From the NCBI GenBank assembly GCA_014380515.1, contig JACMJS010000145.1, positions 1 through 35,569 of the forward strand: a stretch of DNA of 35,569 nt, in the 5' to 3' direction. This document shows positions 1-35,569 of this stretch, piece by piece (positions within the stretch are counted from its first letter, which is position 1; every line of letters starts with the position of its first letter). A model generated the notes under the pieces. That model did not search any database. It had not been told where the DNA came from and saw only the letters and a program-made list of their open reading frames with translations. Made by a program: the position numbers and the translations under genes. Source of the DNA: Chlorobiales bacterium (GTDB lineage Bacteria; Bacteroidota; Chlorobiia; Chlorobiales; JACMJS01).

Positions 1-149
1 CGACCGCCGAACTCATATGTGTTTTCCACCTTCTGCATCTCCTGAATTGTTACAGGTTCACATATCATTCGCTTGTGCGCTAGAAGTATATCTCTTTCAA
101 ATTTCTCATCGGTAATCGTGCTTTCCAGAATTCTTAAGCAGAGTAGCAC
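1..149 (-). CDS. Hypothetical protein, partial at left edge
   Basis: Reading leftward from a GTG at 149-147, a frame stays open to the window edge for 49 codons. It starts VLLCLRILESTITDEKF and runs through EPVTIQEMQKVENTYEF. A purine-rich stretch (aagaaggaaa) lies just before the GTG and could act as a ribosome binding site. The frame follows the M56 gene on the same strand by about 30 bases. Base composition is more A/T-rich than in the neighbours. I do not recognise a family. It may be the N-terminus of a real gene or chance; the missing sequence to the left would decide. Confidence 0.3.
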   Translation of the reverse strand, partial: MLLCLRILESTITDEKFERDILLAHKRMICEPVTIQEMQKVENTYEFGG

Positions 150-179
150 TTTCCTTCTTTACCTTTTAGCAGCCATCAA

Positions 180-1685
180 TCATTTCATTTTTTGATACCG
201 CAAAACATCTTCGACAACCTGATTGATAATCTTTCGCGTTGCTGCTTCCTGTTCCAGTTTCGTTGGCCTAACAATCTGTCCTTCCTTAAAAAGGAATGAT
301 ACAAACATCGTCATCTTAAGCTTCTTTCCTTTGAACTCTGCTGGCGTATAAGTAGAAGCCATTAGACTAAGCATCACACTCGCTTCCACAGCCTTTGATA
401 CTGCATTACTCTTGAAATCATTGCTAAGTAACCTTTCCAAAACTTTCGTTTTCACAGGTTTGCCCTCTTCATCGATCAGAACCAAAGCAGTGATGTAACC
501 ATTGACGTCTGATTGTTTTAAGACACTAGGGAAAACGATGTCTGCGCGTCTTGCAAAGGCAGGTTGTTTATCGATTGAAAAAGTTCCTACTTCATCAATC
601 GGAACGGGAAAAACAAACTCTTTATCGATTTCCGTAAACCCACTTGGATTTGTGTTTATGTTTTGTGTCGTATCATTTTGCAAGCTGGCGGTGATATTCG
701 CCAAAGGTGCGTTTTCACTAAACCGGAGTGAGAACGGTAAGAGTGCAAACGCGAGCAAGACAACAATCCATCGTTTCATTTTAAAATCCTCCTTGTGAGT
801 TGTGAGTTGATACAAGATTCTTTCTTTCAATGAGCGGTAAGATTCAGAGAACGCGAGCGCACCAAAGTGTTCCGGCCTCGGCTGCGAAACGGCTTCGGCG
901 ATCTCAACCAAGTGTGTCGCGTATTCGGCGGGAGAAATTGCAGTAAGGCGCACGGCGTCATCATCGCAAACCATCTCGCGGTAGCAATCCAACTTGCGAA
1001 CCAAGAGCCAAACGAGCGGATTGAAAAAGTTGAGCGCGGTTGCTACGAGTGCGGCCAGACTTACCCACGTGTCATGCTGCAGCAGATGCGCGGCCTCGTG
1101 CGAAAGCACCGTCCGCTTCGCCCTGTCCGGCCACGCTTCAAAGCCAAAAGGCAAAACAATTTTCGGTTTAAAAAATCCGAACACCAACGGACTTTGGCAC
1201 GCCGCCGATTGCGCTACCTCCACCGATAAATTCGGCGGCAAATAAGCCGTTGCATCAAACGCGGTTGCATCTCGAAACCGCCGCCGCAACAGCGCGGTGC
1301 GAATCATTGCGATGGCAAACATTGAAACTGTAATCACACTCCAGCCGGTCATCAACCACACTTGCCACGACAGGCTTGGCATCGTAGGCACGGCGGCTTG
1401 CACCGGCACGGTAACTACAGTGCTCAATTGCAACACTTGTAACGGCTCGGCATTCAATCCGAGCGTCGGAAACGGCACAACCGGCGGAACGCAGAGTTTC
1501 GCAAGGCCAATGAGCGCAACGAGCCGGAGCAGTTTTGCTTCGCGCGCTCTTAGCAAATGCAACGCAAGAAAAATGACCATCAGAAATAATGTGTTCTGAA
1601 GCGTCATCACCGCAAGACCTTGCCACCACACGCTTGCAATGCGGTTTAATGGTTCGATCACAGATTCTAATTCTGTAGCCATCAC
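180..1685 (-). CDS. M56 family (BlaR1-like) membrane metallopeptidase with TonB-like C-terminal domain
   Basis: A 501-residue membrane sensor-protease of the BlaR1/MecR1 type (peptidase family M56). The N-terminal half has hydrophobic segments near residues 24-45, 53-72 and 108-130. The zinc motif HEAAH lies at residues 196-200, followed by the REMVCDDDA motif near 236-244 that normally supplies the third ligand. Another hydrophobic helix near 305-320 precedes a periplasmic tail. The tail has a TonB-C-like pattern (DVNGYITALVLIDEEGKPVKTKV) instead of the penicillin-binding sensor domain of BlaR1, so the signal is probably not a beta-lactam. It starts 22 bases after the blaI-like gene and forms an operon with it. 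In the known family the protease cleaves the BlaI repressor after sensing. The substrate and inducer here are not known. Confidence 0.85.
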   Translation of the reverse strand: MMATELESVIEPLNRIASVWWQGLAVMTLQNTLFLMVIFLALHLLRAREAKLLRLVALIGLAKLCVPPVVPFPTLGLNAEPLQVLQLSTVVTVPVQAAVPTMPSLSWQVWLMTGWSVITVSMFAIAMIRTALLRRRFRDATAFDATAYLPPNLSVEVAQSAACQSPLVFGFFKPKIVLPFGFEAWPDRAKRTVLSHEAAHLLQHDTWVSLAALVATALNFFNPLVWLLVRKLDCYREMVCDDDAVRLTAISPAEYATHLVEIAEAVSQPRPEHFGALAFSESYRSLKERILYQLTTHKEDFKMKRWIVVLLAFALLPFSLRFSENAPLANITASLQNDTTQNINTNPSGFTEIDKEFVFPVPIDEVGTFSIDKQPAFARRADIVFPSVLKQSDVNGYITALVLIDEEGKPVKTKVLERLLSNDFKSNAVSKAVEASVMLSLMASTYTPAEFKGKKLKMTMFVSFLFKEGQIVRPTKLEQEAATRKIINQVVEDVLRYQKMK

Positions 1686-1707
1686 AGCCTCCGTTATTTT
1701 TTCGTTG

Positions 1708-2103
1708 TTACTTTTTCGCTTTTTGGTCGATGAGTTTTTTGAGCGACATAATTTCCTCGCGCGAAAGCGTGTCCGATGAGACGAGATAGTTTGCCAGTTC
1801 CGTCAGCGATCCACCGAAGACTTTACCGGCAAAAGTTTTGACTTCTTTCTTCACGGTATCGTCGCGTTTGCGAAGCGGCTTGTAGAAACCAACCAATCCG
1901 ATTTTCTCACGCTTCAAAAAGCCTTTAGCGGTGAGGCTGTTCATCACGGTTTGAACCGTTGTATAAGCGCGTTCGCCTTTCGGGTAGGCCGCGTCCATCA
2001 CCTCGCGCACCGACGTTCCATGCGGCGACTTCGCTGAAACATCCCATATCGTGTTCATCACTTCCCACTCCAACGGCGAAGGTTGAAAATTCTGTTTGCT
2101 CAT
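1708..2103 (-). CDS. BlaI/MecI/CopY family transcriptional repressor
   Basis: A 131-residue winged-helix repressor, the usual length for BlaI/MecI. The N-terminus LEWEVMNTIWD, the recognition region ERAYTTVQTVMNSLTAKGFLKREK and the C-terminal dimerisation helices (LSREEIMSLKKLIDQK) are typical. It is the first gene of an operon with the M56 protease gene, which begins 22 bases downstream. That pairing is the standard repressor/anti-repressor layout. A perfect inverted repeat (listed separately) lies 26 bases before the start codon, overlapping a -7-like box, so autorepression is likely. Family assignment is firm; the regulated stimulus is unknown. Confidence 0.92.
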   Translation of the reverse strand: MSKQNFQPSPLEWEVMNTIWDVSAKSPHGTSVREVMDAAYPKGERAYTTVQTVMNSLTAKGFLKREKIGLVGFYKPLRKRDDTVKKEVKTFAGKVFGGSLTELANYLVSSDTLSREEIMSLKKLIDQKAKK

Positions 2104-2128
2104 TGCTTTATCCTAAACTATTAGTGAA

Positions 2129-2148
2129 TCTACTACAAGTATAGTAGA
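2129..2148 (-). promoter_or_regulatory. Probable BlaI operator overlapping the blaI promoter
   Basis: TCTACTAcaagtaTAGTAGA is a perfect 7-bp inverted repeat with a 6-base spacer, 26 bases before the blaI-like start codon. Its core resembles the TACAnnTGTA consensus known for BlaI/MecI operators. Read on the minus strand it contains TATACTTG, one mismatch from the Bacteroidota -7 box TAnnTTTG, so a bound repressor would cover the promoter. The repeat is seen directly; its function is inferred. Confidence 0.7.
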
Positions 2149-2395
2149 AACGTAAAACGATTTTCCCACTTTGCCAAGCGGCCACGAATAAATTTCTTGT
2201 GAAGGGAAAGTTTAGGCGAAGTCCGGCGGCTATAAATGTCCAATCCTTTTGCGGATTTCACACAGGAAGATTTCGGTGTGATGCAGGCACGGAAAGGAAA
2301 ACTAATTCGGAGCTTTTTGCGTAGAAAGGGAGCGAATTTGAGGCAGGTTTTTATTCAAGTTTCTATACCAACAACATTCAACGATAAGGAATAAG

Positions 2396-2692
2396 ATGAA
2401 TCAATATATGGTGGAGTTTGAGTTGCCGGAGACCATGACGGAAGAGTTTCTCTCTCTGATCCCAGAGCAACGCGAAAAGGTCGCCGAGTGGATGTCGGAA
2501 GGACGGTTGCTCAGTTACACTTTGTCGATGGACAGATCAAAACTTTGGGCGACTGTTGCCGCCGAATCCGAAGCAGCCGTTTCCGAGATGCTCGATACCT
2601 TTCCGCTTACACCGTTTATGGAAGCGGAAATTTTCGAACTGGCCTTCAATGAGCGTGCGAACATGTTCATTCCGAAGTTTTCGCTCAACTAA
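2396..2692 (+). CDS. Muconolactone delta-isomerase-like small protein (ferredoxin-like fold)
   Basis: A 98-residue protein with the pattern MxYMVEFELPETMTEEFLSLIPEQ...GRLLSYTLSMDRSKLWATV...FPLTPFM...EIFELAF. This resembles the muconolactone isomerase-like / YCII-type dimeric alpha-beta barrel proteins common as stand-alone genes in Bacteroidota. True muconolactone isomerases sit in catechol degradation operons; none is present here, so an enzymatic role is not supported. It starts at ATG after the purine-rich leader aaggaataag. A strong terminator follows 20 bases after the stop, so the gene is probably monocistronic. Its promoter was not identified in the 290-base gap upstream. Confidence 0.7.
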   Translation: MNQYMVEFELPETMTEEFLSLIPEQREKVAEWMSEGRLLSYTLSMDRSKLWATVAAESEAAVSEMLDTFPLTPFMEAEIFELAFNERANMFIPKFSLN

Positions 2693-2711
2693 TTATTACA
2701 CTTGACTTTAC

Positions 2712-2742
2712 AAAAAAGCACCGGCATCACCGGTGCTTTTTT
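2712..2742. terminator. Bidirectional rho-independent terminator
   Basis: Arms AAAAAAGCACCGG and CCGGTGCTTTTTT flank a 5-base loop (catca). The A-tract and T-tract let it act in both directions. It lies between the plus-strand isomerase-like gene and the minus-strand APC permease, which converge here. Confidence 0.93.
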
Positions 2743-2811
2743 ATTCCTTTTTCTTCAAACCACTTTCCCTTTTTGCGAAAAGAGAATGCCATTGGGTTTG
2801 ATGGCGGGAGG

Positions 2812-4905
2812 TTATAACTCTACTTCTATTTTTGCCTTGTCGTCGGCAATGACGCGGAACATAATTTTCTTGTCGGCATCGCGTTGTTCGTAACCCCAGA
2901 TCATTGCGAGTTGCTCCAGCTCGGTTTCCATGCTGAACCGCTCCGATTCACCCAAGTAGACATCCGTTACGCCGAGTTCCTTGGCCGAATTGACAATCGA
3001 GAAAAACGCATTGTAGCTCGGCACAAGCAACGGAATGACGGGTTTGCCGACGTCTTCGGCAATGTTGACGATCTCGGTGAAGAGTTCCCGCTCCTGCCGC
3101 GTCATTTCAGGGTTGAACGGCTGCTCATCTTCGAGCACGCGGACGGTCATCACGATGATATCCGTCTTATCAGTGTCGATTGTGTCGATGGCTTTATCGA
3201 AGTGCTCTAAGTTTTTCGGGTCTTTGACGGCTACAAGCACGCGCGATTTTTTTTCAGAGCCGATGGATTCAGGCGTGATTTTCAGGCCGCTTTCCTGATT
3301 GAACTTTTCAAGTTTCTCCAAATCTTCCAGCGAAATCGCGCCGCGCGGATTTTTTTTCGCCTGTTCTTTCTGCCGCGCATTAAGCCGCTCCGATACATTA
3401 AAGAGAATCATAAAGAAGAGCGTAAACAAAATTCCTGCAACGGTTGCAATCGACTTGGTGAACAGATTCACAATCGCTACCGCCAGCAACACGATGAAGA
3501 TAAGTGCGATGCCGACGGGAAACTCCACCTTTCCGATATGGATGTTGAGCGGCACTTTGTACCGCCGCTTGCTGGTGTCTTTGAAACGCAAGGCCAGCAT
3601 GGCAAACGCATTGAAGACGAAACTCCATATCACGCCGAAAGCGTAGGCCTCGCCCAGCAAGATCACGTTGCCGCGGCTGAGCAAAATAGTAATGAGTTGA
3701 AACGCCGTGATGAGGTTGATCATGCGGAACGTCGTGCCGTAGGTCGGATGCGGTTTGCGAAACCAGTCGGCGAGAATCCCATCTTCGGCCACGCGGTTCA
3801 AGACGCCGTTCGCGCCGATGAAAGAAGTATTCACCGCGCCGGATAAAATGAGCACGCCGACTATGACGACGAATGCATTGAGTGCGTACGTCGCCCATTC
3901 AGGACCGATGAGATTGAGTGCAAGCCCCGATAGCAGATTGTCCTTAAAGATCGAGACGCGCACACTATCGGGAATAATCATCACCGCGAGAAATGAAAAG
4001 CCCGCCGTAAACACAATGCTGAACGCCCAGATGATGAAGCCGGCGCGTTTGAGGTTTTGGAGTTTCGGGGCTTCGATTTCGCGGTAAACCTGTGCGAGCG
4101 ATTCCTCGCCCGACATCGCCAGCATCGAGTGCCCGAGTGCGATCAGAATGCCAATCAATCCAATCGTTTCACCGGTAAGCAGTTTTTTTCCGATCTCCCA
4201 GCCGTGAATAAATCCGAGCGATTCTTCACTGAAGTTGAAGTCAAACACCGGCCACTTGAACCCGCGCGTCGCCAGCGTCAGGCCTGCCCAGACGAGCATC
4301 ACCGCAATCATCACCGTCGTGATCTGCATGATGCGCAAGGCTTTCTCGGAAGATTCTTCGATGCCTTTCGTGTTCTCCCACCAGAAAAACAGCGTGATGC
4401 AAATCGCAATAACCACTGAGATAATATCGGGCGGCAGCAGTTCATTGCTCCAGCCGAACTGCTTGGCGAAACTGTTGATGAGGCCGGAAAGATATTGCCC
4501 TGCCGAGACGGAACTGATCGGGCCGGTGAGTACGTAATCAAACATCAGCGCGGAGACGGAAACCTTCGCAAGGTTCGGGCCGAGCGAACTGCGGACGACG
4601 CGGTAAACGCCGCCGCGGGTGAACATCGAACAGGATTCGATATAGACCGCGCGTACCGCGTAGGCGAACATCATTACGGCGAGAATGAAATACGGTGCGG
4701 CGGTGCCGATGGCCGATTCGGTGATGCCGCCGATGTAGTAGGCGGTCGAGGCAAGATCGGCAAGCACGATGGAGGCGGCGCGCCAGAAGGAAATAAAGGA
4801 AAGCATCACGGTCGTAACGACGACGACTTTGACGGAGCGGGCGGCCTCGGTGGGCACGGGTGTCGGGTTAGGTTGCGAGTTTTGCATTGCGGGCAAACAT
4901 AACAT
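2812..4905 (-). CDS. APC superfamily amino acid permease with C-terminal Usp domain
   Basis: A 697-residue inner-membrane transporter. Residues about 30-520 contain roughly 12 hydrophobic helices of the APC (amino acid-polyamine-organocation) fold, with the TM1 break region near SFWRAASIVLADLASTAYY and the TM3 region FTRGGVYRVV. After a charged linker (about 520-565) comes a domain starting SRVLVAVKDPKNLEHFDKAI, which resembles the universal stress protein fold and probably binds nucleotide. This fusion is known in APC family members of many bacteria, and the Usp part may regulate transport. The substrate cannot be read from sequence. The track start (ATG at 4905) follows AGGTAGGGG; an in-frame ATG at 4887 is the alternative. 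It has its own divergent start opposite pdxJ and ends at the shared terminator. Confidence 0.88.
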   Translation of the reverse strand: MLCLPAMQNSQPNPTPVPTEAARSVKVVVVTTVMLSFISFWRAASIVLADLASTAYYIGGITESAIGTAAPYFILAVMMFAYAVRAVYIESCSMFTRGGVYRVVRSSLGPNLAKVSVSALMFDYVLTGPISSVSAGQYLSGLINSFAKQFGWSNELLPPDIISVVIAICITLFFWWENTKGIEESSEKALRIMQITTVMIAVMLVWAGLTLATRGFKWPVFDFNFSEESLGFIHGWEIGKKLLTGETIGLIGILIALGHSMLAMSGEESLAQVYREIEAPKLQNLKRAGFIIWAFSIVFTAGFSFLAVMIIPDSVRVSIFKDNLLSGLALNLIGPEWATYALNAFVVIVGVLILSGAVNTSFIGANGVLNRVAEDGILADWFRKPHPTYGTTFRMINLITAFQLITILLSRGNVILLGEAYAFGVIWSFVFNAFAMLALRFKDTSKRRYKVPLNIHIGKVEFPVGIALIFIVLLAVAIVNLFTKSIATVAGILFTLFFMILFNVSERLNARQKEQAKKNPRGAISLEDLEKLEKFNQESGLKITPESIGSEKKSRVLVAVKDPKNLEHFDKAIDTIDTDKTDIIVMTVRVLEDEQPFNPEMTRQERELFTEIVNIAEDVGKPVIPLLVPSYNAFFSIVNSAKELGVTDVYLGESERFSMETELEQLAMIWGYEQRDADKKIMFRVIADDKAKIEVEL

Positions 4906-4976
4906 AACCCCTACCTACTTTCAAATCGCTTTCGAACGCCGTGCGCTGACACATTAACCATCAACTTGGAAATCAC

Positions 4977-5007
4977 TTGGGAATCGCGCGACGCTTCTCT
5001 ATTTTGG
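4977..5007 (+). promoter_or_regulatory. Promoter candidate for pdxJ
   Basis: TTG, 20 bases, then TATTTTGG, ending 25 bases before the pdxJ start. The same arrangement (TTG-N20-TATTTTGG) occurs before fixA at 23192-23222, and the flanks also match (GGC[CT]GCC after the box). It is close to the Bacteroidota consensus TTTG-N19-TAnnTTTG. Confidence 0.6.
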
Positions 5008-5031
5008 CCGCCTTAAAAAAACAAGTACACG

Positions 5032-5748
5032 ATGCAGCTCGCCGTCAATGTTGATCACATCGCCACCTTGCGCAATGCCCGCAAGGACGTTCAGCCTGAT
5101 CCGGTTGCAGCAGCAGTGCTCGCGGAACTTGCGGGCGCGACCGGCATCGTTTGCCACTTACGCGAAGACCGTCGGCACATCAACGACCGCGACTTGGCCT
5201 TGTTGCGAGCCACCGTCAAAACCAAACTTGATTTGGAGATGGCGGCGACGGATGAAATGAAACGCATTGCGATTCAAACCAAACCCGATCTTGTTACGCT
5301 CGTCCCCGAGCAACGCGAGGAACTGACCACCGAAGGCGGTCTCGATGTAAAAAAACATCGCGCCTATCTGAAGTCCTTCATCGCTGAACTTGCGTCGCAA
5401 CATATTCCGGTAAGTTTGTTCATCGATGCGGATGAAGAAACGGTTTCGATGGCGGCGGAACTTGGCGCGGCGTTTATTGAACTCCACACCGGCCACTACG
5501 CGAATCTTTCGCTGATGAGCGCGGCAGAAATCACGGCGGAACTGCGGCGATTGCAACATGCGGCGGAACTTGGCGGCAAACTCGGGATGCGCGTCGTGGC
5601 AGGACACGGCCTCAACTATACGAATATTACTTTGTTCAAATCCCTGCGCGGCATCGAGGAAGTCAGTATCGGCCACGCACTGATTGCACGGGCGTCGCTC
5701 GTCGGCATTACCGCAGCGACGAAAGAAATGCTGCGGCTGCTCGTGTGA
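5032..5748 (+). CDS. pdxJ: Pyridoxine 5'-phosphate synthase PdxJ
   Basis: A 238-residue TIM-barrel enzyme that condenses 1-deoxy-D-xylulose 5-phosphate with 3-amino-2-oxopropyl phosphate to give pyridoxine 5'-phosphate, the last ring-forming step of the DXP-dependent vitamin B6 pathway. Family hallmarks are complete: NVDHIATLRNAR at 6-17, CHLREDRRHI at 41-50, the catalytic Glu at 69 (LDLEM), LVPEQREE near 90-97, ELHTGHYA near 150-157 and VVAGHGLNY with His192. Length is normal. The start has no Shine-Dalgarno sequence. The SemiSWEET-like gene and guaD follow on the same strand, likely co-transcribed, though there is no obvious functional link. Confidence 0.97.
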   Translation: MQLAVNVDHIATLRNARKDVQPDPVAAAVLAELAGATGIVCHLREDRRHINDRDLALLRATVKTKLDLEMAATDEMKRIAIQTKPDLVTLVPEQREELTTEGGLDVKKHRAYLKSFIAELASQHIPVSLFIDADEETVSMAAELGAAFIELHTGHYANLSLMSAAEITAELRRLQHAAELGGKLGMRVVAGHGLNYTNITLFKSLRGIEEVSIGHALIARASLVGITAATKEMLRLLV

Positions 5749-5825
5749 TTACAGTTACTTTTGTTTTGCAACTGCCAACCAACCTTAAAACTTTTCCGCC
5801 CCTTCACAGCGGTGCCCTTCATACG

Positions 5826-6095
5826 ATGTTAATTTACTTCGATACTTTTGTCAGCACGGTCGGATTGCTGTGCATCGTACTCTGCTGGATTCCGCAAACG
5901 ATGGAAACCTTGAAAGTGCGCCGGTGCACCGTTAATCGTTCGTTTTTGATCTTGACTTTCGTCGGCGCGGTTTCGCTCACGCTGCATTCGGTGTTCATCA
6001 GCGATGTGCCGTTTATGATTCTTAATTTCTGCGCCGCCGTTGGCAGCAGCATCAATCTTTACTTTTCAATCTATCCGTCTGAACATCCGAACTGA
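5826..6095 (+). CDS. PQ-loop / SemiSWEET-like small membrane protein
   Basis: An 89-residue protein with three hydrophobic segments (VSTVGLLCIVLCWIPQ, FLILTFVGAVSLTLHSVF and MILNFCAAVGSSINLYFSI). WIPQTMETLKVRR in the first segment is a PQ-loop motif, and length and topology match bacterial SemiSWEETs, which dimerise to transport sugars or other small solutes. The track begins at a GTG overlapping the pdxJ stop. I prefer the ATG at 5826, because the extra 27 residues are not membrane-like and would lengthen the protein beyond the family norm. guaD starts 5 bases after the stop, so the two are translationally close. The transported molecule is unknown. Confidence 0.72.
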   Translation: MLIYFDTFVSTVGLLCIVLCWIPQTMETLKVRRCTVNRSFLILTFVGAVSLTLHSVFISDVPFMILNFCAAVGSSINLYFSIYPSEHPN

Positions 6096-6100
6096 TTTCC

Positions 6101-7369
6101 ATGGGCGTCATCTATAAAGCGACATTGCTCTCGCCCGAAACCCCCAGCAAAATCAAGGCTTGGCAGCAAGGCTACCTCGCCGTTTCCGCCCGCGGCGTCA
6201 TTGAAGACATTGGCCAACTCGACCTTCGAGAAAAATATCCGTCATACATCTTCAAAGATTTTTCCGGATCGCTCATCACGCCAAGTTTCGTTGACCTCCA
6301 CAATCACTTGCCGCAATATGCCTTTGCGGGTTTGGGCGATGGCGAACTGCTGACATGGTTGAAAAAATATGCCTTCCCGCGCGAGGCGATGTTCAGCGAT
6401 GCCGCGGTTGCCCGCGCCGCCGCCGAACATTTTTTCAATGACTTGATTTCCAACGGCACCACCACCACCGTAACCTACAGCACCGTTCACAAGTCCTCGA
6501 CGGACATGGCGTTCGAGGCTGCCCATAAATCAGGACTTCGCGCGGTGATCGGGAAAGTTGTGATGACGGCGAACGCGCCGAAAGGGTTGCGCGAATCTGA
6601 AACGAACGCCTTGAACGATACGGAATCATTGATCGGAAAATGGCACGGTGCCAATGACAAACTTTTTTATGCCATCACCCCGCGCTTTGCGCCCAGTTGT
6701 GGTTTCGGCGTAATGCAGTCGCTTGCGAGGCTTGCGGAGCGGTACGGTGTCTATGTGCAAACGCATCTGGCTGAGAACGCCGCGGAACTGGCGGAGGTCA
6801 AACGACTTTTTCCGAAGTTCAAAAGTTATACCGATGTGTATCGTAAAGCCGGATTGCTCACACCGAAAACCATTGCCGCTCACGGCATTTATTTAAGCGA
6901 TGCGGAATTGAAAATCATCGAGCACACCGAAACCAAACTCGCCCATTGCCCGACCTCAAACCGGTTTCTCAAAAGCGGCATCATGCCGTTTCGAAAATAC
7001 CAGCAGCGCGGCCTTTCTCTCGGCTTGGGCACGGATGTCGCGGGCGGCTACAGCCTTTCGATGCTGAACGAAATGAAAGAGGCGATTGAAAACTCGAAAC
7101 TGCGCAGTCTTTTTTTTAGCCCGGAAGATTCGCCGCCGATGTCCGTTGCCGAAGCCTTTTATCTTGCCACGCTCGGCGGCGCAAAAGCCCTTTCATTGCA
7201 ACACCGCACCGGCAGCCTTGCAAAAGGTAAAGACGCCGACTTTCTCATCATCGATATCGAACCCGCGTTGCCCCTACTCATGCCGCTTGAACGGCTCTCG
7301 AAACTTATCTATCGCGGCGATGCCGGTTGGATTCGACACGTCTTTGTTCAGGGCAAACGGTTGAAATAA
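6101..7369 (+). CDS. guaD: Guanine deaminase (amidohydrolase family)
   Basis: A 422-residue metal-dependent amidohydrolase. The pattern matches guanine deaminase, which converts guanine to xanthine and ammonia in purine salvage or catabolism: PSFVDLHNHLPQYAFAG (His67, His69 as zinc ligands), THLAEN (His222), AAHGIYLS (His261), AHCPTSNRFL and GLGTDVAGG (Asp312). The HxPQ after the first metal motif and the HCPxSN motif separate it from chlorohydrolase and imidazolonepropionase relatives. Length is normal. It follows the SemiSWEET-like gene by 5 bases. Other amidohydrolases of the TRZ/ATZ group are a less likely alternative. Confidence 0.88.
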   Translation: MGVIYKATLLSPETPSKIKAWQQGYLAVSARGVIEDIGQLDLREKYPSYIFKDFSGSLITPSFVDLHNHLPQYAFAGLGDGELLTWLKKYAFPREAMFSDAAVARAAAEHFFNDLISNGTTTTVTYSTVHKSSTDMAFEAAHKSGLRAVIGKVVMTANAPKGLRESETNALNDTESLIGKWHGANDKLFYAITPRFAPSCGFGVMQSLARLAERYGVYVQTHLAENAAELAEVKRLFPKFKSYTDVYRKAGLLTPKTIAAHGIYLSDAELKIIEHTETKLAHCPTSNRFLKSGIMPFRKYQQRGLSLGLGTDVAGGYSLSMLNEMKEAIENSKLRSLFFSPEDSPPMSVAEAFYLATLGGAKALSLQHRTGSLAKGKDADFLIIDIEPALPLLMPLERLSKLIYRGDAGWIRHVFVQGKRLK

Positions 7370-7373
7370 ATTT

Positions 7374-7835
7374 TCACTGTGCGAGTCCTGCAGCGAGCAA
7401 TGAACACACGAGTGCTCCTGCACCGAGCAATGCCCGAAGCACAATCACACTATCCCACCGCGTTTGTAATTCCTTTGCATCCGGCAGCACTGAACCCTCA
7501 ACCGCTGCTTGCGTCAACTTCCGATTGACCGGTTGAACAACCGTGAAATAAACCGCCAGCCAAACCAAAAGGCAAACCAGCGCAGCAATTGAAAGCCAAC
7601 CTGAACTCATGCCGAAGTGCAACACTGCGCCCGCGATACTTGAAAGAACGCCGAGCATGATGAAGACCGGCATCCGTGCATCGGCGGTTTCATGCAAGCG
7701 TCCCATCACTTCCGTCAAGGCTGCGTTGCCCGTGCGTTTCAAGGCTGTTTGCCCCGCGACGGCGAAAAACATATCCGCGCCATACACCGCGCCGATACCA
7801 AGCACGGCCACGCTTGAAATAATTAATGACAGCAT
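7374..7835 (-). CDS. DUF1772 (anthrone oxygenase-like) membrane protein
   Basis: A 153-residue protein with four hydrophobic segments (LSLIISSVAVLGIGAVYGADMFFAV; MPVFIMLGVLSSIAGAVLHF; SIAALVCLLVWLAVYFTVV; VLRALLGAGALVCSLLAAGL) and the linker VQPVNRKLTQ. This is the layout of DUF1772, related to fungal anthrone oxygenase; the bacterial role is unknown. The track start at 7904 adds 23 residues that fit no family and overlap the end of the outer membrane protein gene. I therefore choose the ATG at 7835 (MLSLIIS). Its stop is 4 bases past the convergent guaD stop, with no clear terminator between them. Confidence 0.72.
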   Translation of the reverse strand: MLSLIISSVAVLGIGAVYGADMFFAVAGQTALKRTGNAALTEVMGRLHETADARMPVFIMLGVLSSIAGAVLHFGMSSGWLSIAALVCLLVWLAVYFTVVQPVNRKLTQAAVEGSVLPDAKELQTRWDSVIVLRALLGAGALVCSLLAAGLAQ

Positions 7836-7860
7836 TTTGAGTCTGTAGGTTTGTGTGATT

Positions 7861-8348
7861 TTAGAAAAAGAATACCCAACCGATTCCCGGGTTTGGTGCA
7901 ACACGAAGCACGCGCTCTGATGCCATCAAAGCCGAAACACCGAGCCGCACATTAAGGCCGCGCCAAATTACCAGCGAAATCCAGTTTCAATGATCAGCTC
8001 GCTTTTGTTTTTATAGTCGCGGTCGAGGCCGTAGAGATATGAAACGCCGGAGTAGAACGACGACGCACTTTCACCGCCGATACGCGCGGGCAAGTACCAA
8101 AAACTCACCCCTGTACGAATGAACGACGTTGTTTCGTTTGATTCGAAATTCGTTGGATAGTAACCCAGATGTACGGAAATAAATTGCTGACGATACTCCA
8201 GCCCGATGGACGGATTGCGAAACAAATTGACACTGAGTTCGCTTCGCGGCAGCCATGGCGCTTGCGACGCCAAGTCCTGTGCGGCGTCGTCGGTGGCGAA
8301 AGAATAAACTGTAATCGAGAAAGCGGCAAGGAAAAGATTGAAACGGGT
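7861..8348 (-). pseudogene. Outer-membrane beta-barrel protein gene, frameshifted and lacking its start
   Basis: On the minus strand, codons from about 8348 read a signal-peptide-like stretch (RFNLFLAAFSITVYSFA), then beta-barrel-like sequence with alternating aromatic residues (FRNPSIGLEYRQQFISVHLGYY, TSFIRTGVSFWYLPARI). The frame stops with TAA at 7970-7968 directly after ELIIETGFRW. A second frame continues at once with WRGLNVRLGVSALMASERV and ends PGIGWVFFF at 7861, a typical outer-membrane C-terminal phenylalanine. One missing base near 7968 would join them. No start codon or family-like sequence lies before about 8348, where a truncated gene on the other strand begins. Family unknown. 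The frameshift could be a sequencing error; the lost start is harder to explain that way. Confidence 0.65.
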
Positions 8349-9086
8349 TTGCAGGACGTCTCGATGGCCGACGCTAAAAAAACGCTCGCCCGTAATCGCG
8401 CGCTGCACACCGCCGGAACACTTTCCGATGCCGACTTACAAAAATCTGAAACCGTCATGCAGACTGCGAAAGCAAACGCCGCCGCCGCTGCCGCGCAATT
8501 TGCAAACACATTTGTTAACGCGCCGTTTGGCGGCCGCATCATTAAAAAACTTATCGATGTGGGTGGCACGCCTGCAACCGGCATCTGCACCATCGTTGAT
8601 GATTCGGAAACCATCATAGAAGTTGATGTCAATCAGAACGACGTTGCCAAACTCAAACCTGATCAACCCGCGTTGGTTACGCTTGATGCCTATCCGCTGA
8701 TGGAATATGCCGCCGTAGTCAAAACCATTATGCCCGCCGCCGATAAAACCAAAAACACCGTGCAAGTCAAAGTCCGCATCACCAAGCCGGACGATACCTT
8801 TAAGTATCAAATGAGTGGCAAAGTTTTTTTTGTAACTGAGCCGCAAACGGAGAACCGGAAAATCAAAGCTCAATTGGTTGTTTCTAAATCCGCCGTCTTC
8901 GAGGACAACGGTCAGAAAGCCGTCTGGCGGATCGAGGATGGAAAAGTATTTCGTCGCCCCGTCAAAACCGGCGAGGACTTAGGCGACCGCCTCGAACTCG
9001 TGAGCGGACTTGCCGCCGACGATCAAGTGATTTTGAATCCACAAGCGGCTCAGTTCAAAGACGGCATGCCGGTAGCGGTGAAGTGA
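8343..9086 (+). pseudogene. Truncated RND/HlyD-type periplasmic efflux adaptor
   Basis: The C-terminal two thirds of a membrane fusion protein (periplasmic adaptor of a tripartite efflux pump). Visible parts are the end of the alpha-hairpin (KTLARNRALHTAGTLSDADL...), the second lipoyl half (FVNAPFGGRIIKKLIDVGG), the beta-barrel (TIIEVDVNQNDVAKLKPDQ) and the membrane-proximal domain (VFRRPVKTGEDLGDRLELVSG). The N-terminal signal, first beta-barrel strand, first lipoyl half and first helix are missing. Upstream of about 8343 the frame is only antisense of the outer-membrane-protein fragment, so the 8169 start in the track is artificial. An ATG at 8364 could start a shortened product, but without a signal peptide it would not be exported. 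No pump or TolC gene is adjacent. Confidence 0.75.
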
Positions 9087-9129
9087 AAGTTCACTTAAAG
9101 TTCTTCAACAACCCTTAAATCAGTTTTAC

Positions 9130-9573
9130 ATGCGACGACTTTCGCTTTATATCTCGATCATCTTACCGCTTCTCTTTCTTGCTTCGTCGTCCGCCGCGGC
9201 TCAAACTTCGGCTACCGACATTTGCGGGGAGTGGCTTACTTCCGATGAGGCCGGAAAAATTTTGATTTACCAAGCAACCGACGGTACGCTGGAAGGCAAA
9301 ATCGTTTAGGTCAGGCAAACGGGCGACAGCCTTGACGCTCAAAATTCAAATCCCGTGCAATCGCCTGCTCGTCCGAAACCCGGCGCGATGGTTTTGAAAG
9401 GGTTGCGATTCAAAGGGGAAAATGACTGGGGCGACGGCATTATTTATGAGCCGCAACATGGCGGTCAGTACAGTTTATTCATTTCGATGAACGGGAAAAA
9501 TACGCTCCATCTCAGAGGCTACCTCGGCATTTCCATTTTCGGCAGGACGGAAATATGGACGCGGGCGAAATAA
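9130..9573 (+). pseudogene. DUF2147 family protein with an in-frame amber codon
   Basis: From ATG at 9130 the frame gives a signal peptide (MRRLSLYISIILPLLFLASS...AAA) and then the DUF2147 pattern: ICGEWLTSDEAGKILIYQ, LEGKIV, a TAG stop at 9307-9309, VRQTGDSLDAQN, MVLKGLRF, DGIIYEPQHGGQYS and RGYLGISIFGRTEIWTRAK. The reading frame is the same on both sides, and the stop replaces the tryptophan that usually follows LxGKIV (TGG to TAG, one base). The ORF track shows only the second part (from 9355). A strong terminator follows the stop. The intact family is a small exported protein of unknown function. It is either a nonsense-mutated gene or a read error. Confidence 0.82.
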
Positions 9574-9597
9574 AAAAGGCTCGATGAAGAGCCTTTT
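9574..9597. terminator. Bidirectional rho-independent terminator
   Basis: Arms AAAAGGCTC and GAGCCTTTT with a 6-base loop (gatgaa), followed by ggttttt. It separates the converging DUF2147 and SDR genes. Confidence 0.85.
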
Positions 9598-9640
9598 GGT
9601 TTTTGATGTTGGTGTTGGAAGCCTTGAAGAGTGAGCAAGT

Positions 9641-10390
9641 TTAAACTTCTCCGAAGCCACCGGCGACGACCATTTCCGCACCGAGCATATATGAAGAATC
9701 AGACGACGCAAGGAATAAAATCACCTTTGCGACTTCCTCCGGCGTGCCAAACCGCTTGAGTGTGGGCAGTGATGCCATTCCGTCTAGAACCTGTTTCTCT
9801 ACTTCAGGCGGCATGCCGAGCCGTCCGAAAATTGGCGTTGCAATCGGGCCGGGGCTGCACACATTGACACGAATGTTTCTACCGGCCAAATCTGCTGAGA
9901 GCGTTCGGGCGAACGACCGCACTGCCGCTTTGCTCGCCGAATAGACGCTTGCGTTTGCCATGCCGATCTGATTGACGACTGAAGAGACAATCACAATCGA
10001 ACCGCCATCGTTGAAGAGCGGCAAGGCTTTTTGAATCGTGAAGAACGCGCCTTTGACGTTGATGTCCATGATTTCATTGTAGAGCGATTCGTCGGTCGCT
10101 TCCACCGGCGCACCTTTGAAGATGCCCGCATTGACAACCAAGATGTCGATCTTGCCAAACTTTTCTTTCGTCTTTGCGATAAGTTTGTCAATATCGGCGA
10201 GCGACGACACATCGCCTTGCACGGCCAGTGTTTCGCCGCCGATGGCTTTCACCGATTCATCAAGCGTCTTCTGGTTGCGGCCTGAGATGACGACCTTCGC
10301 GCCCTCCGCCTGAAATTCTTTGGCCGTCGAAAGTCCGATACCGCTGTTGCCGCCCGTAATGACGGCGACTTTGCCTTCTAATTTTTTCAT
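9641..10390 (-). CDS. SDR family NAD(P)-dependent oxidoreductase
   Basis: A 249-residue classical short-chain dehydrogenase/reductase. The nucleotide-binding motif TGGNSGIG is at residues 12-19, the NAG motif near 88 (VVNAGIF), and the catalytic Ser-Tyr-Lys set lies in IVSSVVNQIGMANASVYSASKAA, followed by NVCSPGPIATPI. SGRN after the second beta-strand suggests NADP(H) preference. The substrate is unknown. The ArsR-type regulator gene lies upstream on the same strand with a 110-base gap that contains an inverted repeat, so this enzyme is a likely target of that regulator. The leader has no Shine-Dalgarno sequence. Confidence 0.92.
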   Translation of the reverse strand: MKKLEGKVAVITGGNSGIGLSTAKEFQAEGAKVVISGRNQKTLDESVKAIGGETLAVQGDVSSLADIDKLIAKTKEKFGKIDILVVNAGIFKGAPVEATDESLYNEIMDINVKGAFFTIQKALPLFNDGGSIVIVSSVVNQIGMANASVYSASKAAVRSFARTLSADLAGRNIRVNVCSPGPIATPIFGRLGMPPEVEKQVLDGMASLPTLKRFGTPEEVAKVILFLASSDSSYMLGAEMVVAGGFGEV

Positions 10391-10449
10391 TTTTGTAAAT
10401 GAGATGCGTTTGAGAAATGAGTTAACCTGAGAGAAATAAAAAAATATGT

Positions 10450-10473
10450 ATTGATATATCTAAATGTATCGAT
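10450..10473 (-). promoter_or_regulatory. Candidate ArsR-family operator upstream of the SDR gene
   Basis: Arms ATTGATATAT and ATGTATCGAT, separated by CTAA, form a 10-4-10 inverted repeat with two mismatches, 60 bases before the SDR start. A related half-site (ATCAATA) recurs before the arsR gene at 10796-10811. The A/T-rich dyad is of the type bound by ArsR/SmtB dimers. The assignment is inferred from position and symmetry. Confidence 0.5.
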
Positions 10474-10501
10474 GTGTAAGTCCAAAAAAAGTTGCCGGAT
10501 T

Positions 10502-10780
10502 TCAGGCGTCAGCGACTTTTCCGAGAAACACGGTCAGGGCTTCGATGTTCTTTTGGTTGAGCGAGAGTATCGAAGTACGTCCGTCTTTTTCTACCGAGAC
10601 AAGGCCTGATTCCACAAGCAATTGGATGTGATGCGACATGGTTGGCTGCGCCAGCGATGTGAGTTTTTCGGTTTCAGAGCAATTCATCGTGCCGCGCTTC
10701 GCAAGTTCTTTCACAATTTTCAGGCGGTTTTTATCTCCGAGAGCTTTGGCGGCTTTTACAATGAAGTCATCGTTTGTCAT
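10502..10780 (-). CDS. ArsR/SmtB family transcriptional regulator
   Basis: A winged-helix protein of 92 residues from the preferred start (MTNDDFIVKAAKALGD). The pattern ALGDKNRLKIVKELAKRGTMNCSE, then the recognition helix LAQPTMSHHIQLLVESGLVSVEKDGR and the wing SILSLN, is typical of ArsR-type repressors. The metal-binding CxC of ArsR is not seen in the recognition helix, so an organic or redox signal is more likely than arsenic. The track start 30 bases upstream would place the operator-like repeat at 10796-10811 inside the gene, which argues for the shorter form. It precedes the SDR gene on the same strand. Confidence 0.87.
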   Translation of the reverse strand: MTNDDFIVKAAKALGDKNRLKIVKELAKRGTMNCSETEKLTSLAQPTMSHHIQLLVESGLVSVEKDGRTSILSLNQKNIEALTVFLGKVADA

Positions 10781-10795
10781 GGCTGCGGGTAATAC

Positions 10796-10811
10796 ATTGA
10801 AGTTTATCAAT
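10796..10811 (-). promoter_or_regulatory. Candidate autoregulatory operator before arsR
   Basis: ATTGA-agttta-TCAAT is a short perfect inverted repeat, 16 bases before the chosen arsR start. It shares ATCAATA with the larger dyad before the SDR gene. Weak by itself; the recurrence gives it some weight. Confidence 0.35.
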
Positions 10812-10941
10812 ATGTTTCAAGACCGAAAAAAAATTAAATTTATTTTCTAACGGCCACTGTTATCGGATCACCATTCGAAGGTAACGCGGTTCTTATCCGT
10901 TTTCAATTTTATTTTCACACACCCTTTGCGATATAACTCCG

Positions 10942-11649
10942 ATGCAACTCATACTTCCCATTCTTGTTTTGGCTACGCACAACCGCGATAAGATCAAAGA
11001 GATTACCGGCCTTGCGGCACCGTTACCGATTACGATCAAAACGCTCGATGACTTTGCGGACTTTCCCGAAGTAGATGAAACCGAAGCAACGCTCGAAGGC
11101 AATGCCCTGAAAAAAGCCCGAGAGATTTATGCGGCGGTCGGTGGGAAGTTTTCAGAGGTGCCTGAAGCGACGAGCGTCATCGTCCTTTCAGACGATACGG
11201 GGCTTGAGGTTGATGCGCTCGGCGGTGCGCCGGGCGTGTATTCGGCGCGATATGCGTCGCGGCAAGGTGAGAAGGTAAGCTATGCGCAGAATGTTGAAAA
11301 GCTTCTGAGCGAGATGGACGGCATAGTGAACCGGCGTGCACAGTTCAGGACGGTAGTTGCGATGGTTGGAAACTTCAGCGGTTTGGAAAAGGGCAAAGTC
11401 AGCGGCTTTGGAAAACCAAACGGGGCGTCCTATTTTGAAAAAAGTTTTGAAGGCGTTGCGACGGGAGAAATCACCGCGGAGCAGCGCGGCCAGAGCGGGT
11501 TCGGCTACGATCCCGTTTTTTTATCCGACGCCCTCCGTAAAACCTTCGCCGAACTTTCAAGCACGGACAAAAATCTGGTCAGTCATCGCGGCATCGCCGT
11601 CCGCAAAGCCTTGTCATTTTTGCAATCGCTGATGACTGCGCCGGAGTGA
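10942..11649 (+). CDS. rdgB: RdgB/HAM1 family XTP/dITP diphosphatase
   Basis: A 235-residue house-cleaning pyrophosphatase that hydrolyses non-canonical purine nucleotides (XTP, dITP, ITP) to the monophosphate, keeping them out of DNA and RNA. Motifs are clear: LVLATHNRDKIKEI near the N-terminus, ETEATLEGNALKKARE, VLSDDTGLEVDALGGAPGVYSARYA (catalytic DD), GFGYDPVFL and SHRGIAVRKAL. It is slightly longer than the E. coli protein (about 197 residues) owing to inserts after residue 65 and near 150. The downstream roadblock gene starts within 15 bases, so the two are probably co-transcribed. Confidence 0.95.
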   Translation: MQLILPILVLATHNRDKIKEITGLAAPLPITIKTLDDFADFPEVDETEATLEGNALKKAREIYAAVGGKFSEVPEATSVIVLSDDTGLEVDALGGAPGVYSARYASRQGEKVSYAQNVEKLLSEMDGIVNRRAQFRTVVAMVGNFSGLEKGKVSGFGKPNGASYFEKSFEGVATGEITAEQRGQSGFGYDPVFLSDALRKTFAELSSTDKNLVSHRGIAVRKALSFLQSLMTAPE

Positions 11650-11663
11650 ATTTTTATACATCC

Positions 11664-12569
11664 ATGGCCACGATCACTTCTACCGAACTCAGCCGCTCAC
11701 TCAAAGCCGAACTTTTCGCGGCGGCAACCGACGACAAAAAGTATAGAGCACTCATTGCCACACTCGATGCGCGGCTTTTAAAACAACTTCAGGAATTTGT
11801 TTGGGCGTTTATCGTCGATGAATCGCAAGCGGCGCCGACGAAGCGCAGCCGCTCTGAAATTATGGCGATGCTCGAACCGACGGCTCGCTATCAACAACGT
11901 GCCAAGTGCCTTGAGCCGCTCGGCTATTGCACCATTGCGATGTGCGTGCGCATCAACCCGTCGTGCGCCGCCACGCGCATCGGCGGCATCCTCACCACGC
12001 TACGCCCGCTCCTGACCACGCTGCTCGAAGAGCGACCCGAACTCACCGATCTGCCGCAAGTAGCCGAGCCGGATGATGTTATTCCAACGGCCATCCCGCA
12101 ACCAGCCCTACCGGTTGCCGCGCCGAAGAAAAAAGAAATCGCCGCTGAAGGTGTGCCGCAGCAGCGCGAGCGGAAAGAAGAAATTGTTCCCGAAGAATTG
12201 AAAGCACGGTATGCCAAGTTCAGGCCGATGCTGTGGTCGATGGTCGAAACCGAAGGCTTGGAATATGCATTGCTCATCACCGAAGGCGGCGGCGTACTAC
12301 AACATGCGTCGTCGCATGAACATGATGTAAGTGAGATTTCTCAAACCTTGGCCGATGAAGTCAGTTCGGTGATTGAGCAAGGCGAGGCGGTGAATTATAC
12401 GCAGTTGCTCACGGTAACAAAAGAGTTCGAAGGCGGCGTCGTTGCAATGCGGTCGATTGGCGGCGGCCTTTACCTCATCGGTATTTCCTCGACTGTGCTG
12501 CCGGGTAAGATTCACAGCCTCATCATTAAACTCGGCGGGCAATTGATCGAGGAAATTGCGAAGCAGTAG
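11664..12569 (+). CDS. Roadblock/LC7 domain protein with a novel N-terminal region
   Basis: A 301-residue protein from the ATG at 11664; the track GTG at 11646 overlaps the rdgB stop and is less likely. The last 105 residues or so (LEYALLITEGGGVLQHASSH ... SIGGGLYLIGISS ... IIKLGGQLIEEIAKQ) match the Roadblock/LC7 fold, also found in MglB, which regulates small Ras-like GTPases such as MglA. The first 125 residues are not recognised. They include a cysteine-rich stretch (Cys82, Cys89, Cys94, Cys101) around YCTIAMCVRINPSCAATRIGG. A proline/lysine/glutamate-rich linker (about 130-180) joins the two parts. No GTPase gene is adjacent. It follows rdgB closely. Confidence 0.72.
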   Translation: MATITSTELSRSLKAELFAAATDDKKYRALIATLDARLLKQLQEFVWAFIVDESQAAPTKRSRSEIMAMLEPTARYQQRAKCLEPLGYCTIAMCVRINPSCAATRIGGILTTLRPLLTTLLEERPELTDLPQVAEPDDVIPTAIPQPALPVAAPKKKEIAAEGVPQQRERKEEIVPEELKARYAKFRPMLWSMVETEGLEYALLITEGGGVLQHASSHEHDVSEISQTLADEVSSVIEQGEAVNYTQLLTVTKEFEGGVVAMRSIGGGLYLIGISSTVLPGKIHSLIIKLGGQLIEEIAKQ

Positions 12570-12641
12570 TTGCCCAAGCCCTCTCTCCGAGGGTGAAGTT
12601 GTTGTTAGGAAGATTTAGAAGAGCGGGGGAAGAAAGAGAGA

Positions 12642-12962
12642 TTAATTTCCGGTAAAGGCGTAATTGGGGTTGAGTTCGCGCACCATTAAACTTTCTACCG
12701 GTTTGCCGCCGATCAGATGTTCGTGAATCACACGGTCGGCTTCATCCTCCGAAGTAATCCGGTACCAAATCCCCTCAGGATAAATCACCGTAACAGGCGC
12801 GTGATCACAGGCATCCAAACAGCCCGATTTGTTCGCCCGTATTTCGTGCTTCATCCCTAATTTTTTAATCTGCGATTTCAAGTACGAATGCACCTTTTCC
12901 GAACCTTGCTGCGCGCAGTTCGATGAATTGACGCACGTAAAAGCGTGATGTTTATATCTCAT
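12642..12962 (-). CDS. Thioredoxin-like [2Fe-2S] ferredoxin domain protein
   Basis: A 106-residue protein with cysteines at 10, 16, 48 and 52 (FTCVNSSNC ... SGCLDACDHAPVTVIYPEGIWY). This is the ligand pattern of thioredoxin-like [2Fe-2S] ferredoxins, related to the NuoE domain, and the CLDxCxxAPVxxVYP-type ending is characteristic. Its partner is unknown; such proteins carry electrons or occur as accessory proteins of cobalamin or hydrogenase pathways. It lies downstream of the sigma-54 response regulator on the same strand with a 92-base gap. Confidence 0.85.
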   Translation of the reverse strand: MRYKHHAFTCVNSSNCAQQGSEKVHSYLKSQIKKLGMKHEIRANKSGCLDACDHAPVTVIYPEGIWYRITSEDEADRVIHEHLIGGKPVESLMVRELNPNYAFTGN

Positions 12963-13054
12963 TGGAGTTCTTGAATAGATTTGTTAGTTGTCAATCGTTA
13001 GCAAAGAAATAACCTTCTAGGTCTTCACCAACGACTGACAACGATCGACTGTTT

Positions 13055-14458
13055 TCACTCTTCCGATTCCTTTGGCTTTTGAAGCGCATACTTTTCGATT
13101 TTGGTATAAAGGTGGCTGCGCTGCATTCCAAGTTTTTCCGCCGTCTTCGATATATGCCACCGGTATTTTTCCAACTTCCGCAAAATGAACGTCGCTTCGG
13201 CATTGGCTTTGAACTCCTCAAAAACTTCGAAGTTATCAAAAATGTTCGTTGCGGATTTTTCTTTCGCAGAACCTGAAAGCGGCGCGAACAGATCGACGTC
13301 GGTTTCATCGATGGTCGCGCGGTCGGTCATAATCACGAGGCGTTCGATGATGTTATGCAATTCGCGGATGTTGCCGCGCCAGTCGTAGTGCCGCAATTTG
13401 GCGAGCGCGGCGGGCGTAAGCGTTTTTTCAGGCAGGGCGTTTTTTTCAGCGAGCACTTTGGCAAACTGTAACGCGAGCGCATCAATATCTTCGCGGCGCA
13501 GGGAGAGCGGCGGCACATCGATCATAATCACGCTGAGGCGGTGATATAAATCCTCACGGAAGTTTCCCTTCTCGATTTCATCGATCAGATGTTTATTCGT
13601 CGCCGCGAGTACGCGCACATTGACCTCAATCTGTTTTGCACTGCCGACGCGCTGAATTTTATTTTCTTGCAACACCCGTAATACCTTCGCCTGTGCGGTG
13701 AGCGACATGTCTCCGATTTCATCTAGGAAAATCGTGCCGCCGTGCGCCTGCTCGAACTTACCATGACGCGGCTCAGTTGCGCCGGTGAAACTGCCTTTCT
13801 CATGCCCGAAGAGTTCCGACTCGATCAGTTCCGTCGGGATGGCGGCGCAATTGAGGGCGACAAACGGTGCGGTGCTGCGGTGGCTTTTGTGGTGAATCCA
13901 CCGCGCGACGAGTTCTTTGCCCGTGCCGTTGCCGCCGGTAATGAGTACGCGCGAGTCCGTCTTCGCCACTTTGTCGATCAACAATTTTACTTTTTGAATC
14001 GCCGCACTCCCGCCGATGATTTCCGGCGGATCGGTTTGAACTTTGGTAAGTTTATCGATCTTGCGTTTGAGGGCGGAGTTATCTTTTTGCAGGTCGGATT
14101 TTTCAATCGCGTTGCGCAGACTGACGAGCACGCGGTTGCGGTCGAGCGGCTTTTCTAAAAAATCCGTCGCCCCGAGTTTGATCGCTTCGACGGCGGTCTC
14201 GATGTTGCCGTGGCCGGAGATGATAATGACCGGCAGGTCTTTGCGGTCTTCACGGATTTTGCGAAGGACTTCGAACCCATCGAGGCCAACCATTTTAATG
14301 TCGAGCATGACGGCGTCTATCGTGTGCTGCGAAAGAGCGTTGATGCCTTGCACGCCGTCGCTGGCCGTCTCGACGGTAAAGCCGTCGTATTCTAAAATCA
14401 TGCGGACCGCCTCCTGAATCGGACGCTCATCGTCGATGACCAAAATTTTTTTCTGCAT
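13055..14458 (-). CDS. NtrC-family sigma-54-dependent response regulator
   Basis: A 467-residue activator from the ATG at 14458 (MQKKILVIDDE); the 55 extra residues of the track start are not domain-like. The receiver domain (1-120) has the acidic pair DD, the phosphorylation site Asp53 (VMLDIKM) and the conserved Lys (EKPLDRNR). The AAA+ domain (about 145-370) has Walker A GGNGTGKE (usually GESGTGKE), the sigma-54 contact loop ESELFGHEKGSFTGA (GSFTGA for GAFTGA) and Walker B GTIFLDEIGDM. The C-terminal Fis-type helix-turn-helix is KYRWHISKTAEKLGMQRSHLYTKI. No histidine kinase is adjacent. It is divergent from ccmC with 144 bases between them, so it might control the ccm genes, but I saw no -24/-12 element there. 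Confidence 0.93.
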   Translation of the reverse strand: MQKKILVIDDERPIQEAVRMILEYDGFTVETASDGVQGINALSQHTIDAVMLDIKMVGLDGFEVLRKIREDRKDLPVIIISGHGNIETAVEAIKLGATDFLEKPLDRNRVLVSLRNAIEKSDLQKDNSALKRKIDKLTKVQTDPPEIIGGSAAIQKVKLLIDKVAKTDSRVLITGGNGTGKELVARWIHHKSHRSTAPFVALNCAAIPTELIESELFGHEKGSFTGATEPRHGKFEQAHGGTIFLDEIGDMSLTAQAKVLRVLQENKIQRVGSAKQIEVNVRVLAATNKHLIDEIEKGNFREDLYHRLSVIMIDVPPLSLRREDIDALALQFAKVLAEKNALPEKTLTPAALAKLRHYDWRGNIRELHNIIERLVIMTDRATIDETDVDLFAPLSGSAKEKSATNIFDNFEVFEEFKANAEATFILRKLEKYRWHISKTAEKLGMQRSHLYTKIEKYALQKPKESEE

Positions 14459-14602
14459 TGAAAAAATCACTCTGTACGAAGTCAGCAAAGGTAAGCACCA
14501 AACCGGCTTGTGCAAAGACATCGAGCATCCCCGAGATAAAGAAGGCGGCTTTGAAACGAATCGCTGTTTAAGTACGTTTTCGTCCTCAACTTCAAGTTCG
14601 AA

Positions 14603-15346
14603 ATGAATACATCCGCAACACACGCCCGTCGCCTCGGTAAATGGGGTTTATATTTCTGGCTCACAACCGTGATGATATTCGCCCTGCTCTCGCCGCAGCG
14701 CGTGGCGATGCTCGGCGAGACGACGAAGAATATGTATTTCCACGTTTCGATGTCTTTCACCGCTACGATTGCGTTTCTCGCTTCAATGTGGTTCAGCATT
14801 CAACTTCTGCGCACCAAAAATTTAGACTTTGATTTGAAGGCCGATGCCGCCGCAGGACTCGGCTTGTTGTTCAATGTGCTTGCGATGATCACGGGCGCGA
14901 TTTGGGCGAGATTCACTTGGGGACAGTTTTGGAATTGGGACCCGAAGCAAACGAGCATTTTTATTTTGCTGCTCGTCTATCTGACTTACTTCGTGCTGCG
15001 TTCGGCGATTGAAAGCTCGGAGAAACGGGCGAGGCTTGCCGCGGTCTATAATATCTTCGCGTTTCCCTCCGTCATTTTTCTCTACTTCGTCTTGCCGCGA
15101 TTGGTCGGCGGGCTGCACCCGGGTTCGGACAAGGGCGATGTGAATCCCGCCGTCTCCGGCACCACCGACCCGATGATTCGCATTTTTCTCTATTCCACAA
15201 CCTTCGGGTTTATCGCTCTCTTTTTCTGGCTACATAGTCTCCGCTACCGTCAACTAAAACTTGCGCAGGCGGTGGAGGAAAGAATCGCATTACGCAGCGA
15301 GCACGCTTTTCAAACCCGCGCGGTAAAAACTTTAGAACACGTTTGA
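14603..15346 (+). CDS. ccmC: Cytochrome c biogenesis protein CcmC (CcsA family)
   Basis: A 247-residue inner-membrane protein with six predicted helices. The tryptophan-rich WWD signature FTWGQFWNWDPKQTS lies near residue 107, and conserved histidines flank it (MYFHVSMSF; GGLHPG). CcmC handles heme at the periplasmic face and helps load it on CcmE. The length matches CcmC (about 245), not CcmF or CcsA. It is the first gene of ccmC-ccmD-ccmE-ccmF. The start has no Shine-Dalgarno sequence (acttcaagttcgaaATG). Confidence 0.93.
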   Translation: MNTSATHARRLGKWGLYFWLTTVMIFALLSPQRVAMLGETTKNMYFHVSMSFTATIAFLASMWFSIQLLRTKNLDFDLKADAAAGLGLLFNVLAMITGAIWARFTWGQFWNWDPKQTSIFILLLVYLTYFVLRSAIESSEKRARLAAVYNIFAFPSVIFLYFVLPRLVGGLHPGSDKGDVNPAVSGTTDPMIRIFLYSTTFGFIALFFWLHSLRYRQLKLAQAVEERIALRSEHAFQTRAVKTLEHV

Positions 15347-15353
15347 AAAAAGT

Positions 15354-15509
15354 ATGATTGAGTTTTTAACTGCTTATCCGCTTTATACCGTGCTCGCCGT
15401 TGTGCTTTCGATCTGGACGGGACTGTTCATTTATATTTACCGGCTCGATCACAAACTTTCCAAACTCGAATCGATGCTCGGCGAGGCATCTCAACGCGAA
15501 ACGAACTAG
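15354..15509 (+). CDS. ccmD: CcmD family small membrane protein
   Basis: A 51-residue ORF missing from the track: MIEFLTAYPLYTVLAVVLSI then WTGLFIYIYRLDHKLSKLE and a polar tail, ending TAG at 15507-15509. One hydrophobic helix followed by the basic, coiled RLDxKLxKLE stretch is the CcmD pattern in Bacteroidota and Chlorobiota. CcmD stabilises the CcmABC-CcmE heme release complex. It starts 7 bases after the ccmC stop and ends 16 bases before ccmE, exactly where ccmD is expected. Length, position and motif agree. Confidence 0.88.
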   Translation: MIEFLTAYPLYTVLAVVLSIWTGLFIYIYRLDHKLSKLESMLGEASQRETN

Positions 15510-15525
15510 ATAATTATTTTCAACC

Positions 15526-15921
15526 ATGACACTCAAACCGAAATTCATCGTTGGCTTCGTCGTCATTGCAAGCGTGCTCGCTTGGCTAGGCTTCACCGCG
15601 CAGGAGTGGGGCAACAACGTCATTGGCTATGCGGATTTTCACACGGCGGGCGCAACGAAAAAACTTTGTTATGTGAAAGGGTATTGGGTTAAGGAAAAAG
15701 AGACGGGCACGAACCTGAACACGTTCAGTTTCTACATGCGCGATGACAAGGGCGAAGAAGTTCGCGTGCTTTACCGCAACGGCAAACCGAACAACTTCGA
15801 GCAGGCGACCAGCGTCGTTGTGCAAGGCACATTGGAAGGTGATACATTTTATGCGAAGGATATTTTGGTGAAGTGCCCCTCGAAGTACCAATCCGAAAAA
15901 GCGGATACCAAGAAAGTTTAG
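15526..15921 (+). CDS. ccmE: Cytochrome c maturation protein CcmE, Cys-type (CxxxY)
   Basis: A 131-residue periplasmic heme chaperone anchored by one N-terminal helix (FIVGFVVIASVLAWLGF). The OB-fold core shows VKGYWVKEK, TFSFYMRDD, EVRVLYRNGKPNNFEQATSVVVQGTLEGDTFYAKDILVKCPSKY. In the classical proteobacterial form heme is bound by a His in HxxxY. Here the motif is CPSKY, Cys117-x3-Tyr121, the cysteine variant reported in archaea and in Desulfovibrio. It lies directly after ccmD. The heme attachment chemistry may therefore differ from that of E. coli. Confidence 0.93.
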   Translation: MTLKPKFIVGFVVIASVLAWLGFTAQEWGNNVIGYADFHTAGATKKLCYVKGYWVKEKETGTNLNTFSFYMRDDKGEEVRVLYRNGKPNNFEQATSVVVQGTLEGDTFYAKDILVKCPSKYQSEKADTKKV

Positions 15922-15951
15922 GAACTTGTCTCAAAACCATTGAAACGTCTC

Positions 15952-16022
15952 GAACCCCTTTCCCGCTTCGGCGGGACGCTCCCCTTTAACAAAGGGGAGA
16001 TATCCGAAGGACAGAGGGGTTT
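15952..16022. repeat. Nested palindromic intergenic element
   Basis: Between ccmE and ccmF lies a compound palindrome. An outer stem is formed by AACCCCT (15953-15959) and AGGGGTT (16015-16021). Inside are CCCGC-ttcg-GCGGG and the longer hairpin CTCCCCTTT-aac-AAAGGGGAG. The wording (accctct..tccgaagg..ctcccctttgtt) resembles dispersed intergenic repeats seen in many bacterial genomes. No second copy was found in this window. It may act as a processing or attenuation site in the ccm transcript. Confidence 0.65.
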
Positions 16023-16026
16023 CTGC

Positions 16027-16047
16027 AAAGACTTCAAGAAAGTCTTT
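16027..16047. repeat. Hairpin just upstream of ccmF
   Basis: AAAGACTT-caaga-AAGTCTTT is a perfect 8-bp stem with a 5-base loop, 30 bases before the ccmF ATG. The short T-run after the stem (TTT, then cgc) makes it a weak terminator at best. It could modulate ccmF expression. Confidence 0.55.
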
Positions 16048-16076
16048 CGCTCAAACATCGTTCATACAAAGCCAAT

Positions 16077-18308
16077 ATGTTCATAGAGTTTTTTACCGGA
16101 AAGTTCATCACCATCATCGGCTTTACGGCGGCGATGCTCTCGGCCTTTGCATTCTACAAAGCGGCACAGTCGGAAAAAATCACGGCGGTGTATGACGAAT
16201 GGCTGCTGTTGGGACGGCGAACGTTTTTCGTCATGCAAGCGGCGATTGTAACCATCGGCGTTCATCTGCTCTACCTCATTCTCACCCACCAGTTTCAATA
16301 CAATTATGTGAAGCACTACAGCGACACGACGCTGAACATGTTCTACCTCGTCTCCACATTTTATGCGGGACAGGAAGGCAGTTTTATGCTGTGGATGTTC
16401 TACGGTTCGCTCTTCGGACTTTTCTTGATGCGCACCGCCCGCGAGTATGAAGCCCCCGTTATGTCCGTCCTGATGCTCTCGCAAGTCTTTCTCATCTCGA
16501 TGATTCTCGGCATCGATGTGCCGTTCATCGGCCTCATCGGTAGCGATCCGTTTGCAATCGCGGTCGGCCCTGCACCGATGGAAGGCGACGGCCTTAACGC
16601 GCTCCTGCAAAATCCGTGGATGGTCATTCACCCGCCGACGCTTTTCGTCGGGTTCTCGTCGCTCATCGTGCCGTTCAGTTATGCGGTCGCCGCGATGTGG
16701 AAAAAAAAATACGACGATTGGGTCAAGCCCGCGATGCCATGGATTCTGTTCAGTGCGGCGACGCTCGGCATCGGCATTATGATGGGCGGCTATTGGGCGT
16801 ATAAAGTTTTGGGTTGGGGCGGCTACTGGGGTTGGGACCCGGTGGAAAATTCTTCGCTCGTGCCGTGGCTGCTGATCGTCTCGCTGATTCACTGCGTCGT
16901 TGTGCAAAAGAAAAACGGCGGTCTCAAAAAAACATCTTTGTTCTTCGCAGTGCTTTCCTATTCCATGGTGCTTTATAGCGCGTTCCTCACGCGCAGCGGC
17001 GTCTTGGGCGACACGTCCGTGCACTCCTTTACCGATCTCGGCCTTTACAATCAACTCGTCGCTTACTTGCTCACTTTCCTGCTCGGCGGCTCGGTGTTGC
17101 TTGCGGTGCGGTTCAAAAGTATTCCCGTCAGCCGTGCGAACGAATCGATGTACTCCAAAGAATTTTTCCTGCTCTGCGGTTCGGTGGTGCTGATGATGAT
17201 TGCGCTCGTGATCGCCGCGGGGACTTCAACGCCGCTGATCGATAAACTTTTGGGCCGCGCGACGACGAAACTTGAACCTGAATTTTACAACAAAGTAACC
17301 TTGCCGCTTGCCGTCCTCATCGGTTTATTTTCCGCCATCGGACAACTGATCTGGTGGAAGAAGATTGATAAAGAAACATTGATCAAAACTTTCTCGCTGC
17401 CGGTCTCGGCGGCACTCGTCGGCACATCGGTTTTGGTCGTTGCCGGAATGCGCGACGGCAGCATGATCGTGCTTGCCCTGACAGCACTGTTCTCCGCGAT
17501 TGCCAACGCACAAATTTTTTGGAAAGTCATCCAAGGCAACCCGAAGTTTGCGGGCGGCTCGCTGACGCATGTCGGGCTTGGTCTCATGCTGCTCGGTATG
17601 ATCGGTTCGGGCAAATACAGTGAGACGCAGCAAATAGATTTGCCCATCGGACAATCGGTCGAGGCTTTCGGCAAGCAATTGAAATTCACCGGCATCGAGC
17701 CGATTGACGGCGGCGCGAAAAGCGGATTCAAAATCGAGGTTACGGATGGCGGGAAGTCATTCATAGCGATGCCGGTGATGTATGAAAATGCGCGAATGGG
17801 CACGATTTCCAATCCTGCGGTCGAGCATTATCTCACCAAAGATTTTTATGTCGCGCCGCAAGGACTTTCGGGCGGCATCACGCTGGCGAAAGATGAAGTG
17901 AAATTGCTCGGCGACTATGCGGTCAAGTTCACCGGCTTCAACGTGCCGAAAGATATTGATGCCAATTCGGATAAAGCCTTGCGCATCGGGGCGTTTTTGG
18001 AAATCACGAAAGGCGGCAAGATGGAAAAAATTGAACCCGTGTTCGTCATCGAAAAGAACCGGGAGCCGCAGATGATTCCGGCATCGATGACGGGCGACGG
18101 CATCAAGTTTATGCTCAGTGAAATCGATGCGACGAACAAGCGCATTTTCATCACCGCCGACGGCCTGCAAACCCTGACGATTGAAGCAAGCATCAAGCCT
18201 TTCATCGGCGTGCTCTGGCTCGGCACGTACATCGTCGCCGCAGGTTTCGCACTGTCGATCTACCGACGGTGGAAAGAGCGGAAAATTGTCAAAGCCATCG
18301 CCGCGTAA
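16077..18308 (+). CDS. ccmF: Cytochrome c heme lyase subunit CcmF (CcsA/CcmF family)
   Basis: A 743-residue polytopic membrane protein. Family signatures are GQEGSFMLWMF near residue 98, LLQNPWMVIHPPTLFVGF near 180 (conserved His), the WWD heme-handling motif GWGGYWGWDPVENSSLVPWL near 245, and the LTRSGVLGDTSVHSFTDLG loop with another His. A large periplasmic domain (about 530-700) precedes the last helix. CcmF takes heme from holo-CcmE and attaches it to CxxCH motifs of apocytochromes. The length is near the family norm (about 650-750). It is last in the cluster. No CcmH or CcmG follows. Confidence 0.95.
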   Translation: MFIEFFTGKFITIIGFTAAMLSAFAFYKAAQSEKITAVYDEWLLLGRRTFFVMQAAIVTIGVHLLYLILTHQFQYNYVKHYSDTTLNMFYLVSTFYAGQEGSFMLWMFYGSLFGLFLMRTAREYEAPVMSVLMLSQVFLISMILGIDVPFIGLIGSDPFAIAVGPAPMEGDGLNALLQNPWMVIHPPTLFVGFSSLIVPFSYAVAAMWKKKYDDWVKPAMPWILFSAATLGIGIMMGGYWAYKVLGWGGYWGWDPVENSSLVPWLLIVSLIHCVVVQKKNGGLKKTSLFFAVLSYSMVLYSAFLTRSGVLGDTSVHSFTDLGLYNQLVAYLLTFLLGGSVLLAVRFKSIPVSRANESMYSKEFFLLCGSVVLMMIALVIAAGTSTPLIDKLLGRATTKLEPEFYNKVTLPLAVLIGLFSAIGQLIWWKKIDKETLIKTFSLPVSAALVGTSVLVVAGMRDGSMIVLALTALFSAIANAQIFWKVIQGNPKFAGGSLTHVGLGLMLLGMIGSGKYSETQQIDLPIGQSVEAFGKQLKFTGIEPIDGGAKSGFKIEVTDGGKSFIAMPVMYENARMGTISNPAVEHYLTKDFYVAPQGLSGGITLAKDEVKLLGDYAVKFTGFNVPKDIDANSDKALRIGAFLEITKGGKMEKIEPVFVIEKNREPQMIPASMTGDGIKFMLSEIDATNKRIFITADGLQTLTIEASIKPFIGVLWLGTYIVAAGFALSIYRRWKERKIVKAIAA

Positions 18309-18414
18309 TTCGAGATTCTCTTTATGTCATGCCTGTGAACGCGGACATGACGTGTGATTGAGCGACACCATTCTGGGGCGAACATCGGCTCTTCCGAACG
18401 GAAGGCAAGCGTTG

Positions 18415-18422
18415 TAACTTTG
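18415..18422 (+). promoter_or_regulatory. Promoter -7 element candidate
   Basis: TAACTTTG matches the Bacteroidota -7 box TAnnTTTG and lies 38 bases before the ATG of the 259-residue gene at 18461. The upstream -33 element is poor (TTCC-type), so the site is tentative. Confidence 0.5.
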
Positions 18423-18460
18423 CATATACCTTTATCTTTTCAACTTCAATTCATCGCGTA

Positions 18461-19240
18461 ATGCAAATTGCCCGCCCATTTCAGAAATCACTTAGGGAAT
18501 CCCTTTTTATGCTGCTGTTCGGTGTGGTGGCTTTTGGTGTAATGGCTTCCGGTGCAGCGGCACAATCCAAACCCGTTTTCTTCGTCTCCGGCGTTTCTGC
18601 GGTGCAAAGTGATTCAGTGTTACCGAAAATAGATTTTGCGGCGAATGAAGAAAAGCGGAAGTCGCCTGCGCTGGCGGTGCTGTATTCATTTGTGTTGCCG
18701 GGCATGGGCGAACTGTATGCGGAGCGATTTGACGTCGGGCGATACTCGCTGGGCGCGGAGGCGGGGTTGATTACCGCGCTCGTCAGCACGATTATTTATG
18801 CCAACAGCCTCGCGTCCGATTACAGAAATCTCGCGCGTATCAATGCAAGCATTACCGGCGATCCTTCCGCGCAGTTTTACAAGGACATTGCAAACTACCA
18901 AAGCAGCGCGCAGTTCAACGAAGAGCAGTTGCAGAACCGCGATTTCGCGCGTGTTTATTCATCGGCCACGTGGCAATGGAATAGCGAGGACAACCGCCGC
19001 GGATACCGGAACACGCTCATCAACAGCGACGCTGCGTTTCAGGCGTCGTCTTACATCGTCATTGCCATGGGCGTGAACCGGGTGCTCAGCGCGATCAACG
19101 CCGTGCGGTTCATTGGTGATTTCAACACGCGCTATCCGGTCGAAGACACAACGACGGGATTGCGCATGATTCCCATTTATGTGCCGCAGCAAGCCGCCCT
19201 GCCCGCAGGACTTGGCCTTGCGTTTCAAACAAAATTTTAA
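18461..19240 (+). CDS. Exported hypothetical protein, DUF5683-like
   Basis: A 259-residue protein with an N-terminal signal-like helix (FMLLFGVVAFGVMASGAAAQS). KSPALAVLYSFVLPGMGELYAERFDVGRYSLGAEAGLITALV resembles the membrane-associated repeat in DUF5683 and similar FCB-group proteins (SxxPGxGQxYxxxxxKG). The middle part (about 120-185) is polar with many Asn, Arg and Tyr residues, followed by another hydrophobic segment (SSYIVIAMGVNRVLSAINAV). The C-terminus GLGLAFQTKF ends in phenylalanine, as in outer-membrane proteins. Function unknown. It has its own promoter candidate and precedes the lipoprotein gene by 14 bases. Confidence 0.65.
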   Translation: MQIARPFQKSLRESLFMLLFGVVAFGVMASGAAAQSKPVFFVSGVSAVQSDSVLPKIDFAANEEKRKSPALAVLYSFVLPGMGELYAERFDVGRYSLGAEAGLITALVSTIIYANSLASDYRNLARINASITGDPSAQFYKDIANYQSSAQFNEEQLQNRDFARVYSSATWQWNSEDNRRGYRNTLINSDAAFQASSYIVIAMGVNRVLSAINAVRFIGDFNTRYPVEDTTTGLRMIPIYVPQQAALPAGLGLAFQTKF

Positions 19241-19254
19241 TTCACCACGCCATC

Positions 19255-19887
19255 ATGCAACATTTACATGCTGTCCGCACCCATTCCACTTCCCTCATCC
19301 GCCGCTTCACCCTTTCCGTTGCTTGCATCTCGCTTTTGATGCTTTCCAGTTGCACCCAGCTTCAGCAGATGGTAAACCTTGCCAAGTGCCAGTTCAAGCT
19401 TGAGAACGCCGCCGATTTCCGCGTCAGCGGCATTGATGTTTCCCGCATCCGCAGTTACAGCGACATCGGTTTGATGGACGCCGCTAAACTCGTTTATCAG
19501 TTCAGCCAGAAAAGTATGCCCGCGACGTTCAACTTGAAAATGGCCGTACGTAATCCGAAGGCCAACGGACAAACCGCGTCGCTGTTGAAGCTCGATGGTA
19601 AACTTTTTATCAACGGCACGGAGACGGTGATGGTCTCAAATCCGGCGGCGATTTCCATTCCGCCGAGCGATGTGCCGTTGATGGTTGATTTGCCCGTGAG
19701 CGTTGATCTCTACAAATTTTTCGGTGAGCGCGGATTGCAGGGTCTCATCAACCTCGCTGCACAGATCGGCGGCCTCAGTGCCGAACCGACGACGCTCACG
19801 CTGCGTGCCCGCCCGACGATTGATACCCCAATCGGGCCGGTAGCCTATCCGAACGACATTGATATTATCAGCACCGAGTTTCGTTGA
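19255..19887 (+). CDS. Lipoprotein with LEA14-like domain
   Basis: A 210-residue protein. The N-terminus (LIRRFTLSVACISLLMLSSC) is a lipoprotein signal with the lipobox LSSC, giving a lipidated Cys near residue 33. The mature part (FRVSGIDVSRIRSYSDIG ... FNLKMAVRNPKANGQTASLLKLDGKLFINGTE) has the spacing of LEA type-2 / WHy domain proteins, a beta-sandwich found in bacterial and plant stress proteins. Role unknown. It is probably co-transcribed with the 259-residue gene 14 bases upstream. Confidence 0.7.
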   Translation: MQHLHAVRTHSTSLIRRFTLSVACISLLMLSSCTQLQQMVNLAKCQFKLENAADFRVSGIDVSRIRSYSDIGLMDAAKLVYQFSQKSMPATFNLKMAVRNPKANGQTASLLKLDGKLFINGTETVMVSNPAAISIPPSDVPLMVDLPVSVDLYKFFGERGLQGLINLAAQIGGLSAEPTTLTLRARPTIDTPIGPVAYPNDIDIISTEFR

Positions 19888-20186
19888 TTGCGGTCTTGAG
19901 CGAATCTCGCGGTCTCGATAATTTTTCTTTTGCAGCCGGTTTCCCTGTAAAACCGGCGCACGGTTCGGCAATTAACAGTGCGGTAATGTTAAGCCGTAGT
20001 TTAATCGATTAAAAGAATCAAAAGTACTGCACTCGCACTCACCCAAGTCAATGAAAGTCGCGGTTTCTTTCTAAAAGGGACAAAAAACAGGTTGCGAGAT
20101 TACTGATTAAGTACGTGGTATTTGCCTTAGTTTGTGCTAAGTATGTTACCGAAACGTTAAGTTTCTCAAAAAGCAAGGGGAAAAGT

Positions 20187-20217
20187 TTTGATATTGGTCG
20201 CGCGGCGGCTACCTTTG
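20187..20217 (+). promoter_or_regulatory. Strong Bacteroidota-type promoter
   Basis: TTTG (20187-20190), a 19-base spacer, then TACCTTTG (20210-20217) match the TTTG-N19-TAnnTTTG consensus exactly. It reads toward the orphan response regulator 286 bases downstream, leaving either a long leader or a small RNA. Confidence 0.65.
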
Positions 20218-20221
20218 CAGT

Positions 20222-20357
20222 GCCAAAAAAGTTCAGTCAGCACCTGCAATTGAGTGGCTTTTTGGGTTCGGCTTTCCAGTCAGCAAAGCCGAGAATAAGT
20301 TGAAATGTAAGACGGCCTGTTAACAACAGATTCTAACCGGCATATTGCAACGATATG
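20222..20357 (+). ncRNA. Structured leader or small-RNA candidate
   Basis: Starting a few bases after the promoter, four stem-loops follow. The first pairs CCAAAAAAG (20223) with CTTTTTGG (20258-20265). The second is TCGGCTTT-ccagtcagc-AAAGCCGA (20268-20292). The third is CTGTT-aac-AACAG (20317-20329). The fourth is CATAT ... ATATG (20341-20357). The 9-mer CAGTCAGCA occurs twice (20234-20242 and 20277-20285), once in the loop of each of the first two stems. No known RNA family is recognised. Transcription is inferred from the promoter only. Confidence 0.35.
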
Positions 20358-20503
20358 TTGGCCTGCCATGGCTGCAATCTCAATTCGGATATGAAATGAC
20401 TCGCCTTGTTCCTGAAATAATAACGTCTCAGCCGCAGTACGTTCGTTTGTGGCTCACTTGCTAAAGAAAAATTACCGTTACTCCAACCAAATAGTACCTA
20501 ACG

Positions 20504-21190
20504 ATGAAAGCGAAGACGATCTTAATCGCCGACGATGAGTTGCACTACGTCAATCCGTTGCGGTCGGCGTTGGAGAAGGAAGGCTACAGCGTGATGTGGG
20601 CGCAGAACGCCGCCGAGACCATTTCGAAGGCTGCCGCAAAACCGGAAATCCTGATCATGGATTTGATGCGCGGCCAATCCGCAGGCTTTGATGTCTGCCG
20701 TAAACTGCGGTCGATGCCGGAAGCCAAGCATCTCCCGATCATTATGCTTACGAATCGCAACGAAGAAGCCGATGAAGTGATCGGTTTGGAACTGGGCGCG
20801 GATGAATACTTGCACAAGTCCGTCAGTCCGCGCGTGCTTTCGGCGCGAATCAAAAATGTGCTGCGGCGATACAACGTCCGCACGCAAGAAGAAGTGAGTT
20901 GCCTCAAAATTGCTCAGATGGAAATTGACAAAAACTCGCATTGCGTGATGCTGGCGGGCAAAGAGATTTTCCTGCCGCGCAAAGAGTTTGAACTCTTATG
21001 GATTTTGGCAAGCAACCGTGGCAAAGTCTTCTCGCGCGAAATGCTGCTCCGCCGCATCTGGGGTGAAAATATTTATGTTACCGACCGCACGGTCGATGTG
21101 CATATTTGCAAAGTGCGGGAACGACTGAACAAATTCGGTCAGGAAAATATCGAGACCATCAAAGGCGTTGGTTACCGCTTCAAAACATAA
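20504..21190 (+). CDS. OmpR/PhoB-family response regulator, orphan
   Basis: A 228-residue two-domain regulator. The receiver (1-115) has the acidic pair DDE, phosphorylation site Asp53 (LIMDLMRG), the switch Thr (IIMLTNRN) and Lys (YLHKSVSP). The loop after Asp53 (MRGQSAGFDVC) departs from the usual MLPxxDG. The C-terminal winged helix (125-228) reads FLPRKEFELLWILASNRGKVFSREMLLRRIWG, TVDVHICKVRERL and IETIKGVGYRFK. No histidine kinase is next to it. A 286-base leader with a promoter lies upstream and a strong terminator follows, so it is probably transcribed alone. Confidence 0.92.
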   Translation: MKAKTILIADDELHYVNPLRSALEKEGYSVMWAQNAAETISKAAAKPEILIMDLMRGQSAGFDVCRKLRSMPEAKHLPIIMLTNRNEEADEVIGLELGADEYLHKSVSPRVLSARIKNVLRRYNVRTQEEVSCLKIAQMEIDKNSHCVMLAGKEIFLPRKEFELLWILASNRGKVFSREMLLRRIWGENIYVTDRTVDVHICKVRERLNKFGQENIETIKGVGYRFKT

Positions 21191-21213
21191 TGGCTGCAAA
21201 ATGATTTCCGAGA

Positions 21214-21239
21214 AAAAAGGATAGGGTTCTATCCTTTTT
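21214..21239. terminator. Bidirectional rho-independent terminator
   Basis: Arms AAAAAGGATAG and CTATCCTTTTT form a perfect 11-bp stem with loop ggtt. It lies between the plus-strand response regulator and the minus-strand FAD enzyme, which converge. Confidence 0.93.
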
Positions 21240-21265
21240 CTTTTCGAGCCTTGTCTGTTTGTCCT

Positions 21266-22327
21266 TCACAACTCCGCCGCCCGGCACCCGCTCATAAATG
21301 CAGCTCCGACCGTCCCCGCTTTTTCCGCCGCGCCGCCTGACACGTTCGATACATAATCTCCGGCGAGCTTTAGTATATGTGAAGACTGCGACACGACTTG
21401 CGGGTTTTCGCAAAGTGCATACCGCCATTTTTTCACGTTGGCATAAAGCAATTTTACATCGATGCCGAATGCGGCGCACAGATGCGCCCGGATGCGTTCG
21501 ATGACGGTGGATTCATCAGCGTCGTAGTGTTGCCCGCTAAACTCCGGCGACATTCTCACCGTGAAAGGCTCTTCATCTTCGAACGCTTCGGGCAAACGCT
21601 TCAGCCGCTCCCGGCAAATCAAAGCAATCTCACACTTTCCGTTCGCACTTTCGGCTGCAAAAAAATCTTTGAAGACGGGTGCAGCTTCAAATGTTTTGCG
21701 GCTCATCGCGCAGAGCAACACCAATGCTTTCTGATAACGCACTTCCGAAAGGCTGTTTATTGGTAGAGTGAGTTGCGTTGTAGGTTCAAGTGTGCGAAGC
21801 AATTCCATTGCTTGCGGTGCGGGCATCGTCAAAATGACTTTCGCGGCGGCGATTTCTTCGCTGCCGTCGCCAATCCAAAGTGTTCCGTTCGCTTCGCGGA
21901 GGTGCGATGCCTTGAAATCAAACCGGATGCTGTAGCCCGCGAAGGCGTCTTTGAAGAAAGCATTGTTGCCGCCGTCGCAGTAGTAAAGTTCTTCGGTGGT
22001 GATGTGCGTGGATGTCTCGTCAGTGATGCGTCCTTGTACATCCAGTTTGACGACCGGCAGCGGTAAGGTTTTGAAATGATGTCGCAGTTGATGGGCGTGA
22101 AGGCAAGCCTGAAGTTCCGGCGGGAGTGAAAAGTAGGGGGCACCGTGATCAAAGCGTTTGGAATATGGCGTCGGGTGAGCTTCCTTACCGAGCCACCGCG
22201 AGGCTAATCTTCCGCCGAGGGCGCGGCTTTTTTCGAGTAGCAGAATCTCTGCGGGCGGCACGCCTTGCTGCGAGAGTTTCCACACCGCGCCCAAGGCTGC
22301 CGCACCTGTACCGACAACGACGATCAT
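21266..22327 (-). CDS. Renalase-like FAD-dependent NAD(P)H oxidoreductase
   Basis: A 353-residue flavoprotein. The N-terminal Rossmann motif is VVVGTGAAALGAVWKL with Glu at the second strand end (ILLLEKSRALGGRLASR), followed by FDHGAPYFSL, the signature of the renalase / NAD(P)-binding amine-oxidase-like group. A TMPAPQAMELL stretch and the C-terminal LAGDYV...AAFMSGCRAAE flavin region complete it. Bacterial relatives oxidise isomeric (2- or 6-dihydro) NAD(P)H forms; others are of unknown function. The Crp/Fnr-type regulator is 11 bases upstream, so the two form an operon and the enzyme may be in its regulon. Confidence 0.82.
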   Translation of the reverse strand: MIVVVGTGAAALGAVWKLSQQGVPPAEILLLEKSRALGGRLASRWLGKEAHPTPYSKRFDHGAPYFSLPPELQACLHAHQLRHHFKTLPLPVVKLDVQGRITDETSTHITTEELYYCDGGNNAFFKDAFAGYSIRFDFKASHLREANGTLWIGDGSEEIAAAKVILTMPAPQAMELLRTLEPTTQLTLPINSLSEVRYQKALVLLCAMSRKTFEAAPVFKDFFAAESANGKCEIALICRERLKRLPEAFEDEEPFTVRMSPEFSGQHYDADESTVIERIRAHLCAAFGIDVKLLYANVKKWRYALCENPQVVSQSSHILKLAGDYVSNVSGGAAEKAGTVGAAFMSGCRAAEL

Positions 22328-22338
22328 TCCGCGAGGAT

Positions 22339-23028
22339 TCAGGTGAATCGGCCTTTGAATTCCTCAAAGTTGACGATCATGATTTTGTTCATGTCGCGCT
22401 CGATCAATCCGTCGCGCTCGAATGAGGAAAGTACCCGCGAAATTGTTTCGCGCGAGGTGGCGGCGAAATTGGCCATCTCCTGTTGACTGGCGAAGTTGTC
22501 GATTTCCACACGGCCTTTTTTTAGTCGCCCGACATCGTTGGCCAACCGGATAATCACTGATGCGACTTTGCCGACCGCATCCTCCAGCGAAATACTTTTA
22601 ATCTGATGATCTGTTTTGCGCAATCGGCTGACGAGTTCGCGCATCAATGCAATCGAGATTTTCGGGAAGGTTTCGAGGAGTTCTAAAAAAATATTACCCT
22701 CGATTTTGAGCAGTTTGACTTTCGAGAAGGCCGTTGCATCGGCGGAGCGCACTGCGCCGTCCAAGACGGACATCTCACCGAAGAAATCTTTTTCGGAGAG
22801 AAACGCCAAGATGACTTCTTTCATCTCTTCGTTGGTGCGCGAAATTTTAATGACGCCTTCAAGAATAATGTAGACGACGTTGGTGCTGTCGCTTTCGAAA
22901 ATAATGACGTCGTCTTTTTTGAAGGAAACGATCTGGCTGCGGTCAATGATTTCCTCCAGCGCCTTCTCATTCAACATCTCGAAAATGCTGACATCGCCCA
23001 AACTTTGAATGGTATCCTGTTTCTCCAT
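22339..23028 (-). CDS. Crp/Fnr family transcriptional regulator
   Basis: A 229-residue protein from the ATG at 23028 (MEKQDTIQSLGD); the track start adds 15 unlikely residues. The cyclic-nucleotide-binding barrel (10-125) contains FFGEMSVLDGAVRSADATA. This keeps the Glu and Arg-Ser that bind the cAMP phosphate and ribose in Crp. The C-terminal helix-turn-helix is ASQQEMANFAATSRETISRVLSSFERDGLIERD. The N-terminal cysteines that hold the iron-sulfur cluster of Fnr are absent, so direct oxygen sensing is unlikely. It is the first gene of an operon with the renalase-like enzyme and divergent from fixA. Confidence 0.92.
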   Translation of the reverse strand: MEKQDTIQSLGDVSIFEMLNEKALEEIIDRSQIVSFKKDDVIIFESDSTNVVYIILEGVIKISRTNEEMKEVILAFLSEKDFFGEMSVLDGAVRSADATAFSKVKLLKIEGNIFLELLETFPKISIALMRELVSRLRKTDHQIKSISLEDAVGKVASVIIRLANDVGRLKKGRVEIDNFASQQEMANFAATSRETISRVLSSFERDGLIERDMNKIMIVNFEEFKGRFT

Positions 23029-23191
23029 GCGCGGCAAAGAGTTAGAGTTGTGGCGACTTTGAGTACTCGCCATGAAGGGGGAAAAAGTGCGTCAATATAG
23101 ACATTTTGCCTAAAGACGTGCAACCGTTTCGCTGCCACGCATCCTTCCGGCGCTTGAGCTTCATTGTGCACTTGGGAAAACGGTTCGGATG

Positions 23192-23222
23192 TTGTCTTTC
23201 AAAGGGTGATTCACTATTTTGG
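23192..23222 (+). promoter_or_regulatory. Promoter candidate upstream of fixA
   Basis: TTG (23192-23194), 20 bases, then TATTTTGG (23215-23222). Spacing, box and following GGCTGCCC match the pdxJ promoter candidate at 4977-5007. It would give a leader of about 110 bases before the fixA start. Confidence 0.55.
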
Positions 23223-23336
23223 CTGCCCGTTTTTACGCTGCACTTTTGCTTTCGCACGCTTTTGCACTGCTCAGCATTCTCCGCACGCATCGCAAGTTTG
23301 CCGTTGGTTTTCTAAGTCCGTTCAACTTTTGCTCAA

Positions 23337-24086
23337 ATGAATATCGCCGTCTGTATTAGTCAAGTTCCCGATACGTCCGCCCGCATCAAAATCGCCTCTG
23401 ACGGCAAAACCATTGAAACCGCCGACGTCAATTTCGTCATCAATCCCTACGATGAGTTCGCCCTCGAAGAAGCCGTCAAGTTGAAAGAAAAATTTGCCGG
23501 AAGTACGGTTTCCGTCTTCACGATTGGCGGCGACAATGTGATAGCCAACTTGCGGAAAGCCTTCGCGGTCGGGGCGGATAAAGCCGTGCATCTGAAAGAT
23601 GAAACTCCGAAAGACGCGGCGGGCGTCGCTGCAATTCTCGCCGAGGCCATAAAATCTCATTTCGGCGCAGTGCCGGATTTGGTGTTCTTCGGTAAGGAAT
23701 CGACGGACTTCAACGACGCACAAGTCGGGCCGATGGTGGCGGAGTTGCTCGGCATTCCGGCAGTTACGGTGGTTGTCGCCCTTGAAACGGATGGCACGAC
23801 GGCTAAAATCGAACGTGAAATCGAAGGCGGTAAGGAAATGATCGAGGCCGGGTTGCCGCTCGTCATCACCGCGCAGAAAGGGTTGAACACGCCGCGCGTC
23901 GCCAACATGAAAGGCATTATGGCGGCGAAGTCTAAGCCGATTGAGACCAAGCCCGTCAGCACGGACGCACATAGCAAACTTTCGCTGACGAAGTTGGAAA
24001 AGCCGCCGCAGAAACAAGTAGGAAAAATGGTTGGTACGGCGGCGGAACTCGTCGGGCTGCTGCACACCGAAGCAAAGGTAGTTTGA
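23337..24086 (+). CDS. fixA: Electron transfer flavoprotein subunit beta
   Basis: A 249-residue subunit with the ETF-beta pattern: MNIAVCISQVPDTSARIKI, FVINPYDEFALEEAVKLKE, VFTIGGDNVIANLRKAFAVGADKAVHL, FFGKESTDFNDAQVGPMVAELLG and LPLVITAQKGLNTPRVANMKGIMAAK. With the alpha subunit it forms the FAD (and AMP) heterodimer that passes electrons from acyl-CoA and other dehydrogenases to ETF-quinone oxidoreductase. The alpha gene follows after 96 bases. The ETF-QO gene is not in the window. The symbol etfB is equally acceptable. Confidence 0.95.
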   Translation: MNIAVCISQVPDTSARIKIASDGKTIETADVNFVINPYDEFALEEAVKLKEKFAGSTVSVFTIGGDNVIANLRKAFAVGADKAVHLKDETPKDAAGVAAILAEAIKSHFGAVPDLVFFGKESTDFNDAQVGPMVAELLGIPAVTVVVALETDGTTAKIEREIEGGKEMIEAGLPLVITAQKGLNTPRVANMKGIMAAKSKPIETKPVSTDAHSKLSLTKLEKPPQKQVGKMVGTAAELVGLLHTEAKVV

Positions 24087-24182
24087 GGTGATTTCGAAAA
24101 GACGATGGGCAAAACGAAAGAAGCGGATTCCATGCTGTGGCGCGGAACAGCGGTCTAAAAAATTCGAACGGTAAAAATACAG

Positions 24183-25151
24183 ATGTCAAAAAGTTTGGTA
24201 TTCATTGAACAGCGGGGCGGTAAAGTCAAGCGGGCGTCGCTCGAAGCTCTCAGTAAAGCGGCGGCCTTGGGCGGCGATGTGATTGCGGTTGCCATCGGCG
24301 GTACGGGCACGGCGGCGGATGCGGCCTCGCTCGGCAACTACGGCGCAACGAAAGTGTTCGCGTTCGAAAATGAATCACTTGCCAACTACTCGGCAAACGC
24401 TTACGCGAAACTCATTTCAAAAATTGCGAAGGAAGAATCGGTGTCGCTTGTATTTCTTTCGGCAACGGCGATGGGCAAAGACCTCGCTCCGCGTTTATCG
24501 GTGCGGCTCGGCGGCGCACTCGCATCCGATTGCGTTGATGTGAAGCATGAGGACGGCAAGTGGATCGCCACGCGCTATGTTTATTCCGGCAAAGCCGTTG
24601 CTACGCTTGAACTTCAGGGTGAGATCAACATTTTCAGTTTGCGTCCGAATGTATTTCCGGCGGTGAAAAAAAGTGATGCGGCGGCGGAAGTCATCACATC
24701 GGTCTATGAACCGGAAAGTGCGGATTTAAAAACAATTGTAAAGGAAATCGTCGTCTCTGCCGGTAAGCTTGATGTGGCCGAAGCCGATATTGTCGTCAGT
24801 GGCGGACGTGGGATGAAGGCGCCGGAGCATTTTAATTTGCTCGAAGACCTTGCAAAAGTTTTGGGCGGCGCAGTTGGCGCGAGCCGCGCGGTGGTGGATG
24901 CCGGTTGGCGTCCGCACAGCGAACAAGTCGGGCAAACGGGCAAAGTGGTTTCGCCGAAGCTCTACATTGCGTGCGGCGTTTCGGGCGCAGTGCAGCACTT
25001 GGCGGGCATGAGTTCATCGAAGATTATCGTTGCGATCAACAAAGATAAAGACGCGCCGATTTTTCAGGTGGCCGATTACGGCATCGTCGGCGATGTGTTT
25101 GAGATTTTGCCGCAATTGACCGAGGAATTCAAAAAAGTTTTGGCGCATTAG
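24183..25151 (+). CDS. fixB: Electron transfer flavoprotein subunit alpha
   Basis: A 322-residue subunit. The N-terminal half is the ETF alpha/beta-type domain ([19 protein letters not shown]). The C-terminal FAD-binding domain shows [63 protein letters not shown] and [20 protein letters not shown], all diagnostic. It pairs with the upstream beta subunit. A long perfect hairpin (25197-25231) lies 46 bases after its stop and probably ends the transcript. The symbol etfA is equally acceptable. Confidence 0.96.
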
Positions 25152-25196
25152 TTCGATACGTCTGTTTGCCGGATCGTGTTTGGCTGGCAGGCGTTT

Positions 25197-25231
25197 TCAT
25201 TTTGAAACCGATTCGGTTATTTTCAAAATGA
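25197..25231. terminator. Long hairpin after fixB, possible terminator
   Basis: TCATTTTGAAA (25197-25207) pairs with TTTCAAAATGA (25221-25231), and an inner CCG/CGG pair extends it. The stem is perfect and A/T-rich, but no T-tract follows, so it may act as an RNA-stability or regulatory structure rather than a classical terminator. Confidence 0.55.
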
Positions 25232-25356
25232 TATGTGCTGCAACTTCGCTGTGCGGCTGTGAACCAGTGTCTGTCATTATGAACATCTCATCGAGACGGT
25301 TCGAGACGCCATGACCTCCAAGAAACCGAACCGAAAGCGGATTTAAGCCAGTGGCT

Positions 25357-25941
25357 ATGAAAAAAATTCAAGTTGATATTTTGGGACTGTCGACAAGTCC
25401 CGCCAACAACGGGGCGTACGCTCTGATTCTGTTTGAGATCGGCGGCAAGCGCAAACTCCCCATCATCATCGGCGGCTTTGAGGCACAGGCGATTGCGTTG
25501 GAGTTGGAAAAAATCAAAGCCCCGCGTCCGCTCACGCACGATTTGATTCGCAACATCACCGAAACCTTCGGCATCGGCGTTTCCGAAGTTACGATTGATG
25601 AACTCAAGGACGGGACGTTTTACGCCAAGATCGCCTGCGACATGGCGGGTGTCACTCACGAGATTGACGCGCGGCCTAGCGACGCGATTGCGATTGCGGT
25701 GCGGTGCGAAGCCCCGATTTTCGTTTCGGAAGAAGTGATGAACGAAGCGGGAATTTTAGACGACCGTCAAGGCGAGCAAGCCAGCCTTCCGGCAAGCGCG
25801 GAGAAAAAACAAATCAGCTCGAAATCTTCAGCGACGTCAAAGTATGACGACCTGATGGAGAAACTCAACGAAGCCATTCAACAGGAAGATTACGAGAAGG
25901 CCGCCCAAATCCGCGATCAAATCAACCGGCTGAAAAGTTAA
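25357..25941 (+). CDS. Bifunctional nuclease family protein (DUF151) with UVR motif
   Basis: A 194-residue protein from ATG 25357; the GTG at 25351 is two codons upstream and less likely. Residues 1-135 carry the BFN domain: VDILGLSTSPANNGAYALILFEIGGKRKLPIIIGGFEAQAIALELE, RPLTHDLIRNI, DGTFYAKI and IDARPSDAIAIAVRCEAPIFVSEEVM. After a Ser/Lys-rich linker the C-terminus YDDLMEKLNEAIQQEDYEKAAQIRDQI is a UVR (UvrB/UvrC interaction) motif. This BFN-UVR fusion is common in Bacteroidota, Chlorobiota and actinobacteria. Nuclease activity has been shown for plant and some bacterial relatives; the role here is unproven. The acyltransferase gene follows 34 bases later. Confidence 0.93.
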   Translation: MKKIQVDILGLSTSPANNGAYALILFEIGGKRKLPIIIGGFEAQAIALELEKIKAPRPLTHDLIRNITETFGIGVSEVTIDELKDGTFYAKIACDMAGVTHEIDARPSDAIAIAVRCEAPIFVSEEVMNEAGILDDRQGEQASLPASAEKKQISSKSSATSKYDDLMEKLNEAIQQEDYEKAAQIRDQINRLKS

Positions 25942-25975
25942 ATCCTCCGGGTTCGGAAATTCTAAACTTTTTTTA

Positions 25976-26953
25976 ATGATCGACATTCGTCCCTACCATT
26001 CCTCACAGGCTGACGCATGGGACAAGTTTGTAAGGGATTCGAACAACGGCACCGTCTTTCACACCCAGCGTTTTCTTTCCTACCATCCCGCAAGCCGCTT
26101 CACATTTCATCACTTGATGTTTTATGACGACGGGCATTTGACTGCCGTCTTGCCCGCATCGGTTGCGGATAGCGGCACGACGCTCGAATCGCCTATCGGA
26201 GCAAGCTACGGCGGCCTTGTGTTGCCCGCGCTCAAATACCACAAGAACGAGGCGATTGTGGATGCGCTCTTGGATTACGCCGCCAAAGAAAACTTCAAAA
26301 AAATTTTGCTGACGCCCGCGCCGTTCATTTACCAAAAACGGCTCGTTCAGGATATTGACTACGCGCTCGCGTTCAAAGGATTTGATTTCGACCGCCACTA
26401 TATTTCACACGCCATCCTGCACGAGCAGAATGAAAACTTCCTCGCCGATTTCACCGCAACCGCGCGGCGGTACATTCATCAATGCGAACGCAACCCTGAT
26501 TTGAAAGTGGAACTTGCAGAGGAGAATAAATCGCTCGAGGAGTTTTACCCGATTTTGGTTGAGAATAAATCGCGGCACGGGGTCAAGCCGACGCATTCAC
26601 TTGAGGAACTGTTTCGGCTGAAAGAACTTTTCCCCGAGGCGATCAAACTTTTTTTAGTGCGTCTCAAAGACAAAGCTATCGGCGGCTCGCTAATGTTCGT
26701 CTGCAACTCGCAGGTGTCGCTGTGCTTTTACAATATGCTTTACTACGAACACGAAAAACTTCACCCGATTCATTATGTGATGAACAGCGTGGTGAAGTGG
26801 TCGGTCGGACTCGGTTGCCGCTATGTCGACATCGGCGTCTCGCAAGACGCCTCGACGGGCAACGCGATGACGCCCGCCTATTCGCTCATCGAGTTCAAAG
26901 AAAAGTTCAACGCTCAAGGCATCTTAAGAAGCACGTTTCGAAAAGCGTTGTGA
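25976..26953 (+). CDS. FemAB-like GNAT acyltransferase
   Basis: A 325-residue protein. The opening MIDIRPYHSSQADAWDKFVRDSNNGTVFHTQRFLSYH and the later LFLVRLKDKAIGGSLMFVCNSQVSLCFYNMLYYEHEKLHPIHYVMNSVVKWSVGLGCRYVDIG match the FemAB / peptidoglycan-bridge-type GNAT fold (two GNAT-like halves). Such proteins add aminoacyl or acyl groups to cell-envelope or exopolysaccharide precursors. Substrate unknown. It follows the BFN gene on the same strand. The tRNA promoter begins within 40 bases of its stop. Confidence 0.78.
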   Translation: MIDIRPYHSSQADAWDKFVRDSNNGTVFHTQRFLSYHPASRFTFHHLMFYDDGHLTAVLPASVADSGTTLESPIGASYGGLVLPALKYHKNEAIVDALLDYAAKENFKKILLTPAPFIYQKRLVQDIDYALAFKGFDFDRHYISHAILHEQNENFLADFTATARRYIHQCERNPDLKVELAEENKSLEEFYPILVENKSRHGVKPTHSLEELFRLKELFPEAIKLFLVRLKDKAIGGSLMFVCNSQVSLCFYNMLYYEHEKLHPIHYVMNSVVKWSVGLGCRYVDIGVSQDASTGNAMTPAYSLIEFKEKFNAQGILRSTFRKAL

Positions 26954-26988
26954 AGTTCAATAAACGACATTCACGGGCGCGGAAATTT

Positions 26989-27017
26989 TTTGTTCAGCGG
27001 TGAGAGTTCTATATTTG
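26989..27017 (+). promoter_or_regulatory. Promoter candidate for tRNA-Gln
   Basis: TTTG (26989-26992), a 17-base spacer and TATATTTG (27010-27017) fit the TTTG-N-TAnnTTTG pattern. It would drive the tRNA about 150 bases downstream; the precursor leader contains a G/C-rich segment (ggcggctacgctacggcggg). Confidence 0.55.
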
Positions 27018-27163
27018 CCTCTCAAATTTTTGCCTCGCCTTAACCATTCGCTCGGGTTAAGCGAAAATCTACTTCTATCTCTACTTGCACGGCGGCTACG
27101 CTACGGCGGGCGCCCCTTAGAGGCGAGGTGTTATTTTTTCTCTCTTTTTTGTTCTCTCATTAT

Positions 27164-27235
27164 TGGGGTGTCGCCAAGCGGTAAGGCATCGGCCTTTGGA
27201 GCCGACATTCCTAGGTTCGAATCCTAGCACCCCAG
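27164..27235 (+). tRNA. tRNA-Gln (anticodon TTG)
   Basis: A cloverleaf can be folded by hand. Acceptor TGGGGTG pairs with CACCCCA. The anticodon stem TCGGC/GCCGA carries loop CTTTGGA with anticodon TTG (reads CAA and CAG). The T arm is CCTAG-GTTCGAAT-CCTAG. The discriminator base is G, and the genomic sequence continues CAT, so CCA is not encoded. Downstream sequence shows no clear terminator. Confidence 0.95.
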
Positions 27236-27430
27236 CATCTGAAAACCGCCCGCCCTGAAGAGGTCGCACCGTCCCCAACGCTTCCGCTCACGCCTTACGC
27301 CGAGAGGTTCAGGGTTGCTTGCATCACTTGCCAAATACATCCGTACCTATTCGCATCCGAAAATCTCCGCTGATTTTTAAGTGAGACTCGCTGTAGAAAC
27401 TTGCGATAATTTTTTAGTTGTTTGGCCTCG

Positions 27431-29104
27431 ATGGAACAGGAAACCGCGCTTCAAGTCAAAGAGAACGTACCGCCGAATAAATTGATCGAGCGATTTTTGT
27501 CGATGAAAATCCGGCTGAAACTCAGTTTGATTATCGGAGGTGTGCTTGTCGTGGTGCTCTCGATTTTGATGACCGCCGTACTCACCCAGCAGCAAAACGT
27601 ACTTACCGAGCGCAACAATGCCTTTTGCCAGCTGCTCGTTCGCAACCTTTCCGGCTCGGCCAAAGAAAATCTCATGCTCGGTGCAGCCTCAACTTCCGCC
27701 TCACCCGCCACTTTTATTCTTATTCAGGAAGCCATTTCCAACATCAATAAGCAACGTCTTGATGGCGTTAATTGGGCGTATGTGGCCGACCGTAACGGCA
27801 GCGTGGTCGCGCATTCCGATCTGAGTCTGATCAATCAATCCGCGCCGAAACTTCCGCCCGCCATTTCTGAAAAAAATCTTTCAAATGATTCGCTTGGGGT
27901 AACGATTCACGAATCGCGCGAGGATTACATCTACACCGATTCGATTTTCGTGCAGCGCATTACCAACGTGCCCTCAGCCGCCGTGGGCAAAAGCGTCAGG
28001 GCGACGCAGAAATTATTTTTGGGCGTCTCGCGGATTAGTTTCTCGAAAGCCGCGCTCTACGAACCGATTGCCGTGCAACGGCGGAACATCGTGCTCATCG
28101 GCCTTGCGGTGCTTGCGGTGAGCATCGTGCTGGTGGTGCTGATGGCGCGTCCGATTGTCGCGGCGATTCTAGCCATTTCGGATGCGGCGCGAAAAGTCGG
28201 GTCGGGAGATTTGACGGTTACGGTGATGCTGCGCACGCGCGATGAATTGGGCGAACTCGCTTCCGACTTCAATCGCATGGTGCAGGACATCCGCGAGAAG
28301 CGCAGTATGCAGCGGTTTATGTCCGATCTCACAGTCGAGATGATCAAACAAAGCGGCCAAGAAATTTCGCTCGGCGGTGAACGGCGGTTGATCACGGTCA
28401 TGTTCACCGATGTGCGCGGCTTTACATCCATGTCGGAACAGATGGAACCAGAAAGTGTTGTTGAGGTGATCAATGTTTATCTCAACCTGCAAACGGACGT
28501 CATCCAACGGCACGGCGGCTCGGTCGATAAGTTTTTGGGCGACGGCATTATGGCTCTTTTCACCGGCGATAAAATGACCGACCGCGCCATCGAGGCCGCG
28601 TTGGAAATTCAACAGGCAATTCAGTTACTAAATGCACAGCGTTCTCAAACCGGCGTCAAGGAAATGGCCGTCGGCATCGGCATCAACAGCGGCTACGCGG
28701 TGCTCGGCAATATCGGCGCGCAAAGCCGGATGGATTTCACGGCGATTGGCGACACGGTAAACTTGGCGTCGCGGCTGTGTTCGGCATCGGCGCCGTTCGC
28801 TACGCTCGTCTCGGAAGGCGTGTTGGAATATGCGCAGTTCAAATATCTTTTGAAGAATCATCAGGAAATCACGGTGAAGGGCAAGGCGAAGCCGGTGCAG
28901 GTTTATGAAGTTGCGGGCGTTACAGGCGATCCGAATATATTGCAACCGACCGTTTCCGTCGCTGCTGATGCGGTCGGAGCGGCTCTACCGTCTGCAAGCG
29001 AAGAGGCCGCCGATGAAAGAATTCAAATTGCCAATGATGGGGAACAACTTCCGGCGGCAGGCGTTCAAGACGGGCAGAGCGTTTCACAACAATCCAAGAT
29101 TTAA
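27431..29104 (+). CDS. Membrane-bound class III adenylate cyclase with HAMP domain
   Basis: A 557-residue receptor-type cyclase from ATG 27431; the track TTG three codons upstream is less likely. An N-terminal transmembrane helix (LSLIIGGVLVVVLSILMTAVL) is followed by an extracytoplasmic sensor (about 55-215), a second helix (IVLIGLAVLAVSIVLVVLMA), a HAMP linker (RPIVAAILAISDAARKVGSGDL) and the catalytic domain (about 315-470). Catalytic residues are visible: Asp327 in VMFTDVRGFT, Lys367 and Asp371 in VDKFLGDGIMALF, Asp435, Asn444 and Arg448 in MDFTAIGDTVNLASRL. The Lys/Asp pair indicates ATP rather than GTP. The tail of about 80 residues is polar and low in complexity. The TPR lipoprotein gene follows 30 bases later. 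Confidence 0.93.
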   Translation: MEQETALQVKENVPPNKLIERFLSMKIRLKLSLIIGGVLVVVLSILMTAVLTQQQNVLTERNNAFCQLLVRNLSGSAKENLMLGAASTSASPATFILIQEAISNINKQRLDGVNWAYVADRNGSVVAHSDLSLINQSAPKLPPAISEKNLSNDSLGVTIHESREDYIYTDSIFVQRITNVPSAAVGKSVRATQKLFLGVSRISFSKAALYEPIAVQRRNIVLIGLAVLAVSIVLVVLMARPIVAAILAISDAARKVGSGDLTVTVMLRTRDELGELASDFNRMVQDIREKRSMQRFMSDLTVEMIKQSGQEISLGGERRLITVMFTDVRGFTSMSEQMEPESVVEVINVYLNLQTDVIQRHGGSVDKFLGDGIMALFTGDKMTDRAIEAALEIQQAIQLLNAQRSQTGVKEMAVGIGINSGYAVLGNIGAQSRMDFTAIGDTVNLASRLCSASAPFATLVSEGVLEYAQFKYLLKNHQEITVKGKAKPVQVYEVAGVTGDPNILQPTVSVAADAVGAALPSASEEAADERIQIANDGEQLPAAGVQDGQSVSQQSKI

Positions 29105-29134
29105 AGACACCAGATTTCAGAGTTACAGTCTTTT

Positions 29135-29665
29135 ATGAAAGCGACGAGAGCATTTACAGGTATCCTACTTTTGCTGCTGGTCTCGGCGGCACTGACGGCG
29201 GGTTGCGGCGGCGTCAAAACCGCATCGACCGCGGCGGCGGAGAAAGCCGCAGCGGATAAAGCGGCGGCGGAAGCAAAAAAACAAAAACCCAAATCTCCCG
29301 TCAGGCGACCGGACGCGCCCGATGAACTTTCGCCCGCTGTGGTCGCTTTGAGTGAAGCTCGCGTGGCCTACTCGAAGCGCGATTACAAAACCGCACTGCC
29401 GCTCTACCAGAAATACCGTGAGATTTCCGAAGATATATCGGTCGATCCTGAGATTGCCGTCTGCATTCAGAACCTCAAGCAAAGCGCGGAGTTTTATTAC
29501 AAGTTGGGCGTCCAACTTTACCTCGATGAAGATTACGAATCCGCCGTCGCCAATTTCAACAAAGCCCTCGAAGCCGATGCCACACATAAAGGCGCAACGG
29601 ACTACAAGAAACGCGCGGAACTCAAAATCCAAGCCCTGAAAAAACTGGAAGGTTCAGTGAAGTAA
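29135..29665 (+). CDS. TPR-containing lipoprotein
   Basis: A 176-residue protein with a lipoprotein signal (GILLLLLVSAALTAGC, lipobox LTAGC, Cys24). An Ala/Lys-rich, low-complexity linker follows (TAAAEKAAADKAAAEAKKQ). Then come two TPR-like helical pairs (LSEARVAYSKRDYKTALPLYQKY, FYYKLGVQLYLDEDYESAVANFNKALEADATHKGA). The last is a canonical tetratricopeptide repeat. It probably is an envelope scaffold and may be linked to the cyclase gene 30 bases upstream. A perfect terminator follows. Confidence 0.85.
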   Translation: MKATRAFTGILLLLLVSAALTAGCGGVKTASTAAAEKAAADKAAAEAKKQKPKSPVRRPDAPDELSPAVVALSEARVAYSKRDYKTALPLYQKYREISEDISVDPEIAVCIQNLKQSAEFYYKLGVQLYLDEDYESAVANFNKALEADATHKGATDYKKRAELKIQALKKLEGSVK

Positions 29666-29686
29666 ATTTCAATTTTATTTTCAAGC

Positions 29687-29714
29687 AAAAGAGCGTCCGT
29701 TACGACGCTCTTTT
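29687..29714. terminator. Rho-independent terminator after the TPR lipoprotein gene
   Basis: Arms AAAAGAGCGTC and GACGCTCTTTT, an 11-bp perfect stem with loop cgttac, 22 bases after the stop. It ends the cyclase-TPR transcript. Confidence 0.93.
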
Positions 29715-29772
29715 CGTTTCGACAGAATTTATCATTCACCCGTCTGTAATACGGATATGATTTATTTCGTAG

Positions 29773-29793
29773 AGGCAACCCTCGTGGTTGCCT
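29773..29793. repeat. REP-like palindrome
   Basis: AGGCAACC-ctcgt-GGTTGCCT within gtagaggcaaccctcgtggttgcct. This wording resembles dispersed intergenic palindromes (GTAGGGGC-AACCCT..GGTTGCCC type) seen in unrelated bacterial genomes. No second copy is in the window. No T-tract follows on either strand, so it is not a standard terminator. Confidence 0.6.
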
Positions 29794-29819
29794 TGAAGAC
29801 CGGCTTCTGATTAAAAAGG

Positions 29820-30263
29820 TTACCCTTTGTTCTTGATGACTATCACTTCAACAATTTTGACGGCGGCGGTTTCTGAGATGCCGAGCGCGGTTTGCAGGTG
29901 ATCTAAAAACTTTTTCTCCGTTTCTTCAACCACACCGTCGGCCAGCGTCAGGTCGCTCGCTACGGCAAAAGCGGTTTCTTTCAAGCCGCTGTCAACCTGC
30001 TTCGCTGCTTCCGCGATCAATCCGGTGATGCCGAGCCGCCGCATCGAGATATTAATGCGTTTGAGCGCGGCGGCGAACTGCTCCTTCGACCAGCCTTCGT
30101 AGAGTTTCATCCGCGAAAGCGTGTTTGTCAGCGCGGTGGTTTCTTCGGGGGTTACTTGCCCGTCGGCGGCAATCGCAACGAGCGCAATGGCGGCGAAGGC
30201 GTCGGCGGCATTGAGCGTGGCCTCGCCTTCCGTGCCCTTCAAGGCATCATCTAAGTTTGACAT
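29820..30263 (-). CDS. TerB-family (tellurite resistance-like) protein
   Basis: A 147-residue all-helical protein. AADAFAAIALVAIAADGQVTPEETTALTNTLSRM and ETAFAVASDLTLADGVVEETEKKFLDHLQTALGIS are two copies of the TerB pattern (acidic residues ADGxxxxxE that bind metal in characterised members). It is cytoplasmic. TerB-like proteins occur far from tellurite resistance operons, and no other ter gene is present, so tellurite resistance is not implied. The ABC permease gene upstream on the same strand ends 107 bases before it. Confidence 0.82.
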   Translation of the reverse strand: MSNLDDALKGTEGEATLNAADAFAAIALVAIAADGQVTPEETTALTNTLSRMKLYEGWSKEQFAAALKRINISMRRLGITGLIAEAAKQVDSGLKETAFAVASDLTLADGVVEETEKKFLDHLQTALGISETAAVKIVEVIVIKNKG

Positions 30264-30370
30264 GATTGATATTTTAGTTTGCAGTTTCGAGGATTATGAT
30301 CGCGGTTGGTTGGCGTCAATATCTGCAATTTCCGGTTGCATCGAAAACCCGAAAGCGGCCTAAACCGTCT

Positions 30371-32971
30371 TTACTCAAACCGCACTTCTTCGGCGATGAG
30401 CAGCCGCGAGGCGTAGCGGGCGGGAATCCATCCGGCGATGAGTGCGGTAAAAATCACAAGCACCGCCGCGCCGATAAAAGTTTCGATAGGCAAATGCAGT
30501 TGAATCGTCCAGCCGAACGATTGTAAGTTGATCACATAAATAAGAATCAGCGAAAGGAAAAAGCCGCACACCACGCCGAGAACCGAGGCAATCACGCCCA
30601 TCAAAAAGGCTTCGATGAGCGTCATGTTTCGAACCTGCGCTGCGCTAGCCCCGACGGAACGCAACACGCCAATCTCGCGCTTCCGCTCGAAAATAATCGC
30701 CGAGAGCGAACTGATTACGCCCATCGCCGCGACCACCATGGCGATGAACTGCAAGGCGTAGGTGATTGCAAACGTCTGATCGAAAATATCAAGCACGTTG
30801 CGGCGCAGGCTGAGATTGGAGTAGACGAGAATCGAGGCGGTGTCTTTAAACTTCTCTCGCACTTCTTTCACGATCCGGTCGGTCTGTGATTTATCTTTCA
30901 GGTACACGCCGAGGTTGCTCACTTTGGTGTCTTGCCAAATTTTTTCGAAGTGCGCTCGGTGAATCATAATCAATCCTCTGTCGGACGTGTAATCAAAATA
31001 AACACCCACCACCCGAAATACCCGCGTCCCGCTTGGCGTTTGAAGCCGCACCAAGCTTGCTTCTTTCACGCCGAACTTGTTGGCAAACACTTCGGTAACA
31101 CATATTGCGGTTGAATCGGCAATGGCTTCGGATAAAATTTGACGCGCGTCGCCCTGCCGAAACATCAAGCGGGAAGATTTTAAAACGGCGTCGAGATTGG
31201 CGGAAGTCAGCAAGGCCAACGCGCCGTCATAAACGATGCTGCGCGAACTGAACGCATCGACCGATTCGGTTTCCGGTATGGCTCTCACATACTCATAAAC
31301 TTCCGGCGAGAGCGGCGGTTGCGAGCCGACGGCGAACCGCTGCGCGGGCGCGATGAATACATCGGCTTTCAAGGTTTGATCCACCCAGTAAACAACCGTG
31401 CTGCGGAAACTGCCGACCATCACGCTGATGCCGATGAGCATCGCCACCGCAACCATCAGCGCGCTCACGGCGGTCGAGGTGCGGTTCAAAGCTTCGACCA
31501 AATAGTTGTTGGCCAACGTGCCCTCGATGCCGAAAAGTTTGCCGACCGTGCGATCAAATATGTCGCGGCAGAGCAGCACGACTTCCGGCGCGATGAATGC
31601 GAAGCCGATGATCACTGCCAGAGCCGCCGCAAAGCCGAACACCGGAAACCCATTGATGCCGGGCAAGAGCGTGAAGCCGTAGCCCGCCGCGAGCATCGCC
31701 ACACTTGTAATGAAAATTTTTGATTTGCTCGCCGTGAATTTTTTTTCGAAGGTTTGCAGAAAAAATGTTTCGCGCGGATGTACTTTCGCCGCTTCCCATG
31801 CGGGGAGTATGGCCGATGCCAACGATGAACCAACGCCCAGCGCAGCCGCAATCCCAACGAGCGATGCACTCACAAAGACTTGTTCCGCCGCGACATAAAT
31901 GTAGAGCGTTGTAATCGTCTGCGCGATTTTTGCAAGCGTGTATTTGGCGAGCACAATTCCCAGCCCAACGCCGATTGCGCTGCCAGCGATGCCAATCAGT
32001 AAGGCTTCGGCGATGAACAATCCGAACACGCCTGCTTGCGACAGTCCCAGCGAACGCAAGATGCCCGTCTCGCGCCGCCGCCGGAGCGCGTTGGTGGTGA
32101 TCGTGTTGTAGATGAGGAACATGGCGACGAGCAGACTGATGAACGACAACGCGGAAAGATTGAGGTCGAATGCCGCGAGCATTTTGCCAATTTGTTCGCC
32201 ACGGTTTTTCGCCGAGACGGCCTCGACATCCTCAGGCAAATTGGCCGCGAAATAATCTTGAAGGTTCTGAAAACTTTTTTGATCAACGAGCAAATCGATT
32301 TTATCCAAGCGTCCGGTTTTACCGAACGTGCGCTGCGCCTGTTCGATATCCATCACGGCAAATGAATTGGCAACTTCTTCGCCCGGCGCGTCCGATTTAA
32401 AAATGCCGATGACTTTCAGCTCGCGCGTGATGCCGCCACCGATGAGTTTCACCGTATCGTTTTTCTTCACGCCGTTGCGCTTTGCGTAGGCTTCGGAGAA
32501 AATGATCGTGTTGGGCTGGAGTAGAAATTGGAGGAACGCATCGCCTGCGAAACCGTCGGCATCTTGATAAGTTCGGAAAGCGCGGTCGGTGAAGATGTCG
32601 ATGCCGAGTACGATGAGGGTTTCACCGGTAGATGAGGAATCGCCGGATGAGTTGCGTTTCAGTTGGGTGAGTTGTTCAATCACCGGCGTCGCCGCTTGCA
32701 GGGCGGGGATGCGGTCTTTTGCGCCAAGAACCTGCTTGAAAATATCTTGCCGGAACTCGGTGCCGCTCCGCGATTGGATTTGCATGTTCGCCTTGCCGTT
32801 CACATTGTCGGTGGCGGCTTCGAAGGCTTTGAGCGCGGAATAATTTGACAACCGAATCGCCAAAAAGACCGCGACGCCAATCGCCACGCCGGAGACGGAC
32901 AAAATAAATTTGCCTTTTTCAAGCGCGACATGCCGCAAACTGACTTGCGCGAAAATTTTAAGAAATGCCAT
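30371..32971 (-). CDS. FtsX-type ABC transporter permease, two FtsX modules
   Basis: An 866-residue permease with a duplicated FtsX layout. It has an N-terminal helix (FILSVSGVAIGVAVFLAI) and a large periplasmic MacB-like domain (about 50-260). Three helices follow around residues 268-400 (LSALSFISLLVAMFLIYNTI ... GVFGLFIAEALLIGIAGSAIGVGLGIVLA). After a middle pair of helices comes a second periplasmic domain (about 530-730), then the last three helices (FAITYALQFIAMVVAAMGVISSLSAI ... FLMGVIASVLGVVCGFFLSLILIYVI). This resembles the DUF214 / LolC- or YbbP-type permeases that move lipids or lipoproteins. Its ATPase partner (LolD/YbbA-like) is not adjacent, at least on this side. Confidence 0.88.
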   Translation of the reverse strand: MAFLKIFAQVSLRHVALEKGKFILSVSGVAIGVAVFLAIRLSNYSALKAFEAATDNVNGKANMQIQSRSGTEFRQDIFKQVLGAKDRIPALQAATPVIEQLTQLKRNSSGDSSSTGETLIVLGIDIFTDRAFRTYQDADGFAGDAFLQFLLQPNTIIFSEAYAKRNGVKKNDTVKLIGGGITRELKVIGIFKSDAPGEEVANSFAVMDIEQAQRTFGKTGRLDKIDLLVDQKSFQNLQDYFAANLPEDVEAVSAKNRGEQIGKMLAAFDLNLSALSFISLLVAMFLIYNTITTNALRRRRETGILRSLGLSQAGVFGLFIAEALLIGIAGSAIGVGLGIVLAKYTLAKIAQTITTLYIYVAAEQVFVSASLVGIAAALGVGSSLASAILPAWEAAKVHPRETFFLQTFEKKFTASKSKIFITSVAMLAAGYGFTLLPGINGFPVFGFAAALAVIIGFAFIAPEVVLLCRDIFDRTVGKLFGIEGTLANNYLVEALNRTSTAVSALMVAVAMLIGISVMVGSFRSTVVYWVDQTLKADVFIAPAQRFAVGSQPPLSPEVYEYVRAIPETESVDAFSSRSIVYDGALALLTSANLDAVLKSSRLMFRQGDARQILSEAIADSTAICVTEVFANKFGVKEASLVRLQTPSGTRVFRVVGVYFDYTSDRGLIMIHRAHFEKIWQDTKVSNLGVYLKDKSQTDRIVKEVREKFKDTASILVYSNLSLRRNVLDIFDQTFAITYALQFIAMVVAAMGVISSLSAIIFERKREIGVLRSVGASAAQVRNMTLIEAFLMGVIASVLGVVCGFFLSLILIYVINLQSFGWTIQLHLPIETFIGAAVLVIFTALIAGWIPARYASRLLIAEEVRFE

Positions 32972-33057
32972 TGCCGGAAGTAAGTTTAGATGTGTGGAGG
33001 CACAACCCCAGCAAAGCGTCTTTAATTTCCGCGAAGGCTACGGCAATTTGAACTGTT

Positions 33058-33441
33058 CTATTTCGCTGGCGGTGGCGAGTATTTGACGATGTCAATGCCG
33101 ACGCCGTTTGGGTCTTCTATGGCAAAATGTCGGTCGCCCCAAGGTTCGTCTCGGATGTCAATTTTAATTTCAACATTTTGTCTCTTGAGATCGCCGTAAA
33201 TTTTATCGGCATCGTCCACTTCAAGCGTCAAGTAGATACCTTGTCCCTGAAATGGCTTTTGAAAAAGCGGCTGCTGCGATGGATGCTGGGGCAGTAAGAA
33301 ACTGATTTCCGCTTGGCGGTTCGGCGTGTGTAACAAGAGATAAAATTCATTTTCAAAGGTTACGCCAAAGCCCAACAGACGGGTATAGAAATTCTTGCTT
33401 GCTGCCAGATTTGGCGTTACGATGCCTGCGTTGAGTTTCAT
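33058..33441 (-). CDS. VOC family protein (glyoxalase/bleomycin resistance fold)
   Basis: A 127-residue protein from ATG 33441 (MKLNAGIVTPNLAASKNFY); the track start upstream adds 24 residues that do not fit. The paired beta-alpha-beta pattern is clear: SKNFYTRLLGFGVTFENEFYLLLH and a second half VDDADKIYGDLKRQNVEIKIDIRDEPWGDRHFAIEDPNGVGIDIV with the usual DPNG. It is the second gene of a VOC pair; the upstream VOC gene ends 31 bases before it. Substrate unknown. Confidence 0.88.
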   Translation of the reverse strand: MKLNAGIVTPNLAASKNFYTRLLGFGVTFENEFYLLLHTPNRQAEISFLLPQHPSQQPLFQKPFQGQGIYLTLEVDDADKIYGDLKRQNVEIKIDIRDEPWGDRHFAIEDPNGVGIDIVKYSPPPAK

Positions 33442-33472
33442 TTCGTTTCGTTTCAGTTTGAGATGGGAAACT

Positions 33473-33823
33473 TTACTTTCCTCCGGTGAAGTGCGGATTG
33501 TAGATAAGGTCAAGGTGTTTGCCGAACGGGTCGATCACCGCAGCCATCTTGATGCCATCGCCGACATCGTGAATGTCGCCATCGGGCGTTGCGCCTGCGT
33601 CAAGCAGCGATTGCCGCGCGGTTTCGATATTTTCCACGCCCCAATAAGTGGCTACACTTTCTTTGGCGTTCGGGTCTAACCCAAGTTCATAGCCGCCGAC
33701 GTTGAAGCCGACATAATACGGCTCATCGAAATACGGCGCGATACCCAGCGTTTTCGCGTACCACGCTTTGGCTTTCTGTAAATCGGGCGCGGCATAAATG
33801 ACGGTTCGAAGTCCGAGAAACAT
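33473..33823 (-). CDS. VOC family protein
   Basis: A 116-residue VOC protein: LRTVIYAAPDLQKAKAWYAKTLGIAPYFDEPYYVGFNVGGYELGLDP in the first half, then ENIETARQSLLDAGATPDGDIHDVGDGIKMAAVIDPFGKHLDLIYNPHF in the second. The DPFG before the last strand and a Glu/Asp metal-binding position are typical. It is the first gene of the pair and divergent from the DUF2452 gene with 79 bases between them. The enzymatic role is unknown. Confidence 0.9.
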   Translation of the reverse strand: MFLGLRTVIYAAPDLQKAKAWYAKTLGIAPYFDEPYYVGFNVGGYELGLDPNAKESVATYWGVENIETARQSLLDAGATPDGDIHDVGDGIKMAAVIDPFGKHLDLIYNPHFTGGK

Positions 33824-33902
33824 GTTTAATTCTCCTTATGGTTTCGGAATTGTTTTGCGGCGAAGCAGGGTTAGCACTCGCAACTTCAATTAAAATTTTT
33901 CT

Positions 33903-34361
33903 ATGTCTGAACAGCACGGCAAACCTATAGATGTTTCCCGCATCGATCTTGAAAAGATGAAAGAGAAAACCGCCGCGTCGCCTGCGCTCTTGCCTTATGC
34001 GCACACCGCCGGAAGCGCACTCATCCGGCCTGAGGACGCCGGGAAAATTACCGGACGCGCCGTCGCCGCGATGCACCAGCAGACGGAAATGCAGATGTCG
34101 CAGCTCTATAAACAAATGGAATTGCTTGCGGCTCAAGCCAGCGCGATCAAACAGCGCGTCGAGATTTCCGAACGCATCTACCTTGCCAAAATGCCCTGCG
34201 AACCGCTCATCGGCCACACCTATTACCTCTACAAGAAAGACGACGACACGGACACGCTCTCGCTCATCGCGCCAGATGATTGGGGACGCTCGAAACCCTT
34301 TAAAGAATTTATTGCCGCCGTTCATCTCCTCGCCGATCACACGTGGGAAATGGTCTCTTGA
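33903..34361 (+). CDS. DUF2452 family protein
   Basis: A 152-residue protein whose pattern fits DUF2452: LPYAHTAGSALIRPEDAGKITGRAVAAMHQQTEMQMSQLYKQMELLAAQASAIKQRVEISERIY, then FEPxIGHxYYLYKKDDDTDTLSLIAPDDWG. The middle is a long amphipathic helix, likely coiled coil. Function unknown. It is the only plus-strand gene in a run of minus-strand VOC genes. Confidence 0.82.
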   Translation: MSEQHGKPIDVSRIDLEKMKEKTAASPALLPYAHTAGSALIRPEDAGKITGRAVAAMHQQTEMQMSQLYKQMELLAAQASAIKQRVEISERIYLAKMPCEPLIGHTYYLYKKDDDTDTLSLIAPDDWGRSKPFKEFIAAVHLLADHTWEMVS

Positions 34362-34402
34362 AAAAACCAAGGGCGGCTCAGAGTGCGAACCGCCCGTTGG
34401 TC
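34361..34402 (-). terminator. Terminator between DUF2452 and the VOC pair
   Basis: ACCAA-GGGCGG (34366-34376) pairs with CCGCCC-g-TTGGT (34390-34401), with one bulged base. On the minus strand it is followed by TTTTTT (34366-34361), so it is best oriented to end the VOC transcript, while also overlapping the end of the DUF2452 gene. Confidence 0.75.
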
Positions 34403-34414
34403 AAGAAATCAGGG

Positions 34415-34810
34415 TCAGTTCCATGAATGCAGGGCAACGTGATTGCCCTCCGTGTCTTGAAACACCGCCATGTATCCCGCCTTCTCGCCGATGTGCATCT
34501 TCGGCACAATGACTTTTCCGCCTGCCGATTCAACGCGCGCGAGCATCACTTGTAAATCCTCGCCGCCGTTGAGATACACCAGCGACCCTTTGTCCGACGG
34601 CTCATAATGCTCGCCCTTGACAATCGCGCCGCTGACGGTGGTTTGAGACGTGTTATCCGTCGGAAAGACGCCCATCCGCAGATGATTGAACATCTCATCT
34701 CTGATCTCGACACCGATTACGGTGTCATAAAATTTTTTCGCTTTCTCGAAATTATTGACCGGAATTTCGAACCAGTTGATTGCGTGCATCGTCATTGTTG
34801 TCGTCTCCAT
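34415..34810 (-). CDS. VOC family protein
   Basis: A 131-residue VOC protein from ATG 34810 (METTTMTMHAINWFEIPV); an ATG at 34789 (MHAINW) is also possible. HAINWFEIPVNNFEKAKKFYDTVIGVEI and DLQVMLARVESAGGKVIVPKMHIGEKAGYMAVFQDTEGNHVALHSW resemble the single-domain VOC group related to PhnB and glyoxalase-like proteins, widespread in Bacteroidota. The stop of the upstream VOC gene is 5 bases before the start, so they are co-transcribed. Confidence 0.9.
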   Translation of the reverse strand: METTTMTMHAINWFEIPVNNFEKAKKFYDTVIGVEIRDEMFNHLRMGVFPTDNTSQTTVSGAIVKGEHYEPSDKGSLVYLNGGEDLQVMLARVESAGGKVIVPKMHIGEKAGYMAVFQDTEGNHVALHSWN

Positions 34811-34815
34811 TGAAA

Positions 34816-35214
34816 TTAGTTTTGGGTGGTTAAGTGTGCATAGATATTGACGATTCTGCCGTCGGGGTCTTTCACCCTGCCGAACCGCTGCCCCCAAAAC
34901 GCATCCCGAGGCACTGAATAACTTTCATACCCCGCCGCTATTAATTTTGTGTAGAGATCATCCACTTCTTTCGGGCTGTTCACCCTAAACTGCAAACTCA
35001 TGCTTTGGCCGTCGGGCAGTGTATAACTCGGTACGGCTTGATTTGCAGCGGCTTCCGTCAGAAAGCCCATCACCGGGCCGTCCGGCGTTTCATAATCCAC
35101 ATTGAACTCGTTGTCCAAACCTTCCGGTATCGGCAAGCCCAGTGTCCGGTAAAAGCCAAGCGTCTTGCCCATGTCCGCCGCAATGATGCCGACGGTTTGT
35201 AGTTTGATTGCCAT
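34816..35214 (-). CDS. VOC family protein
   Basis: A 132-residue VOC protein from ATG 35214 (MAIKLQTVGIIAADMGKTLGFYRTLGLPIP). The second half (MSLQFRVNSPKEVDDLYTKLIAAGYESYSVPRDAFWGQRFGRVKDPDGRIVNIYAHL) includes the FWGQRFGRVKDPDG motif of glyoxalase/bleomycin-resistance-type proteins. The track start 14 codons upstream is unlikely. It is the upstream gene of the second VOC pair; the WYL regulator gene ends 118 bases before it on the same strand. Confidence 0.9.
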   Translation of the reverse strand: MAIKLQTVGIIAADMGKTLGFYRTLGLPIPEGLDNEFNVDYETPDGPVMGFLTEAAANQAVPSYTLPDGQSMSLQFRVNSPKEVDDLYTKLIAAGYESYSVPRDAFWGQRFGRVKDPDGRIVNIYAHLTTQN

Positions 35215-35332
35215 TGTTGCTCCTGTAAAAATTAAGTTGATGTATTCCGGCTGCACCTCGCAACCGGCACTGCAAACATAGCGGCGGCGACTGACAGCCC
35301 TATGTCAGTAGCCTTCAGAGAAAAAAATTAAT

Positions 35333-35569
35333 CTATTGATAATGTTTGGCGAGGGTTTCGGCTTCGGCGCGGAGCATCGCGCGAAGCGTGTCGGGGGAAC
35401 AGATTTGAATGGAGGTTCCGAACGAGAGCAACCAATGTGAAATCGGGGCGAGTTCAGCAACGAGAAACGTCATCACAATCCCGCCATCCGCGCGCGATTC
35501 ACCGACGAGGCCGTAGTATTCTTTCTCCGATGCAAAGCGCACGATTTTTTTATCGAACCACACTTGAAC
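35333..35569 (-). CDS. WYL-domain transcriptional regulator (YafY type), C-terminal part
   Basis: A partial gene entering from the right edge; reading leftward it begins VQVWFDKKIVRFASEKEYYGL and ends at TGA 35333. The pattern IVRF...GxVGESRADGGIVMTFLVAELAPISHWLLSFGTSIQICSPDTLRAML is the C-terminal WCX part of YafY/PafC-type WYL regulators. The track start at 35563 is an internal GTG and not the real start. The N-terminal winged helix and WYL domain lie outside. It precedes the second VOC pair and may regulate it. Confidence 0.85.
   Translation of the reverse strand, partial: VQVWFDKKIVRFASEKEYYGLVGESRADGGIVMTFLVAELAPISHWLLSFGTSIQICSPDTLRAMLRAEAETLAKHYQ

Follow-up and report, generated by a model that had tools for sequence, protein, structure and literature searches.

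How did three neighbouring genes of a Chlorobiales bacterium come to be broken side by side, and to what kind of locus did they once belong? The stretch of DNA analysed here (the window, 35,569 nucleotides) is one whole contig of a draft genome of 3.57 Mb in 420 contigs, estimated to be 97% complete, and the nearest genomes available for comparison share only the order with the source genome. Part of what these relatives encode may be reminiscent of green sulfur bacteria. We consider it quite probable that the damaged patch is a genuine and recent pseudogene cluster, in which a deletion fused two unrelated cassettes and the remnants then decayed. The features on which this reading is built are the following:

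5032..5748, plus strand: pdxJ, the left synteny anchor
7374..7836, minus strand: intact gene of an Anthrone_oxy (PF08592) membrane protein, about 24 bases downstream of the outer-membrane protein (OMP) remnant
7861..8340, minus strand: small outer-membrane beta-barrel pseudogene, start codon gone, one frameshift near 7968-7974, C-terminal part in a different frame
8338..8361, no strand assigned: junction interval, OMP 5' end against adaptor interior, placed from sequence and alignments
8346..9086, plus strand: membrane-fusion (adaptor) pseudogene, N-terminal third missing, no internal stop, natural 3' end
9130..9573, plus strand: DUF2147 pseudogene, in-frame TAG at 9307-9309, four departures from 29 near-invariant positions
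9574..9597, no strand assigned: bidirectional intrinsic-terminator-like hairpin directly 3' of DUF2147
10942..11649, plus strand: rdgB (Ham1-like), the right synteny anchor

The minus-strand frame of the OMP gene runs from 8345 down to 7971 (...RFNLFLAAFSITVYSFA...ETGFRW) and then meets a stop at 7968-7970. The C-terminal end of the protein (IWRGLNVRLGVSALMASERVLRVAPNPGIGWVFFF, followed by a stop codon), comprising the last 35 residues, lies in the shifted frame and shares 54% identity with the corresponding part of the intact relative in genome G009. The signal peptide is retained, as are the FRNPSIG and GYYPTNFES motifs of the family. Alignment with 12 intact relatives of ~151 aa shows a few departures from the family. 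The earlier claim of a missing start and a frameshift near 7968 holds, though the loss at the start is small, since only the initiator Met and perhaps a few more residues are gone.

The adaptor remnant is different in kind. It comprises 246 residues without a stop, matches TIGR01730 at model positions 80-321 of 322 (130 bits, cut-off 94.9) and has a codon usage normal for the contig. Aligned relatives have ~105-185 residues, mostly 140-150, ahead of its first residue, so that the model match and the alignment together confirm the absence of the N-terminal part. By the established domain order of the family, half of the lipoyl and hairpin domains would be missing.

In DUF2147 there is a single in-frame TAG, at codon 60. 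It was thought to replace a conserved Trp; the TAG itself is there, while the conservation turns out to be partial, with Trp in nine of 12 relatives but Gly in G007 and G001, both among the nearest. The part after the stop scores 64.7 bits on its own with PF09917 (cut-off 27), and the four departures from near-invariant positions are the most among the 13 proteins compared. Both the OMP and the DUF2147 remnants have codon-usage scores lower than those of all intact genes. Recoding of TAG as a sense codon was rejected, as TAG terminates three of 27 window genes and interrupts only one conserved frame. A list of Pfam hints apparently places DUF2147 in a lipocalin-like family (PMC7431613).

What the OMP once stood next to is suggested by its relatives. 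In 13 Bacteroidota relatives the intact protein is usually of ~151 aa, and the remnant is 44-67% identical to these proteins. For one of them (locus L066) the predicted structure, at pLDDT 87, consists of one small barrel; it most resembles designed small barrels, Opa60, the N-terminal barrel of OprF, OmpX and OmpA. Judging from this model, the OMP is a ~150-aa OmpX/OmpA-like barrel and not a TolC-type channel. Neither the remnant nor the 151-aa protein of L066 has any Pfam match, to the OEP domain included, and an identity as an efflux outer-membrane channel (TolC/OEP, ~400-450 aa) was ruled out by size, by the missing OEP match and by the small-barrel fold.

At all 12 Bacteroidota OMP loci examined, a ~187-aa protein is encoded immediately upstream, and in L066 it matches cNMP_binding. 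The next gene on encodes a DUF4386-like membrane protein at nine of the 12 loci; at a tenth, that gene comes one position later. DUF4386 was judged from sequence, with Pfam confirmation for L066. Loci L065-L076 thus present a conserved Bacteroidota cassette of a ~187-aa cNMP-binding regulator, a small barrel OMP of ~151 aa that belongs to no Pfam family, and the DUF4386 membrane protein. In G009 (L050:8574-9815, minus strand) a DUF4386-OMP fusion lies beside a divergent AraC-type regulator. The likeness of the window to this cassette is confined to the OMP; the regulator and DUF4386 are not beside it, and an Anthrone_oxy-family membrane protein comes next instead.

The adaptor had been called an RND adaptor, of which membership in the adaptor family stands (TIGR01730) and the RND type is not clearly borne out. 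Its best 16 matches in 395 phylum genomes, at 34-38% identity, are nearly all followed by genes for an ATPase of the MacB type and a permease of the FtsX type, and MacA is the closest match among solved structures. No homologue above 38% was found in the 395 phylum genomes, in 98 order genomes or in plasmids, and neither a pump gene nor a pump remnant was found in the window. On sequence grounds the adaptor appears most like the MacA-type periplasmic adaptors of MacAB-like ABC exporters (TIGR01730 superfamily) and is not clearly of the RND type. It differs from them in lacking the N-terminal part and in having no ABC ATPase or FtsX gene after it, and its tree placement is not firm: it sits on a long unresolved branch.

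DUF2147 leads to yet other operons. The remnant shares 51% identity with its G007 counterpart, a similarity on a par with that of the G009 and G001 copies to the G007 one (~49%). G007 and G001 both carry a TetR-DUF2147-TolC-adaptor-RND pump operon, and so does G009, with an SDR gene inserted. Compared with this operon, the window is without TetR, TolC and pump, DUF2147 comes after the adaptor, and the two adaptors are not orthologous (26%). The G009 and G001 pumps share 66-71% identity with that of G007, against only 30% for the best pump of the source genome, so the operon is absent from it. The window's order of adaptor and DUF2147 nonetheless has precedents, since in G005 and G002 a YbhG-like adaptor is followed directly by DUF2147 and then by ABC genes. 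More generally, the DUF2147 genes at L049, L052, L053, L055 and L062 form part of TetR/TolC/adaptor efflux operons that contain an RND pump in some cases and YbhFSR-like ABC genes in the others. In the window the adaptor-DUF2147 unit probably ended at the hairpin at 9574..9597, beyond which lies an opposite-strand gene; because this terminator-like hairpin is directly 3' of DUF2147, a pump gene further along the same unit is probably not to be expected.

The surrounding genes had been described as intact, and they are: the other window genes are full length by Pfam matches or open reading frames, and a search by Pfam and reading frames found no further broken gene in the 35.6 kb. Random damage to three genes among ~30 would strike three consecutive ones with a probability of ~0.7%. 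In eight of ten order-level relatives pdxJ and rdgB are adjacent on the same strand, pdxJ first and 42-562 bases apart; in the remaining two they are on separate contigs. The window keeps this order and orientation but has a spacing of 5.2 kb, with the broken patch in between. The best reading is that the patch belongs to a block of accessory genes, specific to the lineage, that was inserted between pdxJ and rdgB. This stretch (5748-10942, ~5.2 kb) holds a SemiSWEET-like gene, an amidohydrolase, Anthrone_oxy, the pseudogenes, an SDR and an ArsR gene. Elsewhere, four glyoxalase/VOC-like genes form a one-strand run at 33058-35304 (minus strand), two of them confirmed by Pfam and two judged from sequence. 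No structured RNA was found at the junction, the only match in the window being a distant tRNA gene (27164-27235, plus strand; Rfam RF00005).

Could the damage lie in the assembly and not in the genome? A misjoin at ~8345 together with consensus errors would mimic three broken genes, and the draft state of the genome (420 contigs), the abruptness of the junction and the fact that two of the lesions are single-base changes would all suit such an artefact. We nevertheless regard it as unlikely. To the left of the junction is pdxJ and to the right rdgB, both placed and oriented as they usually are in the order, and a chance misjoin would hardly restore ancestral synteny. The patch is single-copy, with no second, intact copy of its genes elsewhere in the genome, so there is no repeat to mislead the assembler; GC content is even across the junction, and the other genes of the contig show no breaks. 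The lesions themselves differ in kind, one being a junction, another a frameshift and the third a nonsense codon, and are confined to three neighbours. Taken together, these observations indicate that the lesions are real and speak against the poor assembly patch that had been offered as an alternative. The original prediction favoured a divergent efflux locus, with the OMP on one strand and adaptor and pump on the other, which lost a shared 5' region. The head-to-head orientation and a junction at both 5' ends agree with it, but we find it quite improbable. OMP relatives sit between a regulator and DUF4386, with no adaptor gene in the surrounding stretches of up to 8 kb on each side; an intact head-to-head OMP/adaptor pair was sought and not seen among the 13 OMP loci or in G009, relatives at order level at the closest. 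The small OmpX/OmpA-like barrel, the lack of a pump or its remnant in the window, and the hairpin with the opposite-strand gene after DUF2147 also argue against it.

It is very unlikely, too, that the truncated adaptor, read from an internal start or as a 305-aa frame from 8169, is a functional short protein that has been kept. The frame is open over 246 homologous residues with codon usage normal for the contig, and an in-frame ATG at 8364 could serve as the internal start; however, such a protein would have no signal for export, and half of its lipoyl domain and the first helix of the hairpin would be missing. Between 8169 and 8345 the frame is simply the OMP gene read in antisense, and a promoter scan gave no site ahead of the frame. 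That a shortened adaptor is kept as the product of a newly formed gene, its 5' end being the former OMP antisense (the 305-aa frame from 8169), seems extremely improbable.

We therefore return to a pseudogene cluster formed by deletion and decay. This part of the original prediction is supported as the best reading by the three types of lesion in consecutive genes among otherwise intact ones. The cassette of the OMP family differs in kind from that of the adaptor and DUF2147, and the junction at 8338-8361 couples the first codons of the OMP to the hairpin region of the adaptor. As the simplest history, with the nearest relatives compared sharing the order only, we infer a single deletion event. 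It would have taken the OMP start codon and upstream region (the upstream neighbour being a cyclic-nucleotide-type regulator in Bacteroidota relatives), whatever lay beyond, and the promoter and N-terminal part of the adaptor. The adaptor would thereby have become inoperative and the downstream DUF2147 would have lost its promoter; the OMP frameshift and the DUF2147 nonsense change may then have arisen under relaxed selection, leaving a patch that would now be functionless. With just one frameshift, one nonsense codon and reading frames that are largely preserved, the pseudogenes appear to be recent. A repeat- or IS-mediated junction was rejected, as no repeat at 8345, inverted or otherwise, was convincing and no transposase was seen in the window.

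The patch is thus routine bacterial gene loss and not a new system. As in ordinary pseudogene clusters produced by deletion and relaxed selection, a junction truncation, a frameshift and a nonsense codon affect adjacent accessory genes while the core flanks are intact; there is no notable difference, the three genes here seemingly coming from two cassettes. For one draft genome, this corrects the misleading label of a divergent RND efflux locus. Two by-products are of some use: DUF2147 recurs in the TetR/TolC efflux operons of the order, both RND (G007, G009 and G001) and YbhFSR-like ABC (G005 and G002), and a Bacteroidota cassette links a cyclic-nucleotide-type regulator, a small barrel and DUF4386.

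Follow-up and report, generated by a model that had tools for sequence, protein, structure and literature searches.

A Cys-type CcmE in a Chlorobiales genome, very probably the heme chaperone for cytochrome c maturation by System I*

One gene of a 35,569-nt stretch of Chlorobiales DNA (the window, which is the whole of contig C201) encodes a CcmE in which cysteine stands in place of the histidine of the HxxxY heme motif. Its neighbours are few: ccmC, ccmD, ccmE and ccmF follow one another on the forward strand, and none of ccmA, ccmB, ccmG or ccmH lies within the window. Which form of the cytochrome c maturation pathway does this gene serve, and where are the remaining components? The genome is a draft of 3.57 Mb in 420 contigs (97% complete), with Candidatus Thermochlorobacteriaceae and Chloroherpetonaceae as its closest relatives among public genomes. 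We conclude that the product is very probably the CcmE heme chaperone of System I* in this member of the Chlorobiales. System I* has already been published, and the window CcmE is another instance of it, not a new pathway. In System I*, cysteine replaces histidine in CcmE, CcmG and CcmH are dispensable and the commonest motif is CPSKY; absence of CcmH is frequent, not obligatory, according to the same 2011 review (PMC3601427). The first-pass annotation had recognised the four clustered genes, the lack of the other four nearby, the C-P-S-K-Y motif in place of HxxxY and a Cys-type CcmE of the archaeal and Desulfovibrio kind. All of this stands, and the translation places C117 and Y121 exactly where they had been numbered. 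Coordinates are collected in Table 1.

Table 1. Positions of the ccm genes and associated features (window numbering unless a contig or locus is named)
Feature	Position	Strand	Description
ccmC	14603..15346	+	WWD heme-handling protein; upstream of ccmE
ccmD	15354..15509	+	51 aa; CcmD_alt family PF20077/TIGR04391; upstream of ccmE
ccmE	15526..15921	+	131 aa; N-terminal membrane anchor and OB fold; heme motif C117-P-S-K-Y121
C117-P-S-K-Y121 motif codons	15874..15888	+	within ccmE
Palindromic element	15940-16023		ccmE-ccmF gap
ccmF	16077..18308	+	743 aa; downstream of ccmE; long C-terminal periplasmic beta region
CcmF C-terminal 245 aa	17571..18305	+	past last heme-ligand His; all-beta periplasmic part and last membrane helix
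ccmA	G000:C415:939-1607 (locus L168)	-	found with phylum CcmA profile, 218 bits; apart from other ccm genes
Second CcmE-like protein	L144:7629-8012		
Second CcmE-like protein	L110:6768-7130		
Second CcmE-like protein	L126:8112-8540		
Second CcmE-like protein	L109:3614-3994		
Second CcmE-like protein	L113:8410-8766		

The translation contains the segment LVKCPSKYQSE, in which K-C117-P-S-K-Y121-Q-S-E takes the place of HxxxY, and the whole product matches Pfam PF03100 at 51 bits (cut-off 24.6), which identifies it as CcmE. In an alignment of 66 CcmE homologues from across the phylum, C117, P118, S119 and Y121 are invariant while mean column identity is 38%, and the Cys motif is for that reason conserved well beyond chance expectation. 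C48 was considered as a second conserved cysteine partner and rejected, since most relatives have Ser, Ala or Thr at that position. When a profile of the homologues was searched against the PDB it matched E. coli CcmE and Desulfovibrio vulgaris CcmE (2KCT); the latter is itself of the Cys type, and its KCP aligns with the KCP of the window protein. An AlphaFold model (pLDDT 90) has the OB fold of solved CcmE proteins, and its top Foldseek match is the CcmE of the CcmABCDE complex 8CE8, with other CcmE structures also found. A further, His-type CcmE elsewhere in the genome had been raised as a point to check; the profile search of the draft genome gave a single PF03100 match, the window protein, so the one CcmE found is of the Cys type and no His-type copy accompanies it.

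The partner proteins in the window appear intact. CcmC and CcmF both carry WWD domains, and reading frames are open throughout the cluster. CcmC keeps both P-His ligands (E. coli H60 and H184 correspond to H47 and H172), and CcmF keeps all four heme histidines (E. coli H173, H261, H303 and H491 correspond to H185, H272, H316 and H498). Between ccmE and ccmF lies a palindromic element that folds strongly (z-score -3.9, core CCCCTTTAACAAAGGGG) and resembles a small inserted repeat; it occurs once in the window and is absent from the relatives' loci examined, and an Rfam search of the ccmD-ccmF region gave no match.

The Cys motif is not peculiar to this organism. Of 297 phylum genomes sampled, 191 have a CcmE, and the motif was read in locus DNA taken from 60 of these in addition to those of the Chlorobiales, about 45 families in all. 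Every CcmE row (70/70; 69/69 distinct) has CPSKY or CPSRY, and a His-type CcmE is absent among the 69 distinct proteins. The Cys type is thus general in the phylum sample, which makes System I* the form that the pathway takes throughout, with CcmH lacking in nearly every case. The genes commonly run ccmB-C-D-E-F, and in ten loci an ABC ATPase gene immediately precedes ccmB; in some relatives ccmC too stands apart from ccmEF. Some lineages have, close downstream of ccmE, a second CcmE-like protein that lacks CPSKY (five loci, Table 1), four of the five with GH.HGG..PY.HA near the end. The 2011 review names delta-proteobacteria, Chloroflexi and Firmicutes as the bacterial holders of System I* (PMC3601427), and our literature search, with the primary papers of 2010 and 2006 outside its scope, returned nothing on System I* in Bacteroidota/Chlorobi; we claim no priority. 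The phylum set is a large natural resource for asking how the cysteine releases heme and what replaces CcmH.

The first-pass annotation was also right about CcmH: neither PF03918 nor a profile of divergent CcmH-like proteins finds one in the draft genome. Across the phylum CcmH is almost wholly lacking: PF03918 reaches its cut-off in 2 of the 297 genomes, and both proteins are of a zinc-ribbon type whose Cys-rich CcmH-like domains occur in tandem. PF03918 matches in other families were rejected as ordinary CcmH, since those read were zinc-ribbon proteins and one histidine kinase-like protein. The zinc-ribbon proteins (loci L156-L160 and L182-L189) combine a membrane helix with a pair of Cys-rich CcmH-like domains (C.CG.C..ESL..C.C), and their profile matches in 10 of the 297 genomes, two of these matches being partial. 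The mark of System II, ResB (PF05140), is unmatched in the window genome and in the other CcmE-bearing Chlorobiales genomes. The order is divided by pathway: all 29 Chlorobiaceae-like genomes searched carry ResB and lack CcmE (System II), and 12 other Chlorobiales genomes have CcmE and no ResB (System I*). There has been a swap between the two pathways within this one order.

ccmA had been suggested to be missing, and here the genome tells otherwise. A CcmA profile was built from nine CcmA proteins whose genes adjoin ccmB elsewhere in the phylum. In the window genome its best match, on contig C415, scores 218 bits and the second-best ABC ATPase 129; each of the eight CcmE-bearing Chlorobiales genomes searched has a single clear outlier of this kind (201-225 bits), and a System II genome of Chlorobiales has none. 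In the window genome and six relatives the gene adjoins that of RNase R (recognised by sequence, not by profile). From the outlier score and this synteny together it follows that ccmA is present, on contig C415. The best TIGR01189 match, an ABC ATPase on contig C186 (130.8 bits), was rejected as ccmA: its neighbours are two membrane permeases belonging to a different ABC transporter, and the phylum CcmA profile gives it just 97 bits. The description of the cluster as reduced therefore holds in part: CcmH is absent by profile search and ccmB was not found in the draft, while ccmA is simply elsewhere.

The check for ccmB had a mixed outcome. Neither PF03379 nor an order-specific CcmB profile finds it in the draft; the best PF03379 match (contig C306, 21 bits, under the cut-off) is a 374-aa ABC-2-type permease beside a similar permease, and was rejected. 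One could take this at face value in an assembly that is 97% complete, and suppose a truly smaller System I* that has lost CcmB besides CcmH, in which CcmA pairs with another permease or is a relic and release proceeds without CcmAB; in E. coli, after all, CcmAB is needed only for release and not for loading heme onto CcmE (PMC12077264; PMC9616876). We consider this very unlikely, however. ccmB exceeds the family cut-off in 9 of the 11 other CcmE-bearing Chlorobiales genomes, and is a lone gene wherever its surroundings were read. The two others without a match are drafts, one of 150 contigs (95% complete) and one of 340 (81% complete), and in a further draft, G019, the ccmB match is broken off at base 2 of a contig. 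Retention of ccmA in a conserved gene neighbourhood, together with the fragmented state of the draft, makes an assembly gap a likelier cause of the missing ccmB than gene loss. The scatter of the genes (ccmA, ccmB and in some relatives ccmC lie apart from ccmEF) might instead suggest a decaying remnant, with cytochromes made by a different pathway, for instance System II, but the lack of ResB in this and the other CcmE-bearing genomes of the order, the intact heme ligands of CcmC and CcmF, the intact CcmE motif and the open frames make that reading hardly credible. What was found fits a working System I*: the CcmE profile match and fold, a sole CcmE, no CcmH, the heme histidines of CcmC and CcmF, and CcmA, with CcmB known from most of the other CcmE-bearing genomes of the order and not found in this draft. 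Classical System I would have HxxxY in CcmE, and CcmH; neither is there.

How such a System I* would work here can be proposed by analogy. E. coli CcmE receives its heme from CcmC and CcmD with no need of CcmAB; CcmA/CcmB bring about release, with Tyr134 as the new iron ligand (PMC12077264; PMC9616876). In the window organism, CcmC/CcmD would likewise put heme into the periplasmic WWD/P-His site, from which it would be attached to Cys117 of CcmE; on release, presumably driven by CcmA and CcmB, Tyr121 would become the iron ligand, and holoCcmE would pass the heme to CcmF, which would attach it to apocytochromes without CcmH. The placing of heme on Cys117 with Tyr121 as ligand, its covalent attachment, the change of ligand and the sequence of events are all carried over from studies of Desulfovibrio, Methanosarcina and E. 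coli. The covalency of the Cys-heme bond is itself disputed, D. desulfuricans CcmE being reported as covalent and D. vulgaris CcmE as binding ferric heme non-covalently through C127 (PMC3884852). Cys117 may then be an axial thiolate ligand only, making CcmE a b-type heme carrier; that thioether bonds, once made, are hard to break (PMC3601427) speaks for this variant. Against it, heme is covalently bound to the CcmE of D. desulfuricans (expressed in E. coli) and of Methanosarcina acetivorans (PMC3601427; PMC9084895), and in the latter Cys120 is required for heme attachment, the covalent bond depending on the cysteine (PMC9084895). We regard the non-covalent variant as unlikely, and keep covalent attachment within System I* as the preferred reading.

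If CcmH is gone, some other protein may do its work, and CcmF draws attention by its size. Past the last heme-ligand histidine its tail measures 245 aa, about 90 aa more than the 156 of E. coli. Tails of 248-405 aa are found in 46 of 49 phylum sequences (two others are shorter, one of these being split into two frames), and the C-terminal periplasmic part is about 90-170 aa longer in the phylum than in E. coli. Structure prediction gives, with high confidence, an all-beta domain followed by the last membrane helix. Among Foldseek matches to the tail, only CcsBA, the System II synthase, and the CcmF of Thermus rise above background, at TM-scores of about 0.25. With E allowed up to 1, 20 of 45 CcmF tails match Pfam ResB (best E 1.6e-7); most of these matches are weak, lying chiefly over the last strand and helix, and E. 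coli CcmF too gives a weak match. Given these weak Pfam matches, the TM-scores and a hhalign probability of 2%, we do not accept firm homology to ResB; a beta-stranded cap common to CcsBA and CcmF has already been noted (PMC10663686). That the beta region of phylum CcmF is akin to the ResB/CcsB beta cap and does the apocytochrome binding of CcmH is doubtful, and it is a guess that the longer tail makes up for CcmH. If true, CcmF would be a functional bridge between System I* and System II.

Among the closest known systems is the System I* of Desulfovibrio (the ccm genes of D. desulfuricans; D. vulgaris CcmE, PDB 2KCT), with which the locus shares a Cys-type OB-fold CcmE and the lack of CcmH. 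The locus differs in that its genes are dispersed, with ccmA alone by the RNase R gene and ccmB alone in relatives, and in that its CcmD belongs to the 'alt' family. The streamlined archaeal Ccm of M. acetivorans (CcmABCEF1F2) likewise has a CXXXY CcmE, no CcmH and dispersed genes, whereas here CcmD is present, CcmF is a single protein and the cell envelope is bacterial. With the classical System I of E. coli (CcmABCDEFGH) it shares the heme ligands of CcmC and CcmF, the WWD motifs, the CcmE fold and the ABC ATPase CcmA, but Cys replaces His130 of CcmE, CcmH is missing and the CcmF tail is the longer (245 against 156 aa). The System II (CcsA/CcsB-ResB) of Chlorobiaceae-like genomes presumably has the same role in making c-type cytochromes, and the CcmF tail is weakly similar to its ResB; here, however, there is no ResB, and a CcmE chaperone is predicted to deliver the heme.
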